Positions 1-34,802 of a DNA stretch of 34,802 nucleotides are shown piece by piece. The position numbers were made by a program, and so were the translations under genes. Within the stretch, counting starts at the first letter, position 1. Each line of letters starts with the position of its first letter. The notes under the pieces were generated by a model. That model ran no database searches. It was given only the letters and a program-made list of their open reading frames with translations, and was not told the origin of the DNA. Source of the DNA: Actinokineospora terrae (GTDB lineage Bacteria > Actinomycetota > Actinomycetes > Mycobacteriales > Pseudonocardiaceae); contig NZ_FOGI01000001.1 in NCBI RefSeq assembly GCF_900111175.1, forward strand, positions 447,382 to 482,183. The letters run 5' to 3'.

Positions 1-55
1 GATGGAAGCCCTGTGAGGGGTGGAGTCGACCGGTACTAATAGGCCGAGGGCTTAT
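1..55 (+). rRNA. 23S ribosomal RNA, 3' end (partial)
   Basis: The first ~55 bases match the conserved 3' terminus of bacterial 23S rRNA, including the block ACCGGTACTAATAGGCCGAGG that pairs with the 5' end of the molecule. The gene enters from outside the window, so only its last bases are visible. The exact mature end is uncertain by a few bases. It lies about 120 bp before the 5S gene on the same strand, as in a normal 16S-23S-5S operon. Confidence 0.93.
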
Positions 56-174
56 AACGAAGGTGCTACGCATCCACTGTACGGTGTCTGAGACACCAAC
101 CACCCCCACCGGGGGATGACTGGCCTGACAGGTTGGTTATCGGGTGGGGTTGCTGGTTGTGATTGTTTCATAGT

Positions 175-291
175 GTTTCGGCGGTCATAGCGGTGGGGAA
201 ACGCCCGGTCCCATTCCGAACCCGGAAGCTAAGCCCACCTGCGCCGATGGTACTGCACTCGTGAGGGTGTGGGAGAGTAGGACGCCGCCGG
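175..291 (+). rRNA. rrf: 5S ribosomal RNA
   Basis: About 117 nt containing the universal 5S blocks: GGTCATAGCG near the 5' end, CCCATTCCGAACCCGGAAGC for loops B/C, and GGGAGAGTAGGACGCCGCC at the 3' side. The 5' GTTTCGGCGG pairs with the 3' CCGCCGGAC to form helix I. It follows the 23S 3' end by ~120 bp and is followed at once by a strong hairpin terminator. End coordinates are accurate to about 3 nt. Confidence 0.95.
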
Positions 292-303
292 ACAATCATT
301 CCC

Positions 304-356
304 GAAAGGGCCTGTGGTGAGGCACGTGTAACGTGCGTCAGACCACAGGCCCTTTT
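304..356 (+). terminator. Terminator of the rRNA operon
   Basis: A perfect 14-bp stem (arms 305-318 and 342-355, AAAGGGCCTGTGGT and its complement) encloses a second small hairpin (322-327 with 331-336) and ends in TTTT. It sits 13 nt after the 5S gene and ends about 50 nt before the next start codon, so it should separate the rRNA operon from the TPR gene. Confidence 0.88.
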
Positions 357-403
357 CGGTATGTCGGAGCAAGTTGCGGGTAGCCCGCACGCTGGAGGAT
401 CAG

Positions 404-3400
404 GTGTCGGACAACGAGTCAGGTCGTCGGAACGAGGCAGGCGACTCCCCCCGACGCGGATCCGATCGCGGCGAGAGCCGCTCAAGTTCGGACCGCGGCG
501 GCTACAACAAGACCGGCGGCCACAAGTCCGACCGGGGCGGTTACCGCGGCGGTGATCGCGACTCCCGTCCCGGCGGTGACCGGGGAACCCAGGACCGTGG
601 CGGCTACCGGTCCACCAACAGCTCCTCGGACCGTGGTGGCTACCGGTCCTCCGACTCCTCGCGTGGCGGCCCCCGCTCCGACGACCGCGGCGGCTCCCGC
701 TCCGGCGGCTTCCGCTCGGATGACCGGGGTGGCTCGCGGTCCAGCAGCTCCGACCGCGGCGGCTACAAGTCCTCCGACGATCGAGGCGGCTCGCGCTTCG
801 GCAGGTCCGACCGCGGGGCCTCCCGCTCCGGTGGCTCCGACCGCGGTGGATACCGCTCGGATGACCGTGGTGGTTACAAGTCGTCCGATGACCGTGGCGG
901 TTCGCGTTCCGGCGGGTTCCGTTCTGGCGCGACGGGTGGCGGGTTCCGCTCGGATGACCGGGGTGGCTCGCGGCCCAGCAGCTCTGACCGTGGCGGCTAC
1001 AAGTCTTCTGACGATCGCGGTGGTTCGCGCTCTGGTGGGTTCCGTTCTGGCGCAACAGGTGGCGGGTTCCGATCCGACGATCGCGGCGGTCCGCGCACCG
1101 GTGGATCGGACCGGGGCGGCTTCCGGTCCGGGGGTTCCGACCGTGGCGGTTTCCGGTCGGACGACCGGGGTGGCTCGCGGCCCAGCGGTGACCGTGGTGG
1201 TTCGCGGTTCGGTGGATCCGACCGTGGTGGCTTCAAGTCGGATGATCGCGGTGGCTCCCGTTCTGGTGGGTCGGATCGCGGTGGTTACCGCTCGGACGAC
1301 CGTGGGGGCTCGCGTCCGGGAAGTTCGGACCGTGGTGGTTACCGCTCCGATGACCGGGGCGGCTCGCGTTCTGGTGGCTCCGACCGCGGTGGGTACAAGT
1401 CCGACGATCGTGGTGGTTCGCGGTCGGGCGGGTCGGATCGCGGTGGTTTCCGGTCCGATGACCGGGGCGGCTCGCGCTTCGGTGGCTCGGACCGCGGTGG
1501 GTTCAAGTCTGATGACCGTGGTGGCTCGCGCTTCGGCGGATCCGATCGCGGTGGCTACAAGTCGGATGACCGGGGCGGTTCGCGCACCGGAAGCTCTGAC
1601 CGCGGCGGCTACAAGTCGGACGATCGGGGTGGCTCACGCACTGGTGGGTCCGACCGCGGTGGTTACCGCTCGGATGACCGGGGGAGCTCGCGTCCGACCG
1701 GTTCTGACCGTGGCGGGTTCCGCTCCGATGACCGGGGTGGTTCGCGGCCCAGCAGCTCCGACCGCGGGTTCAAGTCGGACGATCGCGGAGGTTCTCGTTC
1801 CGGCGGGTTCGATCGTGGCGGCTACAAGTCCGGCGATCGTGGTGGGTCGGACCGTGGCGGGTTCAAGTCGGATGACCGGGGAGGTTCGCGCACCGGGAGC
1901 TCCGACCGTGGTGGCTACCGCTCGGACGACCGGGGGAGTTCGCGCCCGTCCAGCTCGGATCGTGGTGGGTTCCGCTCCGATGATCGGGGTGGTTCGCGGC
2001 CCGGCAACTCTGACCGTGGCGGTTTCCGGTCCGGTAGCTCTGACCGTGGCGGCTACAAGTCTTCTGATGACCGTGGTGGTTACCGCGGTGGGGACCGTGA
2101 CTCGCGGCCTAGTGGTGACCGCTTCAAGTCGGATGATCGCGGGGGTTCGCGCTCCGGTGGGTTCCGCTCGGACGACCGGGGTAGCTCGCGGCCCGCTGGC
2201 TCGGATCGCGGTGGCTACAAGTCCGACGATCGGGGCGGTTCGCGTTCCGACGGGTTCAAGTCCGATGAGCGGTCCGGGTTCCGGGCCGCCGGGCGCGGGC
2301 ACTTCCGCGCTGACGACGTCGAGCCCGATCTCGTGGCCGCGACCGACGACGGCGACCAGGCTGACCAGGCCGACAAGCCGGTCGAGCGGCGGGAGCAGTC
2401 GCAGGACCGCTTCGTCGAGGTGACCGGGCGCCGGGAGCGGCCGCAGCGCGACTCGGGGGACCGGGACTCCGCGCCCGTCGAGTACGGGCCGAGGCTGCCC
2501 GAGGGCGCCGACTACTCCGCGCTCGACGTCGAGGCGCGGGCCGGGCTGCGCAGCCTGCCCAAGTCGCTGGCCGAGCTGGTGGGCAAGCACCTGGTCGCCG
2601 CGGGCATGCTCGTCGACGATGACCCGGAGCGCGCCCTCGAGCACGCCAGGTTCGCGCGGGAGCGTGCGGCGCGGGTGGCCGTTGTTCGGGAAGCCGCCGG
2701 GTTAACCGCCTACCACGCCGGTGAGTGGGCCGAGGCCCTCTCCGAGCTGCGCGCGGTCCGCCGGATGAGCGGCGGCAACACCTACATCGCCGTGATGGCC
2801 GACTGCGAGCGCGCGCTCGGCAGGCCGGAGCGGGCGCTGGAACTGGCCAAGGAAGCGGGGCGCGACCTGCCCGCGGACGTGGCCGTCGAGCTGCGGATCG
2901 TCAGCGCCGGTGCGCGCCGGGACATGGGCCAGCTGGAAGCGGCCGTGGTCAGCCTCCAGGGGCCGGACCTCGACCCCAAGCGGCGCGACCCGTGGAGCGC
3001 CCGGCTGTTCTACGCCTACGCCGACAACCTGGCCGCCGCGGACCGCACCGAGGAAGCCATCCAGTGGTTCCTCAACGCCGCCCAGGCCGACGACGACGAG
3101 GACACCGACGCCGCCGAGCGCGCCTTCGAGCTCGGCGCCGACGAGTCCGAGATCGCCGCCGCGCTGCCCGGCGAGACCGTCGAGGTGGACGAGTCCGCCG
3201 AGGACGCCGCCGCCGAGGACAACGCTGACGACGCCGACGAGTCCGAAGTGGACGACGAGGACGACCTGGTCGACTCCGACGACACGGCCGACGACCACCC
3301 CGTCGCGGACGACAACGCCGCCGTTGACGACAACAGCACCGTTGTCGACAACGCAGCGGTCAGCGAGAACGCAGCTGCTGACAACGCCGCCGCTGTCGAC

Positions 3401-3475
3401 AAGGGCGAGGACAACCCCGGCGAGGCCAAGAGCGCTGTGGGTGACAAGAGCGGCAAGGACGCCGTGGATGGCTGA
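404..3475 (+). CDS. TPR protein with giant RGG-repeat N-terminus and acidic tail
   Basis: 1023 aa from GTG 404, chosen because GGAGG (394-398) lies 5 nt upstream. An in-frame TTG at 374 lacks a ribosome site. There are three parts. (1) Residues ~15-625 are degenerate repeats of the type SDRGGYKSDDRGGSRSGG, with dozens of DRGG motifs: an arginine/glycine/serine/aspartate-rich disordered region. (2) Residues ~680-920 are helical, TPR-like, with the YHAGEWAEALSELRAVRRMSG and ALGRPERALELAKEAGRDLP repeats. (3) Residues ~925-1023 form a very acidic D/E/A/N tail. Wobble-position variation among the repeats (GAC/GAT, CGC/CGG/CGT, GGT/GGC) shows this strand and frame are the ones selected. Position before the HAD phosphatase and tlyA matches Rv1691 of M. 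tuberculosis, which is far shorter and has no RGG array. Function is unknown; RGG regions commonly bind RNA and promote condensates (family knowledge, not shown here). Its stop overlaps the start of the next gene, so the two are probably cotranslated. Confidence 0.88.
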   Translation: MSDNESGRRNEAGDSPRRGSDRGESRSSSDRGGYNKTGGHKSDRGGYRGGDRDSRPGGDRGTQDRGGYRSTNSSSDRGGYRSSDSSRGGPRSDDRGGSRSGGFRSDDRGGSRSSSSDRGGYKSSDDRGGSRFGRSDRGASRSGGSDRGGYRSDDRGGYKSSDDRGGSRSGGFRSGATGGGFRSDDRGGSRPSSSDRGGYKSSDDRGGSRSGGFRSGATGGGFRSDDRGGPRTGGSDRGGFRSGGSDRGGFRSDDRGGSRPSGDRGGSRFGGSDRGGFKSDDRGGSRSGGSDRGGYRSDDRGGSRPGSSDRGGYRSDDRGGSRSGGSDRGGYKSDDRGGSRSGGSDRGGFRSDDRGGSRFGGSDRGGFKSDDRGGSRFGGSDRGGYKSDDRGGSRTGSSDRGGYKSDDRGGSRTGGSDRGGYRSDDRGSSRPTGSDRGGFRSDDRGGSRPSSSDRGFKSDDRGGSRSGGFDRGGYKSGDRGGSDRGGFKSDDRGGSRTGSSDRGGYRSDDRGSSRPSSSDRGGFRSDDRGGSRPGNSDRGGFRSGSSDRGGYKSSDDRGGYRGGDRDSRPSGDRFKSDDRGGSRSGGFRSDDRGSSRPAGSDRGGYKSDDRGGSRSDGFKSDERSGFRAAGRGHFRADDVEPDLVAATDDGDQADQADKPVERREQSQDRFVEVTGRRERPQRDSGDRDSAPVEYGPRLPEGADYSALDVEARAGLRSLPKSLAELVGKHLVAAGMLVDDDPERALEHARFARERAARVAVVREAAGLTAYHAGEWAEALSELRAVRRMSGGNTYIAVMADCERALGRPERALELAKEAGRDLPADVAVELRIVSAGARRDMGQLEAAVVSLQGPDLDPKRRDPWSARLFYAYADNLAAADRTEEAIQWFLNAAQADDDEDTDAAERAFELGADESEIAAALPGETVEVDESAEDAAAEDNADDADESEVDDEDDLVDSDDTADDHPVADDNAAVDDNSTVVDNAAVSENAAADNAAAVDKGEDNPGEAKSAVGDKSGKDAVDG

Positions 3476-4454
3476 TCGGCTGCTGGACGGCTACGACGCC
3501 CTGTTGTTCGACCTCGACGGCACCGTCTACCGGGGCGGTCAGGTCATCGACGGTGCGGCGGACGCCGTCGCCGCGGCCAGGGCGGAGCGGACCACGGTTC
3601 GCTTCGTCACCAACAACGCCTCCCGGTCGCCGGGGCAGGTCGCCGAGCACCTCACCGGGCTCGGCGTCCCCGCCACCGCCGACGAGGTCAGCACCAGCGC
3701 GCAAGCCGCTGCCGCCGTCCTCGCCCGGCGGCTGGAGCAGGGCGACCACGTCCTGGTCCTCGGCACCTCCGCGCTCGCCGCCGAGATCACCGCGGTCGGC
3801 CTGGTCCCGGTCCGCACCGCGACCGGCGTCAAGGCCGTGGTGCAGGGCCTGTCGCCGGACCTGAGCTGGAACGACCTCGCCGAGGCCTCCGTCGCGATTC
3901 GGGCCGGCGCGCTGTGGGTCGCCTGCAACATCGACCGCACGCTCCCGACCGAACGCGGGCTGTTGCCGGGCAACGGTTCCCTCGTCGCCGCGCTGCGCCA
4001 CGCCACCGAGCTGGACCCCGAGGTGGCGGGCAAACCGGCCACCCCGCTGATGGACGAGTCCGTCCGCGCCGCCGACGCGAGGCACCCCCTCGTCGTCGGC
4101 GACCGCCTGGACACCGACATCGAGGGCGCCGTCGCCGCGGGCCTGGACTCGCTGCTGGTGCTCACCGGCGTCTCCACCGCCGCCGACGCCATCGCCGCCG
4201 GACCCGAGGCCCGCCCCACCTACATCGCCGCCGACCTCGGCGCGATCACCGCCGCCGCCGCGGACCTGGCCATCGGCCCCAAGCCGGGCTGGGACCTGCG
4301 CACCGAGGGCGACGAGGTCGTCGTCACCGGTGACGGTGACCCGCTGGACCTGGTCCGCGCGCTGTGCGCGGTGAGCTGGGCCGCCCTCGCGCCGCCGCGG
4401 ATCACCGGCGACCACCCCGTGCTCGCCGAACTCGGACTCACCCGGGCGCGCTGA
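3468..4454 (+). CDS. HAD-IIA family phosphatase (NagD-like)
   Basis: 328 aa from ATG 3468, which overlaps the end of the TPR gene by 8 nt. HAD motif I is LLFDLDGTVY, with nucleophile Asp15 and acid/base Asp17. Motif II is FVTNNAS. Motif IV is VVGDRLDTDIEGA near residue 210. The cap inserted between motifs II and III is typical of type IIA enzymes such as NagD and p-nitrophenyl phosphatases. The family removes phosphate from small metabolites in the cytosol; the substrate cannot be read from the sequence. Gene order matches Rv1692. The C-terminal ~65 residues (DLAIGPKPGWDLRTEGDEVVV onward) are an actinobacterial extension beyond the phosphatase core. Confidence 0.9.
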   Translation: MADRLLDGYDALLFDLDGTVYRGGQVIDGAADAVAAARAERTTVRFVTNNASRSPGQVAEHLTGLGVPATADEVSTSAQAAAAVLARRLEQGDHVLVLGTSALAAEITAVGLVPVRTATGVKAVVQGLSPDLSWNDLAEASVAIRAGALWVACNIDRTLPTERGLLPGNGSLVAALRHATELDPEVAGKPATPLMDESVRAADARHPLVVGDRLDTDIEGAVAAGLDSLLVLTGVSTAADAIAAGPEARPTYIAADLGAITAAAADLAIGPKPGWDLRTEGDEVVVTGDGDPLDLVRALCAVSWAALAPPRITGDHPVLAELGLTRAR

Positions 4455-4480
4455 GCGCCCACCGGACGAGCACCATCGGA

Positions 4481-4486
4481 TAGCGT
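4481..4486 (+). promoter_or_regulatory. Possible -10 box of the small gene at 4493
   Basis: TAGCGT fits the actinobacterial TANNNT -10 consensus and ends 6 nt before GTG 4493. That spacing would give a leaderless or near-leaderless transcript. GGAG also lies just upstream, so ordinary initiation is equally possible. Confidence 0.35.
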
Positions 4487-4492
4487 GGAGGA

Positions 4493-4678
4493 GTGCAGGT
4501 GGACTTCACCCCGACCCCCGGACCGCCCAGGGACCCGGCGGCCCGCGACGAGGCGATAGCCGAGGCCGTCGCCGGGCTCGACGGGCTGGACGCGGTCCCG
4601 GTCGCCGAGCACGTCGACCGGTTCGACGCGGTGCACATCGCGCTCACCGCCGCGCTCGCCAGCATCGACAAGGTCTGA
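4493..4678 (+). CDS. Small conserved protein (Rv1693-like)
   Basis: 61 aa from GTG 4493, with GGAGGAG directly upstream. Acidic, with no membrane segment. The N-terminal part is proline-rich (FTPTPGPPRDPAARDE). The rest is predicted helical, with AIAEAVAGLDGLDAVPVAEHV and FDAVHIALTAALASID. A protein of about this size lies between the HAD phosphatase and tlyA in mycobacteria (Rv1693). Function unknown. The conserved position argues it is a real gene in this operon. It ends 4 nt before tlyA. Confidence 0.75.
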   Translation: MQVDFTPTPGPPRDPAARDEAIAEAVAGLDGLDAVPVAEHVDRFDAVHIALTAALASIDKV

Positions 4679-4682
4679 CGCG

Positions 4683-5489
4683 GTGCCCAGGAGGGCGCGG
4701 CTGGACGCCGAACTGGTCCGCCGGGGGTTGGCCCGCTCCCGCGACCACGCCAGCGAGCTCATCGACGCGGGCCGAGTCACCATCCGCGGCACCGTCGCGA
4801 CCAAACCGGCCACCGGCGTGGAGACCGACGCCGCCGTGGTGGTCAAGGACGTCGACGACGACCCCAACTGGGCCTCCCGCGGCGCGCACAAGCTCGTCGG
4901 CGCCCTCGACGCGTTCGAGGTCCCGGTCGAGGGCCGCCGCTGCCTGGACGCGGGCGCGTCCACCGGTGGCTTCACCGACGTCCTGCTCCGCCGCGGCGCC
5001 GCCCAGGTCGTGGCCGCCGACGTGGGGCGCGGTCAGCTGGTGTGGCGGCTGCGCAACGACGAGCGGGTCGTCATCAAGGACCGCACGAACGTCCGCGCCA
5101 TCACCCCCGACGACATCGGCGGCCAGGTCGAGCTGGTGGTCGCCGACCTGTCGTTCATCTCCGCGCGCCTGGTGATGCCCGCGCTGCACGCCTGCCTGCG
5201 CGAGGACGGCGACCTGCTGCCGATGATCAAGCCGCAGTTCGAGGTCGGCAAGGAACGCCTCGGCTCCGGTGGCGTGGTGCGGGCGCCCGAGCTGCGCGTG
5301 GAGGTGGTCTCCCGGGTGCTCGTCGCCGCCGGTGAGCTCGGCCTGCGCGTGCACGGGGTGGTCGCGAGCCCGCTGCCGGGACCATCCGGCAACGTGGAGT
5401 ACTTCGCCTGGCTGCGCCGCGGGGAGCCGCGCGCCGACGCCGAGGTGACGGCTCTGGTGGAAACCGCCGTGGAGGAGGGGCCGCAGTGA
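4683..5489 (+). CDS. tlyA: TlyA family 16S/23S rRNA 2'-O-methyltransferase
   Basis: 268 aa from GTG 4683, 4 nt after the previous stop. Residues 1-60 form an S4 RNA-binding domain (RLDAELVRRGLARSRDHASELIDAGRV). Residues ~63-260 form an FtsJ/RrmJ-type methyltransferase with the SAM loop DAGASTGGFTD (89-99). The catalytic tetrad K-D-K-E is present: Lys70 (SRGAHK), Asp155 (VVADLSF), Lys183 (MIKPQFE) and Glu239 (GNVEYF). In mycobacteria TlyA methylates C1409 of 16S and C1920 of 23S rRNA and determines capreomycin sensitivity; a similar role is inferred. The stop overlaps the next start by 4 nt (GTGA), indicating translational coupling to the NAD kinase. Confidence 0.95.
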   Translation: MPRRARLDAELVRRGLARSRDHASELIDAGRVTIRGTVATKPATGVETDAAVVVKDVDDDPNWASRGAHKLVGALDAFEVPVEGRRCLDAGASTGGFTDVLLRRGAAQVVAADVGRGQLVWRLRNDERVVIKDRTNVRAITPDDIGGQVELVVADLSFISARLVMPALHACLREDGDLLPMIKPQFEVGKERLGSGGVVRAPELRVEVVSRVLVAAGELGLRVHGVVASPLPGPSGNVEYFAWLRRGEPRADAEVTALVETAVEEGPQ

Positions 5490-6403
5490 CCCACCCGATC
5501 AAGCCGAGCGCGCCGGGTGCGGCCAGGGAGATCCTGCTGGTCGTGCACACCGGCCGCGCCGAGAACCGGCGGGTCGCCGAGAAGGTCGCGACCTGCTTCG
5601 CCGCCGCAGGCGTGCGGCTGCGGGTGGTCGACGACGAGGCCCCCGACCTCGACCCGTCCTGCTACAGCGAGGTCGTGCCGCTCGGCCCGGAGGCCGCCGT
5701 GGGCACCGAGCTGGTGTTCGTCCTCGGCGGCGACGGGACGCTGCTGCGCGCGGCCGAGATGGCCCACCCCGCCGGGGTCCCTGTGCTGGGGGTCAACCTG
5801 GGCAGGGTCGGGTTCCTCGCCGAGGCAGAGTCAGAGGCGCTGGCGGAGGCGATCGAGCTGGTCGTCGAACAGGGCTACCTGGTCGAGGAGCGGATGACAG
5901 TCGACGTCCGGGCCTACCTCGGCGACGAGCTGCTAGCCGACACGTGGGCTCTTAACGAGGCCAGCGTGGAGAAGAGCAGCCGCGAGCGGATCCTGGACGT
6001 GCGGGTCGACGTGGACGGCCGACCGGTGTCCTCCTTCGGCTGCGACGGCGTGCTGTGCGCCACACCCACCGGGTCGACCGCGTACGCCTACTCCGCGGGC
6101 GGACCCATCGTGTGGCCGGACGTGCAGGCGATGCTGGTGGTGCCGAGCAACGCGCACGCCATGTTCTCCCGGCCGCTGGCGGTGTCGTCCAAGTCGGTCG
6201 TCGGCATCGAGGTCGACCCGGACGGACAGCCCGCTGTGCTGTGCTGCGACGGCAGGCGCACCTTCGACATCCCGCCCGGCGCGCGCATCGAGGTGCGCGG
6301 CGGCAAGCAGCCGATCCGGCTGGCCCGGCTGCGTGACGAGACGTTCACCGAGCGCCTCGTCGACAAGTTCGCGCTGCCCGTGCACGGCTGGCGGACGCGG
6401 TGA
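5486..6403 (+). CDS. nadK: NAD kinase
   Basis: 305 aa from GTG 5486, with GGAGGAGG at 5471-5478. It contains the NAD kinase signature GGDGT (81-85, in FVLGGDGTLLRAAEMA), the NEASVE block that binds the nicotinamide riboside, and CATPTGSTAYAYSAGGP, the conserved dinucleotide-binding loop. Length is normal for the family. It phosphorylates NAD to NADP in the cytosol. It is coupled to tlyA by a 4-nt overlap and followed by recN after 52 nt, the same order as Rv1694-Rv1696. Confidence 0.96.
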   Translation: MTHPIKPSAPGAAREILLVVHTGRAENRRVAEKVATCFAAAGVRLRVVDDEAPDLDPSCYSEVVPLGPEAAVGTELVFVLGGDGTLLRAAEMAHPAGVPVLGVNLGRVGFLAEAESEALAEAIELVVEQGYLVEERMTVDVRAYLGDELLADTWALNEASVEKSSRERILDVRVDVDGRPVSSFGCDGVLCATPTGSTAYAYSAGGPIVWPDVQAMLVVPSNAHAMFSRPLAVSSKSVVGIEVDPDGQPAVLCCDGRRTFDIPPGARIEVRGGKQPIRLARLRDETFTERLVDKFALPVHGWRTR

Positions 6404-6442
6404 ACCTGTGGGCGGGCGCTTACCGCGATCACCGGGAGCCGC

Positions 6443-6448
6443 TAGGGT
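6443..6448 (+). promoter_or_regulatory. -10 box for leaderless recN transcript
   Basis: TAGGGT matches TANNNT and is separated by exactly 7 nt from the recN GTG at 6456. In actinobacteria transcription starts about 7 nt after the hexamer, so the mRNA would begin at the start codon. No Shine-Dalgarno lies upstream of 6456. recN may therefore have its own promoter inside the operon, useful for separate control of a DNA-repair gene. No SOS box is evident. Confidence 0.6.
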
Positions 6449-6455
6449 GCGCCCT

Positions 6456-8252
6456 GTGCTAGCCGAGATGCGCATCCAGGACCTCGGCGTGATCGACGAG
6501 GCCACGCTCGAGCTCCACCCGGGTTTCACCGTCGTGACGGGGGAGACCGGCGCGGGCAAGACGATGGTCGTCACCGGCCTGCACCTGCTCTCCGGCGGCA
6601 GGGGCGAGGCGTCACGGGTCCGCAGCGGGAAGCCGAAGGCCGTGGTCGAGGGCCGGTTCGAGGGCCTCGACGGGTCCCCGGCCGCCGCCGTGGCCACCGA
6701 GGCGGGCGCCGAGCCCGAGGACGACGGCAGCCTGATCACCCTGCGCAGCGTCAGCACCGACGGCCGCTCCCGCGCCCACGTCGGGGGCCGCTCGGTCCCC
6801 CTCGGGGTGCTGCAGGACCTGGCCGAGCAGCTGATCGCGGTGCACGGGCAGAACGACCAGCTGCGGCTGCTGCGCCCGGCCGAGCAGCGCGCGGTGATCG
6901 ACCGGTTCGCCGGTGCCGACATCGCGGGCGTGCTCGCCGAGTACCGGTCGGTCCGCGAGCAGTGGATCGCCGTCACCACCGAGCTCGACGACCGGACCCG
7001 CCGCGCCAAGGAGCTGGCCCGCGAGGCCGAGATCCTGCGGATGGGCCTGGAGGAGATCACCGCCGTCGACCCGCAGCCGGGCGAGGACACCGAGCTGGTG
7101 GACCGCGCCCGCAGGCTCGCCGACGCCGACCAGCTGCGTGAGGCCGCCAGTGGCGCCGGCTACGCGGTGTCCGGTTCGCCGGACGGTGACCCGGACGTGC
7201 CCGGCGCGCTCGGGCTGATCGGCGAGGCGCAGCGGCGCGTGGCCGGATCCGAGGACCCGAGGCTGCGCGAGCTGGAACCGCGGCTGGCCGAGGCCTCCGT
7301 GCTGCTCACCGACGTCGGCGCCGAGCTGACCGCCTACCTCGACAGCCTCGACGCCGACCCGGCCGTGCTGGAGCAGGTGCTGGCCAGGCAGGCCGAGCTC
7401 AAGGCGCTGACCCGCAAGTACGCCGCCGACGTCGACGGCGTGCTCGCCTGGGCGCGCGACGCGGTGGACAAGCTCGCCGGTCTGGACACCTCCGAGGAGG
7501 CGCTCGGCGAGCTGGCCGCCCGCAAGGCCGCGCTGGCCGTTCAGCTCGGCACCCTGGCCGCCTCGCTCACCCAGGCCCGGTCGGTCGCTGCGGAGGCGCT
7601 CGCCAAGGCCGTCACCGACGAGCTGAGCGGCCTGGCCATGGGCAGCTCCAGCGTGCAGATCACGGTGCGGCCCCGGCCCGCCGAGGCGGGCGACCCGGTG
7701 GCGCTGACCGTCAGCGGCGTCGAACTGCACGCGGGCGCCGACGGCGTCGACGACGTGGAACTGCTGCTGGTCGCCCACGACGGCGCCCAGCCGCTGCCGG
7801 TGCACAAGGGCGCCTCCGGCGGCGAGCTGTCGCGGGTCATGCTCGCCATCGAGGTCGTGCTCGCGCACAGCGACCCGGTGCCGACACTGGTGTTCGACGA
7901 GGTCGACGCCGGGGTCGGCGGCCGCGCCGCGGTGGAGATCGGCCGCAGGCTGGCCCGGCTCTCCCGCAGCCACCAGGTGATCGTCGTGACCCACCTGGCC
8001 CAGGTCGCCGCCTTCGCCGACCGCCACCTGATCGTCGACAAGGGCATCCACGGCGGCGTCACCCGCAGCGACGTCCGCACCCTCGACGACAGCGAACGGG
8101 TCGTCGAACTCGCCAGGATGCTCGCGGGCATGGACTCCACCGAGACCGGCCGAGCCCACGCCGAAGAACTCCTAGGCGTAGCCGACGGCGAAAAACACGA
8201 CTGGAAACTCAGCGGCAAACCCCGCCCCACCCGCAAGAAGCGCCAAGCCTGA
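6456..8252 (+). CDS. recN: DNA repair protein RecN
   Basis: 598 aa from GTG 6456. The N-terminus MLAEMRIQDLGVIDEATLEL aligns with RecN proteins. It is an SMC-like ATPase. Walker A is GETGAGKT (29-36). Two coiled-coil arms fill the middle (leucine/alanine/glutamate-rich, ~160-370). The ABC signature is GASGGELSRVMLAIE. Walker B is LVFDEVDAGVGG, followed by the H-loop VIVVTHLAQVAAFAD. RecN acts in double-strand break repair, holding DNA ends for RecA-dependent recombination. The last ~30 residues are basic (KHDWKLSGKPRPTRKKRQA). An upstream in-frame extension to 6333 is rejected because it overlaps the NAD kinase. Confidence 0.96.
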   Translation: MLAEMRIQDLGVIDEATLELHPGFTVVTGETGAGKTMVVTGLHLLSGGRGEASRVRSGKPKAVVEGRFEGLDGSPAAAVATEAGAEPEDDGSLITLRSVSTDGRSRAHVGGRSVPLGVLQDLAEQLIAVHGQNDQLRLLRPAEQRAVIDRFAGADIAGVLAEYRSVREQWIAVTTELDDRTRRAKELAREAEILRMGLEEITAVDPQPGEDTELVDRARRLADADQLREAASGAGYAVSGSPDGDPDVPGALGLIGEAQRRVAGSEDPRLRELEPRLAEASVLLTDVGAELTAYLDSLDADPAVLEQVLARQAELKALTRKYAADVDGVLAWARDAVDKLAGLDTSEEALGELAARKAALAVQLGTLAASLTQARSVAAEALAKAVTDELSGLAMGSSSVQITVRPRPAEAGDPVALTVSGVELHAGADGVDDVELLLVAHDGAQPLPVHKGASGGELSRVMLAIEVVLAHSDPVPTLVFDEVDAGVGGRAAVEIGRRLARLSRSHQVIVVTHLAQVAAFADRHLIVDKGIHGGVTRSDVRTLDDSERVVELARMLAGMDSTETGRAHAEELLGVADGEKHDWKLSGKPRPTRKKRQA

Positions 8253-8394
8253 CGCTCGCCCAAGAGCCGACCCACACGCGCCCCATCGAGCATCCCTCAG
8301 CTCACCACCCCCGGCCCGAAGACGCACCCGACCGCCTCACCCGGCCACCGTCATTGCCCCGGCCCCGCCCGTCGAGGCCCTCGCGCGCCCAACT

Positions 8395-8539
8395 GCTCGA
8401 TGGGTCGGACTTGTTTCGCGTGGGGGGACGGCGCCCGTAGCGTCGTTCGCGGACAGGGCCCTGCTTTTCGGCCCCTGCTTTGCGGTCCTGCCACGGGTGT
8501 CGTAGGGGCCCCGCGCGAAACAAGTTCGCCCCATCGAGC
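8395..8539. repeat. Inverted-repeat element with 31-bp arms
   Basis: Left arm 8395-8425 and right arm 8509-8539 are reverse complements at 28 of 31 positions (outer end GCTCGATGGG, inner part ACTTGTTTCGCG). The 83-bp centre contains two copies of CCCTGCTTT(T/G)CGG. The right arm and ~50 bp of flank recur imperfectly at 8279-8342. There is no ORF and no obvious target-site duplication. It could be a dispersed palindromic element, a MITE-like relic, or a strong bidirectional terminator of the convergent genes. Confidence 0.75.
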
Positions 8540-8612
8540 ACCCCCACCCACCACCCCCAGCCCGACGACGCACCCAAACGCCCCACCCAGCCCCCTGCCC
8601 CCGCCGCCGACC

Positions 8613-8665
8613 GACCCGCCCCGGAGCCGCCGTAGACCCGCCCCGGAGCCGCCGTAGACCCGCCG
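8613..8665. repeat. 22-bp tandem repeat, ~2.4 copies
   Basis: GACCCGCCCCGGAGCCGCCGTA occurs at 8613-8634 and again, identically, at 8635-8656, followed by a partial third copy. It lies just downstream of the MFS gene stop (minus strand). Identical copies suggest a recent duplication by slippage. Confidence 0.85.
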
Positions 8666-8684
8666 ACCCCGCCAGGACCTGCCT

Positions 8685-9932
8685 CTACGCCGCTTCCTGC
8701 TGCCCCGACTCAGCAGACGACTTCTGCGACGTCTCCGCCGGTGTCCTCTGCAACCGCGCCCACGACACCGCCAGCGGTACCGCCAAAGCGACCCCAAGCA
8801 ACCCAGCCAACGCCACCGTGTTCATCGCCGAGCCGATCAGCTCAGCCACCAATCCACCGGCGGCCACGCCAAGACCCTGTGACACCCGCAATCCAGTGCG
8901 GGCCGCGCCGAACGCGCCGCCGCGGATCTCGTTGGGGACGATGGAGTTGAACACGGCCATCACGGTGATCTGGTAGGCCCCGACCATCCCGGCCAGCGCG
9001 AGCAGCACCAGGGCCACGATGAGGTTCGGCTTGATCACGAACAGGGCCAGCACGCCCACCGAGGCCGTGGCCAGCACGCCCACCAGCTTCACCCGGTGGT
9101 GGTCGGGTACGAAACGCGAGATCAGGAACGTCCCCAGGATGAAGCCCATCGGGTCCGCGGCTAATAACCAGCCCACCGCCTCAGGCGGCGCCCCGGCCTC
9201 TTGCGCCAGGGGAGCGGCCAGGCCCTCGGGGATGACGGCAAGGCCAACGAGCCACGACAGGGACAACAGCACTCGCAGCCTGCGGTCGCTGAAGACCCAC
9301 TTGGCGCCGTCGAACCATCCGTCGTCCTTCGAGCCCGCGGGCGGGCGGTTGCGCACGTCGCGTTGGACCAAGATGGCGGCGATGGTGAAGGTGCCCGCGT
9401 CGATGAGCAGCGTGGCCGTGACGCCGATGGCGCCGATGAGCAGCCCACCACCACCGAGTCCGAGCAGCATCATCGTGTTCGTCGAGATGCCGCGCAGGTC
9501 CTGGCTGCGCAGGTACATCGCGTCGTCGTCGGCGAACACCTCGCGCGTGGTGGCGTTCTGCGCCGCGAGGGCGGGCGACTGCACCATCGGCACGATGATG
9601 ACCAGGACGAACAGCACCCACAGCGGCACGTGCGGGATGGCCATCGTGGCGACGACCACGGCCTGGATGACCGAGCACACCACCATCAGCGTCCGGCGCC
9701 GGTAGCGGTCCGCCAGCTGCGAGAGGCCAAGGCCGCCGGCCAGCGCGGGCAGGAACGTCAGCGCGTAGATGCCCGCGGCGTAGAAGGCCGATCCGGTGCG
9801 GTTGTAGACCAGGATCGCCAGCGCGACCCGGGTCAGCTGGTCCCCGGCGACGGAGACCGCCTCGGAGATCCAGAGCGCGCGGAACTCCCGGTTCGCCAGA
9901 ACCGTGACCATGCCCGGCGCTGCTCGGCTCAC
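8685..9932 (-). CDS. MFS transporter
   Basis: 415 aa from GTG 9932, chosen for GGGAG (9938-9942) 5 nt upstream. In-frame starts further out (ATG 10034, and 10091) lack a ribosome site and would add a polar, proline-rich leader. Residues 8-400 contain 10-12 hydrophobic segments. The MFS loop 2-3 motif is SQLADRYRRRTLM. A mid-protein break (VQRDVRNRPPAGSKDDGWFDGAKWVFSDRRLR) separates the two six-helix halves. It most resembles MFS_3/enterobactin-exporter-type permeases of actinobacteria; the substrate is unknown. The C-terminus is short, polar and Q/S-rich. The divergent SDR gene starts ~395 bp away, and the two could share control. Confidence 0.88.
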   Translation of the reverse strand: MSRAAPGMVTVLANREFRALWISEAVSVAGDQLTRVALAILVYNRTGSAFYAAGIYALTFLPALAGGLGLSQLADRYRRRTLMVVCSVIQAVVVATMAIPHVPLWVLFVLVIIVPMVQSPALAAQNATTREVFADDDAMYLRSQDLRGISTNTMMLLGLGGGGLLIGAIGVTATLLIDAGTFTIAAILVQRDVRNRPPAGSKDDGWFDGAKWVFSDRRLRVLLSLSWLVGLAVIPEGLAAPLAQEAGAPPEAVGWLLAADPMGFILGTFLISRFVPDHHRVKLVGVLATASVGVLALFVIKPNLIVALVLLALAGMVGAYQITVMAVFNSIVPNEIRGGAFGAARTGLRVSQGLGVAAGGLVAELIGSAMNTVALAGLLGVALAVPLAVSWARLQRTPAETSQKSSAESGQQEAA

Positions 9933-10327
9933 GTGTGCTCCCGTCCGGCGGGTTCGTGGCCCGCTGGCTGACTCCATCCTCCGCGCCCCTGGGTCTGGGG
10001 GCGGTGAACCCGGTGCCTGCCGCCGCTCGGTCATCGCGGCGTCGCACAGAGTACCGGCAGTATCGGCGCCTGATCGGCACAGGTGAAGCATCCAGGGCCC
10101 GGAAAACCCGCTGATGCGCCCGTCCGGCGCAACCGGTCCGATCGGTCGGCGACTACCCGCGGGCTGAATGGCCCACCGCGTTCGGCGCAGCCGCCTCGCC
10201 GCTCGTCGCCGGGCACCCCGGTGCCGTCACGAAGTACCCAACACTGGCGGGAGCTTGTGGCGGGATGACCGCCAGCGCGGGGGGCGCCGTCCACCGCGCG
10301 GATCGGGGCAGGCGTCAGGGGAGCGGC
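9933..10327. other. Divergent intergenic region, MFS / SDR
   Basis: 395 bp between two divergent starts. A perfect GGCACC-CC-GGTGCC palindrome lies at 10212-10225. TGGCGGGA is directly repeated around 10250, just before the SDR. No clear -35/-10 pair could be assigned for either gene. The longer in-frame starts of both genes fall here, so part of the region may be coding if those are used. Confidence 0.5.
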
Positions 10328-11209
10328 ATGGACGGCAGGGCAGTTGTGGTGACCGGGGCCGGGCGTGGTCTAGGGGAGGCGTTCGCGGCGCACCTGGCCC
10401 GAGCGGGCGCGGCGGTGGTGGTCAACGACGTCGACGAGCCGCTGGCGCTGCGGGTGGCCGAGGCGATCCGGCGCGACGGCGGGGCGGCGGTGGCGAGCGC
10501 GCACGACGTCGCCGACCCCGAGCAGGCCGACGCCCTCGTGGCGCTGTGCGTCGCCGAGTTCGGCGCGGTCCACGGGTTGGTCAACAACGCGGGCCTGACC
10601 TACGAGGCGCTGCCGTGGGAGGACGACGACCCGGCGCGGATCCGGGCGGTGGTCGAGGTGAACGTGCTCGGGGTGATCTACACGGGCCTGGCCGCGATCC
10701 GCCGGATGCGGGCGGCCGGGGGCGGGGCGATCGTCAACATCTCCTCCGGCGCCTCGCTCGGGCAGCGCACCATCGCCACCTACGCCGCCACCAAGGGCGC
10801 TGTGTCCTCGCTCACGACGTCCTGGGCGCTGGACCTGGAGGACTCCGGCATCCGGGTGAACGCGGTCTGCCCGAAGGCGTACACCAGGATGGTGTGGACC
10901 TCGGAACGGGCATCGCGGCACACACCGCCCGAACACACCCCCGACCTGGTGGCCCCGCTGGTGCACTTCCTGCTCGACGAGCGCTCGGCAGGCATCACCG
11001 GACAGGTCGTCCGCTGCACCGGACCGGAGTTGCACATCGTCGGTCAGCCCTACTTCAAGGCGCCGATCCTGCACCGCGACGCCTGGGACGTCGACACCGT
11101 GGCGACCGCGTTCGCGGAGGTGTTCGGCGGGCACCTGGAGCCCTACGGGCTGGAGAAGCGGTTGCCGCCGCGGCTGCGCAAGTGGCTGACCCCCGTGCGC
11201 AGCGCGTAG
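10328..11209 (+). CDS. Short-chain dehydrogenase/reductase (classical SDR)
   Basis: 293 aa from ATG 10328, chosen because the cofactor motif follows at once and AGGGGAG (10317-10323) lies upstream. ATG 10265 would add 21 basic residues before the Rossmann fold. The NAD(P)-binding motif is TGAGRGLG (9-16). NNAG is at 86-89, the active-site Ser139/140 is in NISSGAS, and YxxxK is Tyr152/Lys156 (TYAATKGA). VNAVCPKAYTRM is the PG-loop region, with PK in place of the usual PG. The C-terminal part after residue 200 is longer than usual (FAEVFGGHLEPYGLEKRLPP). Cytosolic oxidoreductase; substrate unknown. Confidence 0.9.
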   Translation: MDGRAVVVTGAGRGLGEAFAAHLARAGAAVVVNDVDEPLALRVAEAIRRDGGAAVASAHDVADPEQADALVALCVAEFGAVHGLVNNAGLTYEALPWEDDDPARIRAVVEVNVLGVIYTGLAAIRRMRAAGGGAIVNISSGASLGQRTIATYAATKGAVSSLTTSWALDLEDSGIRVNAVCPKAYTRMVWTSERASRHTPPEHTPDLVAPLVHFLLDERSAGITGQVVRCTGPELHIVGQPYFKAPILHRDAWDVDTVATAFAEVFGGHLEPYGLEKRLPPRLRKWLTPVRSA

Positions 11210-11245
11210 CGGTGCACCCGCGCGGGCGGGTGATCAATTCGCTCG

Positions 11246-11334
11246 TTCGGGCGCTGCCCGGCGGTGGCGAACGTCGTAATCGAGTAGTCGACACGTCCGA
11301 GTAGTGTCGTGCTCCATTCGGGCGCTGCTTGGCG
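11246..11334. repeat. Pair of 18-bp direct repeats upstream of the GGDEF gene
   Basis: TTCGGGCGCTGCCCGGCG at 11246-11263 recurs at 11317-11334 with two changes (CC to TT). The copies are 71 bp apart, between the SDR stop and the predicted start at 11378. They could be regulator sites or a local duplication. Confidence 0.5.
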
Positions 11335-11364
11335 TAGCGGGGTCGCTACTGTCGGCGCAGGACG

Positions 11365-11370
11365 TACCGT
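11365..11370 (+). promoter_or_regulatory. -10 box for leaderless diguanylate cyclase transcript
   Basis: TACCGT fits TANNNT and lies exactly 7 nt before an in-frame GTG at 11378, the same geometry as recN, the S4 protein and oligoribonuclease in this window. No ribosome site precedes the alternative start at 11309. Confidence 0.5.
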
Positions 11371-11377
11371 GGGGACA

Positions 11378-14300
11378 GTGCCGCGCGGACCGGTCACGCG
11401 CGGCGAGGGCACGGCCGATGACACACCGCGTGAGCGGTGGGCGATGTCACGGGTGAGGGTCCGGCGGCCACGCCGGGCCGGGTACCCGGGTGTGGAACAA
11501 CCCCCCGGGCGCGCGGACGTCTCAGTGGACGCTCGCACGTGGTGCGGAGGAAGGGAGGGCGAGGCGTTGGGGCTCACCGATCGCGGCGACGCGCACGGCG
11601 CGCCGCTCACCGGCGTGCCTCCGGTTTCCGGTGGGGACACTGGGGATGCCGCTGCGGACAGGGGTTCCGCGCGCACCAAGCACGACCGGGTCATCGCCGC
11701 CACCGGTACTGCCGGGGCGGCGGGCGGGGTCACCGGCGACGGCCGCGCATCGGGCTCTGCCGCCGGTGTGGACGGTCGGACCGGGGATCCGGTCGAGGGC
11801 GGACTCGAGTCCGCCGAGGGGGTCGGGTCGGGGCTCACCGGTCGCGGGGACGCGCGCCAGGCGCCTCGTGCCGATCAAGCCGGGATCGAAGTGGACGGTC
11901 ACGCTGCGTCCACGGCTGCCGGGCTCACCAATCGCGGGACATCGGGCGCTCCTCTGCGGGGACGGGTCGGTGCGGGGGACGAGGGCGGTTTCACCAATCG
12001 CGGGACATCGGTAGCTCCTTCGGCCGAGTCGGTGGCTGAGGTCGACGCTGCGATCACCAGTCGCGGGACATGTGCGGCTCCTTCGGTTGCCGGGGCGGTG
12101 GGCGGTTCGGTGTTCACCAGTCGCGAGACATCGGTGGCTCCTTCTGCTGTGGTCGGGGTTGAGGCGGGGGCTGTGGTCACCAGTCGCGGGACATGTGCGG
12201 CTCCTTCGGTTGCCGAGGTGGCGGGCGGTTCGGTGTTCACCAGTCGCGAGACATCGGTGGCTCCTTCTGCTGTGGTCGGGGCTGAGGACGAGGCTCTGGT
12301 CACCAGTCACGAGACATTGAGGACTCCTTCGGCTGCGGTTGGGGTCGTGGCTGAGGCTGTGGTCACCAATCGCGGGACATTGAGGACTCCTGGTTCTGCT
12401 GGTGGGGCTGCGGTCGAGGGTGTGGTCACCAATCGCGGGACATGTGCGGCTCCTTCGGTCTATGGGGCTGGGGATGGCTCTGCGGTCACCAGTCACGGGA
12501 CATTGAGGACTCCTGGTTCTCCAAGTGGGGCTGTGGCTGAGGGAGTGGTCACCAGTCGCGAGACATGTGCGGCTCCTTCGGTTGATGGGGCGGTGGGCGG
12601 TTCGGTGTTCACCAGTCGCGAGACATTGACGGCTCCCTCTAGTGCGGTTGGGGTAGTGGCTGAAGCTGTGGTCACCAGTCACGGGACATTGAGGACTCCT
12701 GGTTCTGCTAGTGGGGTTGGGGCCGTGGTCACCAGTCACGAGACATCTGGGGCTCCTTCTGCTCCGGTCGGGACGGTGGGCGGGGTGGTCACCAGTCGCG
12801 GGACATCCGAGGCTCCTTCCGGGGGCGAGGGGGTCGGGCTGGACGGGGTCACCAGTCGCGTGAGCGCATCGGGGGCTCCTCCTGCGGGTACGGTCGGTGC
12901 TGTGGCGGACGGCGGCACCGGGCGCGCGAACGCGTCGGCCGCTACTCCTTTGCTCGATGTGGACGCTGCCGATAGGTACGCTGCCGGACACCACGCTGAC
13001 GACAGGGCTGTTCACCCTGCGCGGTCGGTTGGGGCGCGAGCGGAGCACGGGAACGCGAGCGCATCGGACACACCTCCAAGGGGATCCACGCTGGACGAAA
13101 CGTTCGACAGGCCGGAAGGTGACGCCGCGGCGGCGAATCGCAACCGTGGCGGCACCGGTGCCGACGTGCCTGGGTCGGCGCCCCGCGGGGGTGTCCGGCG
13201 CCGGATCCGTTCACGGCTAAGTGTGACCGACTCGCTGCGCACTGAACACCCTTCGTCTTGGCGGTGGGTCCGGTCGTGGGGACTGTGGTCGCTGCCGTCG
13301 GCCGCCCTGCGCTATGTGATCATCTTCGAACTCCTCGCCGCCACGGCGGTCGTCGTCGCCTGCCTTACCGACGTACCACCGACGCGGGCCGATTGGCGCT
13401 GGCTCGCTGTTCTGGTCGGCGCGGGCGCGGCGCACCTGTGGTTGTCGCGGCGCACGGAGGAGACCCGGCGCGACAGCGGCACCGGTCCGCACATGGACAC
13501 CAGCGTCGTGTGGATCCTGCCCGCGATGGTGTTGCTGCCCGCGTGGATGGCCGTGCTGTCGATGTTGCTGCTGCGCGTGCAGCTCTACCCGGTGGCCCGC
13601 CGACCGCTCTACCGCTACACCTTCGGCACCGCGGGCATCCTGCTCGCCGCGCTCGGTTCCTTCGCCGTGGTCCGGGTGGCCGGGGTGGACGTGACCAGCG
13701 CGTTCGGCGCCCGCGAGGCCCTGGTGCTGGCGCTGGCCGGGCTGACCTACTTCGTGATCAACGCCATCGCCATCGGCGGGGTCATCGCGCTGTCCACACC
13801 GCAGCCGACCTGGACCGTGGTGATCGGTTCGCGGCGCGACAACGCCATGGCGGCGCTGACGGTGTGCCTCGGCGCGCTGGCCGCGCTGGCCATCGCGCAC
13901 GCCTGGCTGGCGCCGCTGTTCGTGGTGCCGCTGCTGTGCGCGCTGGACTGGGGCGCCCTGCAGATCGAGAACCTGCGCGGCGACGCCCGCACCGACCACA
14001 AGACCCAGCTGCTCAACAGCCGCGGCTGGCACGAGCAGGCGGGCCGGGAGATGTCCCGCTCGGCGCGGCTGCGCACGACGCTGTCGGTCGCGGTGCTCGA
14101 CCTGGACCACTTCAAGCTCGTCAACGACACCTGGGGCCACCCGGCTGGCGACGCGGTGCTGCGCGCGGTCGGCCGGGTCCTGCGCGAGACCACCCGCCAG
14201 GGCGATGTGGTGGGTCGCTTCGGCGGCGAGGAGTTCGTGCTGCTGCTGCCCGACACCGACCTCGACGGCGCCGTGCAGGTCGCCGAGCGCATCCGCCGCG

Positions 14301-14509
14301 GTGTGGCCGCCATGCAGGTCGCCGCCACCGACAAGCGCGGCCAGCCGGTCGTCATCAGCGGCCGCACCACCTCCATCGGCGTGGCCACCGCCTCCGGGGT
14401 CGACCTGGACACGATGCTGCGCCGCGCCGACGCCGCGGTGTACGAGGCCAAGCACGGTGGCCGCAACCAGGTCCGAGTGGCGGACCACACCGCGGACGCG
14501 GCCCTCTAG
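11378..14509 (+). CDS. Membrane diguanylate cyclase (GGDEF) with repeat N-terminus
   Basis: 1043 aa if it starts at GTG 11378. The certain part is residues ~617-1043. About seven hydrophobic segments (from LRYVIIFELLAATAVVVA to LAPLFVVPLLCALDW) are followed by a GGDEF domain with DHKTQLLNSRGW, DLDHFKLVNDTWGH and the active site GGEEF. RQGD sits five residues before it, a product-inhibition I-site (RxxD). It should make cyclic di-GMP from two GTP at the inner membrane face. Residues ~65-560 are repeats such as VVTSRGTCAAPSV, with codon use unlike the rest (many ACA, AGT, TCT, GCT). This region is the antisense of the MSRDW mini-ORF array, so its translation is doubtful. GTG 13223 (VTDSLRTEHPSSW) is an alternative start that keeps all recognisable domains but has no ribosome site. 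In favour of the long form, the frame stays open and unit spacing is always a multiple of three. Confidence 0.72.
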   Translation: MPRGPVTRGEGTADDTPRERWAMSRVRVRRPRRAGYPGVEQPPGRADVSVDARTWCGGREGEALGLTDRGDAHGAPLTGVPPVSGGDTGDAAADRGSARTKHDRVIAATGTAGAAGGVTGDGRASGSAAGVDGRTGDPVEGGLESAEGVGSGLTGRGDARQAPRADQAGIEVDGHAASTAAGLTNRGTSGAPLRGRVGAGDEGGFTNRGTSVAPSAESVAEVDAAITSRGTCAAPSVAGAVGGSVFTSRETSVAPSAVVGVEAGAVVTSRGTCAAPSVAEVAGGSVFTSRETSVAPSAVVGAEDEALVTSHETLRTPSAAVGVVAEAVVTNRGTLRTPGSAGGAAVEGVVTNRGTCAAPSVYGAGDGSAVTSHGTLRTPGSPSGAVAEGVVTSRETCAAPSVDGAVGGSVFTSRETLTAPSSAVGVVAEAVVTSHGTLRTPGSASGVGAVVTSHETSGAPSAPVGTVGGVVTSRGTSEAPSGGEGVGLDGVTSRVSASGAPPAGTVGAVADGGTGRANASAATPLLDVDAADRYAAGHHADDRAVHPARSVGARAEHGNASASDTPPRGSTLDETFDRPEGDAAAANRNRGGTGADVPGSAPRGGVRRRIRSRLSVTDSLRTEHPSSWRWVRSWGLWSLPSAALRYVIIFELLAATAVVVACLTDVPPTRADWRWLAVLVGAGAAHLWLSRRTEETRRDSGTGPHMDTSVVWILPAMVLLPAWMAVLSMLLLRVQLYPVARRPLYRYTFGTAGILLAALGSFAVVRVAGVDVTSAFGAREALVLALAGLTYFVINAIAIGGVIALSTPQPTWTVVIGSRRDNAMAALTVCLGALAALAIAHAWLAPLFVVPLLCALDWGALQIENLRGDARTDHKTQLLNSRGWHEQAGREMSRSARLRTTLSVAVLDLDHFKLVNDTWGHPAGDAVLRAVGRVLRETTRQGDVVGRFGGEEFVLLLPDTDLDGAVQVAERIRRGVAAMQVAATDKRGQPVVISGRTTSIGVATASGVDLDTMLRRADAAVYEAKHGGRNQVRVADHTADAAL
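11925..12881 (-). repeat. Array of 16 MSRDW mini-ORFs, each with its own ribosome site
   Basis: On the minus strand the core ATG-TCY-CGY-GAY-TGG-TGA (M-S-R-D-W-stop) occurs 15 times: 11925-11942, 11991-12008, 12054-12071, 12114-12131, 12177-12194, 12237-12254, 12300-12317, 12363-12380, 12426-12443, 12486-12503, 12549-12566, 12609-12626, 12672-12689, 12729-12746 and 12789-12806. A sixteenth at 12849-12869 has one added codon (MRSRDW). Every ATG has a GGAG-containing Shine-Dalgarno (mostly AAGGAG) ending exactly 6 nt upstream. ATG-to-ATG spacing is 57-66 nt. Spacers are C/A-rich and similar in families. Decayed units flank the array: 11574-11591 and 11835-11852 keep a TGA but have lost ATG, and ~12915-12935 has lost both. 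The longer plus-strand ORF runs antisense through all of it. Function unknown. Confidence 0.8.
12942..13064 (-). CDS. Possible 40-aa basic ORF at the head of the MSRDW array
   Basis: ATG 13064 begins MRSRSRAPLAPQ, whose first four residues match the MRSRDW unit. The 40-residue product is rich in Gln and Arg and ends RAKE at 12942. TTGGAG precedes the ATG with a 9-nt spacer instead of 6. It could be a decayed outer unit whose stop was lost, or a leader ORF of a minus-strand transcript. Evidence is weak. Confidence 0.2.
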   Translation of the reverse strand: MRSRSRAPLAPQPTAQGEQPCRQRGVRQRTYRQRPHRAKE

Positions 14510-14521
14510 TCCCGAGATGCG

Positions 14522-14551
14522 GGAAGCCGGCCCCCGAGAGGACCGGCTTCC
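14522..14551. terminator. Bidirectional terminator between GGDEF and protease genes
   Basis: A perfect 9-bp stem GGAAGCCGG (14522-14530) pairs with CCGGCTTCC (14543-14551) around a 12-nt loop, between two convergent stops. There is no long T-tract on either side, as is common in high-GC actinobacteria. Confidence 0.6.
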
Positions 14552-14575
14552 GGCGTCGACTGTTCAGTTGGGACG

Positions 14576-16081
14576 TTACGGGCGGGACGCCCGCAGGGTG
14601 TAAGAGCCGGAGCCGCTGTAGGCGTGGACCTGCCAGCGGTAGTACCCGGCGGTACCGGTGTAGGAGACGGACTCGACGTTGGACGGCGTGCCGCCCGTGC
14701 CGACGTTCGCCCACGTGCTGCCGTTCCACTTCTGCAGGTACAGGTCGAAGTCGGTGCCCGCGGGACCGGTCAGGCAGCCGCGGTGGGCACCGGTCACGGT
14801 CGTTTGGTAGTAGCTGTTGTTCGGCTGCACGGCTCTACCGCCGCTGGCGAGGCTGCCGGTGTAGGTGGTGCCGGTGCAGGTGCCGGGCGGGTTGGTGGTG
14901 GGCGGGGTCGTGGTCGGCGGGGTGCCGCCGTTGGTGACCAGGCTCAGCCCGTACGCCTGGAGGATCTCGTTGACCGGCTGGAAGTAGGTCGTGCCGCCGG
15001 AGGAGCAGTTGCCGGAGCCGCCCGAGGTGACGCCCTGGGCCTGGCTGCCCGAGATGGCCGAGCCGCCGGAGTCGCCCGGCTCGGCGCACGCGTTGGTGCG
15101 GATCAGGCCGGTGATGGTGCCCTCGGGGTAGGTGACCGAGGAGTTGCGGGCCTGGATGGTGCCGCAGCGCCACCCGGTGGTGGACCCGGAGCGGCAGATC
15201 GACGACCCGACCGGGGCGTCGGTGCTGCCCGCGACCGCGACCCGGCCGCCGGAGTAGTTGTTGACCGCACCGATCACCGTGTTGCCCGCGCCGACCCGGA
15301 CGAACGCGTAGTCGTTGCCGGGGAAGCTCGACCCGGCGAAGCTACCGCTGGGCTGGGTGGTGCTGGCGCCGGTGCTGCCGCAGTGGCCCGCGGTGACGAA
15401 CCCGCCGGTCACCGAGAAGCCGACCGAGCAGCGGGTGCCGCTGCCGATGTAGTACGCGTTGCCGCCGACGACGTCGATCAGCTTGCGCGGGGACTCGTCG
15501 GAGGCCTCCACGCTGACCGCGTCCGCCGGGACGCCGCTGGCGGCCACGAACGCGCGGGCCGCGGCGATCGCCGAGCCGCGGGACTTGACCACGATCTTGT
15601 TGCCGGGCAGGTCGACGTACCAGGCGGGGACGGTCTTCGGGCTCCTGGCCTGGTTGGCGTCCAGCCTGGCCTTGAGCTCGTCGAGCTGGGCCTCGGTCCG
15701 CGACACCAGCACCGCGTCCGCGCCCGCCGACCTGGCGGTGGCCGCGGCGGCATTGTCGGTGACGGCGACGACGAGCTTGCCCCGGCCCGCGTCGTACCAG
15801 CTGCCGCCGAGCTTGGCCGCCAGCTGCTTGCGCAGCCCGCGGTCGGCCCGTGCGGCCCGGTCCTCGTCGGCCAGCCGTGTGGTGGCGCCCTCGGCGGAGA
15901 GGCCGAGGTCTCGTCGCATCGCCGACTGCATGCTGTCCGCCGCGGCGGCGGCCCCGGCTGGTGCTGGGGCCGCCTCGGCGGACAGGGTCACCGCGACGGC
16001 GATGCCCGAGGTCGCCACCGTGGCCGCGAGTAAGGCGGTGATCTTGCGGGTCGTGCCGGATTTCCCGGTCTTGGGTGCCAT
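14576..16081 (-). CDS. Secreted streptogrisin-like serine protease (S1) with C-terminal domain
   Basis: 501 aa from ATG 16081, with GAGGAG upstream. A signal peptide covers residues 1-~38 (KITALLAATVATSGIAVAVTLSAEAA). An alpha-lytic-type propeptide runs ~45-200 (WYDAGRGKLVVAVTD, WYVDLPGNKIVV). The protease domain is ~205-382, with triad His233 (TAGHC), Asp257 (GNDYAFV) and Ser338 (GDSGGS). A PT-rich linker (384-400) leads to a ~100-residue beta domain (TDFDLYLQKW, YRWQVHAYSGSGSYTL) of the PPC type, which is normally removed or aids secretion and substrate contact. Such enzymes mature by autoprocessing outside the cell and degrade protein for nutrition. A 7-9-7 inverted repeat (16180-16202) lies upstream and may be an operator. 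Confidence 0.93.
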   Translation of the reverse strand: MAPKTGKSGTTRKITALLAATVATSGIAVAVTLSAEAAPAPAGAAAAADSMQSAMRRDLGLSAEGATTRLADEDRAARADRGLRKQLAAKLGGSWYDAGRGKLVVAVTDNAAAATARSAGADAVLVSRTEAQLDELKARLDANQARSPKTVPAWYVDLPGNKIVVKSRGSAIAAARAFVAASGVPADAVSVEASDESPRKLIDVVGGNAYYIGSGTRCSVGFSVTGGFVTAGHCGSTGASTTQPSGSFAGSSFPGNDYAFVRVGAGNTVIGAVNNYSGGRVAVAGSTDAPVGSSICRSGSTTGWRCGTIQARNSSVTYPEGTITGLIRTNACAEPGDSGGSAISGSQAQGVTSGGSGNCSSGGTTYFQPVNEILQAYGLSLVTNGGTPPTTTPPTTNPPGTCTGTTYTGSLASGGRAVQPNNSYYQTTVTGAHRGCLTGPAGTDFDLYLQKWNGSTWANVGTGGTPSNVESVSYTGTAGYYRWQVHAYSGSGSYTLRASRP

Positions 16082-16179
16082 GCCGTGCTCCTCGTGCAGG
16101 GGAGGGTTACGGGGCCCGCTGACCGGCGCGTCGAAGCCGACCGGCTGGCTGGGCCGGTCCTTGGCGACGTGCGGGATAG

Positions 16180-16202
16180 GTCCGGTGACTTCTCAACCGG
16201 AC
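16180..16202. promoter_or_regulatory. Inverted repeat upstream of the streptogrisin-like gene
   Basis: GTCCGGT (16180-16186) and ACCGGAC (16196-16202) are perfect inverted halves 9 nt apart, ~100 nt upstream of the protease start. A second pair, GACCGGC/GCCGGTC, lies at 16139-16159. Either could bind a regulator or form an mRNA hairpin. This is a guess from symmetry only. Confidence 0.3.
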
Positions 16203-16279
16203 GAAACGGTCAGCAGGTGTCAGGCACAGTAATCCGCGTCACAGGACTTTGGGCCATAGTAGTTGGCCATAGCACCCGC

Positions 16280-17263
16280 TCAGATCGCCTCCGGGCGCTC
16301 GACGCCGAACCCGGGGTAGTCGCGCAGGAACTCGGTGTAGCGCGCACTGCGGGCGATCACGTCGGCGTAGGCGGTGCTCGCCATCTTGACCAGCTGGTCG
16401 GAGAACGCCGCGGCCGAGCCGTCGGGGTGCCAGCCGATCAGGTTGCGCCACCGCAGCGGGTTGCCCGCGATCGGCACCGGCACCACGCCGGGCATCCTGC
16501 GGAACATCGGCTGGCAGAGCACCACGGCGTCGCCGGACTCGACCAGGTCGATGCAGCTGTTGACGTCGGTCTCGTAGAGGGTGCGCGGGGTGAACCCGGC
16601 CCTGGCGCAGGCCGCGGCGAAGCAGTCGGCGAAGCAGCCGTCGCCCGGCGTGGCCCCCCACTGCACGCCTGCCAGCTCGGAGAGCTGCACCTCGCGCTGG
16701 TCGGCCAGCGGGTGCTTGTCCGAGAGCAGCACGAACACCGGGTCGGTGGCCAGCGTCCGCCAGATCAGCCCCGGTTGCGACGGTGGCGGCGCGTCGCCGC
16801 ACACCCCGACCAGGGTGTAGTCGACCCGCCCGTCGGCCACCATCGACGCCAGCTCCTCCGACGACCACGACACGTGCGTGGTGACGTGCAGGTCGGGGTA
16901 GGCGGCGTTGAGCTGGTGCACGAGCCCGCCGAGCACCGGGCCGGTCGCCGACCCGAGCCGCAGCCTGGCCGGGGTGTCCCCGGGCAGCGCGGCGTTGTTG
17001 GCGAAGCGGGCCGCCTCCTCCCGCAGCCCGGACACCGCGGGCAGCAGCAGCCGGGCCCTGGACAGCACCAACTCGCCGAGAGCGGTCGGTCTGGCTCCCT
17101 TCCTGTCGCGTTCGAAGAGAGGTCCACCGAGCGCGCGCTCGATCCGGTGGAGCTGAGCGGTCAGCGCGGGTTGGGCGAGTCCCAAGGTGGACGCGGCCTT
17201 GGTGATGCTGCCCGCCTCGGCGACCGCAACGATGATTTTGAAGTGGCGCAGCTCCAGCTCCAT
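16280..17263 (-). CDS. LysR family transcriptional regulator
   Basis: 327 aa from ATG 17263. Residues 1-60 form the LysR winged helix (ELRHFKIIVAVAEAGSITKAASTLGLAQPALTAQLHRIERALGGPLFERD). A linker helix follows. Residues ~92-300 form a periplasmic-binding-like effector domain (LRLGSATGPVLGGLV, DYTLVGVCGD, DPVFVLLSDKHPLAD). The inducer is unknown. No divergent target gene adjoins it, and palindromes lie ~85-180 nt upstream. TAGCTT ends 6 nt before the ATG and no ribosome site is present, so the mRNA is probably leaderless. It may regulate itself or the protease downstream. Confidence 0.92.
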   Translation of the reverse strand: MELELRHFKIIVAVAEAGSITKAASTLGLAQPALTAQLHRIERALGGPLFERDRKGARPTALGELVLSRARLLLPAVSGLREEAARFANNAALPGDTPARLRLGSATGPVLGGLVHQLNAAYPDLHVTTHVSWSSEELASMVADGRVDYTLVGVCGDAPPPSQPGLIWRTLATDPVFVLLSDKHPLADQREVQLSELAGVQWGATPGDGCFADCFAAACARAGFTPRTLYETDVNSCIDLVESGDAVVLCQPMFRRMPGVVPVPIAGNPLRWRNLIGWHPDGSAAAFSDQLVKMASTAYADVIARSARYTEFLRDYPGFGVERPEAI

Positions 17264-17269
17264 GGGACA

Positions 17270-17275
17270 AAGCTA
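17270..17275 (-). promoter_or_regulatory. -10 box for leaderless lysR-type gene
   Basis: On the minus strand TAGCTT (TANNNT) is followed by 6 nt and then the ATG at 17263. No Shine-Dalgarno is visible in that gap. Confidence 0.5.
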
Positions 17276-17346
17276 GGCCGAAGGATCACAGACGCCAAGC
17301 CCTAGGACCAGGGCGCACGAGTTCTGCGTGTTGTTGATCGGACACC

Positions 17347-17443
17347 GCGCGTTGGTGACAACTTCACGCAGTGAACGCGCAACTCCGGTTCAGGGGTGCG
17401 CACGTGCGGCCACGTGCGTAGACGTCGATGTGCAAGTTGCACA
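17347..17443. promoter_or_regulatory. Cluster of palindromes upstream of the LysR gene
   Basis: There are three symmetric elements in 97 bp. GCGCGTT...AACGCGC (17347-17353/17374-17380) encloses TTCAC-GCA-GTGAA (17363-17375). CGCACGTG-CGGC-CACGTGCG is at 17399-17418. TGTGCAA-G-TTGCACA is at 17429-17443. No T-tract follows, so operators are more likely than terminators. The remainder of the 294-bp gap shows no gene. Confidence 0.5.
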
Positions 17444-17557
17444 TTAGTCCGCCCCGGTGGCCGTTGTCAGCGGGCGCGGGCACTCCGATCGCGCTGGGAG
17501 CGCTCCACCCGATCTCCGGATCGGCCAGTGTGGACAGTCCAGCACGGACTGGGCGGT

Positions 17558-18385
17558 CTAGTCCACTACTCCGGATGTGCGCTGCCTCGCACGCTGGTGG
17601 AGCCCCACCACGACCAGGGCGACGAACGCGCCGGTCACCACGCAGATCGACACCCTGGCCACCCCGGCCGCCACCTGGGCGTCGGTCGGCCGCACCCCGG
17701 CGGCCAGCGTCTTGGTGAACCCCACCACCGACTGGTGGTTCATCCACGCCATCACCGTCACGGCCCTGACCACGGCCAACCCGACCCCGGCGGCCACCAC
17801 GGCGCTGATCACCAGCCACGGCCTGGCAGGCGGGGTGTAGAGCGGCGACACCCGCTCCACCGGCTCCTGCCGCCGCAGCCGCGCGACCGCGTACCAGAGC
17901 ACCACGGCCCCGCCGACCACGCTGCTCAGGTACTGCAGGAAGTGGTAGCGCGGCATCCCCACCCACAGCCACTCCCGGAACAGCCGCGGGTACTGCTGCA
18001 CCACCCAGCCGTCGTGGTGGGTGAACGCGTCCCACACCAGGTGCGTCACCCCGCCCAGCAGCACCGACAGCACGATCCACCCGACCGCCGCGACCCCCAG
18101 CCGCGGCGGTCGGGGTACCACCCGCGCCCGGACCCAGCGCGGGGCCAGGGCCATCAGCGCGGGCACGACGAGCACGTGGAACACCGCGAGCAGGGCCAGC
18201 GCGACCGGCAGGTCGATGACCGCCAGACCCAGCCAGGTGTGGGTGCGCTCGTCGACGCCGGGCTCCAGGGCCAGGAAGTACAGCAGGTCCGGCGACATCG
18301 ACCCGACCACGAGCGCGGACCCCACCAGCGGTCGCCGCCGCAGGAACGGCAGCACCGCGGCGGCGTGCGACAGCGTGTAGGGCAT
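17558..18385 (-). CDS. DUF4184 family integral membrane protein
   Basis: 275 aa from ATG 18385 (MPYTLSHAAAVLPFLRRR), the usual beginning of DUF4184 proteins, with AAGGTGG upstream. A longer start at 18436 adds an unrelated polar leader. There are six or so hydrophobic segments. The conserved acidic/histidine motifs are SPDLLYF near residue 32 and GGVTHLVWDAFTHHDGW near residue 105, resembling membrane-bound metal-dependent hydrolases of the YdjM/LrgB-like 'inner membrane metal hydrolase' group. A metal site is inferred from His/Asp only. Function unknown. Confidence 0.85.
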   Translation of the reverse strand: MPYTLSHAAAVLPFLRRRPLVGSALVVGSMSPDLLYFLALEPGVDERTHTWLGLAVIDLPVALALLAVFHVLVVPALMALAPRWVRARVVPRPPRLGVAAVGWIVLSVLLGGVTHLVWDAFTHHDGWVVQQYPRLFREWLWVGMPRYHFLQYLSSVVGGAVVLWYAVARLRRQEPVERVSPLYTPPARPWLVISAVVAAGVGLAVVRAVTVMAWMNHQSVVGFTKTLAAGVRPTDAQVAAGVARVSICVVTGAFVALVVVGLHQRARQRTSGVVD

Positions 18386-18475
18386 GGCGCCACCTTGCCC
18401 GGTCGGCTGTGTCCCGCGCGCGTCCGAGTGGTGCACATCCTGTGGAGAACCGGTCGAGCCGGGCCCGGGGACGCC

Positions 18476-18513
18476 GAACGCGGGCCACCCCCCGTCCGGG
18501 GTGGCCCGCGTTC
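18476..18513 (-). terminator. Terminator of the M28 aminopeptidase gene
   Basis: A perfect 16-bp stem (18476-18491 with 18498-18513, arm GAACGCGGGCCACCCC) has a 6-nt loop. It sits 60 nt after the aminopeptidase stop and before the DUF4184 start, so it should separate two genes on the same strand. Confidence 0.85.
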
Positions 18514-18573
18514 GACGCGGTCAGCGGCAGCCGACCGACTCTCGTGCTGCGGCGCTGGAGCTGTCCGGGGCTC

Positions 18574-19542
<969 letters not shown>

Positions 19543-19835
19543 CTACCGGGTTGGGGACACGCACCTCCGATCCTCAACCACGGTCCTGGCCGCCCGAAAG
19601 GCCGCGTTATTCCCTTTCGTTCCCATTCGCACGCCTATTCCACAATGGAACGCCGGAATCACCGACCACCCCCACCGCTGTCCACCGCGCCACCCCACCC
19701 CAAAGCGCCAGAATGCGCTTGTCCACCAACCAAACCGCCCCCGGCCACTCCCCCGCCCCCTCGCGCTGGCGCCCCCCAGGTGTCCCATGTGGTCCGGTCG
19801 CACCACCCCGCTCGAGCCCCCCGGACCTGCCCCCA

Positions 19836-20104
19836 CCGCACCGTGGGCGACAGCCCCATCGGTTACATACTCGATGTGAGGGCCGAAGGCCGAGCGAGCC
19901 CCCGCTGGGTCCGGCGACCGCCGCGCCATGGGCGACAAGCTCATTGGTTACATACTCGACGCGAAGGCCGAAGGCCCGAGCGAGCCAACGCTGGGTCGAG
20001 AGTGACCGCACCGTGGGCGACAAGCTCATTGGTTACATACTCGATGTGAGGGCCGTCAGGCCCGAGCGAGCGACGCTGGGTCGCGCGATATCGCACCGTG
20101 GGGG
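19836..20104. repeat. 85-bp tandem repeat, 3 full copies plus a partial fourth
   Basis: The copies are 19836-19920, 19921-20005 and 20006-20090, each exactly 85 bp, with a truncated fourth start at 20091-20104. The most conserved block is GGTTACATACTCGA. A GGCC-rich hairpin (GGCCGAAGGCC type) is in each unit. On the plus strand each copy starts an ORF of the type MGDKLIGYILD with GTG, ATG or GTG (19843, 19928, 20013). The middle copy stops after 25 residues; the others run on. Since 85 is not a multiple of 3, each copy sets its own frame. No Shine-Dalgarno is present. Function unknown. Confidence 0.85.
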
Positions 20105-20125
20105 TCTGGGGGCTCGGCCCCCAGA
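20105..20125 (-). terminator. Hairpin downstream of tRNA-Lys
   Basis: TCTGGGGG (20105-20112) and CCCCCAGA (20118-20125) form a perfect 8-bp stem with a 5-nt loop, 56 nt beyond the tRNA 3' end. There is no clear T-tract, so this is a probable rather than certain terminator. Confidence 0.55.
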
Positions 20126-20181
20126 AATGACAACAGCCGACCCGGTCCACGTACTCTGTGGACATAGGTCGGCTGAGGTTG

Positions 20182-20254
20182 TGCGCCGCCAGGGACTCGA
20201 ACCCCGAACCCGCTGGTTAAGAGCCAGCTGCTCTGCCAGTTGAGCTAGCGGCGC
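20182..20254 (-). tRNA. tRNA-Lys (anticodon CTT)
   Basis: A 73-nt cloverleaf on the minus strand. The acceptor stem is GCGCCGC/GCGGCGC with discriminator A. The D-arm is GCTCAACTGGCAGAGC. The anticodon stem GCTGG/CCAGC carries loop CTCTTAA (anticodon CTT, codon AAG). The T-arm is GGGGTTCGAGTCCC. CCA is not encoded. Confidence 0.97.
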
Positions 20255-20284
20255 TCGTCAGGATCTCTCCTGCTGACGGGGGAA

Positions 20285-20290
20285 AAGTTA
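20285..20290 (-). promoter_or_regulatory. Possible -10 box of tRNA-Lys
   Basis: On the minus strand TAACTT lies 30 nt upstream of the tRNA 5' end. TTCTGC is about 18 nt further upstream as a weak -35. Confidence 0.35.
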
Positions 20291-20428
20291 GCACACAGTG
20301 TCGGGGAGGCAGAAATCAGGGGGGTGGCTAGTCAGTTCGCAGGTGTCACTCCATCGTGTGCGGGTGGTCGGGCACACTGGTCGTAGAGGTCGAGGCTCGG
20401 GCGTGGAGCAGGAACGGCAGGTCGAGGT

Positions 20429-21637
20429 ATGTCCAGGGGTGGGCGGGCGTGGGTCGGGTTGGTGGGCGTCGCGGTGCTGGCGGTCGCGGGGTGCACGGCG
20501 GCTGAGTCCGCTCCGGTGGGTGATCCGGGTGTGGCGGGTTCCACAGCGAGCGCGACCAGGACGACGTCGGCTCCGGCTCCGGTTCCGCTCGCCTTGGCGT
20601 TGACCCCGGCGGACAAGGCTGCGGATTTCGCGCCTGGGGAGCCGGTGACGGTGGCGGCGACGGGCGGCAAGCTCACCACGGTGGTGGTCACGGGTCAGGA
20701 TGGCCGCGTGGTCGCCGGTGCGCTCGCGGCCAACGGCGCGAGTTGGCAGAACACCGAGCCGCTCGGTTACGGCAAGACCTACACGACGACGGCGACCGGG
20801 CAGGACGCCAAGGGCACCGCGAGCACTGTGACGTCGACGTTCACCACGGCGAGGCCGAGGCGTCAGACCGCGCTGTCGATGAACCCGCTCGACGGCCAGA
20901 AGGTCGGTGTCGGTCAGACCTTCGCCTTCTACTTCGACTCCGTGATCACCGACAAGGCCGCCGCCGAGAAGGCCATCCAGGTCACCGCGTCACCGGTGAC
21001 CGAGGGCGCCTTCTACTGGTTCAACGACAAAGAGGTGCACTGGCGGCCGAAGGAGTACTGGAAGTCCGGTACGACCGTCACCGTCAACGCCGCGATCTAC
21101 GGCAAGAGCCTCGGGAACGGCGTCTTCGGCCGAGAGGACCGAAAGGCGACCGTCACCATCGGGGACTCCGTTGTCGCTGTCGCCGACGGTACGACCCACC
21201 AGATGACGGTGACCGTCAACGGTGCCGTTGCCCGCACGATCCCGGTGTCGCTCGGCAAGAAGGCGCACGAGACCCCGGTCGGTACCTACACGGTGATGAG
21301 CGAGCACACGAACTACGTGATGGACTCCTCCACCTACGGCGTTCCCGCTGACTCCGCCGCCGGTTACCGCACCAAGGTGGCCGTCGCGACGCGGATGTCC
21401 AACAGCGGCATCTTCTACCACTCGGCGCCGTGGTCGGTGCGCGACCAAGGGGTGCGCAACGTCAGCCACGGCTGCATCAACATGTCCACAGAGAACGCTG
21501 CCTGGTTGCAGAGCATCTCGAACAAGGGCGATGTGATCGTGGTCCAGAACTCCGGCGGACCGGTGCTGGAGGCGTGGGACGGGCTCAGCGTCTGGCAGGT
21601 GCCGTGGGAGACCTGGAAGGCAGGCGGCAAGAAGTAG
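20429..21637 (+). CDS. Lipoprotein L,D-transpeptidase
   Basis: 402 aa from ATG 20429. It has a lipoprotein signal with lipobox VAGC, lipidated Cys22. A serine/alanine/threonine-rich linker is followed by two Ig-like domains (~55-140 and ~145-245), then a YkuD catalytic domain (~247-375). The active site is His331 (FYHSAPWS) and SHGCIN with Cys349. The layout and length match mycobacterial LdtMt2-type enzymes, which make 3->3 cross-links between meso-diaminopimelate residues of peptidoglycan outside the membrane and are inhibited by carbapenems. The next gene converges after 3 nt, so the two mRNAs' 3' ends must overlap. Confidence 0.95.
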   Translation: MSRGGRAWVGLVGVAVLAVAGCTAAESAPVGDPGVAGSTASATRTTSAPAPVPLALALTPADKAADFAPGEPVTVAATGGKLTTVVVTGQDGRVVAGALAANGASWQNTEPLGYGKTYTTTATGQDAKGTASTVTSTFTTARPRRQTALSMNPLDGQKVGVGQTFAFYFDSVITDKAAAEKAIQVTASPVTEGAFYWFNDKEVHWRPKEYWKSGTTVTVNAAIYGKSLGNGVFGREDRKATVTIGDSVVAVADGTTHQMTVTVNGAVARTIPVSLGKKAHETPVGTYTVMSEHTNYVMDSSTYGVPADSAAGYRTKVAVATRMSNSGIFYHSAPWSVRDQGVRNVSHGCINMSTENAAWLQSISNKGDVIVVQNSGGPVLEAWDGLSVWQVPWETWKAGGKK

Positions 21638-21640
21638 CTC

Positions 21641-21853
21641 TTACGGCGAGGTGACCCGGATTTCCTCGGGTCCCACCGTCACGTGGTCGCCGGGGTGCAC
21701 CTGCCTGCCGCGGCGGACCTCGCGTTCGCCGTTGACCGCGACGTCCCCGGCGTCGAGCAGGTCCTTGGCGTGGCTGCCGTCCTCGGCGATGCCCGCCAGC
21801 TTCAGCAGCTGGCCGAGCCGGATCATGTCGTCCCGGATTTCCACGTCACGCAT
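21641..21853 (-). CDS. S4-domain RNA-binding protein
   Basis: 70 aa from ATG 21853 (MRDVEIRDDMIRLGQLLK). An upstream in-frame start at 22012 is rejected because it crosses the protease terminator and adds a proline-rich leader. Nearly the whole protein is an S4 domain (IRLGQLLKLAGIAEDGSHAKDLLDAGDVAVNGE, GRQVHPGDHV), like E. coli YbcJ and firmicute YaaA. It probably binds structured RNA; the partner is unknown. TAGGGT sits exactly 7 nt before the ATG and there is no ribosome site, so the mRNA is predicted leaderless. Confidence 0.9.
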   Translation of the reverse strand: MRDVEIRDDMIRLGQLLKLAGIAEDGSHAKDLLDAGDVAVNGEREVRRGRQVHPGDHVTVGPEEIRVTSP

Positions 21854-21860
21854 GCGGTGC

Positions 21861-21866
21861 ACCCTA
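21861..21866 (-). promoter_or_regulatory. -10 box for leaderless S4-protein transcript
   Basis: TAGGGT on the minus strand is followed by 7 nt (GCACCGC) and ATG 21853. Hexamer and spacing are the same as for recN in this window. Confidence 0.6.
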
Positions 21867-21878
21867 GGGCCGGACGGG

Positions 21879-21914
21879 CAGGTGCCCCCACCCGGGACAG
21901 GGTGGGGGCACCTG
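21879..21914 (-). terminator. Terminator of the trypsin-fold protease gene
   Basis: A perfect 15-bp stem (21879-21893 with 21900-21914, arm CAGGTGCCCCCACCC) with a 6-nt loop starts 15 nt beyond the protease stop. It also lies just upstream of the S4 gene promoter, insulating that gene. Confidence 0.85.
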
Positions 21915-21929
21915 GGGTCGATCGGTGGA

Positions 21930-22700
21930 TCAGCCGGTGTAGCCGGTGATCCAGCTGCGGTGCGCGACGACGTCGGTGTAGATCGACGGCGCCTGGGCGC
22001 ACTGGGAGCCACCGCCGGAGCGGCTGGTGGCGCCGGTCAGCTGCCACCCGCCACCGGCGGAGATGATCTGCGGGCCGCCGGAGTCGCCGTAGCAGGCACC
22101 GGCGCGGCCGCCGGGGTTGTTGGTGCAGATCTCGATCGAGCCGGAGATGCCGGAGCACCGGGAGTCGGCCACGACCGAGGTGTCGAGCTGCTGCAGGGTG
22201 ACCGGCGCGCCGCAGCCGCCGGGGGCGGGGCAGGTCTGGCCCCAGCCGATGATGCGGCTGGCCTGGCCGGTGGCGCCCGAGCTGGCGGCGATGGCGACCG
22301 GGGCCTGGGTGACGCTGGTGCTGAGCTGGATCAGCGCGATGTCGTAGCTCGTCCGGTAGCTCGGGTGCACGATGATCCGCGACGCCCTGGCGACGGTGCC
22401 GCCGCTGGTCCGGTTCGTGGTGCCGACGCGCACCTGCACGCTGCTGGCCGAGCGGCCCTGCACGCAGTGCGCCGCGGTGACGATCCAGTTGGCCTTGATC
22501 AGCGAGCCGCCGCAGAAGTGGCTGCCCGAGGTGCTCTGCAGGGACGCCATGAAGCTGTAGGTCTGGGTGGCGTTGCCGCCGCCCACGATGGCCGGGGTCA
22601 TGACCGGGTCACCGTCGGGTGCCGCGGTGGCCGCCGCGGGGGCGGCGATCGCGGTCGCCGCGGCGGCCAGCAGGCCGAGCAGCAGGGAACGGACCTTCAT
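21930..22700 (-). CDS. Secreted trypsin-fold serine protease (S1A)
   Basis: 256 aa from ATG 22700, with AAGGAG upstream. A signal peptide covers 1-~27 (LLLGLLAAAATAIAAPAAATAAP), then a short propeptide to Ile38 (IVGGGNA), the expected new N-terminus after activation. The triad is His78 (TAAHC), Asp120 (SYDIALI) and Ser207 (GDSGGP). The residue equivalent to trypsin Asp189 is Gly (GACYGDSGG), so cleavage after Lys/Arg is not expected; an elastase- or chymotrypsin-like preference is more likely. Three to four disulfides can be formed. It probably acts outside the cell on proteins. Confidence 0.93.
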   Translation of the reverse strand: MKVRSLLLGLLAAAATAIAAPAAATAAPDGDPVMTPAIVGGGNATQTYSFMASLQSTSGSHFCGGSLIKANWIVTAAHCVQGRSASSVQVRVGTTNRTSGGTVARASRIIVHPSYRTSYDIALIQLSTSVTQAPVAIAASSGATGQASRIIGWGQTCPAPGGCGAPVTLQQLDTSVVADSRCSGISGSIEICTNNPGGRAGACYGDSGGPQIISAGGGWQLTGATSRSGGGSQCAQAPSIYTDVVAHRSWITGYTG

Positions 22701-22946
22701 TCGGCACTCTCCTTCCGCACCGGGGCCCTCGTCCCGGTGACCAGGAGAAAAGTAGGGAGCACCCGGCGCCCGTCGCCAGGGGCCAAGCAGCGTCCACAGT
22801 TACCAAAGGTGCTGTACCGGTCACCGGAAAACCCGCCCGAAACCCATTCATCTGTCCGAATACATCGCCCCAACCACCCGAAACACCCGCGATTGGTCTG
22901 GTGAACCAGCTCACTTGGCGGCGCGGCGGGCCAGGGGTCCGGTGCG

Positions 22947-22988
22947 AAAAAAAGATGGCCTCTGTCCGATTACCGGACAGAGGCCATC
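22947..22988 (-). terminator. Intrinsic terminator of tRNA-His
   Basis: A perfect 15-bp stem (22954-22968 with 22974-22988) with a 5-nt loop is followed on the minus strand by seven Ts (22947-22953). It begins 9 nt past the tRNA 3' end. This is the clearest classical intrinsic terminator in the window. Confidence 0.95.
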
Positions 22989-22996
22989 CTGTTACG

Positions 22997-23070
22997 GGTG
23001 AGTGACGGGACTTGAACCCGCGACTTCCTGGACCACAACCAGGTGCTCTACCAACTGAGCTACACCCACC
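22997..23070 (-). tRNA. tRNA-His (anticodon GTG)
   Basis: A cloverleaf on the minus strand with the histidine-specific extra G-1 (23070) opposite C73 (22997). The acceptor stem is GTGGGTG/CACTCAC. The anticodon stem CCTGG/CCAGG carries loop TTGTGGT (anticodon GTG). The T-arm is GCGGGTTCAAGTCCCGT. CCA is not encoded. Confidence 0.97.
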
Positions 23071-23108
23071 ATCGCACCGCTGGGGGCAAGCTCCCGTGGT
23101 GCTCGAAT

Positions 23109-23114
23109 ATCGTA
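23109..23114 (-). promoter_or_regulatory. Possible -10 box of tRNA-His
   Basis: TACGAT on the minus strand lies ~40 nt upstream of the tRNA. TTCAGG is 18 nt further upstream as a weak -35. Confidence 0.35.
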
Positions 23115-23143
23115 GCGTGCCCGATGGCGCCCCCTGAAGCGGG

Positions 23144-23749
23144 TTACGCCTTGGGCTCGCTCACGGCCTCCGCGACGGCCTTGGCCTCTTCGGTCGACGG
23201 TCCGGGCTGGGGCACGAAGGCGGTGCCGCGGTAGTAGCGCAGCTCCCGGATGGACTCGCGGATGTCGGCGAGCGCGCGGTGCGCGAGGCCCTTGTCCGGC
23301 TGGGCGTAGTAGACCCGCGGGTACCAGCGGCGGCACAGCTCCTTGATCGACGACACGTCGACCATCCGGTAGTGCAGGTGCGCGTCGAGCGCGGGCATGT
23401 CGCGGGCGATGAAGCCGCGGTCGGTGGCGATCGAGTTCCCGCACAGCGGCGCGACCCGCGCGTCCGGGACCCACTCGCGCACGTAGTCGAGGACCTGCCG
23501 CTCGGCGTCCTCGAGCGAGAGCGCCGACGCGCGGACCTCCTCGGTGAGCCCCGAGCGGGCGTGCATGTCCCGCACCACCTCGGGCATCGCGGCCAGGTGC
23601 TCGTCGTCGGCGTGGATGACCAGGTCGATCCCCTCGCCGAGGACGGTGAGCTCGGAGTCGGTCACCAGGGCGGCGATCTCGATCAGGGCGTCGCGCCCCA
23701 GGTCGAGCCCGGTCATCTCGCAGTCGATCCATACCAGCCGGTCGGTCAC
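23144..23749 (-). CDS. orn: Oligoribonuclease
   Basis: 201 aa from GTG 23749 ([16 protein letters not shown]). A 42-residue extension to 23875 is rejected because it is proline/alanine-rich and unrelated to the family. It is a DEDDh exonuclease with Asp9 and Glu11 ([10 protein letters not shown]), Asp in [11 protein letters not shown], and HxxxxD in [14 protein letters not shown]. It degrades 2-5-nt RNAs and pGpG, the linear product of cyclic di-GMP breakdown, which connects it in function with the diguanylate cyclase in this window. The C-terminal ~25 residues are an A/E/P-rich tail. TAAGCT lies 7 nt before the GTG. Confidence 0.96.
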
Positions 23750-23756
23750 CTGCGGG

Positions 23757-23762
23757 AGCTTA
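23757..23762 (-). promoter_or_regulatory. -10 box for leaderless orn transcript
   Basis: TAAGCT on the minus strand is separated by 7 nt (CCCGCAG) from GTG 23749. There is no Shine-Dalgarno. Confidence 0.55.
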
Positions 23763-23891
23763 GTCCGATGGGGAATCGCCACCCGCGCGCTCACCCCGGT
23801 GGGCGCTGCCCGCGCGCCCGGTGCGCGCGGCGTTGGGCCGGTTGGAGTACGCCCTGTGGCGGGTTGCCCCGGCATGGATCACCCTGGTCGC

Positions 23892-25373
23892 ATGGGCAAG
23901 GACGTCGAGTCCACCGAGTTCACCAGGGCCGACCGCGCGCGGTTCCGGCAGAAGGTGCGCCGGTGCCTCGACGTGTTCGCGCAGATGCTCTCGGAGTCGC
24001 GCTTCGACGCCGACCGGCCGATGGCGGGCCTGGAGATCGAGCTGAACCTGGTCGACGGCACCGGCGACCCGGCGATGCGCAACGCGCAGGTGCTGGCCGC
24101 GATCTCGGACCCGGCGTTCCAGACCGAGCTGGGCCAGTTCAACATCGAGATCAACCTGGCGCCGCAGCGGCTGGGGCCGGGCGGGCTCGGCGCGTTCGAG
24201 CGGCTGGTGCGCGCGGACCTCAACGAGGCCGAGGCGAAGGCGGCGCGGTTGGACGCGCACATCGTGATGGTCGGCATCCTGCCCACCCTGCGCGCGCAGC
24301 ACACCAGCGCGGCGGCGCTGTCGGCGAACCCGCGCTACAAGCTGCTCAACGAGCAGGTCCTGGCCGCCCGCGGCGAGGACCTGGAGATCAACATCGGCGG
24401 GGTGGAGCGGCTGGTGGCCTCCGCCGACTCGATCGCCCCGGAGAGCGCGTGCACCAGCGTGCAGTACCACCTGCAGGTCGCCCCGGACGACTTCGCCCGG
24501 TTCTGGAACGCCAGCCAGGTGATCGCGGGCGTGCAGGTGGCGCTGGGGGCCAACGCCCCGTACCTGTTCGGCAAGCACCTGTGGGCCGAGACCAGGATCG
24601 CGCTGTTCGAGCAGGCCACCGACACCCGCCCGGACGAGCTCAAGGCCCAGGGCGTGCGGCCGAGGGTGTGGTTCGGCGACCGGTGGATCACCTCCATCTT
24701 CGACCTGTTCGAGGAGAACGCCCAGTACTACTCGGCGCTGTTGCCGCTGACCGACCCCGAGGACCCGGTCGAGGTCCTGGCCAGGGGCGACATCCCCGAG
24801 CTGCACGAGCTGCGGCTGCACAACGGCACCGTCTACCGCTGGAACCGGCCGATCTACGACGTGGTCAACGGCCGCCCGCACCTGCGGGTGGAGAACCGGG
24901 TGCTGCCCGCCGGGCCCTCGGTGGTCGACACCATGGCCAACGGCGCGCTGTACTTCGGCTTGGCCCGCGCGCTGGCCGACCAGGACCGTCCACTCTGGAC
25001 GCAGATGAGCTTCTCGGCCGCCGAGGACAACTTCCACGCCGCGGCCCGCAACGGCATCGACGCGCGGGTGTACTGGCCGGGGGTCGGCGAGGTCCCGGTG
25101 ACCGAGCTGGTGCTGCGCAGGCTGTTGCCGCTCGCGTACGAGGGCCTCGACGCGTGGGGTGTCGACCCGGCCGAGCGCGACCGGTTGCTCGGGGTGATCG
25201 AGCAGCGGTGCCTGACCGGCCGCAACGGCGCCACCTGGCAGGTGGAGACCGTGCGCGCGCTGGAGGAGTCGACGTCGGTCGACCGGCTCCAGGCGCTGCG
25301 CGAGATGGTGCGCCGGTACCGCGAGCACATGCACACCAACGAGCCGGTGCACACCTGGCCGATCAGTCCCTGA
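23892..25373 (+). CDS. GCS2-family glutamate-cysteine ligase-like protein
   Basis: 493 aa from ATG 23892 (MGKDVESTEFTRADRARFR). ATG 23874 would add six residues, and longer starts overlap the orn promoter. It belongs to the GCS2/YbdK carboxylate-amine ligase fold: GLEIELNLVDGTGDP (glutamate and Mg-binding acidic residues), QFNIEINLAPQRL, and CTSVQYHLQV with YLFGKHLWAETRIALFEQ. The family joins glutamate to an amine using ATP. Whether this member makes gamma-glutamylcysteine for mycothiol-type thiol metabolism or another product is not evident; mycothiol synthesis itself does not need this step. Its 3' end overlaps the convergent PH-domain gene by 11 bp. Confidence 0.85.
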   Translation: MGKDVESTEFTRADRARFRQKVRRCLDVFAQMLSESRFDADRPMAGLEIELNLVDGTGDPAMRNAQVLAAISDPAFQTELGQFNIEINLAPQRLGPGGLGAFERLVRADLNEAEAKAARLDAHIVMVGILPTLRAQHTSAAALSANPRYKLLNEQVLAARGEDLEINIGGVERLVASADSIAPESACTSVQYHLQVAPDDFARFWNASQVIAGVQVALGANAPYLFGKHLWAETRIALFEQATDTRPDELKAQGVRPRVWFGDRWITSIFDLFEENAQYYSALLPLTDPEDPVEVLARGDIPELHELRLHNGTVYRWNRPIYDVVNGRPHLRVENRVLPAGPSVVDTMANGALYFGLARALADQDRPLWTQMSFSAAEDNFHAAARNGIDARVYWPGVGEVPVTELVLRRLLPLAYEGLDAWGVDPAERDRLLGVIEQRCLTGRNGATWQVETVRALEESTSVDRLQALREMVRRYREHMHTNEPVHTWPISP

Positions 25374-26829
25374 CCAGGAACTGCCCGATCAGGTCCGGGA
25401 GTGCCGCGTCGGCGAGGTCGAGGCCTTGGTCGTCGCCGACGTCGAGCACCGCGTAGCCGCTAGAGCCCGCCGCGGTGATCGCGGTGAGGGTGAACACGCG
25501 AGCACGTCGCTGGAATAGCGTGCGCGTGATCTTCCAGCCGATGATGCCGTTGCGGCGTAGCGCCACTGTGCTGCGGTCCAGCGAACCGGAGCGGGCGACG
25601 AGGTAGTCCTCTGTGAGGGTGTGGCCCAGGTTGCGGTAACGGTCCAGGCCGAGCGCGACGGACACCGGGATCAGCACGGTCGCGGTGATCCACGGCCAAT
25701 CGGGCCAGTTCGCCGTTTCGGCCAACGCCAGCAGGATGGCGGCAAGCGCGACCGTTGGCACTACCGCGCGCACGATCCTGCGAACCTTGGCGCGTGCGGG
25801 GTGCTGGGCGAGTGTCGCGGAAGTAGGGGGCTCGTTGGTAGCTAGGACGTCGGCGGTGACGCGGTCCGCTTCGGTGCGTGGAGCCGGGGGAAGCAAGAGG
25901 CTGCTACCCCCAACCTTGTTCAGGCCTGTTGTCACGGCGGTAACCCGTGCGCCCTTGCCCGCGCGCAGCAGCAGCGGTTCGTGCAAGACCGCACCGCGCA
26001 GCCGCTTCTCCTCGATGGACACCGAGCGGGTCGTGAGGAGACCGCGGCGCACCCGGACGGTCCCGTCTGGTTGACGGGTCAGCCGGTAGTCGTGGTTCTG
26101 CAAGAGGTACCCGGCCAGCGACGCCAGCACGGACAGCACGATCACGAACACGGCCGCCACCGGCACGACCCGCAGCGGGTTCGCGTGGCTGACCCAGCCG
26201 AAGATCTCGCGGATAGCGCCAACCTCGGAGAACCGGAAGTCGAGCTCACTGGCCAGGTTCATGACGAAGCCCACCACGATGCCGATCGAGATGAACCCCG
26301 ACACCGTTAGCGGCGCGTAGCGGTACCAGCGCTTGTCGAGCCGAGCGATCGAGACGCCCTCGTCGTTCTCGTCCTCGGTCTGCGCGACCTTGCGGAGTAG
26401 GGCCTGCCGCAGCCGCTCAGCCTCAGCGGCGGTGACAGCGTCAAGCGTGACGGTCCCCTCACCGGGCGTGCGTTCCTGTTGCCCGGTACCGACACGCACG
26501 GCGGATAGGCCGAACGCGCGGTGCCCGAGCTTGGCCGTGAGGTCGACTGTGCGGATCCGGTCGCGCGGGATCGACCGGCGTTGCCGGAACACCACGCCCT
26601 TGTGCAGCTCGACCTGGGTCTCGGTGATGCGGTACTTGGTGGTCAGCCAGGACAGCAGGCCGTAGCCGATGATCAGCCCGACCACGCTCGCGCTGGTGAC
26701 CACCCGCCAGGTGTCGAAGTTGCCGAAGAACACCAGCGCGGCCAGCGGCGGCAGCAGCCCGATCAGCTCGTTGAGCGGCCGCACCACGATCATCCTCGGG
26801 TCCAGCCGCCCCCACTCGGGTGCGCTCAC
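25363..26829 (-). CDS. Bacterial PH-domain membrane protein (YdbT-like)
   Basis: 488 aa from GTG 26829 (MSAPEWGRLDPRMIVVRPLNEL); the start overlaps the upstream stop in GTGA. It contains three bPH_2 (DUF304) units. The first is after LSWLTTKYRITETQVELHKGVVFRQRRSIPRDRIRTVDL. The second is at NHDYRLTRQPDGTVRVRRGLLTTRSVSIEEKRLRG. The third is at DYLVARSGSLDRSTVALRRNGIIGWKIT. They are separated by three pairs of membrane segments, as in B. subtilis YdbT. Its partner YdbS-like gene is directly upstream. In B. subtilis ydbS/ydbT are controlled by SigW and protect against some bacteriocins; that role here is inference. Confidence 0.9.
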   Translation of the reverse strand: MSAPEWGRLDPRMIVVRPLNELIGLLPPLAALVFFGNFDTWRVVTSASVVGLIIGYGLLSWLTTKYRITETQVELHKGVVFRQRRSIPRDRIRTVDLTAKLGHRAFGLSAVRVGTGQQERTPGEGTVTLDAVTAAEAERLRQALLRKVAQTEDENDEGVSIARLDKRWYRYAPLTVSGFISIGIVVGFVMNLASELDFRFSEVGAIREIFGWVSHANPLRVVPVAAVFVIVLSVLASLAGYLLQNHDYRLTRQPDGTVRVRRGLLTTRSVSIEEKRLRGAVLHEPLLLRAGKGARVTAVTTGLNKVGGSSLLLPPAPRTEADRVTADVLATNEPPTSATLAQHPARAKVRRIVRAVVPTVALAAILLALAETANWPDWPWITATVLIPVSVALGLDRYRNLGHTLTEDYLVARSGSLDRSTVALRRNGIIGWKITRTLFQRRARVFTLTAITAAGSSGYAVLDVGDDQGLDLADAALPDLIGQFLVRD

Positions 26830-27323
26830 GTCGCGTCCCCCGGCGTGGCCTGGGTGGTCGCGGCCAGTTCCTCGACCACCCGCGCGGCCACGTCGGCGTC
26901 CAGGTTCTCGATCGTCACCGGGCCCTGGGCCGACGCGGTGGTGACGGTGATCGTCGACAGCTTGAGCAACTGCTGCAACGGTCCCCGCGCGGTGTCGACG
27001 GTCTGGATGCGGGAGATCGGGGCGAGCCGCCACTCCTGGGAGACCCAACCGCTCCTGGTGAAAACCGCGTCGGCGGTGGTTTCCCAGCGGTGCACCCGGT
27101 AGCGCCACCTGGGCATCACGGCTGTGTGCACTACCCCGATCACGGCGGCCGCGACGAGTGTCACCCGTAGCCACCTGGGCGCCCCGTCCACCACCAGCAG
27201 CGCCACTGCCTCCGCCCCGACGACCACCACCCAGAAGATCGCCGCGCGCAGCGTCCACAGCAGAACCGCGCGCTTGCTGACCAGGTTCGCGGGCGCCCGC
27301 AACCGCCACTCCGACTCACTCAC
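26826..27323 (-). CDS. Bacterial PH-domain membrane protein (YdbS-like)
   Basis: 165 aa from GTG 27323. Two adjacent membrane segments (LLWTLRAAIFWVVVVGAEAVALLVV and RVTLVAAAVIGVVHTAVM) precede one bPH_2 domain (YRVHRWETTADAVFTRSGWVSQEWRLAPISRIQTVDTARGPLQQLLKLSTITVTT). This is the standard YdbS arrangement and length. It is coupled to the YdbT-like gene by a 4-nt overlap, so the two are one operon and probably one complex. CAGACT lies 7 nt before the GTG, one mismatch from a leaderless -10 pattern. Confidence 0.9.
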   Translation of the reverse strand: MSESEWRLRAPANLVSKRAVLLWTLRAAIFWVVVVGAEAVALLVVDGAPRWLRVTLVAAAVIGVVHTAVMPRWRYRVHRWETTADAVFTRSGWVSQEWRLAPISRIQTVDTARGPLQQLLKLSTITVTTASAQGPVTIENLDADVAARVVEELAATTQATPGDAT

Positions 27324-27504
27324 GGTGCCCAGTCTGCCCGGACCGGCCGTCCCTCGACGTCCGACTCGGGTATCACCGCGCGATCACCCGGACCGGGCGC
27401 CGTGTCGCATGTTGGCGAGTAACCGGTCGCGCTCGGGTATGGGGACATTCTGAGATCACGTCACTTTTGTCGTCACGTGTCGTTACCGTCCGCGTCATCA
27501 CCTA

Positions 27505-27524
27505 GTCGGGTTCGTCGACCCGAC
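27505..27524. promoter_or_regulatory. Inverted repeat before the small conserved gene
   Basis: GTCGGGT-TCGTCG-ACCCGAC, a perfect 7-bp inverted repeat, lies 29 nt upstream of GTG 27553. TACCGT (27484-27489) just before it could be a -10 box. It could be an operator or a 5' leader hairpin. Confidence 0.4.
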
Positions 27525-27552
27525 GGCGGCGTGGTTGGAGAGGTTGGTGCGG

Positions 27553-27750
27553 GTGAACAACCACCGGGAGTGGTCGGTCGGCTGTCGCGATATCGCAGGT
27601 AGGCGCCGGGACGTGACCGTGTTCGTACGGGGTGGGCGGGTGGTGCTGGTGGCGCCGCCGGGGGAGACGGCGGTGTTCTCGCCGTTGGACGTGGGCAGGC
27701 TGCGGGCCGCGCTGCGCGACGCCGTGGTGGACGCCACGGTCGAGGAGTAA
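27553..27750 (+). CDS. Small conserved actinobacterial protein
   Basis: 65 aa from GTG 27553, with GGAGAGG (27537-27543) upstream. GTG 27547 and TTG 27535 are alternatives that add 2 or 6 residues. It begins MNNHREWSVGCRDIAGRRRD and continues with VTVFVRGGRVVLVAPPGETAVFSPLDVGRLRAALRDAVV. The GGRVVLVAPPGETAVFSPLDVGRLR segment resembles small proteins found in many copies in Pseudonocardiales, often beside regulators. I recall no function. The predicted fold is a short beta hairpin followed by a helix. Confidence 0.7.
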   Translation: MNNHREWSVGCRDIAGRRRDVTVFVRGGRVVLVAPPGETAVFSPLDVGRLRAALRDAVVDATVEE

Positions 27751-27755
27751 CTCTT

Positions 27756-27771
27756 CCTACTTTGGAGTAGG
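27756..27771. promoter_or_regulatory. Palindrome upstream of the acyl-CoA reductase-like gene
   Basis: CCTACT-TTGG-AGTAGG is a perfect 6-4-6 inverted repeat between the small gene and ATG 27806. Its size suits a TetR-type operator. CAGACT at 27778-27783 could be a -10. Confidence 0.4.
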
Positions 27772-27805
27772 TACTGGCAGACTCCGTGCCCGAGGAGGCA
27801 CAGCG

Positions 27806-29722
27806 ATGGCAACCTACTTCGTCACCGGCGCCACCGGGTTCCTCGGCCGCAGGCTGGTCGAGCGGCTGGTGGCCCGGCCGGGCACGAGCGCGGTGCACGT
27901 GCTCGTGCGGCAGCGGTCGGTGGACCGGTTCACCGCGGCGGCCCGGCACTGGAGCCGCCCCGACCTGGTCGTCCCGGTCATCGGCGATCTCGGGGAACCT
28001 GGTCTCGGCGTGGCGGTCGGGGCGTTGTCCGGCGCGGTCGACCACGTCGTCCACCTGGGTGCGGTGTACGACTTCACCGCGCCGGAGGCCGACAACCAGC
28101 GGGCGAACGTCGATGGCACCCGGCACGCCCTGGAGTTCGCCGAGGCGGTCGGCGCGGGCTTGTTCCACCACGTGTCCTCGATCGCCGTCGCGGGCGACCA
28201 CCGGGGCCGCTTCACCGAACGGGACTTCGACCTCGGGCAGCGGCACCACTCGCCGTACCACGCGACCAAGTTCGCGGCCGAGCGCCTTGTCCGGGAACAG
28301 GACCGCGTGCCGTTCCGCGTGTATCGCCCCGCCGCGGTCGTGGGCGACTCGCGCACCGGCGAGATGGACAAGGTCGACGGCCCTTACTACTTCCTGCCCG
28401 TCTTGACCCGTCTGGCGCGGTTGCCCAAGGCGCTTCCCTTGGTGCTACCGAACTTGGGTGGCACCAACGTCGTTCCCGTCGACTACGTCGTGGACGCCAT
28501 GACCCAGCTCATGCACGCCGACGCGCCCTCGGGCACGACCTATCACCTCACGCACAACGGCAAGCAGCGCGTCACGGATGTCTTCAATGCGCTAGCGGCA
28601 GCCGTTGGGGCGCCCCGGGTTCGTGCGAGCCTGCCTGTCAGATTGCCTCGGTTGCGGGCTACCAGGCCAGTTCCCGCCGCGGTGCTCAACGAGTTGGGCG
28701 TACCGGCCGAGGTTCTCCCGCACCTGGATCTACCGACTGTGTTCGACTCGACGGCGACTGTTGAAGCCCTCGGCGGCATAGAGCCGCCAGGCTTCGCCTC
28801 TTACGCTGACGTCTTGGTCCGCTACTGGGCAGAACACCTTGACCCCGAGCGCGCCTGGCGTAACTCGCACTCCTTGCGGGGTAAGCGAATCGTCATCACC
28901 GGAGCCTCTAGCGGTATCGGCCGTGCGACGGCTCTCGCGGTGGGGGAGCGCGGGGCGATCGTGTTGCTCGTCGCGCGCAGGCAGGCCGAACTGGAAGAGG
29001 TACGCGCCGAGATCGAGCAAGGTGGCGGTACCGCGTCGGTCCACCCCTGCGACCTGACCGACTCGGACGCGGTCGACGCCCTGGTCAAGGACCTCGGTGT
29101 CGTCGACATGCTGGTCAACAACGCGGGCCGCTCGATCCGCCGCGCCGTCCACCTCTCCGTCGACCGCCTTCATGACTACGAACGCACCATGGCGCTGAAC
29201 TACTTCGCGCCACTACGACTCACCCTCGGCCTGCTCCCGGGTATGCGCGCTAGAGGCTTCGGGCGGATCGTGAACGTCACGACCATGGGGTTGCAGACAG
29301 ACACACCGCGCTTCTCCGCCTACCTCGCGTCGAAAGCAGCCCTAGAGGCCTTCGGGCGCGCGGCAGGTCGAGAGCTGCTCACCGACGGCGTCATCACCTG
29401 CGCAGTCCGCATGCCATTGGTCCGCACACCGATGATCCGCGCCACCGACGCGTACAAGGCCATCCCCGCCACCTCGCCCCAGTCCGCCGCCAAGCTCGTC
29501 CTGCGCGCGCTGACCAGCGAGACCGAGGTCGTCCAGCGGTCCGAGGGCCTGGCCATGGAGCTACTGCGGGTGCTCGCGCCCGGCCTGGCCCGCCAGGTCC
29601 TCAACCTCGCCTACCGGCTCACCGGCGAGTCCGCCCCCGAGGCCAGGACCCGCCCCGAGCGCCCCCTGCCCGTCCTCGCCACCGCCCTCGTCCGCCCGCT
29701 CTGGCGCGGGCTGCGGCGCTGA
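27806..29722 (+). CDS. Two-domain SDR, fatty acyl-CoA reductase-like (AcrA1-like)
   Basis: 638 aa from ATG 27806, with GAGGAGG upstream. The N-terminal extended SDR (1-~345) has TGATGFLG (7-14), a Ser124-region VSSIAVAG and Tyr151/Lys155 (SPYHATK). This is the family that reduces long-chain acyl-CoA or acyl-ACP. The C-terminal classical SDR (~358-590) has TGASSGIG (365-372), NNAG (438-441) and Tyr506/Lys510 (SAYLASK). Its usual catalytic Ser is Thr (VTTMG, 492-495). The fusion and length match mycobacterial AcrA1 (Rv3391). Expected role: reduction of fatty acyl thioesters to aldehyde or alcohol with NADPH; substrate unproven. The last 162 bp overlap, antisense, the tail of the next gene. Confidence 0.9.
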   Translation: MATYFVTGATGFLGRRLVERLVARPGTSAVHVLVRQRSVDRFTAAARHWSRPDLVVPVIGDLGEPGLGVAVGALSGAVDHVVHLGAVYDFTAPEADNQRANVDGTRHALEFAEAVGAGLFHHVSSIAVAGDHRGRFTERDFDLGQRHHSPYHATKFAAERLVREQDRVPFRVYRPAAVVGDSRTGEMDKVDGPYYFLPVLTRLARLPKALPLVLPNLGGTNVVPVDYVVDAMTQLMHADAPSGTTYHLTHNGKQRVTDVFNALAAAVGAPRVRASLPVRLPRLRATRPVPAAVLNELGVPAEVLPHLDLPTVFDSTATVEALGGIEPPGFASYADVLVRYWAEHLDPERAWRNSHSLRGKRIVITGASSGIGRATALAVGERGAIVLLVARRQAELEEVRAEIEQGGGTASVHPCDLTDSDAVDALVKDLGVVDMLVNNAGRSIRRAVHLSVDRLHDYERTMALNYFAPLRLTLGLLPGMRARGFGRIVNVTTMGLQTDTPRFSAYLASKAALEAFGRAAGRELLTDGVITCAVRMPLVRTPMIRATDAYKAIPATSPQSAAKLVLRALTSETEVVQRSEGLAMELLRVLAPGLARQVLNLAYRLTGESAPEARTRPERPLPVLATALVRPLWRGLRR

Positions 29723-30901
29723 CGGCCGCATCAGCGCGAACGTCGCGATCCCGCCCACCGACAGCACCGCGATCACCACCGCCATCGGCAGCGCCGTGCT
29801 CCCGCCACCCAGCCCCACCAGCGGCGAGGCGATCCCGCCGATGACGAACTGCAGCACGCCGATCAACGCCGACGCCGCGCCCGCGTCCCGCCCGTGGTCG
29901 GCCAGCGCCAACGCCGTCGAGTTCGGACTGATCATCCCGACGCAGGCCACGGACACGAACAGCGCCACGAGCAGCCACCACAGCCCCAGGCCCCACACCA
30001 CCGCGGCCAGCACCCCGAGCCCGCCGACCGCCGCCACCACCAGCCCGGCCACCAGCAGCGCCCGCGGCGCGAACCAGCGCAGCAGCAGCGAGTTCAGCTG
30101 CGCGACCAGCACGATTCCCAGCGCGTTCGCCCCGAACACCAGGCTGTACTGCTGCGGGCTCAACCCGTGGATGTCCTGGAGCACGAACGACGAGCCCGAG
30201 ATGTAGGCGAACATCGAGGCCAGCACGCACCCGGCCGACACCGCGTACGCCACGAACCCGCGGTCGGACCCGATCCTGGCGTAAGCGCGCAGCGTGCGGC
30301 GCAGGTCGGCCTTCCCGCGGTACTGCCTCGGCAGCGTCTCCGGCAGCCACAGCAGCGTCGCCACCATCAGCAGCGCGCCGAGCACGGCGAGCACCACGAA
30401 GATCCCCGACCACGACGTCCAGCGCAGCACCTGCCCGCCGATGATCGGCGCCAGCATCGGCCCCAGCCCGTTGACCAGCATCAACGCCGAGAAGAAGCGG
30501 GCCATCGCCGCCCCGGAGAACAGGTCGCGCACCGCGGCCCTGGCGATCACCACCCCGGCCGAGGCCGCGACACCCTGCGCGAACCGCAGTACCACCAGCG
30601 GGTACACCGAAGGGGCGAGCGCGCACGCCAGCGAGCTGACCACGTACAGCCCCAGCCCCATCAGCAGCGGCCACCGCCTGCCCCGCGAGTCCGACCACGG
30701 ACCGGCCACCACCTGGCCGACGGCCAGCCCGATCATGAAGGTGGTCAGCGTCAGCTGCACGGGTGCCGGACCGGTGCCCAGACTGGCCGCGAGCTCGGGG
30801 AACGCGGGCAGGTACATGTCGATGGACAGCGGGCCGAAGGTCGACAGGCCGCCCAGGATCAGCGCGAGGCGGACCCTGCTGGGCGCGGGCGGGGCGGACA
30901 T
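29561..30901 (-). CDS. Bcr/CflA-type MFS multidrug exporter
   Basis: 446 aa from ATG 30901. Twelve membrane segments, with the Bcr/CflA start RLALILGGLSTFGPLSIDMYLPAFPELAASLG and the MFS motif GPWSDSRGRRWPLLMG. VVIARAAVRDLFSGAAMARFFSALMLVNGLGPMLAPIIGG is typical of drug exporters. It should expel drugs against a proton gradient. After residue ~392 the remaining ~54 residues are a G/E-rich low-complexity tail (ERADEGGGEDGQGALGAGPG) encoded antisense to the end of the reductase gene. TAGAAT ends 6 nt before the ATG and no ribosome site is seen, so a leaderless mRNA is likely. Confidence 0.9.
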   Translation of the reverse strand: MSAPPAPSRVRLALILGGLSTFGPLSIDMYLPAFPELAASLGTGPAPVQLTLTTFMIGLAVGQVVAGPWSDSRGRRWPLLMGLGLYVVSSLACALAPSVYPLVVLRFAQGVAASAGVVIARAAVRDLFSGAAMARFFSALMLVNGLGPMLAPIIGGQVLRWTSWSGIFVVLAVLGALLMVATLLWLPETLPRQYRGKADLRRTLRAYARIGSDRGFVAYAVSAGCVLASMFAYISGSSFVLQDIHGLSPQQYSLVFGANALGIVLVAQLNSLLLRWFAPRALLVAGLVVAAVGGLGVLAAVVWGLGLWWLLVALFVSVACVGMISPNSTALALADHGRDAGAASALIGVLQFVIGGIASPLVGLGGGSTALPMAVVIAVLSVGGIATFALMRPSAPQPAPERADEGGGEDGQGALGAGPGLGGGLAGEPVGEVEDLAGQAGREHPQ

Positions 30902-30907
30902 CCGCTG

Positions 30908-30913
30908 ATTCTA
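30908..30913 (-). promoter_or_regulatory. -10 box for leaderless Bcr/CflA transporter transcript
   Basis: TAGAAT on the minus strand is followed by 6 nt and ATG 30901. It is the closest of this group to the TATAAT consensus. Confidence 0.55.
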
Positions 30914-31035
30914 TGAATGCCGAACCGGGATCCGTGAGCCTCGAGGGCGCCGGTAGGACGAACACCACGTGGCGGTGCGTAGTCACGCGTGCGGGTGAGG
31001 CGATGCGGCCACTCGGGTGTGGTTGACGGTAAACG

Positions 31036-31050
31036 GGTGAACTCTTCACC
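31036..31050. promoter_or_regulatory. Palindrome upstream of the TPR membrane protein
   Basis: GGTGAA-CTC-TTCACC is a perfect 6-3-6 inverted repeat 105 nt before ATG 31155. TTGACG (31023-31028) overlaps its approach. It could be an operator in the promoter of either neighbouring gene. Confidence 0.4.
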
Positions 31051-31154
31051 TGGGCGGAGGACACTGGGGTAGCCATTCGTGACCGGGTCGCGCGCGTCGC
31101 CGCTGATCCGACCGGCGGCTTGACACACTGGAGGTCGAGGAGCGGGAGGGTGCC

Positions 31155-32741
31155 ATGGCCGAGTCGATCGACGCGGTGTTGGTGGAGGCCGCGCGGCTCA
31201 CGGCGGCCGGTCGCCCCACCGAGGCCGTCGAGGTGCTGCGCCCGCTGCTGGTGACCCACCCCGACCACTCCGAGGCCTGGTGCAGGCTCGCCGCGGCCCT
31301 GCTGGACGCGGGCGACTTCCAGCTCTGCCTCGACGCGGCCAAGCGCGCCATCACCCTCGGCGAGCGGTCGTGGGCGCACCGGCTGGCCAGCCTCTCGCTG
31401 GCCGAGATGGGCCGCCACGACGAGGCCATCGTGTCCGCCAGGGAGGCCGCCCGGCGCGACCCGGGCGACTGGCGGTCGCTGGTCACCCTGTCGGAGGTAC
31501 TCGGCCCGGCCGCCCCGGAGGAGTCCCTCGCCGTGGCGCTCGGCGCGGTCGACGCCGCCCCCGAGGTGCCGCGGGTGCACGAGGTGCTCGGCATCGCCGC
31601 CGCCCGCGCCGGTGACAACGCCCTCGCCCGCCGCGCCTACACCGACGCGCTGCTGCTCGACCCGGGCAACGCCGAGGTCAGCGCCAGGCTCGACGCCCTG
31701 CCCGAGGTGCCGCTGCGCCGCGGCGCGCCCGCGGCGAACGGGTTCGCCCGCAGGCTCACCGGCGGCGGCGCCGACTACTCGGCCGCGCGCCCCACGGTCA
31801 TCGACTCGACCGTCGTGGAATCCAGGGTCGTGGAGTCCAGGGTCGTGGAGTCCAGGGTCGGCGAGTCCAGCATGGTCGAGTCAGGGGTGGCCGACTCCGG
31901 TGCGGCCGCGGGTAGTGGGGGAGCCGGGGACGGGGGCGCGCTCGTGGATGGTGGCGGTCTTGTGGACGGCGGTGCTGCTGCGGACGGTGGCGTTGCCGAG
32001 GGCGGCGTGGTCGAGGAGCCCGCCGAGGACAGGTGGACGGTCGAGTCGGAGTGGCGGCAGCGGATGTCGGCGGTGTGGCCGGTCCCGGCCAAGCCGGTGG
32101 ACGCGGAGATCGAGCCGGTGATCCAGGTGGTCGCCGACCCGGGCTTCGCCGTCCACCCGGGCCGCGCGTCCGCCGACCGCGCTCCCGCCGACGACCACCC
32201 CGTCGAGGACGTCGGCGAGGTGCGGGTCGGTGCCAGGCCGCGGCCCCGCAGGCGCACCAGGGAGATCCCGGTCGTCGAGGAACCCGCTGCCCCGCCCCGG
32301 CCGGTCGCCGCGCGGCCGACGCACACCGGGTTCACCCGCGCCAAGCGCGTCTCGCTGTGGTTGGTCCTGCGCCGCTGCTCCGGCTGGCTGGCCATTGGGG
32401 GATTTGTCCTTTTAGTGGCCGGAATGCCGTCGCCGAGCCCGCTGCTGGTCTGGTTCGCCCTGGCGCTCTTGCTCATTGTCACCGGTGCCGCCGCTTTTGG
32501 TTACCGCGCCATTCCGGTTGTCGACCGCCCCACACCGCGCGAACTCGCCGACCACGCCCCGCTCATCGCCCTCGCCGCGGCCCTGACCGCGTTCGGCCTG
32601 GTCATGCTGGGTGTGTGGACCCTCGCCCTGGCCTTCGGCGCCACCGGGACGCAACTGCTGGTGACCGCGATCGTGCTCGGCGTGGCGCCCGGGGTCCTCG
32701 CCTGGTTCGGGCTCTGGCGAATACGGACCGCCTCCCGATAA
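31155..32741 (+). CDS. TPR protein with C-terminal membrane domain
   Basis: 528 aa from ATG 31155, with GGGAGGG upstream. Residues 1-~190 hold about five TPR-like repeats (AGRPTEAVEVLRPLLVTHPDHSEAWCRLAAALLDAGD, AEMGRHDEAIVSAREAARRDPGD, AGDNALARRAYTDALLLDPGN). Residues ~200-390 are low complexity, including a VVESR repeat (31812-31871) and an arginine patch RPRRRT. The last ~150 residues hold four membrane segments with RPTPRELADHAPL between the pairs. The TPRs should face the cytoplasm as a protein-binding platform. Function unknown. It resembles other actinobacterial TPR proteins of this layout, not a named family. Confidence 0.85.
   Translation: MAESIDAVLVEAARLTAAGRPTEAVEVLRPLLVTHPDHSEAWCRLAAALLDAGDFQLCLDAAKRAITLGERSWAHRLASLSLAEMGRHDEAIVSAREAARRDPGDWRSLVTLSEVLGPAAPEESLAVALGAVDAAPEVPRVHEVLGIAAARAGDNALARRAYTDALLLDPGNAEVSARLDALPEVPLRRGAPAANGFARRLTGGGADYSAARPTVIDSTVVESRVVESRVVESRVGESSMVESGVADSGAAAGSGGAGDGGALVDGGGLVDGGAAADGGVAEGGVVEEPAEDRWTVESEWRQRMSAVWPVPAKPVDAEIEPVIQVVADPGFAVHPGRASADRAPADDHPVEDVGEVRVGARPRPRRRTREIPVVEEPAAPPRPVAARPTHTGFTRAKRVSLWLVLRRCSGWLAIGGFVLLVAGMPSPSPLLVWFALALLLIVTGAAAFGYRAIPVVDRPTPRELADHAPLIALAAALTAFGLVMLGVWTLALAFGATGTQLLVTAIVLGVAPGVLAWFGLWRIRTASR
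31812..31871 (+). repeat. 15-bp in-frame tandem repeat (VVESR)
   Basis: GTCGTGGARTCCAGG occurs three times (31812-31826, 31827-31841, 31842-31856), then a decayed fourth copy (GESSM). It is in frame with the TPR gene and encodes VVESR. The unit adds or loses five residues without a frameshift, so strains may differ in copy number. Confidence 0.85.
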
Positions 32742-32821
32742 GGTGCGCGGGTCAGTTTTCGAATGGGGAGCCGCGGGCGGGGGTCGCCGCGGATTTCACC
32801 CGAGTTCGCTAGGGGACACTC

Positions 32822-33358
32822 GTGCGTGGTTTAGCCGCTTTGCTGATGGTCTACGGGTTCGGTTCGGCGCTGCTCAGCTTCACCAGCTTCCAGTTCCGCA
32901 TCGTCTCCTGGGCCGATGCCTACCAGCCGGGCGCAGGCCTGGGCATCGGTGCGCTCGGCCTGCTGATCCTGGTGCTGGTCATCGCCTTCACCAAGGAGAA
33001 GCCCGCCGAGCCCGCCCCCGCGCCGCTCCCCCCGCCGCCCGGCTACTCCTACGCCCCGCAGCAGGGCTCCGGCCAGACTCCGGGTTACGCCCCGCAGCCC
33101 GGTTACCCCGCTCAGCCTGGCTACCCGGCCCAGCCTGGTAACCCAGTCCAGCCCGTTAACCCAGCCCAGGGCGGATATGCCCAGCCTGGTTATGCCGCGC
33201 AGCCCGGGTTCCAGCCTCAGCCTGGTGGCCCCGCGCAGCCCGGTTACCCCGCCCAGGGTGGTTACCCCGCGCAGCCCGGCTACCCGCAGATCCAGCAGCC
33301 CGGATACCCCCAGCAGCCCGGGGTCCCGCCGCAGCAGAACTACGGCCCGCCGCGCTAG
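32822..33358 (+). CDS. Membrane protein with PGYPAQ-repeat cytoplasmic tail
   Basis: 178 aa from GTG 32822, with AGGGG upstream. Two membrane segments ([22 protein letters not shown] and [17 protein letters not shown]) are followed by a ~120-residue proline/glycine/glutamine/tyrosine tail with PGYPAQ-type repeats ([26 protein letters not shown]). Such tails are common on small actinobacterial membrane proteins and are disordered. No catalytic motif. Function unknown. Confidence 0.85.
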
Positions 33359-33440
33359 TCCCCGCCGTTCTCCTGGCGTCCCGGGTGGACGCGGTGTCAG
33401 ACTCACCGCGCTCGGATGACCCCGGACGGTGAGGTTCGCG

Positions 33441-34595
33441 ATGGCAGGGCACGCGCAGTACCAGAACGAGATCTACCTGCAGGGCCTCGCCGACCAGGTG
33501 CCGCCGTTCACCACGGACGCCACCCGGTTGGCGGCGGCCGCCGAGGCGGTGATGGAGCCGGGGCCGTTCGGGTACGTCGCCGGGGGCGCGGGGTCGGGGG
33601 ACACGGTCCGCGCGAACCGGGCCGCGTTCGAGCGGTGGCGGATCGTGCCGAGGATGCTGACCGGCGCCACCACCCGCGACCTGTCGACGACCGTGCTCGG
33701 CACCGCCATGCCTGCCCCGGTCCTGCTCGCCCCCGTCGGCGTCCAGGGGATCGTGCACCCCGAGGGGGAGCTGGCGGTCGCCCGCGCCGCGGCCGCGCTC
33801 GACGTGCCGATCGTGCTGTCGACCGCGTCGTCGTACCCGCTGGAGGACGTCGCCGCGGTCGGTGGGCCCCGCTGGTTCCAGCTGTACTGGCCCAACGAGC
33901 CCGAGGTGTGCGCGAGCCTGCTGCGCCGCGCGAAGGCCGCGGGCTACACGGCCCTGGTCGTCACCCTCGACACGTGGACCCTCGCCTGGCGCCCGCGCGA
34001 CCTGGACCACGCGTACCTGCCGTTCCTGCGGGCTTCCGGTGTGGCCAACGCGTTCACCGACCCGGCGTTCCGGGCGGGGCTGGAGAAGTCGCCCGAGGAG
34101 GACCAGGCGATGGCGATCCTGCGCTGGGTGTCGCTGTTCACCGGCACCGACAAGCGCTGGGACCAACTGCCGTTCCTGCGCGAGCACTGGGACGGCCCCA
34201 TCGTCCTCAAGGGCATCCAACACCCCGACGACGCCCGCCGCGCCGCCGACGCGGGCATGGACGGCATCATCGTCTCCAACCACGGTGGCCGCCAAGTTGA
34301 TGGCGCCCTTGCCGCCCTCGACGCCCTCCCCGAGATAGCCACCGCCGTGGGCGACCGCCTCGAAATCCTCTTCGACTCCGGCATCCGCACCGGCGCCGAT
34401 GTCATCAAGGCCCTAGCCCTAGGAGCCAAAGCGGTTCTACTGGGCCGCCCCTACATCTACGCCCTAGCCCTAGCCGGCGAACAAGGCGTCCGCCACACCC
34501 TCCGCAGCCTCCTAGCCGACCTGGACCTCACCCTCGCCCTGTCCGGCCACCAAACCCCCGCCACCCTGACCCCCAACACCCTCCACCGCACCTAG
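33441..34595 (+). CDS. FMN-dependent alpha-hydroxy acid oxidase (lactate 2-monooxygenase-like)
   Basis: 384 aa from ATG 33441, with GTGAGG six nt upstream. GTG 33429 would add four residues. It is an FMN alpha-hydroxy-acid dehydrogenase TIM barrel: YVAGGAGS near the start, FQLYWP, LDTWTLAWRPRDLDHAYLPFL, ILKGIQHPDDARRA (Lys257), SNHGGRQ with catalytic His281 and Arg284, then DSGIRTGADVIKALALGA binding FMN phosphate. The stretch NEIYLQGL at the N-terminus and TLAWRPRDL are shared with M. smegmatis lactate 2-monooxygenase, which converts lactate to acetate, CO2 and water. The exact substrate is inferred. The last third uses rarer codons (CTA, AAA, ATA), shifting away from its neighbours. Confidence 0.9.
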   Translation: MAGHAQYQNEIYLQGLADQVPPFTTDATRLAAAAEAVMEPGPFGYVAGGAGSGDTVRANRAAFERWRIVPRMLTGATTRDLSTTVLGTAMPAPVLLAPVGVQGIVHPEGELAVARAAAALDVPIVLSTASSYPLEDVAAVGGPRWFQLYWPNEPEVCASLLRRAKAAGYTALVVTLDTWTLAWRPRDLDHAYLPFLRASGVANAFTDPAFRAGLEKSPEEDQAMAILRWVSLFTGTDKRWDQLPFLREHWDGPIVLKGIQHPDDARRAADAGMDGIIVSNHGGRQVDGALAALDALPEIATAVGDRLEILFDSGIRTGADVIKALALGAKAVLLGRPYIYALALAGEQGVRHTLRSLLADLDLTLALSGHQTPATLTPNTLHRT

Positions 34596-34741
34596 CCCCG
34601 GCTCCACAGTGGACACAACTCTCCCGGTCCGCGCGGCCCCCGCAACCCCACCGCGCCCTCTCGCTCACCACGCCCTCTTGTCGCGCTAAACCTTCTTGTC
34701 CCACAACACTTCTCGCCCCATAGCCCCAACACGCCCGCGCG

Positions 34742-34802
34742 GCCCCACAGCGACTTCTTAGCCCCACAGCGACTTCTTGGCCCCGCACCCTCTTAGCCCC
34801 GC
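34742..34802. repeat. 19-bp tandem repeats running off the window end
   Basis: GCCCCACAGCGACTTCTTR occurs at 34742-34760 and 34761-34779, followed by decayed units GCCCCGCACCCTCTTA and GCCCCGC. Looser copies precede it from ~34670. The gap 34596-34802 has no supported gene. Confidence 0.75.

Follow-up and report, generated by a model that had tools for sequence, protein, structure and literature searches.

Peptide pheromone systems such as RRNPP, Agr and Com place a short peptide gene beside the gene of a receptor, often together with an exporter; in the RRNPP systems the receptor is a cytosolic TPR protein and the peptide is made as a secreted propeptide with a signal sequence. Among much smaller products, the microcin C heptapeptide starts with MR and its exporter, MccC, is an MFS protein, the minigenes of lambda bar deplete tRNAs, and the biarylitide system combines a cross-linking P450 encoded nearby with two cross-linkable residues in the peptide. 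ORFs of 2–8 codons can be translated reiteratively, as shown for mccA (PMC6495379), and bytA precursors are 18-bp pentapeptide genes, sometimes in multiple copies per locus (PMC13417212). Since biarylitide precursors are already 18-bp genes with several copies per locus, small size alone is not new; what is new in the system described here are the arrays, the GGDEF partner and the spread. In the full text of open-licence papers, we found no prior report of such a system.

The locus belongs to Actinokineospora terrae and was analysed, on comparative evidence throughout, as a stretch of 34,802 nucleotides (the window). The 7.59 Mb genome contains 15 exact copies of GGAGNNNNNNATGTCYCGYGAYTGGTGA, every one of them on the minus strand at positions 11925–12816 of the window; across the whole genome, this sequence was found neither on the forward strand nor by a reversed-pattern control (0 matches each). 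The minus-strand consensus of the 15, GGAG-N6-ATG-TCY-CGY-GAY-TGG-TGA, encodes MSRDW, and the full MSRDW pattern is confined to this array genome-wide (15 matches). The five-codon frames (minus strand, 11925..12806) have 18 nt apiece and begin 6 nt after a GGAG, and their stop-codon (low) ends lie at 11925, 11991, 12054, 12114, 12177, 12237, 12300, 12363, 12426, 12486, 12549, 12609, 12672, 12729 and 12789. For the 18-nt ORF motif, allowing up to 3 mismatches, 0.20 occurrences are expected in shuffles of the window. A 16th copy (minus strand, 12849..12869), again with GGAG 6 nt upstream, has six codons and encodes MRSRDW. The first-pass annotation had described sixteen MSRDW genes at 57–66-nt intervals, each with GGAG, 6 nt and a complete start-to-stop frame. 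A strong Shine-Dalgarno and an intact frame do precede and make up every one of the 16 copies, and neighbouring copies among the 15 are indeed 57–66 nt apart, each distance being a multiple of three, but the pentapeptide itself is encoded by 15 copies and not by the 16th. Nearest the GGDEF gene lies a decayed minus-strand copy (13050..13078) that includes GGAGGTG; it reads GGAGGTGTGTCCG, then ATGCGCTCGCGT, and its stop is lost; in the relatives G006 and G015 the same GGAGGTGTGTCCG is followed by an MRSRDW copy that is intact.

Two other identities were considered for the array. A CRISPR-like repeat array was rejected, as the repeats vary synonymously and the spacers resemble each other; no cas genes were present among the five neighbours scanned with Pfam. 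A known RNA family was rejected, there being no Rfam match at the gathering threshold within the array in the window or in four other loci.

Are the micro-frames genes? We analysed 160 micro-ORFs from the window and 15 loci of the same genus; 14 of these 16 loci contain at least two micro-ORFs, G008 contains one, and G004 contains a decayed copy only, with none intact. Trp and Arg are present in 160/160 copies and Asp, as GAC and GAT, in 159/160, the residues near the C terminus being the most conserved. Start codons (ATG 145, GTG 12, TTG 3) and stop codons (TGA 146, TAA 10, TAG 4) swap within their kind, and Ser is encoded both by TCN (110 copies) and by AGY (33), which a constraint on the DNA word would not permit. 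Among distinct within-array copies, minus-frame codon differences were synonymous in 293 cases and non-synonymous in 8; read in the plus frame, the counts were 23 and 278. The 293:8 excess is partly built in because the micro-ORF finder is anchored on R, then D/E/A/N, then W/F/Y and stop. At the free codon before this anchor, however, 150 differences were synonymous and 0 non-synonymous (null 0.30 synonymous); the anchored codons, three in number, gave 143 and 8 (null given the anchor 0.59). Other genera, with far fewer copies, gave 6:3 at the free codon and 16:3 at the anchored codons. Detection relies on a Shine-Dalgarno rule, so weak sites are missed. As expected of short coding genes, synonymous changes greatly outnumber non-synonymous ones, and the micro-frames show purifying selection with the peptide and not the DNA word as its target.

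Micro-genes of this kind are widespread. A looser pattern matched 119 of 297 genomes of the family, in 24 of its 46 genera, and its reversed version matched 8 genomes. Outside the family within the order (249 genomes), 7 of 207 had a match, one each, against 4 of 207 for the reversed control, and we treated these as chance. A scan of 84,980 species returned 71 matching stretches, 66 of them bearing genus names that we take to be placed in Pseudonocardiaceae (Amycolatopsis, Actinokineospora, Lentzea, Prauserella, Saccharomonospora, Crossiella and others); one Actinomycetes MAG carries the whole module, and three distant stretches have neither partner. Four stretches without an MFS or GGDEF match (L104, L165, L167 and L197) were treated as chance. 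Elsewhere in the family the peptides include VSGRDF, VSDRDF, M/VSSRDF, MSDRAW, MRNRAW, VRDREY and [S/A/T]NRDF, and other genera and orders carry arrays or single copies encoding, for example, SSRDF, RNRAW, RDREY, RDNTWT and RGNSWD. Modules beyond the family encode MRSNDWH and MRDSNW, and arrays beyond the order encode MRDNTWT, MRDTTWS, MRDNNWN, MRANSWD and MRDNKWSR. Products are mostly 5–8 residues long and the largest tandem array has 24 copies (L045). The cross-genome search that the first-pass annotation had proposed thus found arrays in other genera with diverged spacers, and its core claim, an array of real pentapeptide genes, gains support from these homologous arrays and from the selection on the peptide.

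What accompanies the micro-genes? A GGDEF gene was present in 36 of 39 loci compared, and in all 36 the micro-genes lie antisense to it and upstream, the two always being divergent. The GGDEF genes concerned belong to one membrane family, usually with an MFS transporter, and an SDR gene is often near. As in quorum-sensing systems, a peptide gene thus lies beside the gene of a conserved candidate receptor. In the window, this is a membrane GGDEF protein and predicted diguanylate cyclase (plus strand, 13223..14509, likely start GTG 13223) composed of an N-terminal membrane domain of no Pfam family and a GGDEF domain whose GGEEF motif fits the GG(D/E)EF signature of diguanylate cyclases. Across the GGDEF proteins aligned, GGEE is present in 16/16 rows and F in 14/16 (L083 has I, L206 has L). 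In an AlphaFold model (mean pLDDT 87.9), the GGDEF domain is preceded by seven or eight long helices. Between membrane helices the proteins keep a charged stretch, RRxEExRR. The Foldseek matches listed were GGDEF proteins that aligned only through the GGDEF part; for the membrane domain, therefore, no ligand class is known. The GGDEF gene has relatives in 15/15 same-genus genomes and in other genera; the matches in G001, G002 and G004, of the same genus, contain one in-frame stop.

The MFS transporter of the window (minus strand, 8685..10091), a proposed peptide exporter, has TIGR00900 and EntS as its nearest NCBIfam models, below cut-offs, and is labelled DHA3. The short-chain dehydrogenase (plus strand, 10265..11209), a frequent and not constant neighbour, probably stands outside the system; we dropped it because it is absent from many modules. 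PADLOC gave no match for the MFS, GGDEF or SDR protein of the window, and a defence system was rejected on that ground. Among 23 loci compared with a rough gene finder, the only gene family present in all was the merged MFS/GGDEF group.

The association was also examined from the side of the partner genes. Among 68 MFS-GGDEF loci, a set that includes overlapping copies of one place, 62 had an antisense micro-ORF of any sequence, with 15.1 expected from shuffles and 3 in the sense orientation. Six of the 68 had none, although one of them (L235) does show micro-genes in another comparison. Of these 62, one or two have the appearance of chance hits (LVLGLHGV in L230, for example). Where no MFS gene lay near the GGDEF gene, 20 of 30 loci had an antisense micro-ORF; 14 of the 20 are Actinokineospora, whose MFS was seen at a greater distance in the three loci of sufficient length. 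The remaining 10 loci, which lack a micro-ORF, are lower-scoring GGDEF relatives.

A GGDEF-family profile located 55 places in 197 genomes of the class, 17 of them previously analysed; the new upstream regions (20 and 18) were taken regardless of their micro-ORF content. In the first batch, an antisense Shine-Dalgarno micro-ORF was present in 17/20 regions and a sense one in 3/20. A peptide filter (R...W/F/Y/M near the end) was written after this batch had been seen and fixed before the second; with it, 16/20 first-batch regions were positive (0.38 expected, other strand 0), as were 5/18 in the second batch (0.10 expected, other strand 0; unfiltered, 13 versus 2 sense). Together, 21 of 38 new regions carry such a micro-gene, against about 0.5 expected and 0 on the opposite strand, and 4/20 and 13/18 GGDEF relatives in the respective batches lack a filtered one. 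The second-batch positives encode MRHTSWS, MLRGVTWI, MRDTTWI, MRGNNWT and MRNIIWG, and four more regions of this batch have W-containing micro-ORFs (VSSGVQWV, MVTSGATWI, MSKGVSWA and VRNTHWTRA) that miss the filter. All 8 first-batch regions adjoining an MFS gene were positive (MRGNSWD in five, MRANSWD, MRDAHW and MRGADW). Several GGDEF genes of that batch without an adjoining MFS still carry micro-genes; in family f31, whose GGDEF genes adjoin no MFS, 2/14 were positive and 3 more had W-containing micro-ORFs outside the filter. The second GGDEF gene of the window's genome has its own pair, MRNREY/VRNREY, a pattern without another match in that genome, and the third (C19:287426) has no micro-gene of the R...W/F/Y/M type.

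Could the micro-ORFs act in cis? Leader ORFs whose stalling controls a downstream gene, as for MsrDL and TnaC, would have suitable lengths; MsrDL, the leader of a macrolide-resistance gene, has six codons (PMC10314930), the greatest conservation near the C terminus would suit stalling, and in L103 and L113 a single copy does lie ahead of an MFS gene on the same strand. The MFS gene, however, is convergent in 26 of the 39 loci, on the array's strand in 8 (the window, L080, L085, L103 and L113–L116, Actinokineospora and G019 being among them) and not seen in 5 (L095, L100, L104, L106 and L110), and the GGDEF gene is divergent in 36/36. The 39 loci thus have no constant downstream gene on the array's strand and hence no regulated gene directly downstream as in leader attenuators, which makes leader action less likely. 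Furthermore, the MFS is flipped in Actinokineospora and G019 while the arrays persist, the type of stop codon varies, and sixteen successive stalls are hard to fit to one switch. A transcript acting antisense to the MFS was rejected, as MFS orientation is not conserved. Taken together, cis action by leader or antisense transcript appears rather unlikely.

A second alternative is that the array encodes RiPP precursors in the manner of microcin C or the biarylitides, with the MFS protein as exporter. Five- and seven-codon precursor genes exist, and the microcin C heptapeptide likewise begins with MR and leaves the cell through an MFS protein. Multiplication has a precedent too, as Lysinibacillus carries up to six bytA copies (PMC13417212). 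Against this, the 23 loci share only the merged MFS/GGDEF group: with the rough gene finder, and with neither a ThiF nor a P450 profile, we saw no tailoring enzyme family common to them, and no common MccB-like adenylating enzyme family (no ThiF profile). The pairing of a P450 with two cross-linkable residues that marks biarylitides was likewise not found in these loci (no P450 profile), the window peptide has a single aromatic residue, and the most constant partner is a signalling enzyme. Because no shared tailoring family was seen in these 23 loci, we regard a RiPP as quite improbable.

The plus strand required separate consideration. An ORF at 11309–14509 spans the array and ends as the GGDEF protein, so that an in-phase open frame (plus strand, 11309..13222), possibly a repetitive N-terminal extension, runs through the array into the GGDEF gene. 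The array spacings are in phase with it, and the motif has three variable bases, whose changes are silent on the minus strand and which all fall on the second codon position of the plus frame. If the plus strand encoded a repetitive protein, the minus-strand ORFs might be chance readings of its codons, and two features favour this: in Actinokineospora 145/145 spacings are multiples of three (14 loci; between 57 and 144 nt among the spacings listed), and in 12/12 genomes of the genus the plus frame in GGDEF phase has 0 stops across the array (∼3,380 codons). However, the motif's codon differences are 23:278 synonymous to non-synonymous in the plus frame versus 293:8 in the minus frame, the GC3 of the plus frame is 0.55–0.68 in the array versus 0.96–0.98 in the GGDEF part, and codon composition becomes coding-like only from about 13400 onward. 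Moreover, spacings other than multiples of three occur in L056, L057, L059, L066 and L073, and in all of these except L066 stops break the plus frame, yet the micro-genes are still there. Multiples of three are kept in L060 (3/3) and L055 (1/1). Codon statistics and genera without a plus frame thus dispose of a plus-strand repeat protein as the sole cause, and the chance-reading explanation is strongly disfavoured, to the point of being hardly credible.

It does not follow that the plus strand is idle. The all-in-phase spacings and the stop-free frame indicate that the Actinokineospora array probably overlies a translated extension of the GGDEF gene, though the codon usage is not coding-like; with the plus strand held in frame, both strands appear constrained in this genus. 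The first-pass annotation had missed that every spacing is a multiple of three and in phase with the plus-strand frame. In G070, MFS, array and GGDEF lie within one open frame of 1170 codons, which may be a second case of double coding.

Do different peptides belong to different receptors? Paralogous MFS-GGDEF pairs in other genera carry MRDRDM, MLDREY, RDKIW, MRNREW, MRDREY, MRGRDY, MREKIW and MRNRDM, and one carries a six-copy (S)RSWDW array. Different peptides lie beside different GGDEF paralogues also inside one genome: three genomes have two modules each (G036, MREKIW/MRNREW; G061, RDKIW/RNRDM; G070, MRDRDM/RSWDW), and in the window's genome MSRDW and MRNREY lie beside different GGDEF genes. 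On average the modules are less alike in the membrane domain (mean identity 0.37) than in the GGDEF domain (0.55). Over 53 modules, and controlling for GGDEF-domain distance, peptide distance correlated with the distance between membrane domains (partial r 0.305, p 0.0005), and the reverse test for the GGDEF domain gave r 0.154, p 0.0075. That the peptide tracks the membrane domain more closely is merely suggestive, because shared ancestry remains in a partial Mantel test.

These peptide-level patterns also bear on a sink for ribosomes, initiation factors or tRNAs, the first two of which the first-pass annotation had listed as a sponge. A strong Shine-Dalgarno ahead of each window copy could serve such a sink, and minigenes can deplete tRNAs, as in lambda bar. 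Amino-acid conservation, paralogue-specific peptides, genera with a single copy and the link to GGDEF would all be left unexplained, and we consider a sink extremely unlikely.

What, then, is the function of the array? A peptide conserved in many relatives beside a predicted c-di-GMP enzyme points to tiny signal-peptide genes, and we think it fairly likely that the array mass-produces a short signal peptide predicted to act via the adjacent membrane diguanylate cyclase. Because the partner genes recur, a multi-copy signal peptide is the best fit among the options raised by the first-pass annotation. The array would be transcribed as a unit from its own promoter. At the window's own array, a scan with consensus patterns recognised neither a promoter nor a terminator, but the element TAYCATYYCAY points into the array in 12 of 44 loci (other strand 0, 0.0 expected), with the pattern chosen after the sequences had been viewed, the loci being related and the window's array not among the 12. 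It is promoter-like, can be read as a TAnnnT −10 box and lies 75–174 nt ahead of the first Shine-Dalgarno. The cistrons would be translated, perhaps reiteratively as for mccA, with high yield; each 18–21 nt unit would directly give a complete peptide, fMSRDW or fMRSRDW in the window and mostly fM-R-x-x-x-W/F/Y in relatives, and copy number would set the dose. The MFS protein would export the peptide, and the membrane domain of the GGDEF protein would sense it and alter c-di-GMP.

Alternatively, the peptide could act within the cell on the GGDEF protein or the MFS, for example at the cytosolic face, with neither export nor sensing outside. Of the partners the GGDEF protein is the most constant, the MFS being sometimes absent, and the conserved RRxEExRR between membrane helices would also suit such a site. 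The frequent adjacent exporter and the per-paralogue peptides fit an exported signal at least as well, and we hold purely intracellular action to be unlikely. The complete proposal, a widespread actinobacterial system of signalling between cells in which tandem arrays encode ready-made formyl-peptides of 5–8 residues that are exported by a dedicated MFS protein and read by a paired membrane cyclase, giving several private channels per cell, and in which the strand opposite the Actinokineospora array is also translated as part of the receptor, is put forward tentatively, at a little under even chances.

The micro-genes would be some of the shortest genes on record and fall well short of what gene finders annotate. 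They link a peptide to an enzyme predicted to make c-di-GMP, a messenger controlling development and antibiotic production in actinomycetes. If the receptor pairing is true, antibiotic producers such as Amycolatopsis would gain a signal five to eight residues long that is both addressable and synthesizable, and the Actinokineospora array would be a clear case of antisense double coding.

How does this system compare with those described? Like mccA, a 7-codon gene translated directly into a short formylated peptide, and reiteratively so (PMC6495379), the micro-genes would yield a short formylated peptide directly, with an MFS protein as the exporter here as for microcin C; they differ in forming tandem arrays of up to 24 copies, in having a GGDEF protein as partner and in lacking, across 23 loci, a common nucleotide-adding enzyme family. 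With bytA they share 18-bp pentapeptide genes, sometimes in several copies (PMC13417212), whereas no P450 partner is common to the 23 loci (no P450 profile), and MSRDW has one aromatic residue, no His and no aromatic pair. The few-codon ORF with a strong Shine-Dalgarno, sometimes near an efflux gene, recalls MsrDL and TnaC; here, however, there is mostly no same-strand downstream gene, the ORFs form arrays and the peptide varies by module. As in RRNPP, Agr and Com, a short peptide gene adjoins the gene of a proposed receptor, often with an exporter, and paralogous modules have different peptides. In contrast to these systems, there is no precursor or leader to process, the gene being the whole peptide of mostly 5–8 residues, and the receptor candidate is not the cytosolic protein of RRNPP but a membrane GGDEF protein.

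In a relative's genome (G070), the MFS transporter and the GGDEF protein share a single open frame, about 1170 codons long, on the minus strand of contig C28 (locus L271, 4624-8136), and a six-copy antisense (S)RSWDW array sits between the MFS and GGDEF parts of this frame. The spacings of the array are 69, 90, 69, 99 and 72, every one a multiple of three. This is likely a second double-coded array. MFS relatives also lie in long open frames elsewhere, of 800–825 codons in G512, G535 and G552 and of about 1250–1300 codons in several f28 genomes, suggesting that in these genomes the transporter is fused to other domains.

At two loci, a single VRNRDF micro-ORF, complete with its stop and a Shine-Dalgarno sequence, lies a short distance upstream of an MFS gene and on the same strand (L103, 5999; L113, 5981). 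A GGDEF match was absent from the 12 kb at each of these loci.

How do the arrays end? At the far end of the MSRDW array, the plus frame carries decayed, older repeats (LTDRGDAHGAP, LTGRGDARQAP; window 11566-11870) that lack a minus-strand start, and thus array ends seem to erode. In L117–L125, all from one genus, a block of about 130–150 nt in the interval from the GGDEF gene to the first micro-gene shows, by eye, stronger conservation than the coding ends on either side, and is likely a divergent promoter/operator region.

The window holds other repeats. A 1033-codon open frame (374-3475) contains long runs of SDRGG(Y/F)RSDDRGGSR-type repeats. Beside a minus-strand tRNA (20182-20254), an 85-bp repeat occurs about three times (19835-20102); each copy has a GGGCC-GAA-GGCCC hairpin, and the copies are perhaps repeated terminators.

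Antisense micro-ORFs of a different style, ending in W plus I, V or A, accompany the family f31 GGDEF genes in L301, L289, L306, L307 and L308. Their peptides (MLRGVTWI, VSSGVQWV, MVTSGATWI and MSKGVSWA) perhaps represent a divergent branch of the same micro-gene/GGDEF system.
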